Below are positions 1 to 64,000 of a DNA stretch of 64,000 nucleotides, in pieces. The stretch is taken from the NCBI GenBank assembly GCA_017411385.1, contig JAFQQF010000018.1, forward strand, positions 1 through 64,000, written 5' to 3'. How positions within the stretch are numbered: the first letter of the stretch is position 1; every line of letters begins with the position of its first letter. A model generated the notes under the pieces. The model was not told the DNA's origin. It saw only the letters and a program-made list of their open reading frames with translations, and did no database searches. This stretch comes from Ruminococcus sp. (GTDB lineage Bacteria; Bacillota; Clostridia; Oscillospirales; Acutalibacteraceae). Position numbers and translations under genes: made by a program.

Positions 1-34
1 ATGTTCAATTCTACAATTTTGAACGTATCAATTT

Positions 35-75
35 AAAAGACGGCCTTACTCCGTTTGAAATTCGGAGTAAAGCCG
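35..75 (-). terminator. Rho-independent terminator after rex
   Basis: Inverted repeat with arms at 41-53 and 63-75 (one mismatch, 9-nt loop). Read leftward it is followed by TCTTTT, so it suits the end of the leftward acn-icd-rex transcript. Positions 76-173 lie between it and rex and hold only an apparent 3' untranslated stretch with no convincing gene. Confidence 0.7.
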
Positions 76-173
76 CGTAATTTAATGATATTCTACGATA
101 GGGGTCTTTTTTCTTTGTCTACTTTCCTGGATACTGTCCATCAGAATGCATACGGGTTATCTTTATAGTTTTA

Positions 174-821
174 TCAGGTATCGGTTTCTTTGTTTGTAAT
201 CAGGTATCCCAGAGTCATAAGACTTTCGCTCAGATGCACATCATAGGAAACACAGTCGGGAAAATGAGTAGTAATGTCATAATGGCTGAAATTAAGATAG
301 TGTCTTATTCCTGCCAAGTACAGCTTGTTAACAACTTCTTCTGCACTCACTGTAGGAATACAGAGTATAGCCGTAGTAACCTCATTTTCTTTTATGCAGT
401 TTTCTATGTCGCAGTTGTCTTTAATGGTAAAGCCTGCAAGCTCAGTACCCACAAGGTGGGGTGCTGTGTCAAACAATCCGCACAGCTTAAAGCCGAATTT
501 TTCAAAATCAAAGTGAAAAAGTACAGCACGGCCCAAGTTACCAATACCATAGATTACTGTGTTTTTAGGTTTATCAATACCTAAGAGCTTTGCTATTTCT
601 TCACGGAGGTTTTTTGTAATATAGCCGTAGCCCTGCTGACCGAATCCGCCAAAGCAATTAAGGTCCTGTCTTACCTGAGAAGCTGTTATATTCATAGCCT
701 CTGCAAGAGCACGGGAGGAGATTTTATCTACGCCGTTGTGCTCCAAGGTGCACAGGCATCTGTAATATTTAGGCAGTCTGCGGATTACAGGCATTGCAAT
801 CTGTCCTTCAGTTTTGCTCAT
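174..821 (-). CDS. rex: Redox-sensing transcriptional repressor Rex
   Basis: Rex senses the NADH/NAD+ ratio and represses fermentation and respiration genes when NADH is low. The 215-residue length is usual for the family. An N-terminal winged helix (about 1-80, with the recognition segment ITASQVRQDL) is followed by a Rossmann NAD domain with GIGNLG at 92-97. The start has a strong GGAGG site. It is the last gene of a leftward operon 44 bp after icd, which suggests that 2-oxoglutarate synthesis and redox sensing are co-expressed. I saw no clear Rex operator near the acn promoter, so autoregulation is not supported by the sequence. Confidence 0.96.
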   Translation of the reverse strand: MSKTEGQIAMPVIRRLPKYYRCLCTLEHNGVDKISSRALAEAMNITASQVRQDLNCFGGFGQQGYGYITKNLREEIAKLLGIDKPKNTVIYGIGNLGRAVLFHFDFEKFGFKLCGLFDTAPHLVGTELAGFTIKDNCDIENCIKENEVTTAILCIPTVSAEEVVNKLYLAGIRHYLNFSHYDITTHFPDCVSYDVHLSESLMTLGYLITNKETDT

Positions 822-865
822 AATAAACCTCCGTTCAGGTTAAGAAATAAAGTATCAAGCAAGTT

Positions 866-2077
866 TTATGCCATAAGCTCAGCAAGTTTTTTGCCAATTT
901 CCTTGAGGAAATCCTGAGTGTTAACCTTCTTCTTATCTTCAAGAGTAGAGATAAGATAGAGGTCGCCTGTCATAATACCGCTTTCGATAGTATCAATAGT
1001 GGCCTTTTCAAGCATATCTGCAAAGTGCATAAGCTCAGAGTTTTCGTCAAGCTCGCCGCGTTTTCTCAGAGCACCGCTCCAAGCGAAAATTGTTGCTACG
1101 GAGTTTGTGGAGGTTTCTTCACCCTTAAGGTGCTTGTAGTAGTGGCGCTGTACTGTGCCGTGTGCTGCCTCGTACTCGTATACACCGTCGGGGGATACAA
1201 GCACGCTTGTCATCATAGCAAGTGAACCGAAGGCAGTAGCTACCATATCACTCATAACGTCGCCGTCGTAGTTTTTGCAAGCCCAGATGTAACCACCATT
1301 GCTTCTGATAACACGTGCAACAGCATCGTCAATCAGGGTGTAGAAGTACTCAATACCTGCGTTTTCGAACTTCTCCTTGTACTCGTTGTCATAAATATCC
1401 TGAAAGATGTCCTTGAAGTTATGGTCGTAAATCTTGGAGATAGTGTCCTTAGAGGAGAACCAGACATCCTGCTTTGTAGCAAGTGCATAGTTGAAGCAGG
1501 AGCGTGCAAAGGAAGCAATGCTTCTGTCAGTGTTGTGCATACCCTGAACAATGCCGTCACCCTTGAACTCCATAATTGTAGAGCGGGTTTCAACGCCGTT
1601 TGCATCTGTTACGCAAAGCTCAGCCTTGGAGCCTGCAGATGCCTTCATCTCTGTGTTTTTGTAAACATCGCCGTAAGCGTGACGAGCGATAGTGATGGGC
1701 TTAGTCCAAGTGGGAATAAAGGGAACAACACCCTTTACAAGGATAGGAGCACGGAAAACCGTACCGTCAAGAATTGCACGGATAGTACCGTTGGGGGATT
1801 TCCACATCTGCTTTAAGTCATACTCAGTCATTCTTGCAGCATTGGGTGTGATTGTTGCACACTTAACTGCTACGCCGTACTTCTTAGTAGCCTCAGCACT
1901 TTGAACAGTTACCTGGTCATCAGTTGCATTTCTGTTCTCAAGACCTAAATCGTAGTATTCGGAATTAAGGTCAACAAAAGGGAGGATAAGCTCCTCTTTA
2001 ATAAGAGCCCAGATAATTCTGGTCATTTCATCTCCGTCCATCTCAACGAGGGGAGTTGTCATTTTAATCTTAGCCAT
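866..2077 (-). CDS. icd: NADP-dependent isocitrate dehydrogenase
   Basis: Oxidatively decarboxylates isocitrate to 2-oxoglutarate in the cytosol, supplying glutamate synthesis and NADPH. The 403-residue protein starts with MDGDEMTRIIW and carries the substrate-loop pattern SPNGTIR (about residues 94-100). Both fit the eukaryote-like homodimeric subfamily rather than the E. coli type. Its start codon overlaps the aconitase stop by 8 bp, so translation is probably coupled. No citrate synthase gene lies in the window, so the operon covers only part of the oxidative branch. Confidence 0.96.
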   Translation of the reverse strand: MAKIKMTTPLVEMDGDEMTRIIWALIKEELILPFVDLNSEYYDLGLENRNATDDQVTVQSAEATKKYGVAVKCATITPNAARMTEYDLKQMWKSPNGTIRAILDGTVFRAPILVKGVVPFIPTWTKPITIARHAYGDVYKNTEMKASAGSKAELCVTDANGVETRSTIMEFKGDGIVQGMHNTDRSIASFARSCFNYALATKQDVWFSSKDTISKIYDHNFKDIFQDIYDNEYKEKFENAGIEYFYTLIDDAVARVIRSNGGYIWACKNYDGDVMSDMVATAFGSLAMMTSVLVSPDGVYEYEAAHGTVQRHYYKHLKGEETSTNSVATIFAWSGALRKRGELDENSELMHFADMLEKATIDTIESGIMTGDLYLISTLEDKKKVNTQDFLKEIGKKLAELMA

Positions 2078-4007
2078 TGTTCTGCTCCTTTGTGTAGTTT
2101 AAAAGACCGCCTGCAAGGATGATAGCCTTCATTCTGTCTGTCAGGTCGCACTTAGCGGTGATGGTTTTACCTGTGGTCTTGTTCTCAATGATAACGTCGC
2201 CGCCGTTTTCAACAATGCTTCTCACATCGGGCATAACGATTTCGTTGCCGAGAGCCAGTGCATCATAGTCAGCCTCGTTTGTGAACTCCAAGGGCAGAAT
2301 ACCTGCGTTAATCAGGTTAGCTCTGTGAATTCTTGCAAAGCTCTTAACGAGTACTGCTTTAACACCAAGGTAAAGAGGTGCAAGAGCGGCGTGCTCACGG
2401 GAGGAGCCCTGACCGTAGTTGTTACCGCCTACGATAATAGATGAGCCGAGTGCCTTAGCGCGAGAGGGGAATTCCTTGTCGCAAACAGTGAAGCAATGCT
2501 CAGAAATTGCAGGGATGTTTGAACGCAGGGGGAGAATCTTTGCGCCTGCAGGCATAATGTGGTCGGTTGTTATGTTGTCGCCAACCTTAAGAGCAACAGA
2601 AGCTTCAATGGTGTTCTCCATGGGTTTTGTTGTGGGGAAGGGCTTGATGTTGGGACCGCGGAGCACTTCAACTGTGTCCATAAGCTCTTCTTCAATAGGT
2701 GCGATAATCATATTGTCATTAACAAGGAATTTTTCAGGCAGGGTAATTTCCACAGCTTCACCCAGAGTTCTGGGGTCTGTGAACACACCTGTCAGAGCAG
2801 ACACAGCAGCGGTTTCAGGAGATACAAGGTAAATCTGGCCGTCAGCAGTACCGCTTCTGCCTTCAAAGTTTCTGTTGAAGGTTCTCAGGGATACACCCTC
2901 AGAGTTGGGGGACTGTCCCATACCGATGCAAGGACCGCAAGCACACTCAAGAATTCTTGCACCTGCTGCAATAAGGTCAGCCAGAGCTCCGTTCTGAGCC
3001 AGCATATTAAACACCTGCTTACTGCCGGGAGCAATTGAAAGAGAAACAGAGGGGCAAACAGTCTTGCCCTTGAGGATAGCTGCAACGCGCATCAGGTCAA
3101 GGTAAGAGGAGTTTGTGCAGGAGCCGATGCAAACCTGATCAACCTTCTTTGCACCAATTTCCTCAATGGTCTTGATATTGTCAGGGCTGTGGGGGCAAGC
3201 TGCCATAGGAACAAGGGAAGAAAGGTCAATGTCAATCACCTTGTCGTATACAGCATCATCATCAGCGCAAAGCTCTGACCAGTCGTTACCTCTGCCTTGA
3301 GCCTCAAGGAATGTCTTTGTAATTTCATCAGAGGGGAATACGGAAGTAGTAGCACCAAGCTCAGCACCCATGTTTGTAATGGTAGCACGCTCGGGAACAG
3401 AGAGAGTCTTCACACCCTCGCCGCCGTATTCGATAATCTTGCCAACGCCGCCCTTAACAGAAAGGATGCGAAGTACCTCAAGAATAATATCCTTAGCAGA
3501 TACCCAAGGGGAGAGCTTTCCTGTAAGGTTTACTCTAACCATCTCTGGCATGGTGATGTGATATGCACCGCCGCCCATAGCAACAGCAACGTCAAGTCCG
3601 CCTGCACCGATAGCAAGCATACCGATACCGCCGCCTGTGGGAGTATGGCTGTCAGAGCCGATGAGAGTTTTGCCGGGGATACCGAATCTCTCCAAGTGAA
3701 CCTGATGGCAGATACCGTTACCGGGACGTGAGAAATAGATGCCGTGCTTGTTACAAACTGACTGTATAAATCTGTGGTCGTCAGCATTCTCAAAGCCTGT
3801 CTGCAGAGTATTGTGGTCTATGTAAGCAACACTTCTCTCTGTCTTAACTCTGGGAACGCCCATAGCCTCATACTCAAGATAAGCCATAGTACCTGTGGCG
3901 TCTTGTGTCAGAGTCTGGTCAATTCTGAGGGCGATGTCTGTGCCCTTTATCATCTCGCCTTCCACAAGATGAGCTTTAATGATTTTTTCCGCAATAGTAT
4001 ATCCCAT
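2070..4007 (-). CDS. acn: Aconitate hydratase
   Basis: Interconverts citrate and isocitrate through a [4Fe-4S] cluster. Cluster ligands are visible as CIGSCTNSSYLDL near residue 294 and CACGPCIGMG near residue 355. The C-terminal swivel domain carries GSSREHAALAP. At 645 residues it is shorter than AcnA (about 890) and matches the compact bacterial aconitase group often called Aquifex-type. It is the first gene of the leftward acn-icd-rex operon. GGAGGACTCCGT precedes the ATG. Confidence 0.95.
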   Translation of the reverse strand: MGYTIAEKIIKAHLVEGEMIKGTDIALRIDQTLTQDATGTMAYLEYEAMGVPRVKTERSVAYIDHNTLQTGFENADDHRFIQSVCNKHGIYFSRPGNGICHQVHLERFGIPGKTLIGSDSHTPTGGGIGMLAIGAGGLDVAVAMGGGAYHITMPEMVRVNLTGKLSPWVSAKDIILEVLRILSVKGGVGKIIEYGGEGVKTLSVPERATITNMGAELGATTSVFPSDEITKTFLEAQGRGNDWSELCADDDAVYDKVIDIDLSSLVPMAACPHSPDNIKTIEEIGAKKVDQVCIGSCTNSSYLDLMRVAAILKGKTVCPSVSLSIAPGSKQVFNMLAQNGALADLIAAGARILECACGPCIGMGQSPNSEGVSLRTFNRNFEGRSGTADGQIYLVSPETAAVSALTGVFTDPRTLGEAVEITLPEKFLVNDNMIIAPIEEELMDTVEVLRGPNIKPFPTTKPMENTIEASVALKVGDNITTDHIMPAGAKILPLRSNIPAISEHCFTVCDKEFPSRAKALGSSIIVGGNNYGQGSSREHAALAPLYLGVKAVLVKSFARIHRANLINAGILPLEFTNEADYDALALGNEIVMPDVRSIVENGGDVIIENKTTGKTITAKCDLTDRMKAIILAGGLLNYTKEQNNG

Positions 4008-4044
4008 ACGGAGTCCTCCTTATCATCATAAAAATACATAATAT

Positions 4045-4073
4045 ATTATATACCAATCGGAAGTCAATGTAAA
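4045..4073 (-). promoter_or_regulatory. Sigma-A promoter of acn-icd-rex
   Basis: On the minus strand TTTACA (4073-4068) and TATAAT (4050-4045) are separated by 17 bp. The -10 lies about 38 bp before the acn start. It is back-to-back with the typA promoter about 80 bp away. Confidence 0.7.
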
Positions 4074-4152
4074 GAACATTTAAAAACTAATATATAAGCT
4101 TTATATAGAATAATTTTCATATAATATTACCATAGTATTTAATGTCGTATTG

Positions 4153-4161
4153 TGTTATAAT
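4153..4161 (+). promoter_or_regulatory. Extended -10 promoter of typA
   Basis: TGTTATAAT is an extended -10 element with a poor -35. Transcription would start near 4168. The upstream in-frame ATG at 4142 would then be untranscribed, which supports the GTG start at 4196. Confidence 0.65.
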
Positions 4162-4195
4162 CCTATATTGGAATTTTATTGAAGGATATGATATT

Positions 4196-6016
4196 GTGAG
4201 TGTAAATGAAAATCTAAGAAACGTGGCAATCATTGCTCACGTTGACCACGGCAAAACTACCCTTGTTGACCAGCTTCTTCACCAGAGCGGAATTTTCCGT
4301 ACAAATGAGGTTGTTGCCGAGCGTGTTATGGACTCAAACGACCTTGAGCGTGAGCGTGGCATCACCATTCTCTCCAAGAACACCGCGGTTATGTACAAGG
4401 ATACAAAAATCAACATAGTAGATACTCCCGGACATGCCGACTTCGGCGGTGAGGTTGAGCGAATCCTTATGATGGTAGACGGCGTTCTGCTTCTTGTTGA
4501 TGCCTTTGAGGGCTGTATGCCTCAGACCAGATTCGTTCTGAAAAAGGCACTGAGCCTTAAGAAAAAGGTTGTAGTTGTTGTCAACAAAATCGACAGAAAC
4601 GGTGCACGCCCCGAGGAAGTAATCGACGAGGTGCTTGACCTTTTCATTGAGCTTGGTGCTGACGAAGACCAGCTTGAGTTCCCTGTGGTTTACGCTTCTG
4701 CCCGTGAAGGCTACGCAATGCTTGACTATAACGAGCAGGGCACAGATATGGAGCCTTTGTTTGAAAAGATTATTGAGGAAATCCCTGCTCCCGAAGGCGA
4801 TGCCGAAGGTGGACTTCAGCTTCTCCTTTCTAACATCGATTACGATGAATACGTGGGCAGAATCGGCATTGGCAGAGTTGAACGCGGCTCGGTAAAATCC
4901 GGTATGCAGGCAACCCTTTGCTGTGCTGACGGAACACAAAAGCGTGTTAAAATCGCAAAGCTTTATCAGTATCAGGGACTTTCACGTGTGGAAACCGAGT
5001 CCGCTACTGTTGGTGATATTGTCTGTGTCAGCGGTATAGGTGAGATTAATATCGGCGAAACTATCTGTGATACCGAAAGTGTTGAGCCTTTGCCTTTCAT
5101 CAAGATAGACGAGCCTACTGTTTCAATGAACTTCATTGTAAATAACAGCCCCTTTGCAGGCAGAGAGGGTAAGTTTGTCACCTCCAGAAATCTTCGTGAC
5201 AGACTTTTCAGAGAAATAGAAACAAACGTAGCACTCAGAGTTGAGGAAACTGACTCTACAGATACCTTCAAGGTTTCAGGCAGAGGTGAATTGCATCTTT
5301 CAATTCTCATCGAAACCATGCGCCGTCAGGGCTACGAGTTTCAGGTTTCCCGTCCTCAGGTTATCACCAAGGTTATTGACGGTGTCAAGTGCGAGCCTAT
5401 GGAGTACCTGATGATTGAAGTTCCCGATACTTACGTAGGTCCCGTTATGGAAAAGCTGGGCTCCAGAAAAGCAGAGCTTATCAATATGGGTGCCAGAGTC
5501 GGCAGTAATATGACTCATATCGAGTTCCGTATTCCTTCTAGAGGTCTTATGGGATACAGACCTGAGTTCCTCACGGATACCAACGGTAACGGTATCATGA
5601 ACAGCGTGTTTGATTCCTACGAGCCTATGAAGGGTGAGATTATCACCCGCCACAAGGGCTCTTTGATTGCTCACGAATCAGGCGAGAGCGTTGCTTACGG
5701 TCTTTATCAGGCTCAGGAGCGTGGCAGACTTTTCATTGCTCCCGGCGTTGAGGTTTACGAGGGTATGATTGTTGGCGAAAACCCCAAGAGCGAGGATATG
5801 ACAGTTAACGTCTGCAAGCGTAAGCATATGACAAACACCCGTGCTTCAGGCTCAGATGATGCCCTCAAACTCGTTCCTCCCACAATAATGTCCTTGGAGC
5901 AGTGCCTTGAGTTTATCGCAGATGATGAGCTTGTAGAGGTAACTCCCGAGTCAATCCGTATGAGAAAAACAATACTTTCCAAAGAACTAAGAATGAAGAA
6001 GGCTTTCCGTAAATGA
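4196..6016 (+). CDS. typA: Translational GTPase TypA/BipA
   Basis: Ribosome-associated GTPase of the EF-G-like superfamily, involved in 50S assembly and stress adaptation. The P-loop AHVDHGKTT is at about 14-22, switch [10 protein letters not shown] follows, and NKID gives guanine specificity. The EF-G-like domains and the TypA C-terminal domain complete 606 residues, the usual length. I chose GTG 4196 because GAAGGA lies 9 bp upstream and an in-frame ATG at 4142 falls inside the promoter. Its stop overlaps the next start in ATGA. Confidence 0.96.
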
Positions 6017-6909
6017 GTTATGTAATTCTCGACCTTGAGTGGAATGCTGCTTTCAGCAAGAAGCGCAAGAAGTACATCAACGAAATATTTGAATTCGGTG
6101 CAGTAAAAATCGATGATGCTATGAACGTCATCGATGAGTTTTCTATGCTTATTCGCCCTGTTATAGGAAAGTTTATGAACCCCTACGTCAAAAAACTCAC
6201 AAATGTGACCTTTGATGAGCTCAAAAGCGCAGAGAATGATTTTTATGATGCAATGAAGGCTTTTTCTGAATTTCTCGGTGACAGTGTTCTTATGACATGG
6301 AGCACCTCTGATTTGCTTTCTCTTATCGAAAACCAGAGCTATTTTGCAGGCTCAGACAGACTCAGCTTTATGAACCGCTATTGCGATTTGCAGAGCTATT
6401 GCGAACATTGTCTGGGTGTGGGCAGTGCCTCACGCCAGCTAGGTCTTTCTGCCTGTGCAGAGCTTCTTGCGATTCCTGTGGAGGGTAACCAGCACAGAGC
6501 CCTTTATGATGCACAGCTGAGTGCCGAGTGTTTGAAAGCTCTTTTCAAAAAATCCATTCTCGATGAATTTATTGAGGATGCTTCAGATGAGGAGTTCTAC
6601 CGAAAGCTAACCTTTAAATCAAGACTTATCACAGATATAAGAAATCCTCTTGTAGACCGCTCACAGATGTTCTTTGACTGTCCCGAGTGCGGTGCACGCT
6701 GTGTTCAGAAAACCAAGTGGAACGTGAAGAGTAAGAGTTTCAAGGCTTTCTTTGTTTGTCCTGAGTGTAAAAATGAATTTGCAGGTCAGGTGTACGTAAA
6801 GCAGAAGTATGAGGGAATTGTGTTCACAAAAAAAATTGTTGAGCCCAAGCCCGAACCCGATAAAACAGGGGAGAGTTCGGATTCTGAACCTGCGATTTCT
6901 GAAAATTGA
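6013..6909 (+). CDS. DEDDh 3'-5' exonuclease with C-terminal zinc ribbon
   Basis: DnaQ/KapD-like exonuclease fold. The first catalytic motif DLEWN is at residues 7-11, and an H-x4-D motif (HRALYDA) lies near residue 157. The last third (about 215-265) has two CPEC knuckles about 25 residues apart, a probable zinc ribbon that could bind nucleic acid. The tail after it is Pro/Glu-rich. The ATGA overlap with typA suggests coupling. The substrate (RNA or DNA) cannot be told from sequence. Confidence 0.85.
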   Translation: MSYVILDLEWNAAFSKKRKKYINEIFEFGAVKIDDAMNVIDEFSMLIRPVIGKFMNPYVKKLTNVTFDELKSAENDFYDAMKAFSEFLGDSVLMTWSTSDLLSLIENQSYFAGSDRLSFMNRYCDLQSYCEHCLGVGSASRQLGLSACAELLAIPVEGNQHRALYDAQLSAECLKALFKKSILDEFIEDASDEEFYRKLTFKSRLITDIRNPLVDRSQMFFDCPECGARCVQKTKWNVKSKSFKAFFVCPECKNEFAGQVYVKQKYEGIVFTKKIVEPKPEPDKTGESSDSEPAISEN

Positions 6910-6918
6910 TAAAACTTT

Positions 6919-6955
6919 AAGCATTGCCCTTATTATAGGACAATGCTTTCTTTTA
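6919..6955 (+). terminator. Terminator of typA-exonuclease operon
   Basis: Eight-base arms AAGCATTG and CAATGCTT (6919-6926 and 6941-6948), with a short inner CCT/AGG extension, followed by TCTTTT. Confidence 0.8.
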
Positions 6956-6988
6956 CAAAATATTATCGAACAAATATTCGGAAAACTA

Positions 6989-7017
6989 TTGAAATTTAAA
7001 AAAATCCGTGTTAGTAT
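6989..7017 (+). promoter_or_regulatory. Promoter of the two-gene sigma-like unit
   Basis: TTGAAA (6989-6994), a 17-bp spacer and TAGTAT (7012-7017) with a TG extension at 7009-7010. The predicted start near 7024 lands on the palindrome at 7023-7041. Confidence 0.7.
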
Positions 7018-7022
7018 ATTAT

Positions 7023-7041
7023 TGTGAGATTAATTCTCACA
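7023..7041. promoter_or_regulatory. Palindromic putative operator at the transcription start
   Basis: TGTGAGA-N5-TCTCACA is a perfect 7-bp inverted repeat immediately downstream of the -10 element. Its position fits repressor binding. There is no T-run after it, so it is not a terminator. The regulator is unknown. Confidence 0.5.
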
Positions 7042-7109
7042 GCTCAGATATAACGAATACGCCCCAATTTGTTATGAGTATGAAGTTTATTGAAAGGATA
7101 TGAAAAAAT

Positions 7110-7325
7110 ATGGACTATAAAATCTGGTCACAGGAGTATATGGATGAGGCACAAAAAGTTTTAAGAAACATCGACATTCTCAAAGAAAAGCAGAAAACTG
7201 CACCACTCAATCAGCGCCAGACAATTGCCGATAACATTCAGAAGCTTAGGTTGATTTACTATGAATGTGTGCATACCGCCGCTTATATTGCAGGTATTGC
7301 AAAGGAGAGAAGCAATGTCGCGTAA
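7110..7325 (+). CDS. Small helical hypothetical protein
   Basis: A 71-residue, charged, predicted mostly helical protein with no signal peptide or membrane segment. I do not recognise the family. It is first in a two-gene unit: its last 11 bases overlap the start of the sigma-region-4-like gene, whose ribosome site lies inside this gene. This suggests tight co-translation and possibly a partner role. It sits behind a palindromic operator-like site. Confidence 0.7.
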   Translation: MDYKIWSQEYMDEAQKVLRNIDILKEKQKTAPLNQRQTIADNIQKLRLIYYECVHTAAYIAGIAKERSNVA

Positions 7326-7611
7326 TGTACTCTATGCTGAGGATTTTCTTTGTGACAGAGCGTCGTACCTTGCTTACACTTCATCAGGTGATACTAATAG
7401 GGATGAGCTCAGAAAAATGAAAAGTATTTTGAAAAGAGCGATGTATACTGAGCTTACAGACCTTCAGCGCTTTTGTCTTGTAGAGCATTATCTGCACGGG
7501 CGTAAGATGAAGGATATAGCCTCTGAGCTTTCTTTGCATCCTTCAACGATTACTCGCCATATAAGCAATGCTGAAAAAAAGCTTCGCCACATCGCAAGCT
7601 ATTATCAGTAA
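7315..7611 (+). CDS. Sigma-70 region 4-like HTH protein
   Basis: 98 residues. The C-terminal half has the region-4 pattern: LTDLQRFCLVEHYLHGRKMKD, then a helix-turn-helix in IASELSLHPSTITRHISNAEKKL. There is no region 2, so it cannot be a complete sigma factor alone. It may be a DNA-binding regulator or one part of a split sigma. ATG 7315 is preceded by AAAGGAG, and an in-frame ATG at 7261 has no such site. It overlaps the upstream gene by 11 bp. Confidence 0.75.
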   Translation: MSRNVLYAEDFLCDRASYLAYTSSGDTNRDELRKMKSILKRAMYTELTDLQRFCLVEHYLHGRKMKDIASELSLHPSTITRHISNAEKKLRHIASYYQ

Positions 7612-7671
7612 AACTCGAGTGCAGGTGATTCTTCCGCAGGTTATCCACCCTCAGATTTACCAAAATCAAAA

Positions 7672-8014
7672 ACAAAAAGGAGTAGCTTGAGGCACACTCC
7701 GTAAGGAAGTGTGCCTCAATGATATCCGTTCCTCTGCGGAACGGGTGATATATCTTCGATATGATATCGCACTTGGTGCGACAATATATTCCTTCGGAAT
7801 ATTTAGGAACGGATATTATATCATATCTCGTAAGAGATATATCATTCTTTACCTACCGAAAAAAGATATTCTTTATTCTCGGTATGTAATTACCTTTCTC
7901 AAAGTATATAACCCACTATGACGCTCTCGATTTGAAAGTGTCATTTTTTATATACACAAAAAAGGGAGACACTTCCTTACGAAGTGTCTCCCTTCGGCTA
8001 CTCCTAATTTTTGT
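7672..8014. mobile_element. MITE-like hairpin-array element with inverted ends
   Basis: No gene. The ends ACAAAAA..GGAGTAGC (7672-7686) and its complement (7997-8014) are inverted. Each is followed inward by a related stem-loop: left 7687-7719, right 7964-7992 (12-bp perfect arms), sharing the CGTAAGGAAGTGT core. Between them lie stacked small hairpins at 7726-7744, 7767-7781, 7786-7802, 7823-7840, 7862-7874 and 7854-7884. A longer-range pairing joins 7721-7732 with 7806-7817. The flanking 10-mers 7662-7671 and 8015-8024 match at 8 of 10 positions, a possible degraded target duplication. The right end stops 4 bp short of the neighbouring gene's stop codon. Confidence 0.65.
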
Positions 8015-8018
8015 AATA

Positions 8019-8237
8019 TCAAAGCTCAAAGTCGCTGGCGTCAAAGGTTTCAAGCATCCTTGGTGCCTCAACCTTTCTCATAACAGGATTATAGTCAAAC
8101 TTTGAGCACTTTCCTTTTTTGTTGATTGATTTTTTATATCTGCAGAAATTCTTACCGCCTTCTACCACGCAGTTTTGGCAGTAGTCACATTTGACGATAA
8201 TGTTCTGTCCCAACAGCTTTGCTTTTTTCTTAAACAT
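8019..8237 (-). CDS. Small Cys-rich hypothetical protein
   Basis: 72 residues. Cysteines in C-x2-C-x2-C-x8-C followed by a KGKCSKFDYNP segment suggest a small zinc or iron-sulfur site. Proteins with a similar KGKC-x2-F-x-Y-x-P ending are, to my recollection, common in Clostridia, but I know no function. AAAGG lies 9 bp before the ATG at 8237. The upstream in-frame ATG at 8246 abuts that site and is unlikely to be used. Confidence 0.7.
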   Translation of the reverse strand: MFKKKAKLLGQNIIVKCDYCQNCVVEGGKNFCRYKKSINKKGKCSKFDYNPVMRKVEAPRMLETFDASDFEL

Positions 8238-8286
8238 ACTAAGCATCCTTTGTGTTTATTCTTTTATAAGTATATCACGAATATTA

Positions 8287-8315
8287 TTGTCTTGCAAGTT
8301 ATTTTGATATATAAT
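8287..8315 (+). promoter_or_regulatory. Sigma-A promoter of pgeF
   Basis: TTGTCT (8287-8292), 17-bp spacer, TATAAT (8310-8315). The transcript would begin near 8322, leaving a short leader before ATG 8339. Confidence 0.75.
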
Positions 8316-8338
8316 AAGTGTACTGCGAGGTGTATCAA

Positions 8339-9166
8339 ATGAAAATAAACTCAAAGGTAATGACTCTTCACAAAGGTGAGGTTCCTTTCCTTACTTATAA
8401 CCGACTCAGCGAAATCCCTTTTATCCTCCACGCGTTTTCCACCCGATTTGGGGGAGTATCACAGGGGGAATTCACATCAATGAACCTTTCCTTTGGCAGA
8501 GGCGATAGTGACGAAAACGTAACAGAAAACTACAAACGGATTTGTAAGGCTGTGGGCTTTGATTATGAGTCTTTAACCGCCTCCGCACAGGTGCACGAAA
8601 CCGTAGTTCGTAAAGTAACCGCTCAAAACCGCGGGGTAGGTATCTATAAGCCCAAGGATATGCTTTCGGTGGATGCTCTCATCACAAACGACCCCGATGT
8701 TACCCTTGTGACCTACTATGCAGATTGCACTCCTGTTTTCTTTGTAGATACAAAGCAAAAAGCCATAGGCCTTGCCCACGCAGGCTGGCGCGGTACAGTA
8801 GGTGAGATTTCCAAAAAAGTTGTAGAGCGTATGACAGAGGAGTATGGCACTAATCCTGCTGATTTGGTGTGTGCCATAGGACCGGTAATCGGCAAATGCT
8901 GTTACGAAGTGAGCGAGGATTGTGCAGAGCATTTTGTAAGTGTTTTTGGTGCAGACAGCCCTGTAATCGCAAAGGGTGATAAGCCTTCAAAATATATGAT
9001 AGATTTAGCCCTTGCAAATAAACTTTTGCTTACAAAAGCAGGAGTCTTGGAAGAAAACATTGTTGTTTCCGATCTTTGCACTCAGTGTAACAGCGACCTT
9101 TTATGGTCACACCGTGCAACTGCAGGCAAACGCGGCACAATGTCTGCGTTTATGTCACTTAAATAA
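8339..9166 (+). CDS. pgeF: Laccase-domain multicopper oxidase-fold protein (PgeF/YfiH)
   Basis: 275-residue member of the YfiH/LACC1 family. Known members act as purine nucleoside phosphorylases/adenosine deaminases, or as peptidoglycan-editing factors in E. coli. Metal-site motifs visible: HETVVR, ADCTPVFF, HAGWRGT and the Cys in IGPVIGKCCYEV. ATG 8339 was chosen because GAGGTG lies 6 bp upstream. The longer frame would begin inside the promoter. Confidence 0.9.
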   Translation: MKINSKVMTLHKGEVPFLTYNRLSEIPFILHAFSTRFGGVSQGEFTSMNLSFGRGDSDENVTENYKRICKAVGFDYESLTASAQVHETVVRKVTAQNRGVGIYKPKDMLSVDALITNDPDVTLVTYYADCTPVFFVDTKQKAIGLAHAGWRGTVGEISKKVVERMTEEYGTNPADLVCAIGPVIGKCCYEVSEDCAEHFVSVFGADSPVIAKGDKPSKYMIDLALANKLLLTKAGVLEENIVVSDLCTQCNSDLLWSHRATAGKRGTMSAFMSLK

Positions 9167-9171
9167 GAATT

Positions 9172-9211
9172 AAAAGACGGAGGAGTCAAATGCTGACTCT
9201 TCCGTCTTTTT
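9172..9211. terminator. Convergent bidirectional terminator
   Basis: AAAAGACGGA.GAGTCA and its complement flank a 5-nt loop, with T-runs on both strands, serving pgeF and the convergent rlu gene. The stem overlaps the last codons of the rlu gene, which ends at 9186. Confidence 0.8.
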
Positions 9212-10136
9212 CAAACCATATATTTTTTGCCCTGAATTCTTTGCCCGAAAGATATGAAAGAGGTGAATTCTCAATATCCGTAAAAATCAGCTTGTAGGAA
9301 TACAGTGCCTGTCCCGTGTGACCCTTTATTCTTAAATGTTGTCCGCCGTATTTTGTGTCACCTGCCAAGGGCGTGCCGATAGATGCCATGTGTGCTCTTA
9401 TCTGGTGAGTTCTGCCTGTGAGCAAATCCACCTCAACAAGTGAATATTTCTTTGAACTGTCCAGAACTTTGTACTTGGTAGCAACCTCCTTGCCCTCGTC
9501 AGAGTTCTTTTTTATGCTTACCTTGTTTTTCTTTTCATCTTTGGTAAGTGTTCCTGTCAGCAGTCCTTCCGCCCTTTTTGGTGTACCCTCGCAGATGCAC
9601 AGATACATCTTTTTGATTGCCCTTTCCTTAATAAGCCTGTTAAGCTCCTTTAGTGCCGGAGCATTCTTGGCGGCTATAATGAGTCCTCCTGTGTTTCTGT
9701 CCAGTCGGTTTGCCATAGCAGGTGCGAAGGAGTTTTCCGCCTTCGGGTCATATTCGCCTTTATCATATAAATAATGCTGAACCCTTGCTACCATTGAGTC
9801 GAAGTGATATGTCTTGTCAGGGTGGGAGAGCACTCCCTCGGGTTTGTCGATGATAATCAGGTTTTCGTCTTCATATATAACTGCAAGCTTCTTTGGTGCC
9901 TTCATAAACTCATACTCGTCATACTGCACCTCAAAGAACTCGTCTTTGATGTAAAAGGTCAACACATCCCCTTCAGAAAGAACATTGTCAATAGCACATT
10001 TTTTGCCATTGAGTTTTATGTACTTTGTGCGTATGTATTTATACATGAGTGACTTAGGCATAGTTTTGAATCTTTTACTGAGGAACTTGTCAAGCCTTTG
10101 TCCCGCATCGTTTTTGTTTATAGTAATAGTTCTCAT
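9186..10136 (-). CDS. RluD/RluC-family 23S rRNA pseudouridine synthase
   Basis: Isomerises uridines in 23S rRNA. An S4 RNA-binding domain occupies about 1-75. The catalytic motif NRLDRNTGGL holds the nucleophilic Asp near residue 145. GRTHQIRAHMA is the conserved motif III. 316 residues is normal. RluC, RluD and YlyB types cannot be separated by eye, so no symbol is given. The last seven codons lie in the shared terminator stem. Confidence 0.92.
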   Translation of the reverse strand: MRTITINKNDAGQRLDKFLSKRFKTMPKSLMYKYIRTKYIKLNGKKCAIDNVLSEGDVLTFYIKDEFFEVQYDEYEFMKAPKKLAVIYEDENLIIIDKPEGVLSHPDKTYHFDSMVARVQHYLYDKGEYDPKAENSFAPAMANRLDRNTGGLIIAAKNAPALKELNRLIKERAIKKMYLCICEGTPKRAEGLLTGTLTKDEKKNKVSIKKNSDEGKEVATKYKVLDSSKKYSLVEVDLLTGRTHQIRAHMASIGTPLAGDTKYGGQHLRIKGHTGQALYSYKLIFTDIENSPLSYLSGKEFRAKNIWFEKDGRVSI

Positions 10137-10161
10137 AATCTAATCACCTTTCAATAGATGT

Positions 10162-10190
10162 ATTATATCAGTACAGAAACTGTTTTTCAA
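10162..10190 (-). promoter_or_regulatory. Sigma-A promoter of the rlu gene
   Basis: On the minus strand TTGAAA (10190-10185), 17-bp spacer, TATAAT (10167-10162). It is divergent from the promoter at 10194-10222. Confidence 0.75.
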
Positions 10191-10193
10191 CTA

Positions 10194-10222
10194 TTGTAAA
10201 TTTGCAGTATGCATATTATAAT
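10194..10222 (+). promoter_or_regulatory. Sigma-A promoter of the aldo/keto reductase
   Basis: TTGTAA (10194-10199), 17-bp spacer, TATAAT (10217-10222). Its -35 lies 4 bp from the divergent -35, so the two promoters are face to back. Confidence 0.75.
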
Positions 10223-10252
10223 CAACTTATCAAATGTTCGAGGTGATTATTT

Positions 10253-11356
10253 ATGTTTAACATAAACAAGAAGTTTGGTTTTGGCTGTATGCGTATGAAA
10301 ATGAATGGCAACGAAGTGGATTATGATGAGTTTATAAAGATGATAGATGCTTTTTTGGCAAACGGATTTAACTATTTTGATACTGCTCACGTGTATATTG
10401 ACGGCAAAAGCGAAACTGCCCTCAGAGATTGTCTGACCTCACGTTACCCAAGAGAAAGCTACATCTTAACAAACAAGCTCAGCCCCAGCAATTTTAATTC
10501 TCAAGAAGAAATCAGACCTTTGCTGGATTTACAGCTTAAAGCCTGCGGTGTAGAGTATTTTGATTTCTGGCTTATGCACGCAATGAACACAGAGCTTTTT
10601 GAAAAATACAAGAGATGCCGTGCTTTTGAAACAACCCTTGAACTCATAGAAGAAGGCAAGATAAAGCATCTGGGAATTTCTTTTCACGATAAAGCAGAGG
10701 TTCTCAGGCAGATTCTCACAGAGTATCCTCAGATAGAGGTTGTTCAGATACAGTTTAATTACGCAGACTTTGAGGACGAAAACATCGAAAGCAGAAAATG
10801 CTACGAGGTGTGCAGAGAATTCAATAAGCCTGTGATTGTAATGGAGCCTGTCAAGGGTGGCACCCTTGTGAATCTTCCAAAAGAAGCACAGGCAGTCTTT
10901 GATGCACTGGATGCAGGCAGTAATGCTAGCTACGCAATCCGATTTGCTGCAGGCTTTGAGGGTGTCATAATGGTGCTTTCAGGTATGGGCAGCGTTGAGA
11001 TGATGAACGACAACATAAGCTATATGAAGGATTTTGTACCCCTTAACGAAGATGAACAAAAGGCAGTCAGCAAGGTAACCGAGATACTGAAGTCCCAGAC
11101 ACAAATTCCTTGCACAGATTGTAAATACTGTGTTCCTGAGTGTCCTGCCGATATATCAATTCCAGAGATTTTTAGCCTGTATAACGGTAAAAAAACTCTC
11201 AAAGAGGGTTGTGCAAGGGAAGATTACAACCGAATATTCACAGATAGGGCAAAGGCATCCTCTTGTATTGAATGCGGAAATTGCGAGTCTGCCTGCCCAC
11301 AGCACCTGCCAATCAGAAGCCTGCTTAAAGAAGCGGTATCGGAATTTGAGGCATAA
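10253..11356 (+). CDS. Aldo/keto reductase with C-terminal ferredoxin-type domain
   Basis: N-terminal AKR barrel (about 1-270) with the catalytic Asp/Tyr in YFDTAHVY, Lys in TNKL and His in LMHAMN. The C-terminal part has two CxxCxxCxxxCP motifs, CTDCKYCVPECP and CIECGNCESACP, for two [4Fe-4S] clusters. This fusion is common in anaerobes and suggests electron transfer from ferredoxin-like donors. The substrate is unknown. SD AGGTG precedes the ATG. Confidence 0.92.
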   Translation: MFNINKKFGFGCMRMKMNGNEVDYDEFIKMIDAFLANGFNYFDTAHVYIDGKSETALRDCLTSRYPRESYILTNKLSPSNFNSQEEIRPLLDLQLKACGVEYFDFWLMHAMNTELFEKYKRCRAFETTLELIEEGKIKHLGISFHDKAEVLRQILTEYPQIEVVQIQFNYADFEDENIESRKCYEVCREFNKPVIVMEPVKGGTLVNLPKEAQAVFDALDAGSNASYAIRFAAGFEGVIMVLSGMGSVEMMNDNISYMKDFVPLNEDEQKAVSKVTEILKSQTQIPCTDCKYCVPECPADISIPEIFSLYNGKKTLKEGCAREDYNRIFTDRAKASSCIECGNCESACPQHLPIRSLLKEAVSEFEA

Positions 11357-11394
11357 TATTTGCATCTTCGTTTGAAGAATTATAATTTTAAGCT

Positions 11395-12276
11395 ATGAAG
11401 TTTTTGGAAAAGCATCCTATGATTATGATTGTCATAGGCATTTTAGGTATATCACTATCATCAATATTTGTAAAATTTTCCGATGCACCGTCGGTTGTTA
11501 CAGCAGCATTCAGGCTGATTTGGACAGTTCTGATAATGACTCCCTTTGTGCTTTTTAAGCCCGAGGCGAGAAAAGAGGTTTTTCATATACCGTGGAAGAC
11601 AGCGCTCCTGTGTGCACTCAGCGGAGTTTTTCTTGCCATACATTTTGTGTTGTGGTTTGAATCTCTCAGCCACACAACTGTTGCAAGCTCAACTACAATT
11701 GTGTGCACAGAGGTTATCTGGGTAGCTCTGGGGTATTGCTTGTTCTTAAAAGGCAGATTGTCGCTGAAAGCTATAGTAGCAATCGGGATTACCCTTTTAG
11801 GAAGTGTTTTGATTGCATATTCCGATTCTGCAAGCAGCACTCAGCTTTACGGTGATATTCTGGCATTGCTTGCCGCTGTTGCTGTTGGTGTTTATACCCT
11901 TATAGGAGCCGTTGTGCGTGCAAAGGCATCCACCACCGCCTATACATACCTTGTGTATATCTCTTGTATGTTGGTGCTTGTTATCACCTGCATTGTAAAA
12001 GGATATAATCTGTTTGGTTACGGTGTAAGTGCAGTTGTTGTAGGTTTATTACTTTCTTTGTTTTCTACAATAATGGGACACAGCGTTTTCAGTTGGTGCC
12101 TCAAATATTTCTCACCCTCCTTTGTATCGGCATCCAAATTGTGCGAGCCCGTGGTTTCGGCTGCCTTTGCTGCAATTATTTTTTCAGAATTTCCTCAGCT
12201 TTTGCAGATAATCGGTGCCGTTCTCATTATCGGGGGAGTGCTGTTATATTCTCGTATTGAGTCAAAATTAAGCTGA
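11395..12276 (+). CDS. DMT-superfamily (EamA) transporter
   Basis: 293 residues with about ten hydrophobic segments arranged as two EamA repeats (roughly 8-140 and 152-288), an inner-membrane exporter or metabolite carrier. It follows the aldo/keto reductase by 38 bp and may share its transcript. The substrate cannot be predicted. Its upstream ribosome site is weak. Confidence 0.88.
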   Translation: MKFLEKHPMIMIVIGILGISLSSIFVKFSDAPSVVTAAFRLIWTVLIMTPFVLFKPEARKEVFHIPWKTALLCALSGVFLAIHFVLWFESLSHTTVASSTTIVCTEVIWVALGYCLFLKGRLSLKAIVAIGITLLGSVLIAYSDSASSTQLYGDILALLAAVAVGVYTLIGAVVRAKASTTAYTYLVYISCMLVLVITCIVKGYNLFGYGVSAVVVGLLLSLFSTIMGHSVFSWCLKYFSPSFVSASKLCEPVVSAAFAAIIFSEFPQLLQIIGAVLIIGGVLLYSRIESKLS

Positions 12277-12372
12277 GGATACAGTTTTGATTATAAGCTT
12301 CCTGATTTAATATACCCTTTTTCTTTCACACTTCTTCGCTCTTCACATAGTATAAACCAAGAGGTGATTTGT

Positions 12373-12516
12373 GTGAGAAACTCAAACTGTAGGTGTGTGC
12401 TTTGCTTTGCGGCAGGACTACTCGTGGCCAGCTGTTTGCCTTATGAATTTGTAGTAGTTATCTCGGCAATCACCATAATTATACTTTGCTGTATATTCAG
12501 GAGGCGAATCTGTTGA
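12373..12516 (+). CDS. 47-residue hydrophobic Cys-rich peptide upstream of spoVM
   Basis: Starts with GTG 12373 after GAGGTG at 12361-12366. The N-terminus has CRCVLCF, then two hydrophobic stretches (about 10-22 and 26-41) and a basic RRRIC end, so a small membrane protein is likely. I do not recognise the family. Its stop TGA overlaps the TTG start of spoVM, and GGAGGCG inside its last codons is the spoVM ribosome site. This tight coupling suggests a sporulation-linked function. Confidence 0.7.
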   Translation: MRNSNCRCVLCFAAGLLVASCLPYEFVVVISAITIIILCCIFRRRIC

Positions 12517-12593
12517 AAGTTGTACTTATCGAAAACCCCAAGTTCATATCCTTCTTCTTGCGTAAATTCTATAAAATCAAAAAGCAAAAGTAA
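12513..12593 (+). CDS. spoVM: Stage V sporulation protein M
   Basis: A 26-residue protein beginning MKVVLIENPKFISFFLRKF. It matches SpoVM in exact length, in the MK-x3-I-x2-PKF core and in the amphipathic helix with Arg near residue 17. SpoVM recognises forespore membrane curvature and anchors SpoIVA, starting coat and cortex assembly. Start TTG 12513 has AGGAGGCG upstream and overlaps the preceding stop by two bases. spoIVA and sipL are 2.5-4 kb downstream, which supports the call. It is too short for most automatic gene callers. Confidence 0.85.
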   Translation: MKVVLIENPKFISFFLRKFYKIKKQK

Positions 12594-12598
12594 GTCAC

Positions 12599-12665
12599 GG
12601 CTCCCTCTTTTGAGGGAGCCTCAAAAGCCCTCCTCCGTGAGGAGGGTGGCTGTGCATCAGCACAG
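12599..12665. repeat. Three adjacent hairpins (composite palindromic repeat)
   Basis: Consecutive perfect stem-loops: 12599-12620 (9-bp arms GGCTCCCTC), 12628-12646 (8-bp arms CCCTCCTC) and 12650-12665 (CTGTGC arms). The first may terminate spoVM transcription, but no good T-run follows. The look is that of a dispersed palindromic intergenic repeat. The gap 12594-12842 contains no credible gene. Confidence 0.6.
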
Positions 12666-12701
12666 ACGGAAGGATTGTCAGAGCTTCTTTCAATAAATGA
12701 T

Positions 12702-12719
12702 AGTGTATAGGGAAGGCAC
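12702..12719. repeat. 18-bp direct repeat, copy 1
   Basis: Begins AGTGTATAGGGAAGGCAC and matches 16 of 18 positions with 18234-18251 in the same orientation. The pair brackets the sas6-like, sipL and spoIVA genes. Confidence 0.5.
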
Positions 12720-12842
12720 ATTTACATCTCGAGTTTTCCCTCTGAGAGTCTGATTTTTTTGAACAAAAACTATCACCTACACACAATCGGACAAGCCTAT
12801 TGTCAAAAATTAACTTATTATTGCAGATTAACAAAATTTATC

Positions 12843-12871
12843 TTGAAAAAGCAAAAACTATCTGTTAAGAT
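12843..12871 (+). promoter_or_regulatory. Sigma-A promoter of the starch-binding protein gene
   Basis: TTGAAA (12843-12848), 17-bp spacer, TAAGAT (12866-12871) with TG extension at 12863-12864. This is a vegetative-type promoter, unlike the sigma-E-like site of sipL downstream. Confidence 0.7.
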
Positions 12872-12906
12872 AATTTTGAACCATTAATAATAGGAGGTTT
12901 TTTGAA

Positions 12907-14904
12907 ATGAAACGTACAAAGAAAATTCTTTCTCTGTTGCTTGCTCTCGTACTTCTTGTTGGTACAGTAGCAACACTCACTGTTTCTGCTGCAGGCGACA
13001 CAGTATACGTAAGGGTTCCCTCAAACTACGGCACACCTTATTGCTATATGTGGAACTCTTCTAATGACCAGAGTGCAAACTGGCCCGGCACACAGATGAC
13101 TTCTGAGGGTGACGGCGTGTATTCCTACACTCCTTCCAAGTCTTTCGCAAATGTTATTTTTAATGCTGGTTCAGATGCAAATAAAACTGCCGATCTTGTT
13201 TATCCCGGTGCAAACCAGCTTTATGACCTTGCATCTGGCAAATGGGAAGTATATGACCTTTCTTCAGCTGAGCCTTCTATCACAATCAGCAAGAAAGACG
13301 GCTCTTCCTTCAAAACAGAGTCCCTTACAGTAACCGTTACTGTTAAAAACGCTGATTCCGCTTACTACACAGTTGACGGCGGTGCTCAGCAGTCCTTTAC
13401 TGATTCTGCAGAGGTTACTCTCGGAGCTTCTACTGCAGTTGGTTCCACAGTTACTCTCTTTGTAAGTGCTACCAACGCAAACGGCACAGTAACTTCCACC
13501 GCTACATACACAAAGAAGGATGCTTCCTCCTCAGGTGGCAATGGCTCCGACGGAGCAACTTCTCCTGCTCTTGATGGCTACTACGGAACAAACCCTGACG
13601 GCAATGTTGGTAAAAGAGCAAACATTACTATTGACGGTAGTTTCAGCGATTGGTCTGAGGATATGCTTATTGCTCAGGGCGCAGCTTGGGATGTAGCCAA
13701 CCATTACAAGGGTGGTCACGAAAACTGCGTTCTTGATACTTATGCTTTGTTTGCTGCTTGGGATGATAACAATCTTTATGTAGCATGGCAGATGGTAAAC
13801 ACTACAGATACATGGCATAGAGAAGGAGACGGTTCACTCTCTGATGGTGGTCGTGTTCTTGATGTTCCTCTTATTCTTGCTCTCAGAGTTGATCCTTCAT
13901 CAACACCTATGTCTAATAAGAATTCAACAGGTGGTTCTATCTGGGGACAGCAGATGGGTCTCTCATTCCAGACTTCTGTTGACCATCTTTTCTATATGAG
14001 TGGTAAACCTGGTCTTGGTGACCCTGCAATGTTCACAGCGGTTGACGATAATGGTAATACCAACTATACAAATGGTTGTCAGCTCTTCAAGTCTGCAGGT
14101 ATCGAATATAAAATGGCTGAGGGTAATATCTGTAGTTCAATCTGGGGTCTAAATTACTCAGAAGACCCCTCTGATGTTACAAATCCCGATGCCGACTGGG
14201 TTGATTATAAGATTTTTAAAGGTTCTATGGGAACACACAACACAAAGTATGATTCCTTCTATGAAATCAAGATTCCTTTTAGCGTCCTTGATATTGATGC
14301 TTCCGATGTTGAGAGAAATGGTATTGGTGCGATGCTTGTAGCAACAAGAGGTGAGTCTGGTCTTGACTGTATTCCTTTCGATACAACAATGCTTGACAAT
14401 GTAACAGGTGATTATTACAACGATCCCAGTACATCTGCTGAAAAACATGATGATGATATTATTACAGTTCCTCTTGCAAAAATTGGTAATCTTAGCTCCG
14501 GTAGCGGTACTGTAACTCCTCCCACTCCTCCCACACCCACAAACCCCACTAACCCTTCAAATCCTACTAATCCTACTAATCCTACTAATCCTACTAACCC
14601 CACTAATCCTTCTAATCCCACTAAGCCTTCTGACCCTGTAGATGAGCCCACAACTCCCTCAAATCCTGCAGGCGACGCAAAGTACTTCTTAGGTGATGCA
14701 GACCTTAGCGGTAACGTAAACATTAAGGATGCAACCCTCATTCAGAAGTGTGTTGCAGGCCTTGATAGCATCACAGGCATTGCAGAAAAATGTGCAAATG
14801 CTGACCTTGATAATAAGCTTTCCGTTAAGGATGCAACAGAAATTCAGAAGTTCCTTGCAGGACTTCTCGATGTTGATTCACCTGTTGGCGAATATCTTAA
14901 ATAA
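12907..14904 (+). CDS. Secreted starch-binding dockerin protein, Sas6-like (CBM26-Ig-CBM74-dockerin)
   Basis: 665 residues. A signal peptide ends near residue 29 (VSA/AG). About 30-118 resembles CBM26 (YVRVPSN, YMWNSS, WPGTQM, FANVIFNAG). About 120-208 is an Ig-like beta module. About 220-535 matches, in my reading, the large CBM74 starch module (TIDGSFSDWSEDMLIAQGA, LYVAWQMVN). A TNP-repeat linker (about 540-585) leads to a type I dockerin (about 592-655) with two calcium-loop repeats and IKDATLIQK / VKDATEIQK. The order matches R. bromii Sas6, which binds granular starch in the amylosome. No catalytic domain is seen. AGGAGG precedes the ATG. Confidence 0.8.
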   Translation: MKRTKKILSLLLALVLLVGTVATLTVSAAGDTVYVRVPSNYGTPYCYMWNSSNDQSANWPGTQMTSEGDGVYSYTPSKSFANVIFNAGSDANKTADLVYPGANQLYDLASGKWEVYDLSSAEPSITISKKDGSSFKTESLTVTVTVKNADSAYYTVDGGAQQSFTDSAEVTLGASTAVGSTVTLFVSATNANGTVTSTATYTKKDASSSGGNGSDGATSPALDGYYGTNPDGNVGKRANITIDGSFSDWSEDMLIAQGAAWDVANHYKGGHENCVLDTYALFAAWDDNNLYVAWQMVNTTDTWHREGDGSLSDGGRVLDVPLILALRVDPSSTPMSNKNSTGGSIWGQQMGLSFQTSVDHLFYMSGKPGLGDPAMFTAVDDNGNTNYTNGCQLFKSAGIEYKMAEGNICSSIWGLNYSEDPSDVTNPDADWVDYKIFKGSMGTHNTKYDSFYEIKIPFSVLDIDASDVERNGIGAMLVATRGESGLDCIPFDTTMLDNVTGDYYNDPSTSAEKHDDDIITVPLAKIGNLSSGSGTVTPPTPPTPTNPTNPSNPTNPTNPTNPTNPTNPSNPTKPSDPVDEPTTPSNPAGDAKYFLGDADLSGNVNIKDATLIQKCVAGLDSITGIAEKCANADLDNKLSVKDATEIQKFLAGLLDVDSPVGEYLK

Positions 14905-14920
14905 CATTTAGCTTCAGACG

Positions 14921-14948
14921 GCTCCCTTTCTAAGGGAGCTGTTTTTTT
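14921..14948 (+). terminator. Terminator of the starch-binding protein gene
   Basis: Perfect 8-bp stem GCTCCCTT/AAGGGAGC with TCT loop and a seven-T run. Confidence 0.9.
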
Positions 14949-15048
14949 ATGTCTTGTTAATAGGGCGATGACTTGCGTCAGTAAAAAAATAGTGAATTCA
15001 TTCGTATCTGAGTAAGGCTTCAAATCCATAAGGTAAATGAAATAATAT

Positions 15049-15077
15049 GCATATTCTTCACTCTTTGCTAATACAAT
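15049..15077 (+). promoter_or_regulatory. Sigma-E-like promoter of sipL
   Basis: A -35-like GCATATT (15049-15055), 14-bp spacer and -10-like AATACAAT (15070-15077), one mismatch from the known sigma-E -10 CATACA(A/C/T)T. This fits mother-cell expression of a SpoIVA partner. Confidence 0.6.
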
Positions 15078-15105
15078 GAGATAGAACATAGAAGGAGAGA
15101 AAAAT

Positions 15106-16632
15106 ATGGACTACCTGCTAAAAAAAACTTTGGTTAGTACAGCTTCACAAATCCTCGATACGGTTTCTGAGCAGTGCGTGGATTTGGATTTTACCTTACC
15201 CGATTATTGTGCTGATATGGAAAAAATTCTCAAATGCTCTCTTGAGCCCAAAATTTTTACTCGTAGCTTTTCAGGCGGACAGCTCAGAGTTGACGGAGCT
15301 TCACTGGTGCGTATTATCTATTGTGATTCGGATAAGCTCAAAATAAGGTGTTGCGAGCAAACCCTGCCTTTCTCTGCAACATTCCCTGTCAGCGGTGATT
15401 CCTCAGAGCATATCATTCTGACTCAGACAAAGCCTGAATATTTAAACTGTAGGGCACTTACTCCCAGAAGACTCACGGTTCACGGTGCTTTTTCACTACA
15501 TGCTTCAATAATAGCTAAATCTGTCTGTGATGTTTTTGAGGATAAATCTGATGCTGCCCTGCAGATAAAAAGTGATACTAAGGAAATTTTTGAGCTTTGT
15601 GAGTTCTCTCAGGAAACCTTTAACGTGAGTGAAAGCATCGGCATTCACAGCAAATCGAATGTAGAAACTATTGTAAGAAGTGAGCTTTCTGCAAATATTA
15701 CCGATGCTTCGCTTAACGGTGAAAAGCTCAATATCCGAGGAGAAATGACTCTGAGGCTTCTGTATATCTGTGATGCCGCTACAGGTGATGTAGACAGATA
15801 TGTGTACGTCTTTCCTTTCACACAGTCGATATCAGCAGTTGACTCTGATTGCAAAATCCGTGATATCCGCCTTGATGTTTTGTCCTACGAGTTGCTTCTC
15901 AGAAAAGAAGTGATGACTGAAGAGCCTGTTGTTAATCTTGAAGCAAAGGTTTCCTTGTCCCTTATGGGCTACAAAAACCGCACTCTGTCTTATATCAGCG
16001 ATGCGTTTTCTGTTTCGGAAAATACGGAGCTTACATATAACACTCAAGCTCTATGCACGGCAGTTACTCCTGTCAGTGTCAGCACCGTAATAAAGCCTGT
16101 GCTTTCCTTGGGGGATAAACCCGTCAGCAAAATACTGGATATTTTCACCGAGCAACCCTCTGTAAACGCCTCTGTTTCAGAGAGTGTTATTAGCTTTACG
16201 GGCAAGGTTAATGTTTGTATCTTGGGCTGTACCGATGAGGGAGAGCTTGTGAGCATAGAGCGTCAGGCAGATATTGCATGCGAGGATGCCTTAACCGAAG
16301 CATATACACAAGCACAGATAAGCAATTGTTGTGTTTCTTCGCTGAGCTACCGCTTGGGCGAAAATAACAGCATTGAGCTTCGTTTGGATATGCATCTTAG
16401 TGCCATCGCTTCAAATCCCTATTTACTCAGACAGGTGGAAAGCATAACAGGCTGTGGCGAATCGGCAAAGCACTGTGTGAGTCCTCTAACTCTCTATTAC
16501 GCCCAAAGCGGTGAAAATGTCTGGGATATTGCAAAGCATTACGGTGCCTGTGTTAACACCCTTTGCGATGAAAACGCAATCACAGAAGAAACCCTTGACC
16601 GAAGCCGTATGCTTCTTATACTCAGAGCCTAG
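15106..16632 (+). CDS. sipL: SipL-type spore coat protein (DUF3794 repeats plus LysM)
   Basis: 508 residues. The body holds repeated DUF3794 (SPOCS) beta-rich modules. The C-terminus (about 462-508) is a LysM-like domain with YYAQSGENVWDIAKHYG. In Clostridioides difficile SipL binds the SpoIVA ATPase through its LysM domain and is needed for coat attachment. spoIVA follows 52 bp downstream and a sigma-E-like promoter lies upstream, so the role fits. AGAAGGAGAG is the ribosome site. Confidence 0.9.
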   Translation: MDYLLKKTLVSTASQILDTVSEQCVDLDFTLPDYCADMEKILKCSLEPKIFTRSFSGGQLRVDGASLVRIIYCDSDKLKIRCCEQTLPFSATFPVSGDSSEHIILTQTKPEYLNCRALTPRRLTVHGAFSLHASIIAKSVCDVFEDKSDAALQIKSDTKEIFELCEFSQETFNVSESIGIHSKSNVETIVRSELSANITDASLNGEKLNIRGEMTLRLLYICDAATGDVDRYVYVFPFTQSISAVDSDCKIRDIRLDVLSYELLLRKEVMTEEPVVNLEAKVSLSLMGYKNRTLSYISDAFSVSENTELTYNTQALCTAVTPVSVSTVIKPVLSLGDKPVSKILDIFTEQPSVNASVSESVISFTGKVNVCILGCTDEGELVSIERQADIACEDALTEAYTQAQISNCCVSSLSYRLGENNSIELRLDMHLSAIASNPYLLRQVESITGCGESAKHCVSPLTLYYAQSGENVWDIAKHYGACVNTLCDENAITEETLDRSRMLLILRA

Positions 16633-16684
16633 CTTTTATATGCACAAAATATTCGATTAATACAGAATCAGGTGGAGGCACAAA

Positions 16685-18163
16685 GTGGAACAGAGAAATA
16701 TTTATCAGGATATTGCCACTCGTTGCGGTGGAGATATATACATCGGAGTAGTAGGTCCTGTGCGAACAGGAAAATCTACCTTTACAAAGAGGTTTATGGA
16801 TACCCTTGTAATTCCGAATATTGACGATGAGTTCAGGGCTCAGCGTGCAAACGATGAACTGCCCCAGTCAGCAGGTGGCAGAACAATAATGACCACGGAG
16901 CCTAAGTTTATTCCCGAGGATGCAGTACAGATTACTCTTGAGGGCAACGCAACCCTGTCAGTCAGAATGATTGACTGTGTAGGCTACATAGTCAGAGGTG
17001 CCTTGGGCTACATCGAAGAAGATGCTCCCAGAATGGTCAAAACTCCGTGGTTTGATACAGAGATTCCTTTTGATAAAGCGGCTGAGTTTGGCACGCGAAA
17101 GGTAATCACAGACCACTCAACCATAGGACTTGTTGTTACAACAGACGGCTCGATAAGCGACATCCCCAGAGAGGAGTATATCGAGGCAGAGGAAAGAGTT
17201 GTTAACGAGCTCAAAGAAATCAACAAACCCTTTGTGGTGCTTCTCAATTGCTTTGAACCCGAAAGTCAGGAGAGCCAGTCCCTTGCATCAAGCCTTGCCG
17301 CCAAATATGCGGTGCCCGTAATCCCCATATCCTGTCTTGAGCTTGACGAAATTCAGATTAAAAGGATTCTTGCACAGATACTCTTTGAGTTTCCCTTAAA
17401 GGAAATCTCTGTCAATATTCCATCGTGGATTGTTGCACTTCCCAAGGAGCACTGGCTGAAATCCAGCATTTTTTCTGCGATTACCCAATGTGCCGGTAAG
17501 GCAGAAAAGCTCAGAGAGGTTCAGCAGGTTGCAGAGAGCTTGTGTATGAACGAATACATCACAGCTTCACAGCTTACTTCCCTTGACCTTTCCTGCGGTA
17601 GAGCAGAGCTAAGCCTGATGGTGGCATCAGAGCTTTTCTTCAGGGTGCTTTCAGAGCAGACAGGGCTTGATATACCCGATGAAAAAGCCTTGCTTGCAAG
17701 CTTTTCGGAGCTTAATTCAAAGAAGAGTGAGTATGAGCGTATCGCAAAAGCTTATGAAGAGGTGCTGGAAAACGGCTACGGAATCGTAATGCCTACAATG
17801 GAGGAGTTGCACCTTGAAGAACCTCAGATTGTGAAGCAGAGCGGAAAATACGGGGTCAAGCTCAAAGCATCTGCTCCCTCTGTTCATATGATGAAAATTG
17901 AAACCTGTGCGGAGGTTACACCCTTGGTAGGCTCGGAGCAACAGTCAGAAGACTTGGTAAAATACCTGCTTCGCGAATTTGAGGAAGACCCTGTGAAAAT
18001 CTGGCAGTCGGATATTTTTGGCAAGTCTGTCAATGAGCTTGTAAACGAAGGCTTGCAAAATAAACTCTACCGTATGCCTCAGGATGCCAGAATGAAGCTC
18101 ACGGAAACTGTTGAAAAGATTATAAACGAAGGCTGCAACGGACTCATCTGCATAATTCTTTAA
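16685..18163 (+). CDS. spoIVA: Stage IV sporulation protein A (coat morphogenetic ATPase)
   Basis: 492 residues, the standard length. Walker A GPVRTGKS is at 24-31 in a TRAFAC-type NTPase domain, and the conserved C-terminal segment that meets SpoVM ends in GCNGLICIIL. SpoIVA polymerises with ATP hydrolysis around the forespore as the basement layer of the coat. GTG start with AGGTGGAGG upstream. It can be co-transcribed with sipL; a weak ATAT..AATACAGA pair (16638-16666) could be its own sigma-E site. Confidence 0.97.
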   Translation: MEQRNIYQDIATRCGGDIYIGVVGPVRTGKSTFTKRFMDTLVIPNIDDEFRAQRANDELPQSAGGRTIMTTEPKFIPEDAVQITLEGNATLSVRMIDCVGYIVRGALGYIEEDAPRMVKTPWFDTEIPFDKAAEFGTRKVITDHSTIGLVVTTDGSISDIPREEYIEAEERVVNELKEINKPFVVLLNCFEPESQESQSLASSLAAKYAVPVIPISCLELDEIQIKRILAQILFEFPLKEISVNIPSWIVALPKEHWLKSSIFSAITQCAGKAEKLREVQQVAESLCMNEYITASQLTSLDLSCGRAELSLMVASELFFRVLSEQTGLDIPDEKALLASFSELNSKKSEYERIAKAYEEVLENGYGIVMPTMEELHLEEPQIVKQSGKYGVKLKASAPSVHMMKIETCAEVTPLVGSEQQSEDLVKYLLREFEEDPVKIWQSDIFGKSVNELVNEGLQNKLYRMPQDARMKLTETVEKIINEGCNGLICIIL

Positions 18164-18233
18164 TCTGATATTTTTCTCTTTGTCCGAACATAAAATTCGT
18201 AAGGGGTGGCGCCCTCAACATCCCTAAATGTAA

Positions 18234-18251
18234 AGTGTGTAGGGAAGGTAC
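18234..18251. repeat. 18-bp direct repeat, copy 2
   Basis: Begins AGTGTGTAGGGAAGGTAC and is 16/18 identical to 12702-12719. It lies in the 18164-18460 gap, which otherwise holds only short GC-rich palindromic bits and the spoIVA terminator. Confidence 0.5.
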
Positions 18252-18316
18252 CCTCGAAGATTAGAAACATAAACCAAATGGAAGGGTATTTAACCCCTGA
18301 GAATTAAATATTACTC

Positions 18317-18345
18317 AAAACCGCTGAAAATTTTCGGCGGTTTTT
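18317..18345 (+). terminator. Terminator of sipL-spoIVA
   Basis: AAAACCGCTGAAAA pairs with TTTTCGGCGGTTTT (one T-G pair), followed by TTTTTCTG. Confidence 0.85.
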
Positions 18346-18460
18346 CTGTTTTATCTATTGAAAATTTATTTGAAAAAGTATACAATATATGTATATGTGT
18401 AAAAGTCTGTCCCTTTGCGACAAAATATCCTTTTGCATAATCTGTTATTGGAGGTTTTCT

Positions 18461-18883
18461 ATGACTACCTACCTGGCTGCCGCAGAGCCTAATATGTCAG
18501 TTGTTATCCTGATTACAGGCTTTGTTGTTGTGTTTGCAGTGCTCATTCTGCTTATCGGAATTATCTGGGCTTACTCCAAGATTGTTTCCACAGCACAGAG
18601 CTTTGCACAAAAGAGAAAAGAAAAGAAACTTGCAAAGAACAATCCTGTCAGTGCTGATGTACCCGTTGAGGATACAGCACCTGTAGTGACCGCGGTTGCT
18701 GACAGCAGTGCTGATTTGCAGACTATTGCCGTTATCGCCGCAGCTGTTGAGGCATATTACGGCGAGGGAAAAGCACGTGTTGTTGGAATTCGCCCTGCAA
18801 CAGGTAGCAGTGCTCGTTCTCAGTGGGCAACTGCAGGACTTATGGAAAGTATTCCTAAAATGAGATCGGAGGGACTTTTATAA
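18461..18883 (+). CDS. OadG-like gamma subunit of sodium-pumping decarboxylase
   Basis: 140 residues with one membrane helix (about 9-35), a charged KRKEKK linker, then an Ala-rich segment and RSQWATAGLMES, typical of the small gamma subunit that anchors the complex. ATG 18461 follows TTGGAGG. The longer frame from 18389 lacks a ribosome site. Its stop and the oadB start share one base (TAATG). No biotin carrier or carboxyltransferase alpha subunit is adjacent. Confidence 0.82.
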   Translation: MTTYLAAAEPNMSVVILITGFVVVFAVLILLIGIIWAYSKIVSTAQSFAQKRKEKKLAKNNPVSADVPVEDTAPVVTAVADSSADLQTIAVIAAAVEAYYGEGKARVVGIRPATGSSARSQWATAGLMESIPKMRSEGLL

Positions 18884-20127
18884 TGGGTATTTTACAAGGC
18901 TTCCTTGACGCCCTTGTGGGTCTTTTCAATGACTCCGGTCTTACGGACTTGACTTGGAAGAACTACGTAATGATGGGTATTGCCTGCGTTCTTCTTTATC
19001 TTGCTATCAAAAAGCAGTACGAGCCACTTTTGTTGCTTCCCATTGCTTTCGGTATGTTGCTTGTTAACCTCTATCCCGCAATTATGGCGGCTCCCTCAAC
19101 AGAGCTTGTACCTGTCCAGCAGTACATAGATGCTCACGGGGGAGAGGTACCGAACTATGCAGTCACAGTCCTTGACGGCATAAATTACTATAATGTTCCC
19201 ACTAACGGCGGACTTCTTTACTACCTCTACCAAGGCGTAAAGCTTGGTATCTATCCGCCTCTTATCTTCCTTGGTATCGGCTGTATGACCGACTTCGGTC
19301 CTCTTATTGCCAACCCCAAGAGTTTTATCCTCGGTGCAGCCGCACAGATTGGTATTTTCTTTACCTTTATTCTTGCTGCTCTTGTATTCGGATTTACAGA
19401 TGCCGAGGCTGGTGCTATCGGAATTATCGGCGGTGCAGACGGCCCCACAGCTATTTACACAACCTCAATCCTCGCACCTCATCTCTTAGGTCCCATTGCC
19501 GTTGCGGCTTATTCCTATATGGCTCTGGTGCCCATTATTCAGCCTCCCATTATGAAGGCTCTCACAACCAAGAAGGAAAGAGCCGTTGTAATGACACAGC
19601 TTCGCCCTGTTTCAAAGCTTGAGAAGATTTTGTTCCCCATAATCGTTACTATTATTTGCTCAATCCTGCTCCCAAGCTCTGCACCTCTTGTAGGTATGCT
19701 CATGCTCGGTAACCTGTTCAAGGAAAGCGGAGTAGTTGACAGAATCTTCAAGACTGCTCAGAACGAGCTTATGAATATTATCACCATCTTCCTTGGCGTT
19801 ACCGTTGGTGCAACAGCTACAGGTGATGTTTTCCTCAGATTGGATACTCTTATGATTATCTGTCTTGGTCTTATCGCATTTATGCTGGGTACAGCCTTTG
19901 GCACCCTCTTCGGTAAGCTTATGTACCTGCTCACAGGTGGTAAGGTTAATCCTCTCATCGGCTCCGCCGGTGTTTCCGCTGTTCCCATGGCGGCACGTGT
20001 TGCCAATAAGGTCGGTCAGCAAGAGAATCCCTCAAACTTCCTGCTTATGCACGCAATGGGTCCCAACGTTGCAGGTGTTATCGGCTCTGCCGTTGCCGCA
20101 GGTGTACTCATCAGCGTTCTCAGCTAA
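18883..20127 (+). CDS. oadB: Sodium ion-translocating decarboxylase beta subunit
   Basis: 414 residues, about 10 membrane segments. The signature GIIGGADGPTAIYTT carries the Asp that binds Na+ in the oxaloacetate decarboxylase beta subunit. C-terminal GPNVAGVIGSAVAAG is also typical. The family couples decarboxylation of oxaloacetate, methylmalonyl-CoA or glutaconyl-CoA to Na+ export; which substrate applies depends on an alpha subunit that is not here. Translationally coupled to the gamma subunit. Confidence 0.92.
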   Translation: MGILQGFLDALVGLFNDSGLTDLTWKNYVMMGIACVLLYLAIKKQYEPLLLLPIAFGMLLVNLYPAIMAAPSTELVPVQQYIDAHGGEVPNYAVTVLDGINYYNVPTNGGLLYYLYQGVKLGIYPPLIFLGIGCMTDFGPLIANPKSFILGAAAQIGIFFTFILAALVFGFTDAEAGAIGIIGGADGPTAIYTTSILAPHLLGPIAVAAYSYMALVPIIQPPIMKALTTKKERAVVMTQLRPVSKLEKILFPIIVTIICSILLPSSAPLVGMLMLGNLFKESGVVDRIFKTAQNELMNIITIFLGVTVGATATGDVFLRLDTLMIICLGLIAFMLGTAFGTLFGKLMYLLTGGKVNPLIGSAGVSAVPMAARVANKVGQQENPSNFLLMHAMGPNVAGVIGSAVAAGVLISVLS

Positions 20128-20198
20128 GCATCAGCTTCTTGCAGACAGCAGAAATTTTTACAAAATATTATATTAATATTCTTAATAAGAATAAAAAA

Positions 20199-20233
20199 GT
20201 CGCACATATGCATTAAAATGTAATATGTGCGAC
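20199..20233. terminator. Hairpin between oadB and capA
   Basis: Perfect 11-bp stem GTCGCACATAT/ATATGTGCGAC with a 13-nt loop, flanked by an A-run before and TATATTTTTG after. Likely the oadB terminator. Confidence 0.65.
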
Positions 20234-20273
20234 TATATTTTTGTAGTCTTAATTTATTAAGGAGATGATACAG

Positions 20274-20978
20274 TTGAGAGATATCACAATCAATGATATT
20301 CTGAAGATGATTTTTGCTCACATAAAGCTCATTATCATCGTATCTGTTATCGCGGCTCTGGGTGCGTATATCTATGCGGATAATTTTATCCCCAAAAAGT
20401 ATTCATCCACATCTATGATTTTCATCAAGTACAGCGCTGCCGACAAAAACGACACTTCCCAGTCAGGTGGGGACAATCAGGTTTCTGCTGGCTCACTTTC
20501 CCTTTCTGCTAACATTGCTGAGAATGCAGCTGTTATCTTCAGCCGTTGCGAAGAAATGCTTGATATTATCCCTTCCGGATATAGCGTAAGCATTGCAAGC
20601 ATCAGCGAATCCAATGCGTTGGCTATCACCGTTACAGGCAGTGATGCTCAGGTTTGCGCAGATACCGCCAATGCTATCCGTAACGCTGCCCCCGAGGTTG
20701 TTGAGAAGTACTATTATGACGCTGAGGCAGTACCCTTTGGCCGTCCTGCATCCGCACCCGGCGGTCATTCATCTCCCAACGAAACCCGATATGCATTGTT
20801 CGGCTTTATCGGCGGTCTTATAGTTTCAATTCTCATATCTATCATAATTGAGGTTATAGATACCACCATCAAGCCCGGTGACGATTTGTTCAAGATTTAC
20901 GATGTTCCTGTATTTGCTGAGATTATTGATTTTGACACAGACTCAGCCTCCAAAAAGAAAGGAGCAGTGAAGAGATAA
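20274..20978 (+). CDS. Wzz/CapA-type polysaccharide co-polymerase
   Basis: 234 residues. A membrane helix near the N-terminus (about 18-36), an extracytoplasmic domain (about 40-170) and a second helix (about 175-198) give the chain-length-determinant topology. It should activate the following BY-kinase. TTG 20274 was chosen because AAGGAG lies 9 bp upstream; the ATG at 20265 abuts that site. The stop overlaps capB in TAATG. No glycosyltransferases or flippase for polysaccharide follow. Confidence 0.85.
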   Translation: MRDITINDILKMIFAHIKLIIIVSVIAALGAYIYADNFIPKKYSSTSMIFIKYSAADKNDTSQSGGDNQVSAGSLSLSANIAENAAVIFSRCEEMLDIIPSGYSVSIASISESNALAITVTGSDAQVCADTANAIRNAAPEVVEKYYYDAEAVPFGRPASAPGGHSSPNETRYALFGFIGGLIVSILISIIIEVIDTTIKPGDDLFKIYDVPVFAEIIDFDTDSASKKKGAVKR

Positions 20979-21694
20979 TGAAAATCGGTAATAAGAGTAA
21001 GTCTATCAAATATGTTGATAAGTCTAAGAACGTTATCAACAACGACAGTAAATTTGCCATTGTTGAGGGCTACAAAATCGCCCGTACAAACCTCGTTTTC
21101 TCTCTTTCAGCTTCTGAGAGCAAATATATAGTAGTTACCAGCTGGTCAAAGGGTGAGGGTAAGTCTACGGCTACAGCAAACCTTGCCATCTCTTTCTCTA
21201 AGATGGGCAGAAGAGTTCTGCTTATAGATTGCGACCTTCGCCGTCCTAACCTTCATAACCTTATGAAGCTTCAGAATACCTCAGGTGTTTCTGATATTAT
21301 CGGTAAGCTCAAGCCTCTGGAGGAGGTTATTCACAAGGAGGTTCTTCCTTGCCTCGATGTAATCACCGCAGGCTCCATTCCTCCCAACCCTTCCGAGCTT
21401 CTGGCATCCACAGGCTTTGAGTCCTTCCTTCGTGATATGGAGCAGGTTTATGATTATATCATCATTGATACTCCTCCTGTCGGAATCGTTACCGATACTC
21501 TCCTGTTAAAGGACTTTATATCAGGTTATGTTGTGGTTGTACGCGAGCGAGTTACTACCCACGGCGACATTGAAAAAACCATCCAGAGTATCCGTCTTGC
21601 AGACAGCAAGGTGCTTGGATTCCTCAAAGTCGGTTGCACCTCTGCCGAGAAAAAGTACTCCAAAGGCAAGTACGGTTATTACAAATACTATTGA
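20978..21694 (+). CDS. Bacterial tyrosine kinase CapB/CpsD
   Basis: 238 residues. Walker A SKGEGKST, Walker A' LLIDCDLRRPN and Walker B IIIDTPPVG are the BY-kinase set. The C-terminus ends in a tyrosine cluster, YGYYKYY, the usual autophosphorylation site. It pairs with the preceding membrane adaptor to control exopolysaccharide export. Its cognate phosphatase is not adjacent. Confidence 0.93.
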   Translation: MKIGNKSKSIKYVDKSKNVINNDSKFAIVEGYKIARTNLVFSLSASESKYIVVTSWSKGEGKSTATANLAISFSKMGRRVLLIDCDLRRPNLHNLMKLQNTSGVSDIIGKLKPLEEVIHKEVLPCLDVITAGSIPPNPSELLASTGFESFLRDMEQVYDYIIIDTPPVGIVTDTLLLKDFISGYVVVVRERVTTHGDIEKTIQSIRLADSKVLGFLKVGCTSAEKKYSKGKYGYYKYY

Positions 21695-21720
21695 TAGTTG
21701 TCAAATATTGTCAAATTCAC

Positions 21721-21749
21721 CAACCCGTTGCAAGTCAACGGGTTGTTTT
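21721..21749 (+). terminator. Terminator of capAB
   Basis: Perfect 10-bp stem CAACCCGTTG/CAACGGGTTG with CAAGT loop, then TTTT. Confidence 0.85.
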
Positions 21750-21756
21750 ATGTCTT

Positions 21757-21790
21757 ATTTTGCAAGATTTGCTTTTTAATCTTGCAAAAT
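21757..21790. promoter_or_regulatory. 13-bp inverted repeat overlapping the aminotransferase -35
   Basis: ATTTTGCAAGATT and its exact complement (21757-21769 and 21778-21790) flank an 8-nt spacer. The right arm contains the -35 TTGCAA at 21782-21787. It is either an operator or a second hairpin terminator. Confidence 0.5.
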
Positions 21791-21810
21791 TATTTGTATG
21801 GTGGTACAAT
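21782..21810 (+). promoter_or_regulatory. Promoter of the aminotransferase
   Basis: TTGCAA, 17-bp spacer, TACAAT with TG extension at 21802-21803. Confidence 0.7.
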
Positions 21811-21861
21811 ACAACAGTTGTAATTAATAATTTTGCATTTTTATTTTGGAGCGTGAGCAAA

Positions 21862-23142
21862 ATGTCTTATTCTAATCTTACTAAATCCGAGCTTACAGCT
21901 GAGCTTGCAGAGCTTTCACAGCAGTACGAAGGCTTTGTTGAAAAAGGTCTTACTCTTGATATGTCCCGCGGTAAGCCTTGCACAGAACAGCTTGATATAT
22001 GTCTGCCTATGCTGGATGTACTCAATTCCTCTGTATCCTGCAAATCCGCAAATGGCTTCGATTTACGCAACTACGGTATCCTTGATGGTATCCCTGAGTG
22101 TAAGGCTTTAATGTCACAGCTTATTCAGGTACGCCCCGAGCAAGTAATGATTGGAGGTAACTCCTCGCTCAATATGATGTTTGATGCCATCGCTTGTATG
22201 ATGACAACTCCTATTGTTGAGGGTGCTACTCCATGGTTTAATGTTCCCGACAGAAAGTTCCTTTGTCCCGTTCCCGGCTATGACCGCCATTTTTCCGTAA
22301 CAGGTTATTTTGGCTTTGAGATGATTCCTGTTCCTATGACTGCCGAGGGCCCCGATATGGACATAGTAGAGGAGCTTGTTAAGAATGATGCTTCCATAAA
22401 GGGCATCTGGTGTGTTCCAAAGTATGCAAATCCCACAGGTATCACATATTCCGATGAAACAGTCCGTCGTTTTGCATGTCTTCAGCCCGCAGCAAAGGAT
22501 TTCCGCATTATGTGGGACGATGCTTACTGTGTTCATGATATTGCTGATGAGGGAGATAAGCTTCTAAGTCTTATGGACGAATGTGAAAAAGCAGGTAACC
22601 CCGACCTTCCCATTATTTTCTGCTCAACCTCCAAGGTTTCTTTCCCTGGCTCCGGTGTAGCCGCAATGGCAACTTCTGAGAACAATATGAAGGTGTTCAA
22701 GGCTCGCTATACCAATCAGACCATCGGTTTTGATAAGCTCAATATGCTTCGTCATCTGCTTTTCTTCAAGGATTTTGACGGAATAAAAGCACATATGATG
22801 AAACACAAGGATATACTCAAGCCCAGATTTGAAACCGTTATTTCAAAGTTTGAAGAACAGCTTGCTTCCTGCGAGATTGCAAGCTGGACCAATCCCCGCG
22901 GCGGTTATTTTGTGTCAATCAACGTTTATCCCGGCACAGCCAAAGCTGTTGTAAAAATGTGTAAGGAGGCAGGACTTGTACTCACTCCTGCAGGAGCAAC
23001 CTTCCCCGGTGGCTTTGACCCTGAAGACAGCAACATCCGTATTGCTCCGTCTTATCCTCCCGTTGAGGAGCTGAAAATGGCAATGGATGTATTCTGCACC
23101 TGTGTACGCATTTGTGCTATTCAAAAAATCCTCTCCGAATAA
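21862..23142 (+). CDS. PLP-dependent aminotransferase class I (aspartate type)
   Basis: 426 residues. Conserved elements: DMSRGKPC near the N-terminus, GGNSSLNMMFD (cofactor phosphate contact), YANPTGITYS, WDDAYCVHD and the lysine in CSTSKVSFPGSG; the carboxylate-binding Arg is probably in NIRIAP. It resembles a subgroup annotated as aspartate aminotransferase, but substrate preference cannot be read from sequence. ATG 21862 has GGAG upstream; the longer frame runs back through the promoter and the capB 3' end. Confidence 0.88.
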   Translation: MSYSNLTKSELTAELAELSQQYEGFVEKGLTLDMSRGKPCTEQLDICLPMLDVLNSSVSCKSANGFDLRNYGILDGIPECKALMSQLIQVRPEQVMIGGNSSLNMMFDAIACMMTTPIVEGATPWFNVPDRKFLCPVPGYDRHFSVTGYFGFEMIPVPMTAEGPDMDIVEELVKNDASIKGIWCVPKYANPTGITYSDETVRRFACLQPAAKDFRIMWDDAYCVHDIADEGDKLLSLMDECEKAGNPDLPIIFCSTSKVSFPGSGVAAMATSENNMKVFKARYTNQTIGFDKLNMLRHLLFFKDFDGIKAHMMKHKDILKPRFETVISKFEEQLASCEIASWTNPRGGYFVSINVYPGTAKAVVKMCKEAGLVLTPAGATFPGGFDPEDSNIRIAPSYPPVEELKMAMDVFCTCVRICAIQKILSE

Positions 23143-23225
23143 AAGCTTAATTTGATATTGCAGGGAAATATCAGTCGATTGATTAGGATATGTTAATTAT
23201 GTGAAGATTAACTGTATTTTTTCTT

Positions 23226-23237
23226 GTCAATATTGAC
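23226..23237. promoter_or_regulatory. Palindrome over the secD -35
   Basis: GTCAATATTGAC is a perfect 12-bp palindrome that shares TTGAC with the -35 box at 23233-23238. Possible operator. Confidence 0.4.
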
Positions 23238-23261
23238 TTTTTAGTAAAAAAATCTTATAAT
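23233..23261 (+). promoter_or_regulatory. Strong sigma-A promoter of the secD-like operon
   Basis: TTGACT (23233-23238), 17-bp spacer, TATAAT (23256-23261). The -10 runs into the left arm of the hairpin at 23260-23297. Confidence 0.85.
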
Positions 23262-23303
23262 AACTCTGTTGGTCTTATAAAGACTTAGCAGAGTTATTTT
23301 TTT
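23260..23303 (+). terminator. Terminator of the aminotransferase, superimposed on the secD promoter
   Basis: Outer stem ATAACTCTG/CAGAGTTAT (23260-23268, 23289-23297) encloses GTCTT/AAGAC, and seven Ts follow. A transcript from the secD promoter starts near 23268 and would lack the left arm, so it should escape termination. Confidence 0.75.
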
Positions 23304-23324
23304 ATACGGAGGTCCAAACGTATT

Positions 23325-24713
23325 ATGAAAAGGCTTGGAATATCTGTTTCCCTGATACTTGCCATCCTTATTCTTGCATTCTCCGTGCTGTCGGTTTTTG
23401 GCTACAGCTATTATGTAGGCGACAACAAAAGCACAGTTTTCAAGGGCTTTGGTAGTATTGATTGGGGCATTGATGTAAACGGCGGTTCGAAAATCGCAGT
23501 TAAAACAGCAACTCCTGATGAGATTTCAGCAGTTGCAGATGTAGTCAGAGAACGTGCTGTATCCTTCGGTCTTACCGATTGTCAGATTAACGTTGACACA
23601 GCAGAGGGTCAGCTTGAGCTTACTGTGCCTCACAGTATCGATTGCGATTTTTCAGCTTCTGAGGTAGCATCCTTCCTTACCTCTTACGGTGCATTGACAA
23701 TCCGTCCCGGTAGCTCATATGCGAATATGAGTGTTGATACTTCAAACAGTGCTGCGTTTATTACCCCCACAGGTACAACCGCTGAAACTGTACTTATCAG
23801 CAGTGACGATGTAATGGGTTCGTCTTGGTTTGAATATACCGAGGAAGGCAATACATATTACTATCTGAACATTAACTTCAACGAAGTTGGTTCTGAAAAA
23901 ATGGCAACTTATACTAACGCTGATACAGGCACATACTACAATCAGCAGATTTCTATCTGGCTTGATGACCGTATGATTTCTAATCCTACAGTGGGAGAAA
24001 CTATAGATCAGGGTGCACTTTCTGTCAGCTCTGACAGTATGACTGAGTCTAAGTGTAAGCTTTATTCAGCAGTTATTTCTTCCGGCACTCTGCCTTGTGC
24101 GGTTACTTATGTATCTGTTTCTGAGGTTGCACCTATTACAAGCAGTACCTCTGATATCATATTTATCACAGGTTTGATTGCACTTATTGTTATCCTTGCT
24201 TTTATGGTAATCAGATACAAGCTCGGTGCATTTGCTGGCTTCTTTGCGGTTCTTCTGCAGCTTTCTGCAGTCCTTGCCGTAATTACAGGCTTTGTAGGTG
24301 AGGGAAGAACCTTCCTTCTCACTATCCCCGGTGCGTGTGCTCTTGCTCTCTCAGTAATGCTCACAGTATTCAGCTTTGCTCTTATTGGTGAGAGAATGAA
24401 GTCAGAGCTTCTCACAGGTACAGTTGTAGGTACAGCTATCAACACAGGTATTGAGAAGAGCCGTAAGGTTATCCTTGACACAAGTGTTGTTCTTGCTCTG
24501 GTAGCTCTTATCGGTATGTTTATGTTCGGTACATCTTCGCTTACCACCTCCATCTTCGGTGCATTTACTGTAGGCGGTGTATACAACTTCTCTTATGTGC
24601 TCTTCTTTGGTTCTATCTTTAACCTTGTAACAGGTTACCTTGTTCCTCAGCTGATGCTCAGAAGCCTTCAGAGCTTAACTAAAAAACCTTCTGCTTTTGG
24701 AGGTGCAAAATAA
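23325..24713 (+). CDS. SecD-like protein, divergent in the proton-relay motif
   Basis: 462 residues with N-terminal helix, WGIDVNGGSK (SecD D1), extracytoplasmic domain (about 40-270) and five C-terminal helices (about 277-455). SecD and SecF use proton motive force to pull secreted proteins. The fold and the GER, GIEKSRKVILD and FGT landmarks are kept. The TM4 motif normally read as VDANVLIFER is here VFSFALIGER (348-357), with Phe349 where the key Asp should be, and DANVTT is DTSVVL. It may be a non-proton-driven paralogue. Coupled to the next gene by TAATG. Confidence 0.8.
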   Translation: MKRLGISVSLILAILILAFSVLSVFGYSYYVGDNKSTVFKGFGSIDWGIDVNGGSKIAVKTATPDEISAVADVVRERAVSFGLTDCQINVDTAEGQLELTVPHSIDCDFSASEVASFLTSYGALTIRPGSSYANMSVDTSNSAAFITPTGTTAETVLISSDDVMGSSWFEYTEEGNTYYYLNINFNEVGSEKMATYTNADTGTYYNQQISIWLDDRMISNPTVGETIDQGALSVSSDSMTESKCKLYSAVISSGTLPCAVTYVSVSEVAPITSSTSDIIFITGLIALIVILAFMVIRYKLGAFAGFFAVLLQLSAVLAVITGFVGEGRTFLLTIPGACALALSVMLTVFSFALIGERMKSELLTGTVVGTAINTGIEKSRKVILDTSVVLALVALIGMFMFGTSSLTTSIFGAFTVGGVYNFSYVLFFGSIFNLVTGYLVPQLMLRSLQSLTKKPSAFGGAK

Positions 24714-25360
24714 TGAAAAAGTCAGTTAATTTTGCTTCCCTTACTAAGCTTATGCTTATTATTGCGGCAGCTGTTGTTTTGGCAGGTGTTCTTCTGCTTG
24801 CAATCTTCGGCGGAAACACAATCCCTGCTTATGGCTTTGCAAACCTTTCATTAGGTCTTGTGTTCAGATGTATTGTAGCCGCTGTGCTTGTGTTTGCTCT
24901 TGTGCTTGTTTACTTTGTTATCCGCTTTAAAAAAGCAGGGCTTAAAATGGCACTTGTTTCTACAGCAGGCGCAGCAATAAACGCTCTCGTTGCTTTTGCT
25001 CTCTGTGTTATCTGCAGAGCAAGCCTTGGCGATATGGCATTTGCTGTTGCACTTTTCGCTGTAATTCTCAGCTATGTTACCTTCATCCTTTTTGTATACA
25101 GCTTTGCAAAGAAGGTAACACGTAAAAAGACCGATGATGCTGAGGTTGACGCTTTTTCAGCAGGTACAGACAAAGTTTGGAAGATTATGTTTTTATTCTT
25201 GGCAATGATTTGCGTAATTCTTCTTGCTGTTTTTGTAGCTTCTCTTGTCAACGGCGCAGTTGTTTATGCTCTCTATGCAGTTTCTGCAATCCTCACTGCA
25301 GTCTTTTCTGTTGTGTTTACACTTGCATTTACTTGCAAGCTTTTTGCAGATAAAGCTTAA
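24713..25360 (+). CDS. Truncated SecF-like membrane protein
   Basis: 215 residues, about six membrane helices (near 10-32, 48-72, 77-101, 109-132, 156-180, 182-212). Its position after secD, a first helix followed directly by a YFVIRFKK segment like SecF TM2, and the helix count suggest SecF. The large periplasmic P1 domain is missing (SecF is usually about 290-330 residues). The TM4 motif GYSINDTVVIFDR is reduced to SYVTFILFVYSFA (120-132), with no Asp. Alternative: an unrelated six-helix protein. Confidence 0.6.
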   Translation: MKKSVNFASLTKLMLIIAAAVVLAGVLLLAIFGGNTIPAYGFANLSLGLVFRCIVAAVLVFALVLVYFVIRFKKAGLKMALVSTAGAAINALVAFALCVICRASLGDMAFAVALFAVILSYVTFILFVYSFAKKVTRKKTDDAEVDAFSAGTDKVWKIMFLFLAMICVILLAVFVASLVNGAVVYALYAVSAILTAVFSVVFTLAFTCKLFADKA

Positions 25361-25372
25361 TCAATAATTGCA

Positions 25373-25412
25373 AATATTAATCGGGCGGTTTTTCCGCCCG
25401 ATATTTGCTTTT
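25373..25412 (+). terminator. Terminator of the secD/secF-like operon
   Basis: TCGGGCGG/CCGCCCGA stem with T5 loop, extended by AATATT/ATATTT after a small bulge, then GCTTTT. Confidence 0.8.
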
Positions 25413-25444
25413 AGTCCTACATCCCATAAAAAGGAAGTTTACAT

Positions 25445-26197
25445 ATGGCTCTTCTTAAAGCTACAGACTTAAAAATCGGATATTCAAACAACGTGGTTTT
25501 TGAGAATCTTAACTTCACAGTTAATGCAGGTGACTATCTTTGTGTCGTTGGTGAGAACGGTTCGGGTAAAACCACTCTGATTAAGGGGATTCTCGGACTG
25601 TTACAGCCTTACAACGGACAGGTGGAATATTCCGACGGGCTTTCACGTAACCATATCGGCTACCTTTCTCAGCAGCAAAAGCTTTCAAAGGATTTTCCTG
25701 CATCCGTTTCTGAGATTGTAATGTCAGGCTTTCTCAATAACCGTATTATTGCCTTTAATTATACAAAGCAGGAAAGAAATGAGGCGATGAGAATTATGCA
25801 ACGAACAGGTGTTGATTCTTTTCGCAAAAAAAGCTTTTCCGAGCTTTCGGGTGGACAGCAGCAAAGAGTCCTTCTTGCACGTGCCTTGTGTGCGGCAAAG
25901 AAACTTATCCTCCTCGATGAACCAACCTCTGCTCTGGACCCCTTGGCAACAGCTGAGTTTTATTCTGTTGTAAAGGCTCTCAATAAAGAGGGGATGGCTG
26001 TGATTATGGTATCCCATGACATTACCTCGGCTGTGCGAAACGCATCCCATATTCTCCACTTGAGTTCTGACAGCTACTTTTTTGGCACAACTCATGAATA
26101 TATGCATTCGTCATTTGGCAGTCGTTTGCTTATTTCCGATTGTCCCTGTGATGCATGTGCTCATAATACTAAAAGAGGAGGTAGGGAAGATGCTTGA
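25445..26197 (+). CDS. Metal ABC transporter ATP-binding protein (ZnuC/MntB type)
   Basis: 250 residues. Walker A GENGSGKTT (about 37-45), Q-loop YLSQQQK, signature LSGGQQQR and Walker B LILLDEPTSALD. It resembles ATPases for zinc or manganese uptake. The C-terminus has CPCDACAH, a possible metal-binding end. It overlaps the permease gene by 8 bp. No periplasmic-type metal-binding lipoprotein is present in the window, and no clear Zur or MntR box was seen upstream. Confidence 0.9.
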   Translation: MALLKATDLKIGYSNNVVFENLNFTVNAGDYLCVVGENGSGKTTLIKGILGLLQPYNGQVEYSDGLSRNHIGYLSQQQKLSKDFPASVSEIVMSGFLNNRIIAFNYTKQERNEAMRIMQRTGVDSFRKKSFSELSGGQQQRVLLARALCAAKKLILLDEPTSALDPLATAEFYSVVKALNKEGMAVIMVSHDITSAVRNASHILHLSSDSYFFGTTHEYMHSSFGSRLLISDCPCDACAHNTKRGGREDA

Positions 26198-27017
26198 TAT
26201 TTTTCGCTATCCCTTTATGGTTAATGCTCTTATTGTGGGTATTCTCATAGCTGTGTGCTGTGCTCTTTTGGGTGTTGTGCTTGTGCTTAAGCGATACTCT
26301 ATGATAGGCGACGGTCTTTCCCATGTGGGCTTCGGTGCATTGTCCATAGCTGCGGTGCTCAACATCTCTTCGCCCTTGTATTTGTCTTTACCTGTTGTTA
26401 CCCTTGCTGCATTCTTTCTGCTCAGAATTACCGAAAACAGCCGAATCAATGCTGATGCGGCGATTGCTGTTATTTCCAGCTCGGCTCTTGCAATCGGTGT
26501 TTTTGTTGCCAGTATCAACGGCACAAACATTAATCTTCAGCAATATATGTTCGGCTCGATTCTTTCTGTCGGCAAGTCTGATATCATAATCAGTGTAATC
26601 CTTTCTGTGTTTGTAATTGCAATGTATTTGCTTTTTTATAACAAGATTTTTGCTGTTACCTTCGATGAGGATTTTGCTAAGGCTACGGGACTTCGCACAG
26701 GATTTTACAACACAGTAATCTCACTTCTCACAGCAATCACCATTGTGGTTGGTATGCGTATGTTGGGTACTTTGCTTATCTCTGCTATGATAATTTTTCC
26801 ATCCCTTACCTCAATGCGCGTTTGCAAGCGGTTTATAAGTGTTGTTATCACATCAGTTTTGGTGTCTGTGTTCTGTGTTGTTTCAGGACTTTTAACCTCC
26901 TTTACCGTGACCGACGTGCCTGTTGGTGCAACTATAGTAATATTTAATCTTGCTGTTTTTCTTGTATTCCTGCTGATTTCAGCAATCAAAAACGCAGCTG
27001 CAAAAAAGAATAAGTGA
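26190..27017 (+). CDS. Metal ABC transporter permease (ZnuB type)
   Basis: 275 residues, about eight membrane segments. YSMIGDGLSHVGFGALSIA near the N-terminus and MRMLGTLLISAMIIFPS in the middle are typical of ABC-3 family zinc/manganese permeases. ATG 26190 follows AGGAGGTAGGG. The upstream extension lies within znuC in another frame and lacks a ribosome site. Confidence 0.92.
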   Translation: MLDIFRYPFMVNALIVGILIAVCCALLGVVLVLKRYSMIGDGLSHVGFGALSIAAVLNISSPLYLSLPVVTLAAFFLLRITENSRINADAAIAVISSSALAIGVFVASINGTNINLQQYMFGSILSVGKSDIIISVILSVFVIAMYLLFYNKIFAVTFDEDFAKATGLRTGFYNTVISLLTAITIVVGMRMLGTLLISAMIIFPSLTSMRVCKRFISVVITSVLVSVFCVVSGLLTSFTVTDVPVGATIVIFNLAVFLVFLLISAIKNAAAKKNK

Positions 27018-27020
27018 ACA

Positions 27021-27057
27021 AAAGCCTTTCTCTTAAATTTGGAGAAAGGCTTTTTTT
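27021..27057. terminator. Convergent terminator
   Basis: 12-bp perfect stem AAAGCCTTTCTC/GAGAAAGGCTTT with 9-nt loop and T-run, between the permease gene and the leftward DUF4363 gene. Confidence 0.9.
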
Positions 27058-27060
27058 GAT

Positions 27061-27441
27061 TTATATTATGTTTTTGGCTGCAGGTAGCTCACTTTCTTTA
27101 AGGGAAAGAAGCTGTTCCTTTGTGCTTTCGCAAATTGCATACAATTCGGCAATTTCATCATATTTTATATAGGATTCAAGCTCAGATAAATTCTTGCCTA
27201 TCTCATCTACATAGTCGTGGAACAAAAGCATATCTATGAGATTTACCGTGTTTTCCCAGTTTTTCTCTGCTTCTCTTGCGGCAAAGGCGGCTTTTTTTAT
27301 TTCTCCTCTTGATATCATCTCTTCAATGTTCTCTATTCTCTGTAAATATGAGTCCGTACATTTGCATACACTTTCATACTCTATCACGCACAGACCTGTG
27401 GCAATAAGCAAAAGCGTCACCGCGGCATATAATCTTCTCAC
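27061..27441 (-). CDS. DUF4363-like small membrane-anchored protein
   Basis: 126 residues: one N-terminal membrane helix (about 4-20), then a helical domain rich in charged residues outside the membrane. It resembles DUF4363 proteins, which are often next to DUF421 genes, as here: the start overlaps the DUF421 stop by 4 bp. Function unknown. Confidence 0.75.
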   Translation of the reverse strand: MRRLYAAVTLLLIATGLCVIEYESVCKCTDSYLQRIENIEEMISRGEIKKAAFAAREAEKNWENTVNLIDMLLFHDYVDEIGKNLSELESYIKYDEIAELYAICESTKEQLLSLKESELPAAKNII

Positions 27442-28112
27442 TCGCTACACTTCCTGATAATATTGTATTCCTTTAGTCTGTTTGCTGTCATCAGCATAAC
27501 CTCATCAACCTTTGTGTTTTCCTGTGCAAGAGTTTTGTTAATCCATACCTCGTCAACATTACACAAAGCCATAGAACGGCTCAAAAGCTCGCCGTCACTG
27601 ATTATTACCGCTTCGATTCCCTTGTCCATGGCAGGCAAGTGAAAATCCTCCATTGCGGGAGTCCTTTTTTCTGGCTTTAACAGAACGCTGATTTGTCCGT
27701 TAGTTTCAATGATACAGAATTGGACATCTTCAATGCAGAATACACCTTGTTGTCTGAGAAGAACCGATAAATCTTCAGTTGTAAGCCTCAGCCTTCTAAG
27801 CATATTTTGCTTAAGCACTCCGTTTTCAATGATGATTTCAGGCTTACCGCAAATCCAGTTTCTGAAAGTGGGGATTTTCATCATCAGTATACTAATAATG
27901 ATTTCTCCTGAAATAAGTATAAGCACAGGCACAATTCCCGACAAAAGCGGTTGAGAGGTATTCTGCATAGGTATGGAGGCTATATCCGCAATAATCATTG
28001 TCACAACAAGCTCAGAGGTTTGCATATCGCTGAGCTGCCTTTTACCCATAATTCTTATGGCGAATATTACAAATACATACATAAGCGCTGTTCTTATAAC
28101 TGAAATAATCAT
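27438..28112 (-). CDS. DUF421 (YetF-like) membrane protein
   Basis: 224 residues. Three N-terminal membrane helices with IMGKRQLSDMQTSELVVTMIIADIA split across helices 1 and 2, then a cytoplasmic domain with GKPEIIIENGVL and LRLTTEDL, both typical of DUF421/YetF. Members occur in spore-formers and some affect germination, but a biochemical role is not established here. First gene of a leftward pair with DUF4363. The 28113-28327 gap holds no gene. Confidence 0.88.
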   Translation of the reverse strand: MIISVIRTALMYVFVIFAIRIMGKRQLSDMQTSELVVTMIIADIASIPMQNTSQPLLSGIVPVLILISGEIIISILMMKIPTFRNWICGKPEIIIENGVLKQNMLRRLRLTTEDLSVLLRQQGVFCIEDVQFCIIETNGQISVLLKPEKRTPAMEDFHLPAMDKGIEAVIISDGELLSRSMALCNVDEVWINKTLAQENTKVDEVMLMTANRLKEYNIIRKCSE

Positions 28113-28327
28113 GGCTTCACCCTGTGATAATATGCGCCGTATAGCAGGGGATTATTCAGCATTTTTTACAGATTATGGTTGGATTTTTTAAGAATTCAAT
28201 ATTTGCATATTTTTTGCATATAATTCGAAAAAACACTTTTATTTTGAGAAGTTTTGAGTTATAATGAATAACGTATAAGTATATCTATAATTAGCCGAAA
28301 AATCCCAAAAATAAAGAGGTGTTTTTT

Positions 28328-29299
28328 ATGAGTGCACAGTTTTCCGTTTCACTTGCAAAGATTATCAAAGAAAGCCAGCTTGAGCCCTTCTATATGCCTC
28401 AAAATCCCGAGGAAATAGACATTGTTTCAATGGACATTGACCGTCCGGGCTTGGAGCTTACAGGTTACCTTGACTTTTTTGACGGCAACAGAATTATCAT
28501 CTTCGGTAATACGGAGTTTGCATATCTTGACCAGTTTGATGAAGAAAAGCAGTTTGCGCTTATTGACCAGCTTTTCAGAATGCAGCCTCCTGCAATTATC
28601 ATTGCAAGAAACTTAGAGCCTTCAGAGGCAATAGTCAAATCCGCAGAAAAGAACGCTGTTCCTATCCTGCGCAGTGCTGAAACCACCTCTGCAATCTCAG
28701 CCTCACTCATTACCTTTCTTAATGCTGAGCTTGCACCCAGAATTACTCGTCACGGTGTACTTGTAGAAGTTTACGGCGAAGGTGTGCTTCTCATTGGCGA
28801 CAGCGGAGTAGGAAAGTCCGAAATCGCCATCGAGCTTATTAAGCGCGGACACCGTCTGATTGCAGATGATGCTGTTGAAATCCGCCGCGTTTCCAACCGT
28901 ACTTTGGTTGGTTCTTCTCCTGCAAACATCCGCCATTTCATTGAGCTTCGCGGTATCGGTATCATCAATGCACGACGCATCTTTGGTATGGGTGCTGTTA
29001 AGCTTACAGAAAAAATTGATATGGTAATCAATATGGAGCAATGGGATACCGAAAAGGTTTATGACAGAATCGGTATGGACAATACCTACACAGAAATTAT
29101 GGGCATTCAGGTTCCCATTATGACAATCCCCGTCAAGCCCGGTAGAAACCTTGCGATTATTATCGAGGTTGCGGCTATGAACAACCGTCAGAAAAAGATG
29201 GGCTACAATGCCGCACAGGAGCTCCTTCAGAGTCTTGGTATGGATGTAAGCGAAGATACTATCCAGAACAAAAAAGTTGATACAGGATGGGACTTTTAA
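28328..29299 (+). CDS. hprK: HPr kinase/phosphorylase
   Basis: 323 residues. Phosphorylates Ser46 of HPr and thereby controls carbon catabolite repression. P-loop GDSGVGKSE at about 157-165, and the family signature near residue 250-265 (EIMGIQVPIMTIPVKPGRN split region). AAAGAGGTG lies before ATG 28328; the in-frame GTG at 28319 is part of that site. First gene of a rightward run; its stop shares a base with the PHP gene. Confidence 0.96.
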   Translation: MSAQFSVSLAKIIKESQLEPFYMPQNPEEIDIVSMDIDRPGLELTGYLDFFDGNRIIIFGNTEFAYLDQFDEEKQFALIDQLFRMQPPAIIIARNLEPSEAIVKSAEKNAVPILRSAETTSAISASLITFLNAELAPRITRHGVLVEVYGEGVLLIGDSGVGKSEIAIELIKRGHRLIADDAVEIRRVSNRTLVGSSPANIRHFIELRGIGIINARRIFGMGAVKLTEKIDMVINMEQWDTEKVYDRIGMDNTYTEIMGIQVPIMTIPVKPGRNLAIIIEVAAMNNRQKKMGYNAAQELLQSLGMDVSEDTIQNKKVDTGWDF

Positions 29300-30021
29300 T
29301 GAAAATTGTAGCAGACCTTCATACCCACACCATAACCTCGGTCCACGCCTATGCCACAGCTCTTGAAATGATTTCTGAGGCAGAGCGTCTGGGATTGTAT
29401 GCCTTTGCTATTACCGACCATGGTCAGAGTATGCACGGCACACCTCATCCTTATTACTTTATGAATCTTCACGCAATACCAAGGGTGATGAATAAAGTTC
29501 GTGTGCTCAAAGGAATTGAAGCCAACATTACTGACAGAAATGGCAACCTTGATGCAGACGAGTCCATCCTCAAAAACCTTGATTTCTGTATCGCTTCCCT
29601 GCATATGCCCACATATCACGACGAGGTAAGTGTTGATGCTTGTACTGAGGCGTATCTTAATATTGCCGAAAACCCTTATGTCAATATGATTGCTCATTCG
29701 GGCTCGCCCTACTTTAAGTATGACTATGAAACTGTAATCAAGCGATTTGCCCAGTGCGGTAAGCTTGTGGAGATAAACAATGCATCCATCAAGCACAAGC
29801 CCGACTTTGTACCCAACTGTAAGGAGATTGCAAAGCTTTGTATGAAGCACGGTTGCCGAGTAGCCGTTGATACCGATGCACACTTTATAACCCAGCTTGG
29901 CAGGGCAGACCAGGCGCTTTCAATGCTTGAAGAAATAGGCTTTCCCGAAGAGCTTGTTGTCAATGCAAGCGTTGAAAATTTGAATAAATACTTAACCGAG
30001 ATGAATATTCCCCTCAAATAA
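29299..30021 (+). CDS. PHP-domain phosphatase (YcdX-like)
   Basis: 240 residues. Metal ligands are visible in DLHTHTITSVHAYAT, TDHGQSMHG, GIEANI, SLHMP, AHSGSP and DTDAH, the trinuclear PHP/YcdX pattern. A phosphoesterase role is likely; the substrate is unknown. It is coupled to hprK by TAATG and precedes murB. A histidinol phosphatase is less likely without other his genes. Confidence 0.88.
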   Translation: MKIVADLHTHTITSVHAYATALEMISEAERLGLYAFAITDHGQSMHGTPHPYYFMNLHAIPRVMNKVRVLKGIEANITDRNGNLDADESILKNLDFCIASLHMPTYHDEVSVDACTEAYLNIAENPYVNMIAHSGSPYFKYDYETVIKRFAQCGKLVEINNASIKHKPDFVPNCKEIAKLCMKHGCRVAVDTDAHFITQLGRADQALSMLEEIGFPEELVVNASVENLNKYLTEMNIPLK

Positions 30022-30031
30022 CGGAGGCTTT

Positions 30032-30934
30032 ATGATAAACCATAGTTTTATTTCTTCTGTTGAAGAAACAGGTGCTTTGTGTACTCCTCAGTCACTTATG
30101 AAGGAGCACACCACCTTCAGAATCGGCGGGCCTGCCGATTATTATATCCTAGTGCACAGTATAAAAGAGCTTACTGATACTCTTGCACTTTGCGACGAGT
30201 TCGACATCGACTATATGCTCATCGGTAACGGCAGTAACCTGCTTGTTTGCGACGAAGGACTCAGAAAAGCAGTTATCCGCTTGGGCGGTGATTTCAAGAA
30301 TATTTCAGTAAGCGGTAATACAGTCACCTGCGGTGCAGGTGCAACCCTTGCACGTCTTTGTACCTTTGCACTTTCAAATTCTCTCTCAGGACTGGAATTT
30401 GCCTACGGTATCCCCGGCACTGTGGGCGGTGCTGTCTTTATGAATGCAGGTGCCTACGGCGGAGAGATGAAGGATGTATTGCTCACAGTCACTCATCTCA
30501 CCCCCTCAGGCGTGGTTGAAACCGTTCTTGCAGATACACTCTCTCTTTCATATCGCCACAGCGATTATAAACTGAACAATTGTATTATCCTGTCTGCAGA
30601 TTTTTCACTTATACCCGACAAGGATAGTGACATCAAAGCACGTATGGATGATTTTATGAACCGAAGAGTCACCAAGCAGCCTCTTGAATTTCCCTCGGCA
30701 GGAAGTGTTTTCAAGCGTCCCGAGGGTGCCTTTGCAGGTGCACTTATTGAACAGTGCGGGCTCAAAGGTGCAAGTGTCGGCGGTGCACAGGTAAGCGAAA
30801 AGCACTCCGGCTTTATTATCAATACAGGGGAGGCAACCTGTCAGGATGTTATAAGCCTTGTCAAAAAGGTTCAGGATACAGTTAAATCGCAGACAGGCTA
30901 CACCCTTGAGCGAGAGATTATTCACCTTTCTTAA
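30032..30934 (+). CDS. murB: UDP-N-acetylenolpyruvoylglucosamine reductase
   Basis: FAD enzyme of peptidoglycan precursor synthesis, making UDP-MurNAc with NADPH. FAD-site motifs IGNGSNLLV and YGIPGTVGGAVFMNAGAYG (split by a Phe), and the catalytic Ser region PSAGSVFKRP. 300 residues fits the short type IIa enzyme of Firmicutes. Lies 10 bp after the PHP gene with ACGGAGG upstream. Confidence 0.96.
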   Translation: MINHSFISSVEETGALCTPQSLMKEHTTFRIGGPADYYILVHSIKELTDTLALCDEFDIDYMLIGNGSNLLVCDEGLRKAVIRLGGDFKNISVSGNTVTCGAGATLARLCTFALSNSLSGLEFAYGIPGTVGGAVFMNAGAYGGEMKDVLLTVTHLTPSGVVETVLADTLSLSYRHSDYKLNNCIILSADFSLIPDKDSDIKARMDDFMNRRVTKQPLEFPSAGSVFKRPEGAFAGALIEQCGLKGASVGGAQVSEKHSGFIINTGEATCQDVISLVKKVQDTVKSQTGYTLEREIIHLS

Positions 30935-30946
30935 AGGAGAAGTTTT

Positions 30947-31813
30947 ATGGAATTTGTAATTATCACAGGACTTTCGGGTGCGGGTAAATCCCACGCTTTA
31001 AGATCCTTGGAGGACATCGGATTTTATTGTGTGGATAACCTGCCTCCGGCACTCCTCACAACCTTCTGGGACCTTTGTGAAAAAACAAGCGATACCCGTA
31101 TGAAGCGTGTTGCCGTGGTTGTTGATATCCGTACAGGCGAGGTATTTGACGACCTTTTTGCAGAACTCAAAAAATTTCATCACGATGGCAAAAAGTATAA
31201 GATTCTTTTCCTTGATGCCAAGAGTGATGTTTTGCTTATCAGATACAAGGAAACCCGCCGTAAGCATCCTCTTTCCGAAAGCTTCGAGGGAAGCACTACC
31301 GAGGAGGCTGTTATGCTTGAAAAGGAGCTTATGAAGCCTTTTAAGGCAAGAGCGGATTATATAATCGATACTACCTATATGTCTCCCAAACAGCTCAAAG
31401 AGCGTGTTACCACAATGTTTTCCGATGATTCTGACGAAGGCTTCATCGTTACCTGCCTTTCCTTCGGCTTTAAATACGGCATCCCTTTGGAGGCAGACCT
31501 GCTTTTCGATGTTCGCTGTTTGCCAAATCCTTATTATGTCAAGGAGCTTAAGGAGCTCACAGGACTTGATGAGTCAGTAAGAGAATACGTACTCAAGTTC
31601 CCCGAAACACAAGAATATATCCAGAAACTCCTTTCGCTTTTGGATTATTCTTTGCCTCTTTATAAGGAAGAGGGTAAAAGCGAGCTTGTAATCGCAGTGG
31701 GTTGTACCGGTGGTAAGCATAGAAGCGTCACCCTTGCAAGACTTCTCAACAGCCACTTTATTGAGCTTGGTCAGAAGTCTAACCTTCACCACCGCGATAT
31801 CTGGAAGGCATAA
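30947..31813 (+). CDS. rapZ: RapZ/YvcJ family NTPase
   Basis: 288 residues. Walker A GLSGAGKS (8-15). The C-terminal domain carries SFGFKYG, DVRCLPNP and GCTGGKHRSV, the set that binds glucosamine-6-phosphate in E. coli RapZ; Bacillus YvcJ is a nucleotide-binding homologue. Its usual downstream neighbour yvcK is missing and whiA follows directly. Confidence 0.95.
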   Translation: MEFVIITGLSGAGKSHALRSLEDIGFYCVDNLPPALLTTFWDLCEKTSDTRMKRVAVVVDIRTGEVFDDLFAELKKFHHDGKKYKILFLDAKSDVLLIRYKETRRKHPLSESFEGSTTEEAVMLEKELMKPFKARADYIIDTTYMSPKQLKERVTTMFSDDSDEGFIVTCLSFGFKYGIPLEADLLFDVRCLPNPYYVKELKELTGLDESVREYVLKFPETQEYIQKLLSLLDYSLPLYKEEGKSELVIAVGCTGGKHRSVTLARLLNSHFIELGQKSNLHHRDIWKA

Positions 31814-31861
31814 GACTTATACTGTCAAATAATCATTATTATCGTCAGGAGGTGCTCAGCC

Positions 31862-32785
31862 GTGTCTTTTTCTCACAATGTAAAAAAAGAATTATCAAAG
31901 CTTGACATAGGAGTGTATGCTCAGGAATTCGCAGAATGCTACGGTATGATGCTTTTCTCCCGACCTTTTTCTGATTCCGAAATTAAGCTCAAAACCGAGT
32001 CTATACATGTGGCAGAGCGATATATTACACTCTCAAATAAGCTGTTTGCTCCTGTTATTGAGAAGCAGTCAACTCTGAAGGCATCTGCGGATTTCATAAA
32101 TCTGCATACTGTTGCTGTTATTTTGCCTGAGGAATGTGCGAATATATATTCAGCCTTCGGACATATGAAAACTGACACAACCCTAAGGGTAAACAGAGCT
32201 AATATCGAAGACGAAATGTGTCTTCGTGCTTTTCTCAGGGGAGCCTTTATGGCTTGCGGCTCAGTCAATGACCCTCAGAAGAATTATCATCTGGAGTTTT
32301 GCGCTGCATACAAAAACCTCTGTAACGATTTGTGTATGCTTTTGTCAGAGATTGAGGAATGTAATTTAACTCCGAAAACCATTCTCCGAGGTGGCTCATA
32401 TGTGGTCTACCTTAAGGACAGCGAGCAGATAACCGACCTGCTCACCTACATGGGAGCGTCCTCCTGTGCAATGGATATAATGAACGCAAAAGCATATAAG
32501 CAAATGCGAAATATTGCAAACCGCCGTACAAACTCAGAGCTTGCAAATATCAACAAAACAGCTCAGGCAGCCGCCCGTCAGCTCTGGGCAATAGATAAGC
32601 TGGAAGCAACTGTGGGGCTTTCCTCACTTCCTTCACAGCTTTACGAAATTGCAATTATCCGCCGTGATAATCCCGAGCTTTCCTTGCGTGCTTTGGGTGA
32701 GCTTTTGGAGCCGCAAATCAGCAGAAGCGGCGTAAATCACCGTCTTATGAAGATTATTGAGCTTGCAGAGGAAGACGAAGCTTAA
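31862..32785 (+). CDS. whiA: WhiA DNA-binding protein
   Basis: 307 residues. N-terminal LAGLIDADG-like homing-endonuclease fold (about 1-200, with FLRGAFMACGSV) and a C-terminal helix-turn-helix (about 250-300, LSLRALGELLEPQISRSGVNHRL). It controls sporulation in actinomycetes and chromosome segregation and division in Bacillus. GTG start behind AGGAGGTG. Usually rapZ-yvcK-whiA; here yvcK is absent. Confidence 0.95.
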   Translation: MSFSHNVKKELSKLDIGVYAQEFAECYGMMLFSRPFSDSEIKLKTESIHVAERYITLSNKLFAPVIEKQSTLKASADFINLHTVAVILPEECANIYSAFGHMKTDTTLRVNRANIEDEMCLRAFLRGAFMACGSVNDPQKNYHLEFCAAYKNLCNDLCMLLSEIEECNLTPKTILRGGSYVVYLKDSEQITDLLTYMGASSCAMDIMNAKAYKQMRNIANRRTNSELANINKTAQAAARQLWAIDKLEATVGLSSLPSQLYEIAIIRRDNPELSLRALGELLEPQISRSGVNHRLMKIIELAEEDEA

Positions 32786-32824
32786 CGTGCTTAACTTATT
32801 TTTATATAAACAAGGACTGATTTT

Positions 32825-33070
32825 ATGAGTACAGTAAATAATACAGATAAATTTGAAGGAATGGATTATGAAACCGCACTTACTAAGCTAACAGAGCTTA
32901 TTTCAAGGCTTGAACGTTCAGACGGCACCTTTTTGGAGCTTATGGAGGTTTACAAGGAAGCCTTTGAATATTACACCTATTGCACAGCCTACTTAAACAC
33001 AGCCGCAGACAAAATCAAGGATTTGAATATTAGAATGGCTGAGCTTCTCAGAACCATAGAGGAGGGTTAA
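32825..33070 (+). CDS. xseB: Exodeoxyribonuclease VII small subunit
   Basis: 81 residues with MDYETALTKLTELISRLER and the helical coiled-coil pattern of XseB, though its C-terminal half departs from the usual family sequence. XseB works only with XseA, which is not in the window. xseB sits immediately before ispA, its common neighbour. Confidence 0.8.
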   Translation: MSTVNNTDKFEGMDYETALTKLTELISRLERSDGTFLELMEVYKEAFEYYTYCTAYLNTAADKIKDLNIRMAELLRTIEEG

Positions 33071-33071
33071 T

Positions 33072-33944
33072 ATGCATGACAATCTAAATCTTATCGAAAA
33101 AGCACTTCACTCATATCTTTCAGAAAAACCTGAGCTTTACGGAATACTTTGGGATTCTATGAGGTATTCTGTGGGTGCAGGCGGCAAGCGTGTTAGACCT
33201 ATGCTTACCCTCGAATTCTGCAAGCTCTGTAACGGTGATATTGATAAAGCATTACCGTTTGCTTGCGCTGTGGAGCTTATTCATACATATTCTCTCATTC
33301 ACGATGACCTTCCTTGTATGGATGATGACGATATGCGACGCGGTATGCCCTCAAATCATATCGAATTCGGTGAGGATACCGCTTTGCTTGCAGGGGACGC
33401 TTTGCAGAGCCTTGCCTTTGAGATTATGCTTTCTCCTCATACACTCTGTGTATGTGAGGCGGACAAAGCTGCAAAAGCCGCAGGTGAGCTTGCACGCCTT
33501 TGTGGCGCCTCTGGTATGGTAGGCGGTCAGGTTATAGATTTACAATACGAGAATAAAAAAGCCTCGGAGCAAGTAATCACTCAGATGCATCTTCTCAAAA
33601 CAGGTGCCCTCATAAAAGCCGCTTGCCTTATGGGATGTATTGTTGCAGGTGCCGATGAAGAAAAACTCTCAGCCGCCGCAAAATACGCCGATTGTGTAGG
33701 GCTTGCTTTCCAGCTTGTAGACGACGTGCTGGATGTAACCTCAACAAGCGATGAGCTTGGCAAGCCTGTCAACTCCGATGTGGATAACAAAAAATCTACT
33801 CTTGTTTCACTTTACGGTGTAGAGGAATGTATGCATCGTGCAGAAAAGCTCACCGAGGAAGCAGTTGATGCTCTTAGTGTCTTTGAAGGAGATACTTCAT
33901 TCCTTGCATCCTTTGCCAGAAAGCTTATTGAAAGAAGAAACTGA
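33072..33944 (+). CDS. ispA: Polyprenyl synthetase (farnesyl diphosphate synthase type)
   Basis: 290 residues. First Asp-rich motif DDLPCMDDDDMRRG, second QLVDDVLD, and GGKRVRP near the N-terminus. Makes C15 (possibly C20) prenyl diphosphate from IPP and DMAPP. Chain length is not certain from sequence. Followed by dxs, so precursor supply and prenyl synthesis are linked. Confidence 0.94.
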   Translation: MHDNLNLIEKALHSYLSEKPELYGILWDSMRYSVGAGGKRVRPMLTLEFCKLCNGDIDKALPFACAVELIHTYSLIHDDLPCMDDDDMRRGMPSNHIEFGEDTALLAGDALQSLAFEIMLSPHTLCVCEADKAAKAAGELARLCGASGMVGGQVIDLQYENKKASEQVITQMHLLKTGALIKAACLMGCIVAGADEEKLSAAAKYADCVGLAFQLVDDVLDVTSTSDELGKPVNSDVDNKKSTLVSLYGVEECMHRAEKLTEEAVDALSVFEGDTSFLASFARKLIERRN

Positions 33945-33988
33945 TTATAACAGCTAACCAAAATTTCGGTTTAACCGAGGATTCAGAT

Positions 33989-35848
33989 ATGGATAATAAC
34001 AACTTTGAACTACTCTCAAAAATTAAATCTCCCGAGGACCTTAAAAAGCTTAAAGTAGAGGAGCTTCCCGCCTTGTGCGAGGAAATCCGCCGTAAGCTCA
34101 TTTTAACCGTGTCCGAAAACGGAGGCCATTTGGCACCAAATCTCGGTGTGGTTGAACTCACCGTTGCAATGCACTATGTGTTTGATTGCCCGTCAGACTC
34201 CATTGTGTGGGATGTGGGTCACCAGTGCTATACCCACAAGATGCTCACAGGCAGATACGACAAAATCAACACTATCCGTCGCACAGGCGGACTTTCGGGC
34301 TTCCCAAGAAGATACGAAAGCGAATACGACGTTTTCGGTGCAGGTCACAGTAGCACATCTATCTCTGCAGCTCTGGGTATTGCCAAAGCAAAACAGCTCT
34401 CAGGAGATAACAGCCATACCATAGCATTTATTGGTGACGGCTCATTTACAGGCGGTCTTGCATTTGAGGGTATGAACAACGCAGGACGATTTAAACGTAA
34501 TTTCATTGTTGTTCTCAATGATAACAAAATGTCAATTTCTAAGAATGTTGGTGCATTATCACGACATTTAACAACAATGCGTACAAGCTCTTGGTACCTT
34601 AAAACAAAGGTTAATATGGAGCGAGTCCTCACCAAAATTCCCCTAGTGGGTACCCCCTTTGTAAACCTTCTCACCAACATCAAAAACTGGTTTAAAAAGC
34701 GGATATACAAAACCAATATGTTCGAAAACTTTGGCTTCCACTATTACGGACCTGTTGACGGACATAACCTCGAGAATCTCATTGCCGTTTTGAAAGCGGC
34801 AAAAACCGTCAACCGACCTGTTTTGATTCACGCAGTCACAGTAAAGGGTAAGGGTTATCAATTCGCAGAAAACGACCCCAAAAGCTTCCACGGTATCGGT
34901 AAGTTCGATATTGACACAGGCGAGCCTCTGAGCCATTCTGAGTCTTACAGCGATTGCTTCGGTGAAACTCTCTGTGACCTTGCACAGGCGGATGAAAAAA
35001 TCTGTGCAATTACAGCGGCAATGACTACAGGCACGGGACTTTCTGATTTTGCTGTCCGCTTTAAGGAGCGTTTTTTCGATGTAGGTATTGCCGAGGAGCA
35101 TGCCGTAACCTTTGGATGCGGTCTTGCTTCTCAAGGAATTACTCCTGTTTTTGCTGTGTATTCAAGCTTTTTACAGCGAGCCTACGACCAGCTTGTTCAT
35201 GATGCGGCGGCTCAGAACCTTCACCTTGTTCTGGGTGTTGACCGTGCAGGAATAGTAGGTGAGGATGGCGAAACTCACCAAGGTGTATTTGACGTTTCAA
35301 TTCTCAATACAATTCCATCAACAACAATTTACTCACCCTGTTATTTTGACGACTTAAGAGCCTGTCTTAATCAGGCTGTAAATAACGAAAAGGGACTTAC
35401 AGCAGTTCGCTATCCCAGAGGCAGTGAACCTTTCCGACCTGACGATTTTACCCACAATGGCATCAATTTCAGCGTTTACGGCAACCCCAACGCATCACGG
35501 CTGATTGTAACCTATGGCAGATTATTCGCTCAGGCTTGCAAGGCAAAGGAGATGCTTTCTGCAGTCGGCAAGGAGGTCTGTATACTCAAGCTATGCCGTA
35601 TTAAGCCCATCGACCCTGAGGCTGTTCGTTTTGCTTCCTGCTTCAGACGTGTCCATTTCTTCGAAGAAGGAATGCGTTCTGGCGGTGTAGGCGAAACCTT
35701 CGAATCCGAGCTTGTAAAAGCTCGTTTTGATGGCTCCTATGCCATAACTGCAATCGAGGATATGTTCATTCCTCATTCCAAGGATTCTGTTGCACTTCAC
35801 GCTTTAAAGCTGGACGCAGAAGGAATGTTTGATACTTTAAGAAAATAA
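33989..35848 (+). CDS. dxs: 1-deoxy-D-xylulose-5-phosphate synthase
   Basis: Thiamine diphosphate enzyme joining pyruvate and glyceraldehyde-3-phosphate, the entry step of the MEP isoprenoid pathway. 619 residues. DVGHQCYTHKMLTGR, the TPP motif IGDGSFTGG and the catalytic Glu in GIAEEHAVTF are present. The operon xseB-ispA-dxs-tlyA-nadK-argR-recN is the classic Firmicutes order, though Bacillus carries xseA too. Confidence 0.97.
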   Translation: MDNNNFELLSKIKSPEDLKKLKVEELPALCEEIRRKLILTVSENGGHLAPNLGVVELTVAMHYVFDCPSDSIVWDVGHQCYTHKMLTGRYDKINTIRRTGGLSGFPRRYESEYDVFGAGHSSTSISAALGIAKAKQLSGDNSHTIAFIGDGSFTGGLAFEGMNNAGRFKRNFIVVLNDNKMSISKNVGALSRHLTTMRTSSWYLKTKVNMERVLTKIPLVGTPFVNLLTNIKNWFKKRIYKTNMFENFGFHYYGPVDGHNLENLIAVLKAAKTVNRPVLIHAVTVKGKGYQFAENDPKSFHGIGKFDIDTGEPLSHSESYSDCFGETLCDLAQADEKICAITAAMTTGTGLSDFAVRFKERFFDVGIAEEHAVTFGCGLASQGITPVFAVYSSFLQRAYDQLVHDAAAQNLHLVLGVDRAGIVGEDGETHQGVFDVSILNTIPSTTIYSPCYFDDLRACLNQAVNNEKGLTAVRYPRGSEPFRPDDFTHNGINFSVYGNPNASRLIVTYGRLFAQACKAKEMLSAVGKEVCILKLCRIKPIDPEAVRFASCFRRVHFFEEGMRSGGVGETFESELVKARFDGSYAITAIEDMFIPHSKDSVALHALKLDAEGMFDTLRK

Positions 35849-35860
35849 GCGGAGCTTTAT

Positions 35861-36667
35861 ATGAAAAAACGTCTTGATGTACTTGTTTTTGAAAAAGGTC
35901 TTGCCGAAAGCCGTGAAAAGGCAAAGGCAGTAATTATGGCAGGACTTGTATATGTAAATAATCAGAAAGCCGACAAATGCGGTAGTACCTACGAAGAAGA
36001 TTGTAGCCTTGAGGTTCGAGGCCCTGCTCTTAAATACGTAAGCCGAGGCGGTCTGAAGCTCGAAAAAGCAGTTTCATCCTTCAACCTTGATTTGCAGGAT
36101 TCTGTGGCTATGGACATCGGTGCCTCCACAGGAGGTTTTACAGACTGTATGCTTCAAAACGGCGCCAAAAAAGTCTATTCCATCGATGTAGGCTACGGTC
36201 AGCTTGCTTGGAAGCTTCGTAACGATGAGCGTGTGGTCAATATGGAACGCACCAATTTCCGCAAGGTTACTCCTGATATGATTGAAGATAAGATTGACTT
36301 TTTCTCTGTGGATGTTTCCTTCATTTCTCTCAAGCTCATTCTTCCCGTGGTACGCCCCTTGTTGTCCTCACAGGGACAGGGTGTCTGCCTTATAAAGCCT
36401 CAGTTTGAAGCAGGCAGGGGCAAAGTGGGCAAAAAGGGTGTTGTTCGTGATAAAGCAGTTCATACAGAGGTTATAGAGTCAATCCGCGATTTCTGTCTTG
36501 AATGCGGATTCGATGTTCTCGGACTTGATTTTTCACCGGTAAAGGGTCCGGAGGGTAATATCGAGTACCTTATTTACATAAAAACCAGCGATGAACCAAA
36601 GCTCTGTGCAGACATTTCTCCGCAACAGCTTTCGGATGCTTCTCACAAAGTCCTTGATAAGGAGTGA
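35861..36667 (+). CDS. tlyA: TlyA-family rRNA 2'-O-methyltransferase / S4 protein
   Basis: 268 residues. S4 domain (about 2-60) and FtsJ/RrmJ-like SAM domain with MDIGASTGGFTDC (about 83-95) and FFSVDVSFISL. Actinobacterial TlyA methylates 16S and 23S rRNA; Bacillus YqxC is the nearest context match. Ends 4 bp before nadK. Confidence 0.93.
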   Translation: MKKRLDVLVFEKGLAESREKAKAVIMAGLVYVNNQKADKCGSTYEEDCSLEVRGPALKYVSRGGLKLEKAVSSFNLDLQDSVAMDIGASTGGFTDCMLQNGAKKVYSIDVGYGQLAWKLRNDERVVNMERTNFRKVTPDMIEDKIDFFSVDVSFISLKLILPVVRPLLSSQGQGVCLIKPQFEAGRGKVGKKGVVRDKAVHTEVIESIRDFCLECGFDVLGLDFSPVKGPEGNIEYLIYIKTSDEPKLCADISPQQLSDASHKVLDKE

Positions 36668-36671
36668 TAGT

Positions 36672-37511
36672 GTGAAAATAGCATTGATTCCCAATAGTGA
36701 TAAGCCAAAAGCAATCCTTTGTGCACAGGAAATTGCAGCCCTGCTTGCAAAGAACAATGCAGAAGTGTTGCTTCCTGTAACTATAAAATCTTCAATAACT
36801 GCAGAAAATGTGCAGTTTTGTTCAGACCTCGATGAGCTTTTCGCTCTTTGCGACTGTGCAGTAACGGTCGGCGGTGACGGCACTATTATCCATTCTGCCC
36901 GCCATGCTGCTTTGTCTAAAAAACCAATTATCGGTGTGAACCTTGGTACTCTCGGTTATGTTGCAGAGCTTGAGCCTTCTGAGATTGTTCTCCTTACAAA
37001 GCTCATAACAGGGGACTATGTCACCCGCGAGCGTATGCTTCTTGATATAAGCGTTGTTCACAAGGATGGTAGCACAGAGTCCTACCTTGCAGTCAACGAT
37101 GCGGTAATATCTCGCGGCGCTTTGTCCTGTATTATTGACCTTGATGTGTTCGTGCAGGATGAAAAAATCTGCAACTATCGTGCAGACGGTTTGCTTTTCT
37201 CCACTCCCACAGGCTCCACCGCCTATGCTCTTTCAGCAGGCGGTCCTGTTGTAGACCCCTATCTCAGTCTTATCGAGCTTACTCCCGTTTGTCCTCATTC
37301 CTTAACGGCTCGAACAGTTATTTTTTCAGAAGACACAGTTTTCTCCGTTGTGTGTAATTCTCCCGAAACATCTTATCTTACAGTTGACGGACAGATTTCT
37401 GTGCCCTTAGCTGCTACAGATGTTGTCAAAATCAGTAAATCTCAGCACACCCTTAGAATGAACATTCTCAAAGATAAAAATTTCTACAAAATAGCAGGCG
37501 AAAAGCTTTGA
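36672..37511 (+). CDS. nadK: NAD kinase
   Basis: 279 residues. GGDGTIIHSAR is the nucleotide-binding motif, followed by AVNDAVI and TPTGSTAYALSAGGP. Phosphorylates NAD to NADP. GTG 36672 was chosen: AAGGAG is 7 bp upstream and the conserved KIALIPN beta strand starts at once. A longer frame would overlap tlyA by over 70 bp. Confidence 0.95.
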   Translation: MKIALIPNSDKPKAILCAQEIAALLAKNNAEVLLPVTIKSSITAENVQFCSDLDELFALCDCAVTVGGDGTIIHSARHAALSKKPIIGVNLGTLGYVAELEPSEIVLLTKLITGDYVTRERMLLDISVVHKDGSTESYLAVNDAVISRGALSCIIDLDVFVQDEKICNYRADGLLFSTPTGSTAYALSAGGPVVDPYLSLIELTPVCPHSLTARTVIFSEDTVFSVVCNSPETSYLTVDGQISVPLAATDVVKISKSQHTLRMNILKDKNFYKIAGEKL

Positions 37512-37536
37512 TTTTAAGTCTTGAGAGGTGACTTTA

Positions 37537-37986
37537 ATGAAACTAAACAGACACGCAAAAATACTTGAACTCATAAAAACTTATCCCATAACAACTCAAG
37601 AGGAGCTCCTTGAAAAGCTGAAGGATGAGGGTTATTCTGTAACCCAATCCACTGTTTCCCGTGATATCAAAACTCTTCGTTTGCAAAAGACTCACTCTAT
37701 TGACGGCAAGTACAGATACTCGGCACCTACAGGAATTCAGCCTGATGTAAAAAACGGCTTTTCGGGTATTCTTACAGGCTCAATAGTTTCTGTTGAAACA
37801 GCCCAAAATATAGTTGTAGTCAAGACTTTCAGCGGTATGGCATCTGCTGCCTGTGCCGCAATAGACACAATGAGTCTTCCCTCGGTTGTAGGATCACTTG
37901 CCGGCGACGATACAATCTTTATCGCCTGCACAGATGTTGCTTCTGCAAACTCTCTTGTCCATACTCTCAGGGATTATGCAGTATAA
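37537..37986 (+). CDS. argR: Arginine repressor ArgR
   Basis: 149 residues. N-terminal winged helix (about 1-70, STVSRDIKTLRLQK) and C-terminal hexamerisation/arginine-binding domain with IVVVKTFSGMASAACAAID split over two strands and the GDDTIFIAC end. It should bind the ARG boxes at 57575-57609 ahead of argG. ATG 37537 follows GAGAGGTG; the GTG at 37528 lies in that ribosome site. Confidence 0.95.
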   Translation: MKLNRHAKILELIKTYPITTQEELLEKLKDEGYSVTQSTVSRDIKTLRLQKTHSIDGKYRYSAPTGIQPDVKNGFSGILTGSIVSVETAQNIVVVKTFSGMASAACAAIDTMSLPSVVGSLAGDDTIFIACTDVASANSLVHTLRDYAV

Positions 37987-38022
37987 ATCTATCAATACAT
38001 ACCTTTTAAGAACAGGTGTATT

Positions 38023-39693
38023 ATGCTAAAAGAACTTTACATTGAAAATATAGCGGTTATCGAAAAAACAAATATCGAATTCACCGAAGGCTTCAATGTC
38101 CTCACAGGTGAAACAGGTGCAGGTAAAAGCATCGTGATTGATGCCATCTCTGCCGTGCTCGGCAGACGTACCTCCCGCGAGCTTGTGCGTACCGGTGCAG
38201 CGTCAGCTTTTGTCAGCGCACACTTTGCTAATGTGGGACAGGCAGTTCTTGATACCCTAGATGAATTGGGCTATGAACTTGAAGATGGTGCACTTCTTAT
38301 CGAAAGGGAGTTTACCCTTTCCGGCAAGAATAACTGTCGTATCAACGGCAGACCTGCGTCACTTTCAGCTCTTAAGGAAATCGGCAGATACCTTATTAAC
38401 ATCCACGGTCAGCACGAAAGCTACGAGCTTATGTCGCCTGATTTGCACATAGGCTACATTGATTCCTTGGGTAATCTTTCTGCCGACTTTCAAGAGTACA
38501 GAAAAGAGTTTGCACATTACAAGGAGCTTACACGTATTCTGAGTCAGAAGGATACAGACGACCGCGACAGAGCTCGCCGTGCAGACTTACTCTCCTTCCA
38601 GATTGCCGAGCTTGAAGAAGCCAATCTTTCTGTAGGTGAGCAGGATGCTTTGCTTGAAGAACGCTCAATTCTTGCAAACGCTAACAGGCTTCGTGAGCAT
38701 CTTCTTGGTGCATCATACTTGCTTTCGGGCGACGGTGGCGAGTTTTCGGGTGTGCTGTCCGGTCTTTCTGATGCTGTGGATGAGGTTGACTCTTCCGCAT
38801 CATTAGCTGAGTCTTTTGACTCTCTCTCTCAGCGTATGAGAAACTGCTACTTCGAGCTTCAGGATCTGGCTTCAGATATAAGCCGTGAAGCAGAGAATAT
38901 AGAGGATGACCCTGCACGTCTTGAAGAAATTGAATGTAGGTTGGATTTAATTAATAAATTATCAAAAAAATATGGTGATACAGAGGAAGAAATGCTTTTG
39001 TATCTTGAAAATATTAAGGCGGAACTTGATGCTATCAGCCGTTTTGAGGAAGACAGAGAAAAGCTCTACGAAGAACAGCGCAAGTCTTTTGAGCTGTGCA
39101 ACGAGCTTGCAGTTTCTTTGTCAGAAAAACGCAGAAAAATCTCAGAGGAGTTTTCCTCTCAGGTAGCTCAGGAGATGCATCTTCTCGATATGCCAAGCGC
39201 TAAAGTTGAGGTGTCACAGCTTACCTGTCCCTTGTGCGAAAATGGCATAGATGAAATCGAGTTTCTTGTTTCCACCAACGCAGGCGAACCGCCTAAACCT
39301 GTTGCCAAGGTTGCATCAGGCGGTGAGCTTTCACGTATGATGCTTGCAATAAAAACTGTTCTTTCTCACTCAGACCCTACCGACACACTTATCTTTGACG
39401 AGGTGGATACAGGTATTTCAGGCTCTGCCGCACGCAGAGTAGGGGATGCTCTCAGACGTGTAAGCGTGCAAACCCAGTCCCTTTGCGTAACGCATTTACC
39501 TCAGATTGCCGCTTTGGCTGATTCGCATTTTTTAATCAGCAAAAATGAGAAAGACGGCAGAACCTTTACTCAGGTTACTCCCTTGTCTTATGATGGCAGA
39601 GTACAGGAGCTTGCCCGTATTATCGGCGGAACAGGTGTTTCTGACGCGGCTTTTGATTATGCAAGGGAACTCCTTTCTGAAAATAAGCAATAA
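38023..39693 (+). CDS. recN: DNA repair protein RecN
   Basis: 556-residue SMC-like ATPase of double-strand-break repair. Walker A GETGAGKS (about 29-36), INIHGQHES, long coiled coils (about 150-370), signature VASGGELSRMMLAIK and Walker B LIFDEVDTGISG. It follows argR, as in Bacillus. Confidence 0.97.
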   Translation: MLKELYIENIAVIEKTNIEFTEGFNVLTGETGAGKSIVIDAISAVLGRRTSRELVRTGAASAFVSAHFANVGQAVLDTLDELGYELEDGALLIEREFTLSGKNNCRINGRPASLSALKEIGRYLINIHGQHESYELMSPDLHIGYIDSLGNLSADFQEYRKEFAHYKELTRILSQKDTDDRDRARRADLLSFQIAELEEANLSVGEQDALLEERSILANANRLREHLLGASYLLSGDGGEFSGVLSGLSDAVDEVDSSASLAESFDSLSQRMRNCYFELQDLASDISREAENIEDDPARLEEIECRLDLINKLSKKYGDTEEEMLLYLENIKAELDAISRFEEDREKLYEEQRKSFELCNELAVSLSEKRRKISEEFSSQVAQEMHLLDMPSAKVEVSQLTCPLCENGIDEIEFLVSTNAGEPPKPVAKVASGGELSRMMLAIKTVLSHSDPTDTLIFDEVDTGISGSAARRVGDALRRVSVQTQSLCVTHLPQIAALADSHFLISKNEKDGRTFTQVTPLSYDGRVQELARIIGGTGVSDAAFDYARELLSENKQ

Positions 39694-39716
39694 TATTTAC
39701 AATATCGGAGCAGATT

Positions 39717-41756
39717 ATGAGAAAATGGAATGTAGCACAACTGAATAAAGAAAAAGCTCTCAGCTTGAGCGAAGATATGGGTATTCCTATGCTCCTTTCC
39801 GTGCTTTTGTGTATCCGAGGCTTCACCGACGAAGAAAAAATATCGGAGTTTCTGAGTGATGAGCCTGTTTTTTCTGACCCTTTTCTCATAAAAGATATGG
39901 ACAAGGCGGCAGAACGAATCCGCATAGCTATAGAAAATTTTGAAAAAATATGTATCTATGGTGACTACGATGCAGATGGTGTCACAGCTACAGCTTTGCT
40001 TTATTCTTATCTTTATTCTGTGGGTGCAAACGTAACCTACTATATTCCTTCCCGTGCCGAAGAAGGCTACGGAATGAACACCGAGGCTTTAACCCAGCTT
40101 TTTGCTGAGGGTGTCAGCCTTATAGTTACTGTTGATAACGGTATTTCTGCCGCAGAAGAAATAGCTTATGCCAAGTCTTTGGGTATGGATACGGTTGTTA
40201 CCGACCACCACACAGTCCCCGAGATAATCCCCGACGCTGTGGCGGTTGTGGATTTGCATCAGAGTGATTGTAACAGCACCTTCAAGGAGCTTTCGGGTGT
40301 AGGTGTAGCTTTAAAGCTTGTAATGGCTCTGGAGGAGGGCTATTCCGAACTTGAAGATATTCTGGAAAACTTCGCAGATTTAGCAACTCTCGGTACTATC
40401 GGTGATGTGGTAAGCCTGACTGATGAAAACCGAAGCATTGTCAAAGAGGGTGTCCGCCTCTTGCAAAATTCCGACAGAGTGGGTATACGTGCTCTCATAA
40501 AGAGCTCAGGCTATGAGGATAAGCCTCTGACAGCCTCTACCTTAGCCTTTACTGTTGTTCCCAGAATCAACGCAGTCGGAAGACTCGGACTTTCCACACG
40601 CTCTGTTGAGCTTCTTCTTACAGAGGATGAAGAGCTGGCAGAAAAGCTTTCTGAGGAGCTTTCCGAGGATAACCGTACCCGTCAGCAGATAGAGCGTGAT
40701 ATTCTTGCAGAAATAGATGAGCGTATCAAAAACGACCCTGCACTTACAATGCAGAGCATAATCATAATCGATGGAGATAACTGGCATCAGGGAGTAATCG
40801 GTATTGTTGCCGCAAGGGTCAAGAGTGCCTTTGGCAAGCCTTGTATCATAATCTCCCGTGAGGGCGAAAACGCCCGTGCATCAGGCAGATCTATGGAGGG
40901 CTTCTCTCTTTCTGACGCAATATTCAACTGCAGTGACTTGCTTGAGCACTTTGGCGGCCATCCCATGGCTGTTGGTTTTTCACTCAGAAGCGATAATATT
41001 GAAAAATTCAAGGAAGCCTTGTATTCCTACACAGACTCTTTGGATGAAATGCCCCTTCCTCAGCTTTCTCTAGACTGCAAGCTGAATCCAAGCCTTTTGG
41101 ATTTATCTCTTCTTGACAGCATTTCTGCCTTGGAGCCCTTTGGCGCTGGTAATCCTTCACCTGTGTTCGGACTTTACAATATGCACATTGACGATATAAA
41201 AGAGCTTTCAGGCGGCAAGCATCGCAAGCTCATAGTTTCCCGCGAGGGAGCAGTTGTTACTGCAATGTGCTTCGGTGTAGATGTCACAGGTTTTTGCTAC
41301 AAAACAGGGGATACGGTAGATTTGGCCGTTGCCCTAGATAAAAACTTCTACGCAGGCAATACTTATCTCTCAGTAATTGTCAGAGATATTAAACTCAGCT
41401 CTGTTGACAACGAAGCACAGCTTATCTCTGAGCGAGTATACGAACGCTTCTGCACAGGCAGAAGTGTAAGCACAGAGGCTATCCGCACAATTATACCCGA
41501 CAGAAACGATTTCTCTCTTGTATATCGCTTTCTTCGCAACTGTGGTGGTTATTCCGGCAGAGTGGATATGCTGTCCGGCAGACTTGGCATAAGTCTTGGT
41601 AAGCTTCGGGTTGTTCTTACGGCAATGTGTGAATTAAAGCTCATCGAAATGCTTGAGGGCATGAACAAAGCGGAAATTACTCTTTCTCAGGTAGACGGCA
41701 AGGTCGAGCTTCAATCGGCACCTATTATTCATGAACTTACGGAGGTGTGCAAATGA
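39717..41756 (+). CDS. recJ: Single-stranded-DNA exonuclease RecJ
   Basis: 679 residues. DHH-family motifs GDYDADGVTATALL, VTVDNGIS and TDHHTVPE. The DHHA1 part has ARASGRSMEGFSL and HFGGHPMAVGF. An OB domain and a C-terminal extension (about 560-679) follow. Acts 5'-3' in recombination and mismatch repair. The stop overlaps the relA start in ATGA. Confidence 0.95.
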   Translation: MRKWNVAQLNKEKALSLSEDMGIPMLLSVLLCIRGFTDEEKISEFLSDEPVFSDPFLIKDMDKAAERIRIAIENFEKICIYGDYDADGVTATALLYSYLYSVGANVTYYIPSRAEEGYGMNTEALTQLFAEGVSLIVTVDNGISAAEEIAYAKSLGMDTVVTDHHTVPEIIPDAVAVVDLHQSDCNSTFKELSGVGVALKLVMALEEGYSELEDILENFADLATLGTIGDVVSLTDENRSIVKEGVRLLQNSDRVGIRALIKSSGYEDKPLTASTLAFTVVPRINAVGRLGLSTRSVELLLTEDEELAEKLSEELSEDNRTRQQIERDILAEIDERIKNDPALTMQSIIIIDGDNWHQGVIGIVAARVKSAFGKPCIIISREGENARASGRSMEGFSLSDAIFNCSDLLEHFGGHPMAVGFSLRSDNIEKFKEALYSYTDSLDEMPLPQLSLDCKLNPSLLDLSLLDSISALEPFGAGNPSPVFGLYNMHIDDIKELSGGKHRKLIVSREGAVVTAMCFGVDVTGFCYKTGDTVDLAVALDKNFYAGNTYLSVIVRDIKLSSVDNEAQLISERVYERFCTGRSVSTEAIRTIIPDRNDFSLVYRFLRNCGGYSGRVDMLSGRLGISLGKLRVVLTAMCELKLIEMLEGMNKAEITLSQVDGKVELQSAPIIHELTEVCK

Positions 41757-44005
41757 GTACATCTGAAAATACAACAAACAACATCTATACAATTCAAGAA
41801 AATAATCATGAGGATTGTACCAATATGATTCATTACCACGACTACGAGGAGCTCACCAAGCTTATTAAGGACAGCGGTCTGAAGATAGAGCGTGAAAGAA
41901 TTGATAAAGCCTACGAGTATGCCTTTGAGGCTCACAAGGACCAACGCCGTATCTCCGGTCTTCCTTATATTCTCCATCCTGTGTCGGTTGCTTACATCCT
42001 TGTTAAACTCGGTATGGATACAGATTCCATTATTGCGGCGTTGCTGCACGATGTTGTTGAAGATACAGAAATAACCCTAGAACAGATTTCAAAGGAGTTC
42101 GGCTCTGATATAGCTCTGCTTATTGATGGACTCACAAAGCTTTCCAAAATCAAATATTCTAACCGTGAGGAGCATCAGGCGGAAAACCTCAGGAAAATGC
42201 TCATTGCTATGAGCAACGATATCCGTGTTATCATCATCAAGCTTGCTGACCGCTTGCATAACCTTCGCACCATTGACTGTATGCGTGAGCAGAAACAGCG
42301 TGATATAGCATTGGAAACAATGGAGGTCTATGCTCCCATTGCTCATCGCCTTGGTATTACTGCTGTCAAGGAGGAGATGGAGGACCTTTCCCTTCGTTAC
42401 CTTGACCCTGTAGGCTATGCTGAAATTGAAGCAGCTCTCAATGAAACTGCAGGTGACCGCGAACCTTTCATTGCTGACCTTAAAGCAGAAATTCTTGAGC
42501 GGAGCCGTGATGTTATTGATGATATTTATATAAGCGGCAGAGTCAAGAGCATTCACAGCATCTACCGTAAAACCTTTATGAAGGGTAAAACTATCGAGGA
42601 AATCTACGATATTTTTGCTGTTCGTGTTATTGTAAATACCCTGACCGATTGCTATAACGTGCTTGGCTTAATCCACGATATTTATAAACCCATACCCAAT
42701 CGCTTCAAAGACTATATTTCCACTCCAAAGCCTAATATGTACCAATCCTTGCACACTACAGTTGTCAGCCACAGAGGTATTCCCTTTGAGGTTCAGATTC
42801 GAACTTGGGATATGCATCATACCGCTGAGTACGGTATCGCGGCTCATTGGAAGTACAAAGCAGGTGTAGGCTCAAAGGATGGCGACTCTCTCGATGACCA
42901 CCTTACATGGGTTAGAAAAATTCTTGAAACTCAGAAGGACTCTGTTGATGCCACCGACATTGTCAGCACAATCAAAACCGACCTCAACCCCAACGAGGTA
43001 TTTGTATTTACCCCCAAGGGCGATGTTATCAATCTGCCTGCAGGCTCAACGGTAATCGACTTAGCTTACGCTATCCATTCTGCCGTTGGTAACAGTATGG
43101 TGGGTGCTAAGGTTGACCGCCGTATTGTACCCATTGACTATCCTCTGAAAACCGGTGAGATTGTTGAGATTCTCACTCAGAAGGAAGCACAGGGTCCCAA
43201 GCGTGACTGGCTGAAGATTGTACGCACCTCTGAAGCAAGAAGTAAAATCCGTTCTTGGTTCAAAAAGGAAAAGAGAGAAGAGAATATTGCAGAAGGCAAA
43301 TCGGAGTTTGAACGTGAGCTTAAAAAGAACTCAATCCAGATTCCCGAGGAGGAGCTTGCAGAATTTCTCACTAAGGTTAACTTGAAGATACAGGTTAACT
43401 CCTTGGATGACTTCTATGCTGCTATCGGCTACGGCGGTATCCAGCTGTGGAAGATTATGCCCAGAATTCGCGATCTTTACCAGAAGCTGTATGTTAAAAC
43501 TAGCACTGAGCAAGTACCTGCAAACATTACAGATACACAGAAACGCAAAAAGGTTGGCTCAGGTGTTATCGTCGAGGGTATGGACGACGTGCTCATCAAG
43601 TTCTCCCGTTGCTGTAACCCTGTGCCCGGTGACGATATTGTCGGCTTTATTACCCGTGGTTACGGTGTTTCAATTCATAACTGTAACTGTAAGAACGTGC
43701 CTGAAGATATTTCGAAGGCAGAAGAGCCTGACCGTTGGGTGAGTGCTCATTGGGAAAGCTCAGTCCGCGAGGTGTTCCAGACCAGTCTGGAGATTATCGG
43801 TATGGACAGAACCGGCTTCCTTGCAGACGTGTCAAACCAGCTTTCTGCAATGCACATTATGATTCGTACTCTTAACTGCCGCGAGCTTCCCGGCGGTATT
43901 GGTGTTATTAATGTAACCATTGATGTTACAGATACAGGTCACTTAAAGACTGTAATTGCCCGACTCAATACCATCAGCGGTATTACATCAGTAACAAGAA
44001 AATAA
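41753..44005 (+). CDS. relA: RelA/SpoT bifunctional (p)ppGpp synthetase/hydrolase
   Basis: 750 residues. HD hydrolase domain (HPVSVAYIL, LHDVVEDTE), synthetase domain (about 240-350; YISTPKPNMYQSLHTT), TGS domain (VFVFTPKGDVINLPAGSTV split), a C-terminal Cys motif (FSRCCNPVPGDDIVG) and ACT. An intact HD motif suggests both activities. The ATG at 41753 is 7 bp after GGAGG; the GTG two codons upstream falls in that site. Confidence 0.96.
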   Translation: MSTSENTTNNIYTIQENNHEDCTNMIHYHDYEELTKLIKDSGLKIERERIDKAYEYAFEAHKDQRRISGLPYILHPVSVAYILVKLGMDTDSIIAALLHDVVEDTEITLEQISKEFGSDIALLIDGLTKLSKIKYSNREEHQAENLRKMLIAMSNDIRVIIIKLADRLHNLRTIDCMREQKQRDIALETMEVYAPIAHRLGITAVKEEMEDLSLRYLDPVGYAEIEAALNETAGDREPFIADLKAEILERSRDVIDDIYISGRVKSIHSIYRKTFMKGKTIEEIYDIFAVRVIVNTLTDCYNVLGLIHDIYKPIPNRFKDYISTPKPNMYQSLHTTVVSHRGIPFEVQIRTWDMHHTAEYGIAAHWKYKAGVGSKDGDSLDDHLTWVRKILETQKDSVDATDIVSTIKTDLNPNEVFVFTPKGDVINLPAGSTVIDLAYAIHSAVGNSMVGAKVDRRIVPIDYPLKTGEIVEILTQKEAQGPKRDWLKIVRTSEARSKIRSWFKKEKREENIAEGKSEFERELKKNSIQIPEEELAEFLTKVNLKIQVNSLDDFYAAIGYGGIQLWKIMPRIRDLYQKLYVKTSTEQVPANITDTQKRKKVGSGVIVEGMDDVLIKFSRCCNPVPGDDIVGFITRGYGVSIHNCNCKNVPEDISKAEEPDRWVSAHWESSVREVFQTSLEIIGMDRTGFLADVSNQLSAMHIMIRTLNCRELPGGIGVINVTIDVTDTGHLKTVIARLNTISGITSVTRK

Positions 44006-44020
44006 TAAGAGGAAAAGTAT

Positions 44021-44476
44021 ATGAAAGCAGTAATTCAGCGTGTGGCAGAGGCATCTGTCACAGTAGATGAAAAAGTTATAGGAAAAATCGAAAAAGGCTT
44101 CCTTATTCTTCTGGGCGTAGAAAAGGGAGATGATAAAACAGAGGCACAGGTTCTTTCTAAGAAAATAGCCGGACTTCGTGTTTTCTGTGATGAACAGGAT
44201 AAAATGAATCTTTCTCTTTCAGATATAGGCGGGGGTGTTCTTGTAATTTCTAATTTTACCCTCTGTGCAGATTGCAGAAAGGGCAGACGCCCGAGCTTTG
44301 ACAATGCGGCAAGACCCGACAGTGCTCTGGAGCTTTATGAATACTTTTGCGAGTGTATGAAATCAAACGGCATAGAGCAGATTGAAAGGGGAAAATTCGG
44401 TGCCGATATGAAGGTAAGCCTTCTTAACGACGGACCCGTAACTCTTATTATTGACTCTAAGGAGCTCTCACGATGA
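44021..44476 (+). CDS. dtd: D-aminoacyl-tRNA deacylase
   Basis: 151 residues. [17 protein letters not shown] and the cross-subunit [10 protein letters not shown] motif are typical. It removes D-amino acids from tRNA. Overlaps the next start in ATGA. It commonly follows relA in Firmicutes. Confidence 0.96.
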
Positions 44477-45108
44477 TTACTGTCAAAACCTTTCCTTTGG
44501 GAATGCTCTCTACCAACACATATCTGATTACAGATAATTTTACAGGTAAAAGTGCACTTGTGGACCCTGCCTGCAAGGATGAAAGACTCACCAAGGAACT
44601 TTTGTCCCTTGGCAAGGATAAGCTTCAGTATATTCTCCTGACTCACGGCCACTTTGACCACATCGGCGGAGTAGACGCTTACTCTCAGATGTTTTCAGCA
44701 AAGGTTGTCATTTCTTCCAAGGATGAGGCTTTTCTTAACGATAACAGCCTTAACCTTTCCTGTTTGTTGGGAGCATCACAGCTAAAGCCCCTAAAAGCAG
44801 ATATAACCCTTAATGACGGCGACGAGCTTACCTTAGGAGAAAGCAAATTCACCTTTTTGCTAACTCCCGGACATACAATGGGAAGCGGTTGCTTTGTCTT
44901 TGGTGAAGACAGAGTGATTTTCTCAGGCGATACTCTTTTTTATCATTCCATGGGTAGGGTGGATTTTCCAACTTCTAATCCCTCAGATATGAAAAACTCT
45001 CTAAAAAAGCTTTCAAAGCTTCAGGGAGATTTTACGGTATATCCGGGACACGACCGCTTTACAACACTATCAGAAGAACGCAAGTCCAATCCTTATTTTG
45101 CTGATTGA
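44473..45108 (+). CDS. MBL-fold metallohydrolase (glyoxalase II-like)
   Basis: 211 residues. The metal motif [10 protein letters not shown], then [15 protein letters not shown] and PGHD give the zinc ligands. The group is often annotated hydroxyacylglutathione hydrolase, but Clostridia lack glutathione as a rule, so the substrate is uncertain. Translationally coupled to dtd. Confidence 0.9.
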
Positions 45109-45127
45109 CTTGTAAACATTTGAATTT

Positions 45128-46570
45128 ATGAATTTATACACAGTAAATCACTCATATCATTATGAACTTGAAAATTTAACACGTGCTTTCTTTCCTAACG
45201 AAAAGCTGAATGTTATCAAATCAGATGTAGTCTTTGATGTTTTGGAAGCACCATACATCCTCACCGAGTATTCAGATGTTCTCTCGGTAACTGTAGCATT
45301 TAATGATTTTTCCAAAACTCTCAGCGAAAAATCCGGAACACCTGACGATGAGCTTGCAATGGCAACTCTGTTGTACAAGCTCTTGAGTGAACTCACAGGT
45401 GTTTCTCTTTCTTGGGGACTTCTCACAGGAGTCCGCCCAATTAAGCTTTTCAGAAAGCTCAGTCAGCAAATGGGAGAGGAGAAGGCTCAGGCTTATTTCA
45501 GAGAAAAGCTTCTGGTGTCAGAGGAAAAAACAAGCCTTGCAAAGCATACCTGCTCAAAAGAGCAGAAACTTCTCGACTTATCAAGGAACGATTCCTTCAG
45601 CCTTTATATTTCCATTCCCTTTTGTCCCACAAGGTGCAGTTATTGCTCCTTTGTATCACAGTCGGTTGAAAAAGCAAAGCACCTCATAAACCCTTACGTA
45701 GACCTTCTTTGCAAAGAAATTGCGGTTACCGGCAAAATCGCAAGAGATTTGAAGCTCAGACTTGAAACGGTCTATATAGGCGGAGGCACTCCCACAACTC
45801 TTGAACCACACCACCTTTCTCAGCTGCTCAAAGCTGTTAGGGACAACTTTGATATGTCAACCTGCCGTGAGTTTACCGTGGAGGCAGGCAGACCTGATAC
45901 CATAACTGAGGCAAAGCTTATAGCCCTTCTTGAAGGCGGATGTGACCGTTTGAGTGTTAACCCGCAGACTCTCAGCAATGAAATTCTTTGTAATATCGGC
46001 AGACAACACACCGTTGAGGATTTTTATTCCTCCTTTGAACTTGCACGTAAAGTCGGATTTAAGCATATAAACACCGACCTTATTGCAGGGCTTCCGGGTG
46101 ATACTCCCGAAAATTTCGCAAAAACTATGGAGGGAATATGCAGCCTTTCTCCCGAAAGCGTCACTGTCCATACCCTTTCCATGAAGCGAAGCTCAAGACT
46201 CACAGAAGAAAATATGCAGATAATGCGAGAAGATACCAAGGCGGTGTCGAAAATGCTCACAACTGCATACAGCTCTCTTTCTGATGATGGCTTTTTCCCT
46301 TATTATCTTTACCGTCAGAGTAAGATGGTAGGCAATATGGAAAACACAGGTTGGTCAAAGGAAGGCTTCGAAGGCCTTTACAACGTCTACATTATGGATG
46401 AAACCCACACCATCCTTGCCTGCGGTGCAGGAGCTGTCACAAAACTTAAAGACCCCTTTTCTGATAGGATTGAACGTATATTTAATTTCAAATATCCATA
46501 TGAATATAATGCACGTTTTGAGGAACTGATTAATCGCAAGGCTGCCATCGCTCCTTTTTACAAGCAATAA
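45128..46570 (+). CDS. hemZ: HemZ-type coproporphyrinogen dehydrogenase-like radical SAM enzyme
   Basis: 480 residues. The radical SAM cluster motif CPTRCSYC lies near residue 169, and YIGGGTPTTL and DLIAGLPGDT are HemN-family signatures. The roughly 160-residue N-terminal extension is typical of HemZ. Other haem synthesis genes are absent here, so a different radical SAM activity is possible. The ribosome site is poor. Confidence 0.85.
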   Translation: MNLYTVNHSYHYELENLTRAFFPNEKLNVIKSDVVFDVLEAPYILTEYSDVLSVTVAFNDFSKTLSEKSGTPDDELAMATLLYKLLSELTGVSLSWGLLTGVRPIKLFRKLSQQMGEEKAQAYFREKLLVSEEKTSLAKHTCSKEQKLLDLSRNDSFSLYISIPFCPTRCSYCSFVSQSVEKAKHLINPYVDLLCKEIAVTGKIARDLKLRLETVYIGGGTPTTLEPHHLSQLLKAVRDNFDMSTCREFTVEAGRPDTITEAKLIALLEGGCDRLSVNPQTLSNEILCNIGRQHTVEDFYSSFELARKVGFKHINTDLIAGLPGDTPENFAKTMEGICSLSPESVTVHTLSMKRSSRLTEENMQIMREDTKAVSKMLTTAYSSLSDDGFFPYYLYRQSKMVGNMENTGWSKEGFEGLYNVYIMDETHTILACGAGAVTKLKDPFSDRIERIFNFKYPYEYNARFEELINRKAAIAPFYKQ

Positions 46571-46574
46571 ATTC

Positions 46575-46591
46575 ATAGGAGGCAATCCTAT
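46575..46591 (+). promoter_or_regulatory. Hairpin that sequesters the spoVB-like ribosome site
   Basis: ATAGGA-GGCAA-TCCTAT: 6-bp perfect arms with a 5-nt loop, so that AGGAGG is partly paired. The ATG is 3 nt after the hairpin. Could reduce or time translation. Confidence 0.45.
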
Positions 46592-46593
46592 AA

Positions 46594-48360
46594 ATGATTG
46601 ATAATAAGACAAGGCAGAGGACTTCTTCGCAAAACTTCTTGAAAGGTGCTTTTGTTCTCACTCTTGGTATGATTGCCGTTAAGCTCTGCGGACTTGCCCA
46701 GAAGGTACTGCTCACAAATCTCTACTCTGAACTTGGGGGCAATTTTGCCGAATTCGGCACAGCGCTTTTTTCAAACGCCTACGAGCTGTATGTGCCCTTG
46801 TTCACCTTGGCAACCGTGGGCTTTCCTGTTGCTGTTTCCCGTCTTATATCAGAATCCTTTGCCAAAGAACGCTACAAGGATATAAAGCAGATATATAAAA
46901 TAGCAAAGCCTTTTTTCACCCTTACAGGTTTGCTTTGCTTTCTGCTTATGGTATTTGGAAGCTTTTTCTATATCCGATATATAAACTCACCTTATTCCTT
47001 GCCTGCAATGCTCATACTTTCGCCAACCATATTTTTTGGTTGCCTTGTGTCGATTTACAGAGGCTATTATGAAGGACTTCGGGATATGACTCCCACAGCT
47101 GTTTCCGAGGTGCTGGAGGCTTTCTCAAAAATCGCTGTAGGTGTGGTGCTGTCCTATGTTACGGTTCGTGTAGGTGTTCGTCAGTATAATTTAACCGGAA
47201 CTATTTTTTCTTTGTCGTTTAATACAACAGATGAGGCATATCGTACTCTTGTGTCAATTTCCGTAGCTGCTTCAATTTTTGGCATCACTATGGGAAGTGT
47301 CATAGCCTTTGTTTATCTGAGAATTCGTTTTGCTCTTCATAAGGGCGATGTTCCGAAGGAATACTATATAAACTCCGTCGAAGCTTACTCTAAAGCTGAA
47401 ACCTTCAGAAATATGCTCAGAACAGCCTTGCCTGTCGGGGTAGGTGCTCTTGTTATGAGCGTTTCAAGTACTATTGATGCTACGGTTATCCAAAGCTTAA
47501 TGTATAATATGGCAATTAATGAGCCTCAAGCTCTGATGTCTGAGTTTCACCACGTTCTTGATAAAGAAATATCAAGAGATAAAATTACAATCCATACCTG
47601 CATCTGGGGGTACTACAGTGCCTCAATCACCCTTTCCTCTCTTGTGGTGGCGGTTACTCAGGTGTTTGGTACCAGTGCTCTTCCAAACGTGACTAATGCA
47701 TACACAAAGGGTAATAAGGAGGAGCTTAAAGAAGCCATAGAAGCGGTTTTAAGGCTTACTACAATCTTTGCGTTTCCTTGTGCAATCGGATTATTTGTAC
47801 TTTCCGAGCCGATTTTGTCACTTGTCTATTCAGGCAACCCAAATATTTCTCGTTTTGGTGGGGAAGTGTTGCAGGTACTGGGCCTTAGTGTGATTTTCAC
47901 AGGAACAATAACCCCTGTTTGTGCTATGCTTCAGGGAATAGGTAAGGTAAAAAATACTATGTTTATCTATATTTTTGGTACCCTTACAAAAATTCTTGTG
48001 TCCTATCTCTTTGCAAGGAATGTTCAGATTAATATTACCGGTGCAGCAATAGGCTCATTAGTTTCAAATTTTCTTATGTGTTTGGTTGCTTTGTTTCTGC
48101 TTGTAAAATATACCCGCATAATGCCTAATTTTCTCTCCTCGGTGATTAAACCAATGGCAGGCGCTGTGCTTTGTGGCATTTGTGCATATCTGTTTTTCTA
48201 TAAGTTTAATATTAATTTGATGATTTCCATTGTGATTTCTGCCATATTCTATGTGCTCGTTTTGTTTATATTGCATACATTTACGCGAAATGAAATTTTA
48301 TTGCTCCCAAATGGTAAAAAAATTGTAATAATACTTGAAAAATTGCACTTAATAGGTTAA
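46594..48360 (+). CDS. SpoVB/MurJ-like lipid flippase (MVF/MATE fold)
   Basis: 588 residues with about 14 membrane helices, starting with the GAFVLTLGMIAVKLCGLAQK region and followed by PVAVSRLISE, a SpoVB-type motif. It may flip lipid-linked peptidoglycan precursors, including for spore cortex. Rather long for SpoVB (about 520); the extra part is a hydrophilic loop near 300-340. Followed by mazG, hup, rqcP and yabP, the Bacillus spoVT/spoVB-yab neighbourhood. Confidence 0.85.
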   Translation: MIDNKTRQRTSSQNFLKGAFVLTLGMIAVKLCGLAQKVLLTNLYSELGGNFAEFGTALFSNAYELYVPLFTLATVGFPVAVSRLISESFAKERYKDIKQIYKIAKPFFTLTGLLCFLLMVFGSFFYIRYINSPYSLPAMLILSPTIFFGCLVSIYRGYYEGLRDMTPTAVSEVLEAFSKIAVGVVLSYVTVRVGVRQYNLTGTIFSLSFNTTDEAYRTLVSISVAASIFGITMGSVIAFVYLRIRFALHKGDVPKEYYINSVEAYSKAETFRNMLRTALPVGVGALVMSVSSTIDATVIQSLMYNMAINEPQALMSEFHHVLDKEISRDKITIHTCIWGYYSASITLSSLVVAVTQVFGTSALPNVTNAYTKGNKEELKEAIEAVLRLTTIFAFPCAIGLFVLSEPILSLVYSGNPNISRFGGEVLQVLGLSVIFTGTITPVCAMLQGIGKVKNTMFIYIFGTLTKILVSYLFARNVQINITGAAIGSLVSNFLMCLVALFLLVKYTRIMPNFLSSVIKPMAGAVLCGICAYLFFYKFNINLMISIVISAIFYVLVLFILHTFTRNEILLLPNGKKIVIILEKLHLIG

Positions 48361-48409
48361 AATATATGATTGGAATGCGAAATTCTCAATTTTTTCGGAG
48401 GTAAAACAA

Positions 48410-49204
48410 GTGGATTTTCAGTTTAAAGATAATTACAATTTTAACGACCTTGTAAATATTATGAAAATCCTGCGCAAGCCCGGCGGCTGTCCTTGGGATG
48501 CAGAACAAACTCACAAAAGCATCCGTCGTGATTTTCTTGAAGAAACCTACGAAGCTATTGAAGCTATTGATACTGAGGATTCAGAGCTTCTCTGCGAGGA
48601 GCTCGGCGACGTGCTTCTTCAGGTCGTTTTCCATTCTCAGATTGAGCAGGATGCAGGCGGTTTTACTATCGACGAGGTTTGCGACGGCATCTGTAAAAAG
48701 CTCATTATCCGTCATCCCCACGTCTTTTCAGATGTAATTGCCGAAACTCCCGACAAGGTTTTAGAAAACTGGGATGCAATCAAAATGCAGACCAAGGAGC
48801 AAAAAAGCTACGCAGAAACCCTTAACAGCGTCAGTCACGCAATGCCGGCACTTATGCGTGCTCACAAGGTGCAGAAGAAGGCGGCTAAGTATGGCTTCGA
48901 TTGGGACGATGCAAGCGGTGCTTTATCAAAGCTTTCTGAGGAAGTATCTGAGCTTTCACAGGCAATAGGCGAGGGCAATCACGATTCCTGCTATGAGGAA
49001 TTAGGCGATGTGCTGTTCTCTGTAGTCAATGTTTCTCGTTTTATCGGTGTTGATCCCGAAGAATCCTTGGCTTCTTCCGTTGATAAATTTATCACTCGTT
49101 TTTCGGGTGTCGAATCCCTTGCCGCAGAACGTGGCATAAATATGAAAGAGGCTTCTCTTGCTGAGCTTGATGCTCTGTGGGACGAAGTGAAGAACACTAA
49201 ATAA
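48410..49204 (+). CDS. mazG: Nucleoside triphosphate pyrophosphohydrolase MazG
   Basis: 264 residues, two MazG domains. The first has GGCPWDAEQTH and EETYEAIEAI plus EELGDVLLQVVFHSQ; the second has KLSEEVSEL and EELGDVLFSVVN. It hydrolyses NTPs, probably house-cleaning. GTG start with CGGAGG 10 bp upstream. It lacks the N-terminal methylase domain of Bacillus YabN. Confidence 0.96.
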   Translation: MDFQFKDNYNFNDLVNIMKILRKPGGCPWDAEQTHKSIRRDFLEETYEAIEAIDTEDSELLCEELGDVLLQVVFHSQIEQDAGGFTIDEVCDGICKKLIIRHPHVFSDVIAETPDKVLENWDAIKMQTKEQKSYAETLNSVSHAMPALMRAHKVQKKAAKYGFDWDDASGALSKLSEEVSELSQAIGEGNHDSCYEELGDVLFSVVNVSRFIGVDPEESLASSVDKFITRFSGVESLAAERGINMKEASLAELDALWDEVKNTK

Positions 49205-49288
49205 TAAAGGACAAGCTGATTGTCCCCGTAAAGATGTTATTTATCGGCTAAGCCGACTAAAATAAAAAATATTAATGGAGGTTCAATT

Positions 49289-49564
49289 ATGAACAAGACT
49301 GAGTTAGTTGCAGCAGTTGCTGCAAAGAGTGGCATTTCCAAGAAGGACGCTGACAAGGCTGTTGCAGCAGTTCTCGACACAATCGTAGAGTCCATCGTTG
49401 CAGGCGAGAAGGTTGCTCTCGTTGGCTTCGGTACATTCGAGCAGAGAACAAGAAATGCAAGAACAGGTTGCGACCCCAGAACAAACGCTAAGATTGAGAT
49501 TCCTGCTTCCAAGGTTCCTGCATTCAAGGCTGGCAAGGCATTTAAGGACGCTGTAAACAAGTAA
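49289..49564 (+). CDS. hup: HU family DNA-binding protein
   Basis: 91 residues. MNKTELVAAVAAKSG start and GFGTFEQRTRNARTG arm region; small basic nucleoid protein. Own terminator follows at 49574. ATGGAGG upstream. Confidence 0.97.
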   Translation: MNKTELVAAVAAKSGISKKDADKAVAAVLDTIVESIVAGEKVALVGFGTFEQRTRNARTGCDPRTNAKIEIPASKVPAFKAGKAFKDAVNK

Positions 49565-49573
49565 TTTGTTTAG

Positions 49574-49606
49574 ATGGGCATACACCTGTATGCCCATTAT
49601 TTTTTT
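49574..49606 (+). terminator. Terminator of hup
   Basis: ATGGGCATAC/GTATGCCCAT 10-bp stem, ACCT loop, T7 run. An in-frame ATG at 49574 lies in the stem and is not a gene start. Confidence 0.9.
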
Positions 49607-49624
49607 GTAAAATATGGAGGAAAT

Positions 49625-49864
49625 ATGAGATTAGATAAATACCTGAAGGTTTCCCGACTTATTAAGCGCAGAACAGTTGCTTCAGAGGCTTGTGCCGCAG
49701 GCAAGGTATCCGTAAACTCAAGAGTTCAGAAGGCTTCCTATGATGTAAAGGTAGGAGATGTTATCGAGCTTACGTTTGGTGAAAAAGTTTTAAAGGTTCA
49801 GGTGGTGTCCGTTTTGGAGCATGTCCGTAAGGAAGATGCGGACGCAATGTATAAACCTGTGTAA
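49625..49864 (+). CDS. rqcP: S4-domain RNA-binding protein RqcP (YabO)
   Basis: 79 residues, a lone S4 domain: MRLDKYLKVSRLIKRRTVA start and AGKVSVN. In Bacillus RqcP helps RqcH add alanine tails during rescue of stalled ribosomes. ATG 49625 follows GGAGGAAAT. It precedes yabP, as in Bacillus. Confidence 0.93.
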   Translation: MRLDKYLKVSRLIKRRTVASEACAAGKVSVNSRVQKASYDVKVGDVIELTFGEKVLKVQVVSVLEHVRKEDADAMYKPV

Positions 49865-49918
49865 TATAACCCGTTACCCTCGAATATAATAAAACGAATA
49901 CTGTGTTCGGAGGTAACT

Positions 49919-50191
49919 ATGCAGGAAAATTCACCCTTTCAGACACACTCTCTATCTCTCGAAAACAGAGAGCTTCTTTCACTTACAGGTGTTCTGGATG
50001 TAACAGGCTTTGATGAAGAAACAATAAACCTTAAAACTCCCATGGGCACATTGATTGTCAAGGGAAACTCCCTTCATATCAACCATCTTTCGCTAGATAC
50101 GGGTGAGGTTTCTGTTGACGGCAGAATTAACTCCCTGCAATATCTTGGCGATACCCGTCAGAAGGGAATTATGTCTAAGCTTTTCAGGTGA
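49919..50191 (+). CDS. yabP: Sporulation protein YabP
   Basis: 90 residues. LSLENRELLSLTGVLDVTGFDEE and LIVKGNSLHINHLSLDTGEVSVDG regions match YabP. Needed for sporulation in Bacillus. Three bases separate it from yabQ. Confidence 0.95.
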   Translation: MQENSPFQTHSLSLENRELLSLTGVLDVTGFDEETINLKTPMGTLIVKGNSLHINHLSLDTGEVSVDGRINSLQYLGDTRQKGIMSKLFR

Positions 50192-50194
50192 TAT

Positions 50195-50686
50195 ATGGAG
50201 TATACTGTTTCTGACCAGCTTCTGACTTTTTCCTGTGCTGTTTTGTGTGGCGCTTGCCTCGGTGTGTTTTATGAGGTGTTAAGACTTTTTCGTGAGCTGG
50301 TATATCACAAAAAATCCGTTGTAATATTTTGCGATATTCTGTTTATGCTTGTGTGTGCTTTTGCGTCTGTGCTATTCAGCATTTGCTATTCAAGGGGCAA
50401 CACTCGTTATTTTACAGTCGCAGGTGAGGCTTTAGGGCTTCTGGCAGTCAGGTTTACTCTTGGAGCTGTTAACATAAGATTTTTTCTTCCGCTTATGCGT
50501 AATATTTTGAAAAAATGCAGAAAGTTTGCAGGAAATATGGGAAAAACTCTAAAAAAACTCTTGCAAGGATGCGGTAATATATTGTATAATATACATAGGA
50601 AGAAAGCATCATCGACAGATGATAATGCTCAAAATAAATCCAAAGAACGAGGTAAACGGAATCATGGAGTTAAAACTGCTGAGTAA
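50195..50686 (+). CDS. yabQ: Spore cortex biosynthesis protein YabQ
   Basis: 163 residues, about four membrane segments in the first 110 and a basic tail of about 45. G-x-C-LGVFYEVLRLFRE near residue 20-37 is typical of YabQ, which localises to the forespore outer membrane and is needed for cortex. The end overlaps divIC. Confidence 0.93.
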   Translation: MEYTVSDQLLTFSCAVLCGACLGVFYEVLRLFRELVYHKKSVVIFCDILFMLVCAFASVLFSICYSRGNTRYFTVAGEALGLLAVRFTLGAVNIRFFLPLMRNILKKCRKFAGNMGKTLKKLLQGCGNILYNIHRKKASSTDDNAQNKSKERGKRNHGVKTAE

Positions 50687-50981
50687 TAAGAAAAAGAAAC
50701 ATCCTCTGCGGTATATCGCTCTTGGTGCCGTTATTTTTATTTTTCTGATAAGCTCATTTGTGACTATTGCCACTACCAACAAGCACATTGCCGAAAAGCA
50801 AAAGGAGCTTGATGCTATCAGAAATGAAATCCGAATTCAAGAAATCAAAAACGCTGAGCTTGAGCATGTGCTCAATTATTCAGACGAAGAATATCTAGCG
50901 TATGTAATCAGCAAGGCTCACACCGACCTTGATTATGTCAGACAAGGCGAGCGTGTATTTGTTAATTCTGCAGGCAACTGA
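50664..50981 (+). CDS. divIC: Septum formation initiator DivIC/FtsB
   Basis: 105 residues. Membrane helix at about 17-36, then a coiled coil (about 38-70) and YVISKAHTDLDYVRQGE end. Partners FtsL and DivIB in the divisome. ATG 50664 was preferred over an upstream in-frame ATG at 50619 because GAGG is nearby and the charged N-terminus fits the family. Confidence 0.9.
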   Translation: MELKLLSNKKKKHPLRYIALGAVIFIFLISSFVTIATTNKHIAEKQKELDAIRNEIRIQEIKNAELEHVLNYSDEEYLAYVISKAHTDLDYVRQGERVFVNSAGN

Positions 50982-51026
50982 TTATTCCTGCTTTAGTTAA
51001 ATTCTATTAATCAGAAAAGGAAAAGT

Positions 51027-51536
51027 ATGAAACCGGAAATTGGACAGATTTACGAAGGAAAAATCACAAGTATCACAAACTTTGGAGCATTCGTCTCCCT
51101 GCCTGACGGCCCTGACGGTATGGTTCATATCTCAGAGGTTTCCGACCGCTTTGTAAAGGATATTCACGATGTCTGCAATGTGGGAGATACCGTTAAGGTT
51201 AAGGTAATCTCTATTGCCGAAAACGGCAAGATTGCCTTGTCAATCAAGCAGACAATCGAGCGCCCCCAGCGCGTACAGAAGGATGAGTCCTCTGACAAGC
51301 AGGATAGACCTTTCCAGCGTAAAGCACCTCAGAAGACCTCTCAACCAAAGAAGACGGCTCCGCCTCCTGTGTTTTACCCTGACGGTGTGTGGGAGGAGCA
51401 GATATCCTCTAATCAGGATTTTGAGGATATGATGTCAAAATTCAAGAAGTCAAGCCAGGACCGTATGTCTGACTTAAAGCGTGGCGGTGAGTCCCGCGGA
51501 TACAGTCGCCGAGGCAACGGCTCAGGCAGAAAATAA
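51027..51536 (+). CDS. yabR: S1-domain RNA-binding protein YabR
   Basis: 169 residues. S1 domain in about 1-75 (GQIYEGKITSITNFGAFVSL split, DGMVHISEVS), then a Lys/Gln/Pro-rich linker and a C-terminal RGG-like basic tail (RGGESRGYSRRG). Likely binds RNA or ribosomes. Follows divIC, completing the yabO-P-Q-divIC-yabR order. Confidence 0.92.
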   Translation: MKPEIGQIYEGKITSITNFGAFVSLPDGPDGMVHISEVSDRFVKDIHDVCNVGDTVKVKVISIAENGKIALSIKQTIERPQRVQKDESSDKQDRPFQRKAPQKTSQPKKTAPPPVFYPDGVWEEQISSNQDFEDMMSKFKKSSQDRMSDLKRGGESRGYSRRGNGSGRK

Positions 51537-51568
51537 AACATAATATTTAACTCAAAGGAGGTACCTGT

Positions 51569-52108
51569 ATGAAGATTACCTACGTTGCACGCAAAGTTAA
51601 CCTGAGAGATAATTTCAAGGATAGAGTTGAACGAAAGCTCTCAAAGCTTGAAAAGATTTTTTCAGACGCTGCTGAGGCTACAGTCGTTGTAACCCTTGAG
51701 AAAAACCGCCAGACGGTGGAGGTTACTATCAAGGATAATTCTATGGTATACCGTGCTGAATCTACAATGGCAGAGATGAATGATGCTCTCGACAGGGTAA
51801 TCGACCTTCTCTCCAGACAGCTCAGAAAGCACAAAACCCGTCTTTCCAAAAGACTGAGAACAGGCTCCATTGAGGAGCTTTTTGCAGAATTACCCGAAGA
51901 GCCCGTTGTTGAAGAGGATGAAATCGCTGTTGTTCGCAAAAAGCAGATACCCCTTAAACCCGTTTCTGTTGAAGAAGCAATTCTTCAGATGGAAATGACC
52001 AACCACAAGTTCTATATGTTCCAGAATGCCGACACAGGACTAACCAATGTTGTTTATTTGCGTGATGACGGAGCATACGGACTTTTAGAGCCTTCAGCTG
52101 AAGGTTGA
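51569..52108 (+). CDS. hpf: Ribosome hibernation promoting factor, long form
   Basis: 179 residues. N-terminal ribosome-binding domain (about 1-100) and C-terminal dimerisation domain (about 120-175, with VSVEEAILQMEMTNHKFYMF split and GLTNVVYLRDDGAYGLLEP). Long HPF makes 100S dimers in stationary cells. AAAGGAGG upstream is near-perfect, so strong translation is likely. Confidence 0.95.
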   Translation: MKITYVARKVNLRDNFKDRVERKLSKLEKIFSDAAEATVVVTLEKNRQTVEVTIKDNSMVYRAESTMAEMNDALDRVIDLLSRQLRKHKTRLSKRLRTGSIEELFAELPEEPVVEEDEIAVVRKKQIPLKPVSVEEAILQMEMTNHKFYMFQNADTGLTNVVYLRDDGAYGLLEPSAEG

Positions 52109-52124
52109 TTCTTAACTCAAAATC

Positions 52125-52160
52125 ATAAGGCGGGGGCATCACTCCCGCCTTATACTTTTA
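52125..52160 (+). terminator. Terminator-like hairpin after hpf
   Basis: 10-bp stem ATAAGGCGGG/CCCGCCTTAT with 9-nt loop; the trailing ACTTTTA is a weak T-run. Confidence 0.6.
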
Positions 52161-52170
52161 AGAGGTAACA

Positions 52171-53289
52171 ATGAATAAGCTTACATTTTGTGCACCCTGT
52201 GTTTTTGGCACAGAGGGCATAGTTGCAAACGAGCTTCGTTTTATGAATATCCATGGCGTTCGTGCCGAAACGGGCAGAGTCCTGTTTGAGGGCGGATGGG
52301 AAGCTCTTGTGCGTGCCAATATCCGTCTTCGATGTGCTGAACGGGTTCAGCTCCTTGTGGGGGAGTTTTATGCCACAAGCTTCGAAGAGTTGTTTGAAAA
52401 TGTCTACAAGCTTCCTTTTGAGGAGTTTATATATAAGGACGACGTCTTTCCTGTCAAAGGCAGCTGTCTTGATTCCAAGCTGATGAGCGTTTCTGATTGT
52501 CAGAAGATTATTAAGAAAGCTGTTGCAAAAAGACTGGGCGAAAAATATAGCTGTGCTTGGCTTTCAGAAACAGGAGCACTTCATCAGATACAGTTCCTTA
52601 TCCGAAAGGATAAGGTTAGTATTCTTCTTGATACTTCTGGTGCACCGCTTCATAAGCGTGGTTACCGCAAAGAGGCAAACGACGCACCTATAAGCGAAAC
52701 CTTAGCCGCAACAATGGCTGAGCTTTCCCGTGTTCGTCGAGATCATTTTGTTGCAGACCCAATGTGCGGAAGCGGAACAATCCTTATCGAATCTGCACTC
52801 AAGGCTCTCAATATAGCTCCCGGCATTAACCGTGAGTTTTCTGCAAAGGATTGGAACTGTTTTGACGAAAAACTCTGGAAACAAGAAATCGAGCTTGCTC
52901 GTTCTCTTGAAAGAAGCGATGCCAACTTTTTTGCTGTTGGTGGCGATATTGATAAATCTGCTCTTGCTGTTGCCCGCCACAATGCACAGATGGCAGGGGT
53001 TGCAGATAGGATAGAGTTCGTTGAGCGTGACCTGCATGATTTTGTTCCTGATCGTGAGAAGGGAACGCTGATTACCAATCCGCCCTACGGCGAGCGTCTG
53101 TTAACTGTGAAAGAAGCGGAGGAGCTTTATCGCACAATGGGGAAAAGGTTTATCCGCAAACAGGGCTGGAGTTATGCTATAATTACTCCCGATGATGACT
53201 TTGAAAAGTGCTATGGCAGACGTGCTGACAAACGTCGCAAGCTTTATAACGGCACACTTCAATGTCAGCTTTATATGTATTACACCTGA
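52171..53289 (+). CDS. THUMP-domain RNA N2-guanine methyltransferase (RlmL/YpsC type)
   Basis: 372 residues. THUMP domain about 55-155, then SAM domain with DPMCGSGTILIESA and catalytic NPPYGERL. Homologues methylate 23S rRNA G2445. AAGAGG upstream. Exact target unverified, so no symbol. Confidence 0.92.
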   Translation: MNKLTFCAPCVFGTEGIVANELRFMNIHGVRAETGRVLFEGGWEALVRANIRLRCAERVQLLVGEFYATSFEELFENVYKLPFEEFIYKDDVFPVKGSCLDSKLMSVSDCQKIIKKAVAKRLGEKYSCAWLSETGALHQIQFLIRKDKVSILLDTSGAPLHKRGYRKEANDAPISETLAATMAELSRVRRDHFVADPMCGSGTILIESALKALNIAPGINREFSAKDWNCFDEKLWKQEIELARSLERSDANFFAVGGDIDKSALAVARHNAQMAGVADRIEFVERDLHDFVPDREKGTLITNPPYGERLLTVKEAEELYRTMGKRFIRKQGWSYAIITPDDDFEKCYGRRADKRRKLYNGTLQCQLYMYYT

Positions 53290-53342
53290 TGGTAAACCCA
53301 TAAAGGGTTAATCTATTATACTTATAAATCTTTGGAGGACTT

Positions 53343-54362
53343 ATGAATATTCCAAGACTTTCAAGACTTAAAAGAATGCTAAGCTTTGGTTTGATTGCTG
53401 TGTTTTTTGCTTCTATGTGTGCCTGCAACAGCGGATTGCCTGAGGAAACACAGCCTCCCACGGAGCCTGCAAAGTACTCAATAGGTGTTATCCAGAGCTT
53501 CGATGACACATCTTCAGAGCACACCTATCAGGGCTTTACTACAGCCTTTACCGATAAGGGCTACACTCGCTCTGAGTTTCACTCTTTGTCTATTGTTAAT
53601 TGTAAGGGTGACAAAGACAAGTGCAAGGAAGCAGCCGAAAAGTTTGTTTCTGAGGGTGTCAGCTTGATTTTTGCCATAGGTGAGCCTGCGGCTAAGGCGG
53701 CGGCTAAGGCTACCGATACAATCCCTGTAATCTTCTCAGGTGTTACAGACCCTATCGAAGCAGGTTTGCTTAAATCCTGTGAAAAGCCCGATAAGAATGT
53801 TACCGGTGTGTCTGATTTGACTCCTGTGGCAGAGCAGCTTGCTCTTATAAACAAGCTGTTACCCGATGCAAAAAAGGTTTCATCCTTGTATATGACAACT
53901 GACGAAAATTCAATTCTTCTTTCAACTCTTGCCAAAAGCAGTGCAGAAAGTCTTTCGCTTGAGTATACTGCGTTTACTGCGGGGGATGAAAACCAGCTGG
54001 ATTCTGCTGTTGATAACGCGCTTGATGATTGCGATGTGCTCTATCTTATAGACGATAAGCTGACCTCAGAGCACGCTGATGAAATTATTAAAGCGGCGAA
54101 TAAAAAGAAAGTTCCTGTAATATCCTCTTCTGAAGCGTTGCTGGTAAATGGTGCCCTTGCAACAAGCTTGCCTGATTACACGGATATGGGATACAATGCA
54201 GGTGAGCTTGCTCTCATAATTATAAAAAACCTCAGAGCGGTTTCTGACCTTTCGGTTGAATATCCTGACGTATGCAAGGATAAAATTAACGCCAAGGTAG
54301 CTGAGAGTTATTCGATTGATACATCTTTGTTAGAGAATGTAGTTCTATACAAAGGTCAGTAA
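53343..54362 (+). CDS. TrpX-like ABC substrate-binding lipoprotein (orphan)
   Basis: 339 residues. Lipoprotein signal with Cys at 26 or 28, then an ABC_sub_bind-type two-lobed domain (about 45-335), with SLIFAIGEPAAKAA, IPVIFSGVTDP and GVSDLTPV. Homologues take up tryptophan or other small aromatic compounds. The usual permease and ATPase genes are not adjacent. GGAGG upstream. Confidence 0.87.
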   Translation: MNIPRLSRLKRMLSFGLIAVFFASMCACNSGLPEETQPPTEPAKYSIGVIQSFDDTSSEHTYQGFTTAFTDKGYTRSEFHSLSIVNCKGDKDKCKEAAEKFVSEGVSLIFAIGEPAAKAAAKATDTIPVIFSGVTDPIEAGLLKSCEKPDKNVTGVSDLTPVAEQLALINKLLPDAKKVSSLYMTTDENSILLSTLAKSSAESLSLEYTAFTAGDENQLDSAVDNALDDCDVLYLIDDKLTSEHADEIIKAANKKKVPVISSSEALLVNGALATSLPDYTDMGYNAGELALIIIKNLRAVSDLSVEYPDVCKDKINAKVAESYSIDTSLLENVVLYKGQ

Positions 54363-54421
54363 TCTTCTTAAAATGTCACGATAAGTTAACATAAAATTAA
54401 TTTTTATCTGCCAAATTTCAC

Positions 54422-54448
54422 TTGATTTTTTACAAAATATGGTATAGT
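54422..54448 (+). promoter_or_regulatory. groESL promoter
   Basis: TTGATT (54422-54427) and TATAGT (54443-54448) with TG extension (54440-54441). The 15-bp spacing is short and offset by the extended -10. CIRCE lies directly downstream. Confidence 0.6.
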
Positions 54449-54454
54449 ATATTA

Positions 54455-54481
54455 TTAGCACTCCAAGATTGCGAGTGCTAA
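54455..54481. promoter_or_regulatory. CIRCE operator (HrcA box)
   Basis: TTAGCACTC-N9-GAGTGCTAA, exact match to the CIRCE consensus. It should bind HrcA and repress groESL without heat or folding stress. hrcA is not in the window. Confidence 0.97.
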
Positions 54482-54512
54482 TTTTTCGACAAATTATGTT
54501 AGGAGGATATAT

Positions 54513-54797
54513 ATGACAATCAAACCTTTACTTGACAAAGTGGTTCTTAAAGCGGATGATGCTGTTGAAATTACCGCAAGCGGTATCGTGCTTTCCAGTG
54601 CCGCACAGGAGAAGCCTCAGTTTTCCAGCGTAATCGCTGTCGGCCCCGGTGGCAAGATTGACGGCGAGGAAGTTACAATGTACGTTAAGGTTGGCGATAA
54701 GGTTATCACAAACCAGTACGCAGGCACCAAGGTTAAGCTTGAGGGTGAGGAATACACAATTGTTCGTCAGGCTGACATTCTTGCTCTGGTAGAGTAA
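54513..54797 (+). CDS. groS: Co-chaperonin GroES
   Basis: 94 residues. MTIKPLLDKVVLK start, GIVLSSAAQEKPQ mobile loop and GxKV-YxG end. Caps the GroEL chamber. AGGAGG upstream. 24 bp before groL. Confidence 0.97.
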   Translation: MTIKPLLDKVVLKADDAVEITASGIVLSSAAQEKPQFSSVIAVGPGGKIDGEEVTMYVKVGDKVITNQYAGTKVKLEGEEYTIVRQADILALVE

Positions 54798-56444
<1,647 letters not shown>

Positions 56445-56464
56445 TACTGAATTTTATATTATTT

Positions 56465-56495
56465 AGCGGTATGCTTTCGGGCATACCGCTTTTTC
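56465..56495 (+). terminator. Terminator of groESL
   Basis: 10-bp perfect stem AGCGGTATGC/GCATACCGCT with TTTCGG loop and T5. Confidence 0.9.
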
Positions 56496-56583
56496 GCTTA
56501 TTATTCTATATTTGTGTTGACTTGTAACGCGGTATTTTATATAATTATGTCATATTATATATAGTTTTCAGGCGGTGTTTTAT

Positions 56584-57342
56584 ATGAAAAGATTATTTGC
56601 AATTATTCTTGTGTGCCTTCTTGTGCTTTCTCTGGGTGCTTGCAAGCCCGAGGATACAAATCCTACAGAGCCTGCTTCCACACAGGGCGAGGGTAGCTAT
56701 GAAATTGACTGGAGCGGTATTCCCGACAGCGAAATTATCGGTGCTTGGGAGCCTGAAGAGTCTGTGAATGGTGAGTATGTTCTCTTTACTGACGACGGAA
56801 AGCTTCGCGTTGTATACGGTACAGTTGCCTTTGATTCTGTTATGACATACGGTGTTGACGGCTATGGTAACAAATCCGGATTCACCGAGGGCAACTACCT
56901 TTACGGACAGTGGACTTATAAGGTAGAAGGTGACAAGCTCACAATCAAGTATCCTGAGGAAGAAGCCAAGGTTTTCAACAGCATCAACTACACACCGATT
57001 ACTCTTGAAGCAATGTCTGAATTTAATAAGGATGAAGCACTGGTAGGTAAGTGGCTTAACAATGCTTACGGCGATTCTTACGAGTTTACAGCTGATGGCT
57101 ATGCAATCTTCCGTCAGAAGGTTGATGATGGTATTTACGTTTATGATACCGAAATAAAGCATACATATACTGTAGACGACGGCAAAATCACTATGTGCTT
57201 CTATAAGGATAACAGCGGTGTTGAAACTGAAGATACCATTGATTATTCCATCGAAGGTACAAAGCTTCTCATTGGTGACTCTGATTATTATTTAAACGGC
57301 GAGGGTTCACCCGAAGCTGTTGATGTAACAACTGCGGAGTAA
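56584..57342 (+). CDS. Lipoprotein with two lipocalin-like modules
   Basis: 252 residues. Lipobox LGAC with Cys20, an acidic linker (about 22-50) and two similar beta-rich modules: IIGAWEPEESVNGEYVLFTD (about 55-145) and LVGKWLNNAYGDSYEFTADG (about 150-245), each beginning G-x-W and followed by DG-x2 turns. The pattern recalls lipocalin-like DUF5640 proteins. Ligand unknown. ATG 56584 follows GGCGGTG; the GTG at 56575 is in that site. Confidence 0.8.
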   Translation: MKRLFAIILVCLLVLSLGACKPEDTNPTEPASTQGEGSYEIDWSGIPDSEIIGAWEPEESVNGEYVLFTDDGKLRVVYGTVAFDSVMTYGVDGYGNKSGFTEGNYLYGQWTYKVEGDKLTIKYPEEEAKVFNSINYTPITLEAMSEFNKDEALVGKWLNNAYGDSYEFTADGYAIFRQKVDDGIYVYDTEIKHTYTVDDGKITMCFYKDNSGVETEDTIDYSIEGTKLLIGDSDYYLNGEGSPEAVDVTTAE

Positions 57343-57374
57343 TTTGTTGTTGCATAAACAATGCATAAATATGC

Positions 57375-57443
57375 AACCTTTCTGAGCAAACGAACATCTG
57401 AGATGTTTCATGACTCCTTGCTCAGAAAGGTTTTTTCTTTTTC
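57375..57443 (+). terminator. Terminator with long loop before argG
   Basis: 14-bp perfect stem AACCTTTCTGAGCA (57375-57388) with its complement (57419-57432), followed by TTTTCTTTTTC. The 30-nt loop contains an AACAT/ATGTT mini-hairpin. Most likely the lipoprotein terminator. The gap 57343-57646 holds this hairpin and the argG control region only. Confidence 0.75.
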
Positions 57444-57573
57444 ATATCCTTTCCAAAATCCTTCGAAATCACCTTTTAATATAAAATATATAGTGATTAT
57501 TACTAAAAGTGACAGTACTCTTTTGGTATATTACAGCAAACTAATGAATTTATAAGTAATTACTCACAAACAC

Positions 57574-57602
57574 TTGCATAAATATTCTAGATATGGTAAT
57601 AT
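57574..57602 (+). promoter_or_regulatory. argG promoter
   Basis: TTGCAT (57574-57579), 17-bp spacer, TAATAT (57597-57602) with TG extension (57594-57595). Overlaps both ARG boxes. Confidence 0.8.
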
Positions 57603-57609
57603 TTATGCA
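57575..57609. promoter_or_regulatory. Tandem ArgR (ARG) boxes
   Basis: Box 1 at 57575-57588 matches 12 of 14, and box 2 at 57596-57609 11 of 14, of the ARG core TGAAT-WWWW-ATTCA. Their starts are 21 bp apart, the known helical spacing for an ArgR hexamer. Together they form an AAATATT-rich inverted repeat. Confidence 0.75.
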
Positions 57610-57646
57610 TATCAAAAATCAATATTACATTGCGGAGGTAATAAAA

Positions 57647-58879
57647 ATGAATAAAAAGACAGAATTCAAAAAAATCGTGCTTGCATATTCAGGCGGACTT
57701 GATACATCTATCATCATCCCTTGGCTCAAGGAAAACTACGGCAACCCCGAAATCATTGCTGTTTCTGGTAATGTAGGACAGGCTGACGAGCTTGAAGGTC
57801 TTGAAGAGAAGGCTATCAAAACAGGTGCTTCCAAGTGCTATGTTGAAAACCTTACAGAGGAGTTCCTCACCGACTATGTTTTCCCCTGTGTGCAGGCTGG
57901 TGCACTTTACGAAAACTACATGCTCGGCACAGCATTTGCTCGCCCCATCATTGCAAAGCGTATTGTTGAAATTGCAGAGGCAGAGGGTGCAGATGCTATC
58001 TGTCACGGTTGCACAGGTAAGGGCAACGATCAGGTTCGTTTTGAAATGGCTATCAAGGCTTTTGCTCCCGATATGCCTATTATCGCTCCTTGGCGTGAGT
58101 GGGATATCAAATCCCGTGAAGAGGAAATCGACTACGCAGAGGCTCACAACGTTCCTTTGAAGATTAACCGCGAAACCAACTACTCCAAGGATAAGAACAT
58201 CTGGCATCTTTCTCACGAAGGTCTTGACCTTGAAGACCCTATGAACGAGCCTACATACAACAAGGAAGGCTTCCTCGAGATGGGTGTTTCTCCCGAAATG
58301 GCTCCCGATAAGCCCACCTATGTTACAATTCACTTTGAGCAGGGTGTTCCCACAGCTGTTGACGGCAAGGAAATGAACGCTACCGAGCTCATCCTTACTC
58401 TCAATAAGCTTGGCGGTGAGAACGGCGTAGGTCTTCTCGATATCGTTGAAAACCGTCTGGTTGGTATGAAGTGCCGCGGTGTTTATGAAACTCCCGGCGG
58501 TGCAATCCTCTACAAGGCTCACAACGTTCTTGAAACAATCTGTCTTGATAAGGAAACAGCACACTACAAGGCACTGGTTGCTCAGAAGCTGGGTGAGATG
58601 GTTTATAACGCTCAGTGGTTCACACCTCTCACAGAAGCAATCCTTGCTTTCGTTAAGAAAACTCAGGAAACCGTTACTGGCGATGTAACCCTCAAGCTCT
58701 ACAAGGGCAATATGATTAACGCTGGCGTTAAGTCACCCTTCTCTCTCTACGATCCCGAAATCGCAACCTTCGACGAGGACGACGTTTACGACCAGTCCGA
58801 GGCTACAGGCTTCATCAACCTCTACGGCCTTTCAACCACCGTTTACGCTCGTATGAAGAAAAAGAACGGTCTTAACTGA
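57647..58879 (+). CDS. argG: Argininosuccinate synthase
   Basis: 410 residues. PP-loop [10 protein letters not shown] near the start, and [15 protein letters not shown]. Joins citrulline and aspartate using ATP. ATG 57647 has GCGGAGG upstream; earlier in-frame ATGs lie within or before the promoter. First gene of the arginine operon. Confidence 0.97.
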
Positions 58880-58897
58880 TTACTTAAATTTCAATAT

Positions 58898-58957
58898 AAG
58901 TCAGCTCCTCTTTTGGGGAGCTGACTTGAAACCTTAAACCGAGGAGAAGTCCTCGGT
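58898..58957 (+). other. Two intercistronic hairpins between argG and argH
   Basis: Stem 1: AAGTCAGCTCC/GGAGCTGACTT (58898-58927). Stem 2: ACCGAGGA/TCCTCGGT (58938-58957), followed after AACATTA by T6. Stem 2 could attenuate transcription or both could be processing sites. Confidence 0.6.
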
Positions 58958-58989
58958 AACATTATTTTTTAGGAAAAGCAGGTAACATT

Positions 58990-60366
58990 ATGGATAAGAT
59001 GTGGGCAGGCAGATTTTCAAAACAGCTTGATAAATTAGCGGACGATTTCAACTCCTCTATTCGTTTTGACTGCCGTATGTATAAACAGGATATTGAAGGC
59101 TCAATAGCACACGCTCTGATGCTTGCTTCAAAGGGCATCATCACAGCTGAGGATTCCTCTCAGATTATTGAAGGACTCACCTCAATTCTCTCGGATATCG
59201 AGTCGGGTGCTCTTCAGTTTGATATGAATGCTGAGGACATTCATATGTTCATCGAGTCCGAGCTTACAAAGCGCATAGGGGATGCAGGCAAGCGTCTGCA
59301 CACAGCAAGAAGCCGTAACGATCAGGTTGCTCTTGATATCCGTATGTATCTGCGTGCAGAGAACGAAGAAATTCTTTCAATGCTTAAAACTCTTATTGAA
59401 GCTCTCAGAGATAAAGCACAGGAAAACACAGATGTTATTATGCCCGGCTACACACACCTTCAGCGTGCACAGCCTGTAACCTTTGCTCACCATATCCTTG
59501 CTTATGCAATGATGTTTATCCGCGATTACTCTAGAATCAAGGACGCTGTAAAGCGTATGAATGCTTCGCCTATCGGTTCCTGTGCTCTTGCAGGTACAAC
59601 CTACAACACAGACCGTAGTTTTGAGGCTCAGCACTTAGGATTTGACACAATCACCCTCAACAGCATTGACGGTGTTTCCGACCGTGATTTCTGTCTGGAG
59701 CTTTTAAGTGCTTACTCAATCCTTATGATGCACTTAAGCCGCTTCTGCGAAGAAATCACTTTGTGGTGCTCATGGGAGTTTAAGTTTATGGAGCTTGATG
59801 ACAGCTATTCTACAGGCTCCTCCATTATGCCCCAAAAGAAGAATCCCGATATGGCAGAGCTTATCCGCGGTAAATGCGGACGTGTCTACGGTGATTTGGT
59901 AGCACTGCTCACAACCTTAAAGGGCTTGCCTCTTGCATACAACAAGGATATGCAGGAGGACAAGGAAGCTATCTTCGATGCAGTTGATACAGTAAAGCTC
60001 TGTATCTCTGTGTTCACGCCCATGATTGCAACCTCAACTGTTCTCAAGGACAATATGTACAAGGCGGCTCAGAAAGGCTTTATCAATGCCACAGATTTGG
60101 CTGACTACCTTGTAAAGAAGGGAATGCCCTTCCGTTCAGCATATAAGCTGGTAGGCGAAACAGTAGCTTACTGTATAGCTAACAACACAGTTTTAGAGGA
60201 CTTACCTTTTGAAAAATACAAAGAGCTCTCAGAGCTTTTTGATGAAGACGTATATACCGATATTTCTCTTGAAGCTTGTGTAAACAAGAGAATTTCACAG
60301 GGTGGCACAGGTCCCAAATCTGTGCAGACTCAGATTGATTTTGTAACGGGGTTTTTGAATGACTAA
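58990..60366 (+). CDS. argH: Argininosuccinate lyase
   Basis: 458 residues. Signature GSSIMPQKKNPD, plus THLQRAQPVTF and RSRNDQVA. Splits argininosuccinate into arginine and fumarate. Overlaps argC by 8 bp. Confidence 0.97.
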   Translation: MDKMWAGRFSKQLDKLADDFNSSIRFDCRMYKQDIEGSIAHALMLASKGIITAEDSSQIIEGLTSILSDIESGALQFDMNAEDIHMFIESELTKRIGDAGKRLHTARSRNDQVALDIRMYLRAENEEILSMLKTLIEALRDKAQENTDVIMPGYTHLQRAQPVTFAHHILAYAMMFIRDYSRIKDAVKRMNASPIGSCALAGTTYNTDRSFEAQHLGFDTITLNSIDGVSDRDFCLELLSAYSILMMHLSRFCEEITLWCSWEFKFMELDDSYSTGSSIMPQKKNPDMAELIRGKCGRVYGDLVALLTTLKGLPLAYNKDMQEDKEAIFDAVDTVKLCISVFTPMIATSTVLKDNMYKAAQKGFINATDLADYLVKKGMPFRSAYKLVGETVAYCIANNTVLEDLPFEKYKELSELFDEDVYTDISLEACVNKRISQGGTGPKSVQTQIDFVTGFLND

Positions 60367-61300
60367 AGTATTTATTGACGGAAAAGCAGGCACCACAGGC
60401 CTTAAAATATTTGACCGACTCTCAGCTCGTGAGGATGTAGAAATCCTCACACTTTCTGAGGAGCTTCGCAAGGACACAGAGGCTCGCCGTGAAATGCTTA
60501 ATAAAGCAGACGTTGCGTTCCTTTGTCTGCCCGATGCGGCGGCTATTGAGGCAGTATCTCTTATTGACAATCCCAATACAGTTGTCATTGATACCTCAAC
60601 TGCTCACCGTACAAATCCCGACTGGGCATACGGTTTTGCAGAGCTTTCACAGGAGCATTTTGATAAAATCAAGTCTTCCAAGCGTATAGCTGTTCCCGGC
60701 TGTCACGCCTCAGGCTTTATCGCTCTTGTCTATCCTCTTGTAAAGAACGGGATTATCTCCGAGAATGTACTTCTTTCCTGCTTCTCGCTTACAGGCTATA
60801 GCGGCGGCGGCAAACAGATGATTGCCGATTACGAGGATGATGACAGAAGCTTTGAGCTTTCTTCACCTCGTCAGTATGCAACACCGCAGAAGCACAAGCA
60901 CATCCCCGAAATGACCAAGGTAACAGGTGTTAAGAATGCTCCTGTTTTCTGCCCTGTTGTAGGTGATTTCTACAGCGGAATGCAGGTGACTGTTCCTCTT
61001 CATAAATCTCAGCTTGGCGATGGCTTCACTATTGAAAGCATTAAAGATATTTATGCTCAGATGTATAACGACTCTGTGGTAAGCTATGTAGAAAAAATGG
61101 ACGAAACAGGCTTTGTTTCTTCAAACGCTTTCACAGGCTTTGATAATATGCAGGTGACCGTGGAAGGTAACGAAGACAGAATTCTTCTCATTGCAAGATA
61201 CGACAACTTAGGCAAAGGTGCCTCCGGTGCTGCAGTTGAGTGTATGAACATTGCTCTGGGACTTTCAAAAACCACCTCACTCTCAATTAAGGAAGTGTAA
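60359..61300 (+). CDS. argC: N-acetyl-gamma-glutamyl-phosphate reductase, short (type 2)
   Basis: 313 residues. FIDGKAGTTGLKIFDRL start differs from the usual GYTGAEL of type 1. VAVPGCHASG-like PGCHASGF holds the catalytic Cys, and HKHIPEM follows. The type 2 enzyme is about 310 residues. It overlaps argH by 8 bp and is 3 bp before argJ. Confidence 0.95.
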   Translation: MTKVFIDGKAGTTGLKIFDRLSAREDVEILTLSEELRKDTEARREMLNKADVAFLCLPDAAAIEAVSLIDNPNTVVIDTSTAHRTNPDWAYGFAELSQEHFDKIKSSKRIAVPGCHASGFIALVYPLVKNGIISENVLLSCFSLTGYSGGGKQMIADYEDDDRSFELSSPRQYATPQKHKHIPEMTKVTGVKNAPVFCPVVGDFYSGMQVTVPLHKSQLGDGFTIESIKDIYAQMYNDSVVSYVEKMDETGFVSSNAFTGFDNMQVTVEGNEDRILLIARYDNLGKGASGAAVECMNIALGLSKTTSLSIKEV

Positions 61301-61303
61301 AAT

Positions 61304-62515
61304 ATGAAAATAATCGAAGGCGGTATTTGTGCCGCACAGGGGTTCAAAGCCAACGGTATCCATTGCGGAATCCGTAAGAATAAATCAAAACGCGACCTTT
61401 CACTCATTTATAGTGACGTAAAGTGCTCTGCCGCGGCAGTGTATACAACAAACCTTGTCAAAGGTGCCCCCATTGCTGTTACAAAGCAGAATATAGCTGA
61501 CGGCTATGCTCAGGCTGTAATCTGTAACTCAGGCAACGCTAACACCTGCAATGCAAACGGTGTTGAAATTGCACAGCAGATGTGTGAGCTTGTAGCAGAA
61601 AAGCTTTCAGTTTCCGCTTCTGACGTTGTTGTTGCATCCACAGGTGTTATCGGCGAAATTCTGGATATAACTCCCATCCGCGAGGGCATTCCTGCACTTG
61701 TAGAGGGCTTGGGAGATAACTCCGAGTATGCCGCAGAGGGCATTATGACTACCGACACAGTCAAAAAGGAAATTGCTGTTTCCTTTGAGATTGACGGCAA
61801 GGAGTGCCGTATGGGCGGTATTGCTAAGGGCTCGGGTATGATTCACCCAAATATGGCTACAATGCTTGTTTTCATCACGACTGACTGTGCCGTTGCTCCC
61901 GAAATGCTTCAGAAGGCACTCTCAAGTGATATTCAGGATACCTTCAATATGACCTCTGTTGACGGTGATACCTCCACCAACGATATGGTTACAATTCTTG
62001 CAAACGGTAAAGCAGGCAACACCATCATCGACAAAGACGACGATAACTTCAAAGCCTTTATGAAAGCTCTCAATACAGTAACCGTTTACCTCTGCCGCAA
62101 TATTGCCGCAGACGGCGAAGGTGCCACAAAGCTCGTTGAGTGTAGGGTAGAGGGAGCAACAAGCAAGGAGCAGGCTAAGATTGCCGCAAAGTCTGTAATC
62201 TGTTCCTCACTTGTAAAGGCGGCTATGTTCGGCTCCGATGCCAACTGGGGCAGAGTTCTCTGTGCTCTCGGTTATGGTGTCAAGGACTTAGACCCCACAA
62301 AGGTAGATGTTTCCTTCAAATCCGCTAAGGGCGAGATTCCCGTATGCGTAAACGGAGCTGGTGTTCCTTTCTCTGAGGAAATTGCTAAGGAAATCCTCCT
62401 TGAAAAAGAAATTGAAATTCTTGTTTCTCTGGGTGACGGTGAGTATTCTGCAACCGCTTGGGGTTGTGACCTTACCTACGATTATGTTCGTATCAACGGT
62501 GACTACCGTACCTGA
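61304..62515 (+). CDS. argJ: Bifunctional ornithine acetyltransferase / N-acetylglutamate synthase
   Basis: 403 residues. The autocleavage region KGSGMIHPNMATMLVF holds the N-terminal Thr of the beta chain, which is the nucleophile. SGNANTCN and the SDANWGR motif are also present. Gives the acetyl-recycling pathway. No separate argA is seen. Confidence 0.97.
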   Translation: MKIIEGGICAAQGFKANGIHCGIRKNKSKRDLSLIYSDVKCSAAAVYTTNLVKGAPIAVTKQNIADGYAQAVICNSGNANTCNANGVEIAQQMCELVAEKLSVSASDVVVASTGVIGEILDITPIREGIPALVEGLGDNSEYAAEGIMTTDTVKKEIAVSFEIDGKECRMGGIAKGSGMIHPNMATMLVFITTDCAVAPEMLQKALSSDIQDTFNMTSVDGDTSTNDMVTILANGKAGNTIIDKDDDNFKAFMKALNTVTVYLCRNIAADGEGATKLVECRVEGATSKEQAKIAAKSVICSSLVKAAMFGSDANWGRVLCALGYGVKDLDPTKVDVSFKSAKGEIPVCVNGAGVPFSEEIAKEILLEKEIEILVSLGDGEYSATAWGCDLTYDYVRINGDYRT

Positions 62516-62543
62516 TAAATTTATTAGTTAAAGGATAATCAAA

Positions 62544-63422
62544 ATGTCTTTAGATATTACAAACGCACAGCGTGCCGAAGTTCTCGTTCAGGCACTGCCT
62601 TATATTCAGAAATACAACGGTAAGGTTGTCGTAGTCAAATACGGCGGCAACGCTATGGTAAGCGAAGAGCTCAAGCAGGAGGTTATGCAGGATATTGTCC
62701 TTCTGTGGCTTATCGGTGTCAAGGTCGTGCTTGTTCATGGCGGCGGCCCCGAAATTACCGATACCTTAAAGCAGGTAGGCAAGGAAACCGAGTTTGTTGA
62801 CGGACTTCGAGTTACCGATAAAGAAACCGTTGACATAGTCCAGATGGTGCTTGCAGGCAAAATTAATAAGAGCCTTGTTAACCTTATCAACACAAAGGGC
62901 GGTAAGGCAATGGGTATCTCAGGTATTGACGGCGGTATGATTAAAGCTAAGATAAAAGACGAACGTCTTGGCTTTGTAGGCAAGATTACCGAGGTTAACG
63001 TTAAGCCTATCCTTGACTTGCTTGATAACGGCTACATCCCAATCGTTTCCACAGTTGCCTGTGACGACGAGGGCAACACATATAACATCAATGCAGACTC
63101 TGCCGCTGCTCAGATTGCAGGAGCACTCAAGGCTGAGCGTCTTATTACAATGACTGACATCGCAGGAATTCTCCGCGATAAAGACGACCCCACAACTCTC
63201 ATTCCTGCCATTGATACCAAGTCCGCCGTTGCGCTTTTCCGCGACGGTACTATCTCAGGCGGTATGATTCCCAAGGTTGAGTGCTGTCTTGAGGCTATTG
63301 CAAGAGGCGTTAAGCGAGTAATTATTATGGACGGCAGAGTTCATCATTCACTTCTCATTGAAACACTCACCGATGAAGGTGCAGGCACAATGGTTGCGGA
63401 GGATTTTTCTGATGAGCATTAA
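62544..63422 (+). CDS. argB: Acetylglutamate kinase
   Basis: 292 residues. VVKYGGNAM and VLVHGGGPEI substrate loops; INADSAAAQIAGAL near 190. Phosphorylates N-acetylglutamate. The N-terminal extension of about 20 residues is typical of arginine-sensitive, hexameric enzymes. Overlaps argD by 11 bp. Confidence 0.97.
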   Translation: MSLDITNAQRAEVLVQALPYIQKYNGKVVVVKYGGNAMVSEELKQEVMQDIVLLWLIGVKVVLVHGGGPEITDTLKQVGKETEFVDGLRVTDKETVDIVQMVLAGKINKSLVNLINTKGGKAMGISGIDGGMIKAKIKDERLGFVGKITEVNVKPILDLLDNGYIPIVSTVACDDEGNTYNINADSAAAQIAGALKAERLITMTDIAGILRDKDDPTTLIPAIDTKSAVALFRDGTISGGMIPKVECCLEAIARGVKRVIIMDGRVHHSLLIETLTDEGAGTMVAEDFSDEH

Positions 63423-64000
63423 GGATTTAGATAACGAGTATATAGCCCATACCTATGGCAGATTTCCCGTAACACTTATTAAAGGCAAAGGCTCTGTTGC
63501 CATTGCAGACGATGGCACGGAGTACATAGATATGGCAACAGGTATTGCAGTAAATACCTTTGGCTTTTGTGACGATATGTGGATTAGTGCTGTAGCAGAA
63601 CAGCTTATGGAGCTTCAGCATACCTCAAATCTTTACTACACAGGTCCCTGTGCACGTCTTGCACAGCTTCTATGTGAAAAAACAGGTATGAGCAAGGTTT
63701 TCTTTTCAAACTCAGGTGCCGAGGCTAACGAGTGTGCAATCAAGGTTGCACGTAAGTATGCGGCAGATAAATACGGCAAAGAGAGAAACAAAATCTTAAC
63801 TCTCAAAAACAGCTTCCACGGCAGAACAATCACAACTCTTTCTGCTACAGGTCAGGATGTTTTCCACAACGACTTCCTGCCCTTGACAGAAGGCTTCGAT
63901 TACGTAGAAGCAAACAACATTTCTGACCTTGAAGATAAGGTAAAGAGCGGTAACATCGCCGCCATTATGTTCGAGCTTGTGCAGGGTGAGGGAGGAGTAA
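63412..64000 (+). CDS. argD: Acetylornithine aminotransferase, partial
   Basis: The first 196 codons, cut by the window end. MATGIAVNTFG, NSGAEANECAIKVAR and FHGRTITTL are typical of class III aminotransferases, and the visible part ends in ELVQGEGGV. ATG 63412 follows GGAGGA by 8 bp and overlaps argB. The PLP lysine lies outside the window. Confidence 0.94.
   Translation, partial: MSIKDLDNEYIAHTYGRFPVTLIKGKGSVAIADDGTEYIDMATGIAVNTFGFCDDMWISAVAEQLMELQHTSNLYYTGPCARLAQLLCEKTGMSKVFFSNSGAEANECAIKVARKYAADKYGKERNKILTLKNSFHGRTITTLSATGQDVFHNDFLPLTEGFDYVEANNISDLEDKVKSGNIAAIMFELVQGEGGV

Follow-up and report, generated by a model that had tools for sequence, protein, structure and literature searches.

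Bacteria of the genus that hosts the DNA studied here are known for the breakdown of resistant starch, and the host itself, a relative of Ruminococcus bromii, lives in the gut. Exchange of whole binding modules between relatives of one gene is a feature of cellulosome and amylosome proteins. The closest described counterpart of the gene considered below is Sas6 of R. bromii (PDB 7uwu, 7uww), a protein also named Doc6. Excerpts of one published study give Doc6 as signal peptide-DUF-dockerin and describe amylosome dockerin proteins of R. bromii, for example Sas20, as starch-binding and dockerin-tethered (PMC9112005), and excerpts of a second study give R. bromii Amy16, Amy10 and Amy12 as dockerin-carrying enzymes (PMC5814915). 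The excerpts consulted from the CC-licensed literature on CBM74, Sas6, the R. bromii amylosome, dockerins and sporulation do not report the arrangement described here, in which a gene for a starch-binding protein lies between spore-coat genes.

The window, a 64,000-nucleotide stretch of Ruminococcus sp. DNA, belongs to an assembly of 62 contigs with 2.29% contamination. The original prediction placed a starch-binding gene inside its spoVM-sipL-spoIVA cluster, and profile searches bore this out: spoVM, a CBM26-Ig-CBM74-dockerin gene (the cargo gene), sipL and spoIVA follow one another on a single strand (Table 1), and the SpoVM, SipL and SpoIVA assignments all reach the cut-offs of curated families. 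The C-terminal LysM match of sipL scores under the LysM cut-off. The DNA of the 47-aa ORF before spoVM is kept within the window's clade (alignment of six clade members), and a profile search with this ORF gave zero NCBIfam matches.

Table 1. Features of the spoVM-spoIVA region, in window coordinates
Feature	Position	Strand	Evidence or description
47-aa hydrophobic ORF, GTG start	12373..12516	+	translation; stop overlaps spoVM start
spoVM, 26 aa, TTG start	12513..12593	+	SpoVM_broad NF033436, 39.6 bits (cut-off 31)
Sigma-A-like promoter of cargo gene, TTGAAA-N17-TAAGAT, TG ahead of -10	12843..12871	+	sequence scan
Cargo gene, 665 aa	12907..14904	+	signal peptide (by eye), CBM26, Ig-like, CBM74, PT linker, dockerin
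CBM26 module, residues 33-97	13003..13197	+	PF16738, 1.9e-17, 63.6 bits
CBM74 module, type I, about residues 218-531	13558..14499	+	match to solved CBM74
Type-I dockerin-like module, residues 596-650	14692..14856	+	PF00404, 15.8 bits (21.6 in genome scan), cut-off 22.9
Intrinsic terminator after cargo gene	14916..14944	+	-18.1 kcal/mol
Sigma-E-like promoter of sipL, GCATATT-N14-AATACAAT	15049..15077	+	14/15 positions, near-consensus
sipL	15106..16632	+	SPOCS domain PF12673, 77.8 bits, 7.5e-22
spoIVA	16685..18163	+	TIGR02836, 706.8 bits

The predicted modules of the cargo protein were also recovered. Behind an N-terminus that is signal-peptide-like as judged by eye, residues 38–530 match solved Sas6 (7uwu, 1.7e-64) and residues 131–530 match the CBM74 construct 7uwv (1.3e-59, phmmer), homology spanning the whole CBM74 module; residues 29–105 are 70–84% identical to relatives in G088, G111, G077, G065, G020 and G071. 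The C-terminal dockerin lies under the Pfam cut-off, but residues 591–665 alone match R. bromii Amy16 (1.6e-7), Amy10 (1.2e-4) and Amy12 (7e-4), as well as two chains named cellulosomal adaptor/dockerin (0.0076, 0.0099). When ten slot or spoVM-flanking proteins were scanned, the Dockerin_1 cut-off was passed by L128, L149, L103, L169, L119 and L117; L120 scored below it (21.7) and three had no listed match. The window's genome has 52 dockerin matches, together with 3 cohesin matches that all fall on one contig. With W373 and F326 taken as ligand-contacting residues of Sas6, Trp occupies the expected place of W373 in 26 of 26 CBM74 rows aligned and read by eye; in the same alignment, the four type I rows, the window's included, have no aromatic residue where F326 would be and do not have the motif ANDDPRVY, which is present in the others. 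We infer that the cargo gene encodes a secreted starch-adherence protein, which would grip starch with CBM26 and CBM74 and dock into the amylosome through the dockerin-like module.

Comparison of the locus across related genomes, as the original prediction had proposed, showed that the arrangement is genus-wide and not confined to this genome. A CBM74 gene lies between spoVM and sipL in 36 of the 44 genus stretches that contain both genes (35 of 43 fetched, plus the window); two of the remaining slots hold another dockerin gene and six are empty. The interval between spoVM and sipL exceeds 1 kb in 38/44 cases, compared with 5/43 for rluD-spoVM and 8/93 for sipL-spoIVA. No recognisable relative of the cargo was found between spoVM and sipL at 40 loci from other genera, in 10 of which spoVM is at most 400 nt from sipL. 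The contrast between 36/44 and 0/40 suggests that the cargo gene probably entered the interval early in the history of the genus and has been inherited in place since. Chance insertion, one of the two explanations first offered, is rejected by the survey as an event in this genome alone, and as a recent event it is disfavoured because a SpoIVA+SipL tree of the genus has the arrangement in three of its four deep clades.

Within this frame, the CBM74 segment has a history of its own. Compared to the G088 gene, the window's cargo is 80% identical in CBM26, 88% in Ig and 65% in the dockerin, whereas five CBM74 blocks are only 24–56% identical; across CBM74 it is 72–86% identical to the gene of the distant G038. 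The window's CBM26+Ig part groups with sister species. The CBM26+Ig parts of seven slot genes form a clade (support 99), while holding the CBM74 modules of those seven together is rejected (p-AU 2.2e-33), the groups in both tests having been chosen once the trees had been inspected. On the tree of 47 genomes the CBM74 type has changed at least 13 times. The window's type I CBM74 differs from the type in 6 of 7 other grouped slot genes, and G026, of the same clade, shares type I and has the CBM74 closest to it (support 96). The swapped segment begins and ends within the cargo gene, flanked on either side by sister-like sequence. On these alignments and trees, the CBM74 module is swapped inside the cargo gene, whose N-terminal CBM26-Ig part followed the species.

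Two other origins for the mosaic gene and its position may be weighed here. The contig number and contamination of the assembly would be in keeping with an artefact in the window's contig, which, like recent chance insertion, we regard as very improbable: the same order recurs in 36/44 stretches from separate genomes, contradicting the placement part of this explanation, the foreign CBM74 segment has sister-like sequence to its left and right, and a second member of the clade carries its nearest relative. A tentative possibility, to which we give some weight, is that the spoVM-sipL interval serves as an exchange site, where conserved spore flanks let foreign amylosome genes recombine in and the cargo is replaced more often than elsewhere. 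Slot contents do vary between fixed flanks, with CBM74 proteins ranging from 456 to 1089 aa, additional dockerin ORFs, a Fic protein and a pair of ABC ATPase and permease, and the CBM74 type changed 12–13 times on the slot (47 genomes) versus once off it (18 genomes). However, both ends of the window's swap are inside the cargo and not in the spore genes, and the difference in exchange rate, 12 changes over 11.9 units on the slot versus 1 over 4.2 off it, comes from a small sample in which the off-slot rate is not clearly lower.

Promoter scans used general consensus patterns for the sigma factors; a sigma-A-like site was defined by a score of at least 10 and a sigma-E-like site by at least 13 of 15 positions, hits were compared with shuffled sequences, and the sporulation-sigma scans covered 200 nt upstream of the cargo gene. 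The sigma-A-like promoter and terminator predicted for the cargo, and the sigma-E-like promoter predicted for sipL, are present in the window. Sigma-A-like promoters were found upstream of 28/36 cargo genes (window included) versus 12% of shuffled sequences, and upstream of sipL and spoVM in 8/94 and 4/44 cases, respectively; the cargo promoter region aligns in six clade loci. Sigma-E-like sites precede sipL in 41/94 loci versus 0.6% of shuffled sequences and the cargo gene in 0/36. This last miss is weak evidence, since the same scan gives 0/44 for spoVM, itself a sporulation gene, at which a sigma-K-like pattern is enriched (16/44 versus 12.5% shuffled). With the same reservation, a sporulation-sigma promoter for the cargo is disfavoured: over the 36 loci, sigma-E, F, G, H and K-like sites show no clear excess within those 200 nt, the largest count being 2/36 for sigma F versus 2.8% in shuffled sequence. 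Terminator-like hairpins lie between cargo and sipL in 29/36 loci and between spoVM and cargo in 26/36 (counts with no shuffled control), none being found in the latter interval in 10/36; the window has no T-tract terminator there. We infer that the cargo gene is transcribed from its own sigma-A-type promoter to its own terminator and that sipL keeps its own sigma-E-type promoter. Such separate promoters would place two programmes side by side on one strand.

Of 161 genomes, 30 contain a GATGTGCA...TGCACATC hairpin, each at a single place, and in all 24 examined loci that contain it a spoVM-like start lies at most 400 nt upstream. It was considered as an operator or regulon site of the cargo and rejected, because it goes with spoVM whatever follows, being present both in L279, where sipL comes next, and in L207, where another cargo does. 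It is missing from six empty slots (L102, L107, L114, L131, L132 and L158). Rfam searches of the window and of six loci gave no match. The hairpin is most likely the terminator of spoVM. The hairpin-rich stretch near 12595–12680 was also considered as a dispersed repeat; neither a pattern scan nor a repeat search found another copy in the window.

The original prediction also raised the idea that spore coat and starch binding are connected. Since no T-tract terminator precedes the cargo in the window, read-through from spoVM in the mother cell is conceivable, and the cargo might also be made during sporulation in this way, or from an unrecognised site of the kind that the sigma-E scan evidently overlooks at spoVM. 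Sporulating cells or spores would then stay attached to starch granules. Retention of the gene in this slot across three deep clades is in line with such a role and could reflect selection on linkage, as is a Sas6-type CBM74 gene directly before spoVM in 5 genomes (5 of 81 CBM74 rows examined). We nevertheless consider it unlikely, given the sigma-A-like sites, the lack of a clear sporulation-sigma excess and the hairpins after spoVM in most loci. In one 25-genome clade, moreover, the gene lies away from both spoVM and sipL in the 18 genomes examined, six of the 44 slots are empty, and what Ruminococcus sp. FMBCY1 still has of the gene is a broken remnant. Four genes downstream, for which we know of no spore role, likewise keep their order in 14/16 loci, so a shared function cannot be read from conserved gene order by itself. 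An extended version, in which the gene is kept beside spoVM for sporulation expression by read-through and the swapped CBM74 tunes which starch is held, is also improbable in our judgement. A spore role of the cargo thus appears unsupported by the loci compared.

We favour, with a probability of about 0.72, the reading that the cargo is an early-gained amylosome starch-adherence gene under its own control, with a swapped CBM74. The place of the gene, its conservation, the module exchange and the promoter-like sites are seen in the sequence; starch binding, docking, promoter use and the absence of a spore role are predictions. Because it has apparent switches of its own and its main starch-binding module has been swapped, the cargo would be a stable neighbour of the spore genes and not a spore protein. 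A starch-adherence gene kept between spore-coat genes through deep splits of a resistant-starch-degrading genus makes an odd neighbourhood open to comparison and test, and at this place the starch-binding module itself has been exchanged between species. The genus thereby offers a ready-made set of proteins in which one frame carries various CBM74 modules, and with which the part that sets starch preference could be sought. It also cautions that adjacency to spore genes is no evidence of a spore role.

The cargo was originally read as having the module order of Sas6. This holds for CBM26-Ig-CBM74, which both proteins have in common, but beyond CBM74 they differ: Sas6 continues with another region, which we read as a second Ig, and the cargo with a PT-rich linker. 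Orthology with Sas6 was rejected: the cargo shares 36% identity with the Sas6 relative of G067 (1093 bits to 7uwu), that genome carries both this relative and a slot gene at separate loci, and the cargo CBM74 falls on a different branch from that of Sas6. By these comparisons the cargo is a Sas6-like paralogue. With Sas20-type amylosome proteins it would share, as predicted from its modules, dockerin tethering and starch binding; those proteins have other binding modules, whereas the cargo gene adjoins spoVM. Compared to the module shuffling known from cellulosome and amylosome proteins, the exchange seen here takes place at a fixed chromosomal position between spore genes.

The original prediction placed a starch-binding amylosome gene within a spoVM–sipL–spoIVA spore cluster, and family matches for SpoVM, SipL and SpoIVA, with a 665-aa ORF in the spoVM–sipL interval (the slot), bear out this order. 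The slot protein begins, by eye, with a Sec-type signal peptide and contains a CBM26 module (63.6 bits). Residues 38–530 match Sas6, the solved starch-binding protein of R. bromii (PDB 7uwu), at 1.7e-64, and residues 131–530 match the CBM74 construct 7uwv at 1.3e-59. C-terminal to CBM74 lie a PT-rich linker and a dockerin, which scores 15.8 and 21.6 bits, below the curated Pfam cut-off of 22.9. Residues 591–665 alone match R. bromii Amy16 (1.6e-7), Amy10 (1.2e-4) and Amy12 (7e-4), dockerin-bearing enzymes according to PMC5814915. Since the window's genome has 52 dockerin and 3 cohesin matches, an amylosome-type system is plausible there. By homology, the protein would be secreted, its dockerin would dock into an amylosome cohesin and its CBM26 and CBM74 would hold starch.

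Features of the window locus and of compared loci (G-numbers, genus genomes searched; L-numbers, fetched loci)
Feature	Position	Description
aldo/keto reductase and EamA transporter genes	window 10253-12276	separate rluD-like gene from spoVM
47-aa hydrophobic ORF	window 12373-12516	stop codon overlaps spoVM start
spoVM	window 12513-12593	26 aa, TTG start; NCBI SpoVM family 39.6 bits, cut-off 31
CBM74 gene (slot gene)	window 12907-14904 (+)	
sipL	after CBM74 gene	PF12673, 77.8 bits
spoIVA	after sipL	TIGR02836, 706.8 bits
four downstream genes		oxaloacetate-decarboxylase-like, chain-length-like, kinase-like, aminotransferase-like
slot-gene remnant, Ruminococcus sp. FMBCY1	L015:7022-8329	signal-peptide frame ends after 19 codons; CBM26, Ig and most of CBM74 absent
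genes after spoVM, G074	L207:3585-7663	spoVM, then CBM26-dockerin and alpha-amylase-like genes
pyridoxamine kinase gene, G016	L115:1956-2846	between sipL and spoIVA
Fic adenylyltransferase, G067	L164:8250-8852	between CBM74 gene and sipL
ABC ATPase and permease pair, G058	L155:8509-10058	metal-transporter-like; between CBM74 gene and sipL

The DNA of the 47-aa ORF is conserved across six clade loci and is preceded by a CATAGTAT-like sequence; the ORF has no match in NCBIfam and is a possible unannotated partner of spoVM. The rluD-like gene lies <1 kb from spoVM in 38/43 loci, and a large Sas6-type CBM74 gene occupies the place of the window's reductase and transporter genes in five genomes. 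In G074 the CBM74 gene remains with sipL on another contig. ORFs of 278–319 aa also separate sipL from spoIVA in G011, G025, G041, G047, G055 and G099, that of G047 having, by eye, a different beginning.

To place the locus in the genus, 100 genomes (the window's own and 99 others) were searched with the slot protein, SipL and SpoVM. SipL was found in 95 and SpoVM, at E 0.01, in 91. The other 94 sipL stretches were fetched, and 43 hold spoVM and sipL together. A CBM74 gene lies in the slot in 35 of these 43 stretches (36/44 counting the window); two hold a different dockerin gene (G003 with three ORFs, G072 with one of 256 aa) and six are empty, with gaps of 113–279 nt. Outside this count are 51 stretches: 24 with the sipL start <6 kb from the stretch end (CBM74 in the piece in 9) and 27 without spoVM upstream (CBM74 adjoining sipL in one). 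A 104-row tree built on SpoIVA+SipL, in which linkage was assigned by hand from search results, shows the linked state in three of four deep clades of the genus; the fourth, of 25 genomes, has zero linked rows. For 18 of these 25 the CBM74 gene was fetched, two stretches being merely 3 and 6 kb; none of the 18 stretches carries spoVM. The CBM74 gene is on a different contig from sipL in all 18 genomes and from spoVM in 17, spoVM being ~40 kb off in G042. Other genera of the family were sampled as 40 loci, mostly best-scoring and one per genus, from 104 SipL-matching genomes: spoVM is upstream of sipL in 13 (≤400 nt in 10), and no CBM74, CBM26 or similar dockerin was found between them in the 40 loci at the tblastn threshold used. 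The arrangement is confirmed and extends beyond the window to the genus. The simplest history starts with spoVM–sipL adjacency; the genus would then have gained the CBM74 gene early and passed it on, apart from several losses and one relocation affecting a whole clade.

A scan of the 200 nt upstream of each gene (score ≥10, shuffled control) showed a sigma-A-like site before the CBM74 gene in 28/36 loci versus 12% in shuffles, before sipL in 8/94 and before spoVM in 4/44. With the sigma-E consensus that we assumed, sites precede sipL in 41/94 loci (0.6% in shuffles) and spoIVA in 9/93; the predicted sigma-E-like promoter of the window's sipL is present as GCATATT-N14-AATACAAT, 28 nt ahead of the start. 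Upstream of the 36 CBM74 genes, the scans gave no sigma-E-like site and no clear excess of sigma F, G, H or K sites (sigma F, 2/36 versus 2.8%). T-tract hairpins, counted without a shuffled control, lie between the CBM74 gene and sipL in 29/36 loci and between spoVM and the CBM74 gene in 26/36. Control of the CBM74 gene thus looks separate from that of sipL: these patterns suggest transcription from its own vegetative-type promoter, ending ahead of sipL, whose putative mother-cell promoter would sit just before its start.

Alternatively, but less probably, linkage to spoVM may have been selected, with the CBM74 gene possibly expressed in the mother cell through spoVM read-through. The sigma-E scan also missed spoVM, a sporulation gene (0/44), so that its miss at the CBM74 gene carries little weight. 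Since no T-tract hairpin was found between spoVM and the CBM74 gene in the window, where the hairpin directly 3' of spoVM (GGCTCCCTC-TTTT-GAGGGAGCC) is without a T tail, such read-through is possible. Moreover, a Sas6-type gene lies directly upstream of spoVM in 5/81 CBM74 rows (G009, G020, G070, G088, G098), and in the same genomes a second CBM74 gene follows spoVM (in G070 on the next piece). Against this reading, the sigma-A-like sites predominate, and the four downstream genes, for which we know of no spore role, are also syntenic, standing in order in 14/16 named loci with spoVM and sipL, several sharing genomes with the main survey (L010 lacks all four; the L014 stretch stops after the second). 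Furthermore, the gene is dispensable at the slot, given the six empty slots, the relocation in one clade and the remnant in the complete FMBCY1 genome. Since synteny is general, control looks separate and the gene is dispensable, we conclude that lying beside spore genes does not argue for a role in spores; the proposed functional link between spore coat and starch is not supported by these comparisons and keeps a low probability.

We take Sas6 to be the protein named Doc6. Doc6 (734 aa) is among the EDTA-released proteins of early stationary phase R. bromii cells (PMC9112005), CBM74 genes become more abundant with recalcitrant starches in a fermentation model (PMC9458734), and in pigs fed raw potato starch CBM74 transcripts, tied by the authors to Faecalibacterium, were up and CBM26 transcripts lowered (PMC8254964). 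For proteins of this kind, the published evidence thus points towards starch and vegetative cells. PMC5814915 documents sporulation in R. bromii, and its main text contains neither the word spoIVA nor the word spoVM.

A sigma-K-like pattern is in excess before spoVM, in 16/44 loci versus 12.5% in shuffles; the spoVM promoter may precede the overlapping 47-aa ORF or be of another type. A conserved-core hairpin, GATGTGCA...TGCACATC, with a T tract lies 3' of spoVM in L128, L133, L166, L279 and other loci. Of 161 genus genomes, 30 have this hairpin, each at a single place. A spoVM-like start lies ≤400 nt upstream of it in 24/24 compared loci that contain it (131–159 nt in four), and it is present both without a slot gene (L279) and with another (L207). 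It is probably a spoVM terminator, with an unusually conserved core.

Compared with its near relative G088, the window protein is 80% identical in CBM26, 88% in Ig and 65% in the dockerin, and 56, 36, 28, 24 and 53% in five CBM74 blocks. Against the distant G038 protein, which is without CBM26 and Ig, the same blocks give 75, 86, 78, 81 and 72% and the dockerin 24%. Among 28 proteins, the CBM26+Ig parts of seven slot genes from the window's group cluster as a single clade (support 99), while constraining the CBM74 modules of these genes to do the same lowers the log-likelihood by 294 units (p-AU 2.2e-33). A similar test over all 81 CBM74 rows, in which G026 joined the group, gave p-AU 3e-56. 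The groups were defined after inspection of the trees, and one member, G111, is off the species tree. These tests indicate that the CBM74 module was exchanged inside an inherited neighbourhood. A chimeric contig could produce such a mosaic but is unlikely, because sister-like sequence flanks the foreign segment on either side and G026, of the same clade, has the nearest relative of the window CBM74 (support 96). With the CBM74 branches named I, IIa, IIb, IIb2 and IIc, at least 13 type changes fall on the slot over 47 genomes (12 with IIb and IIb2 joined), 4 of them among seven typed genomes of the window's clade, versus one off the slot over 18; with 11.9 units of branch length covered on the slot and 4.2 off it, a higher rate on the slot is only suggestive. 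The flanking spore genes might have helped the exchange; in the window, both ends of the swapped segment fall inside the gene. By eye in 26 rows, type I, that of the window, is without the ANDDPRVY motif seen in the other types and in Sas6 relatives. An aromatic residue is also missing from its F326 place, whereas Trp is retained at the W373 place (both presumably Sas6 ligand residues); the exchange may therefore have altered the mode of starch holding.

The predicted Sas6 module order holds for CBM26–Ig–CBM74 but not C-terminal to CBM74, where the solved Sas6 chain has ~90 further residues, interpreted as a second Ig, and the window protein has its linker. The single-contig genome G067 carries a slot gene whose product shares 58% identity with the window protein. 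A second gene, 0.69 Mb off in the numbering of that genome, has 36% identity to the window protein and matches 7uwu at 1093 bits. This separate carriage rules out the window gene as Sas6 itself and, on sequence grounds, identifies it as a Sas6-like paralogue. The new elements are a position that stays fixed across the genus and the exchange of a module at that position.
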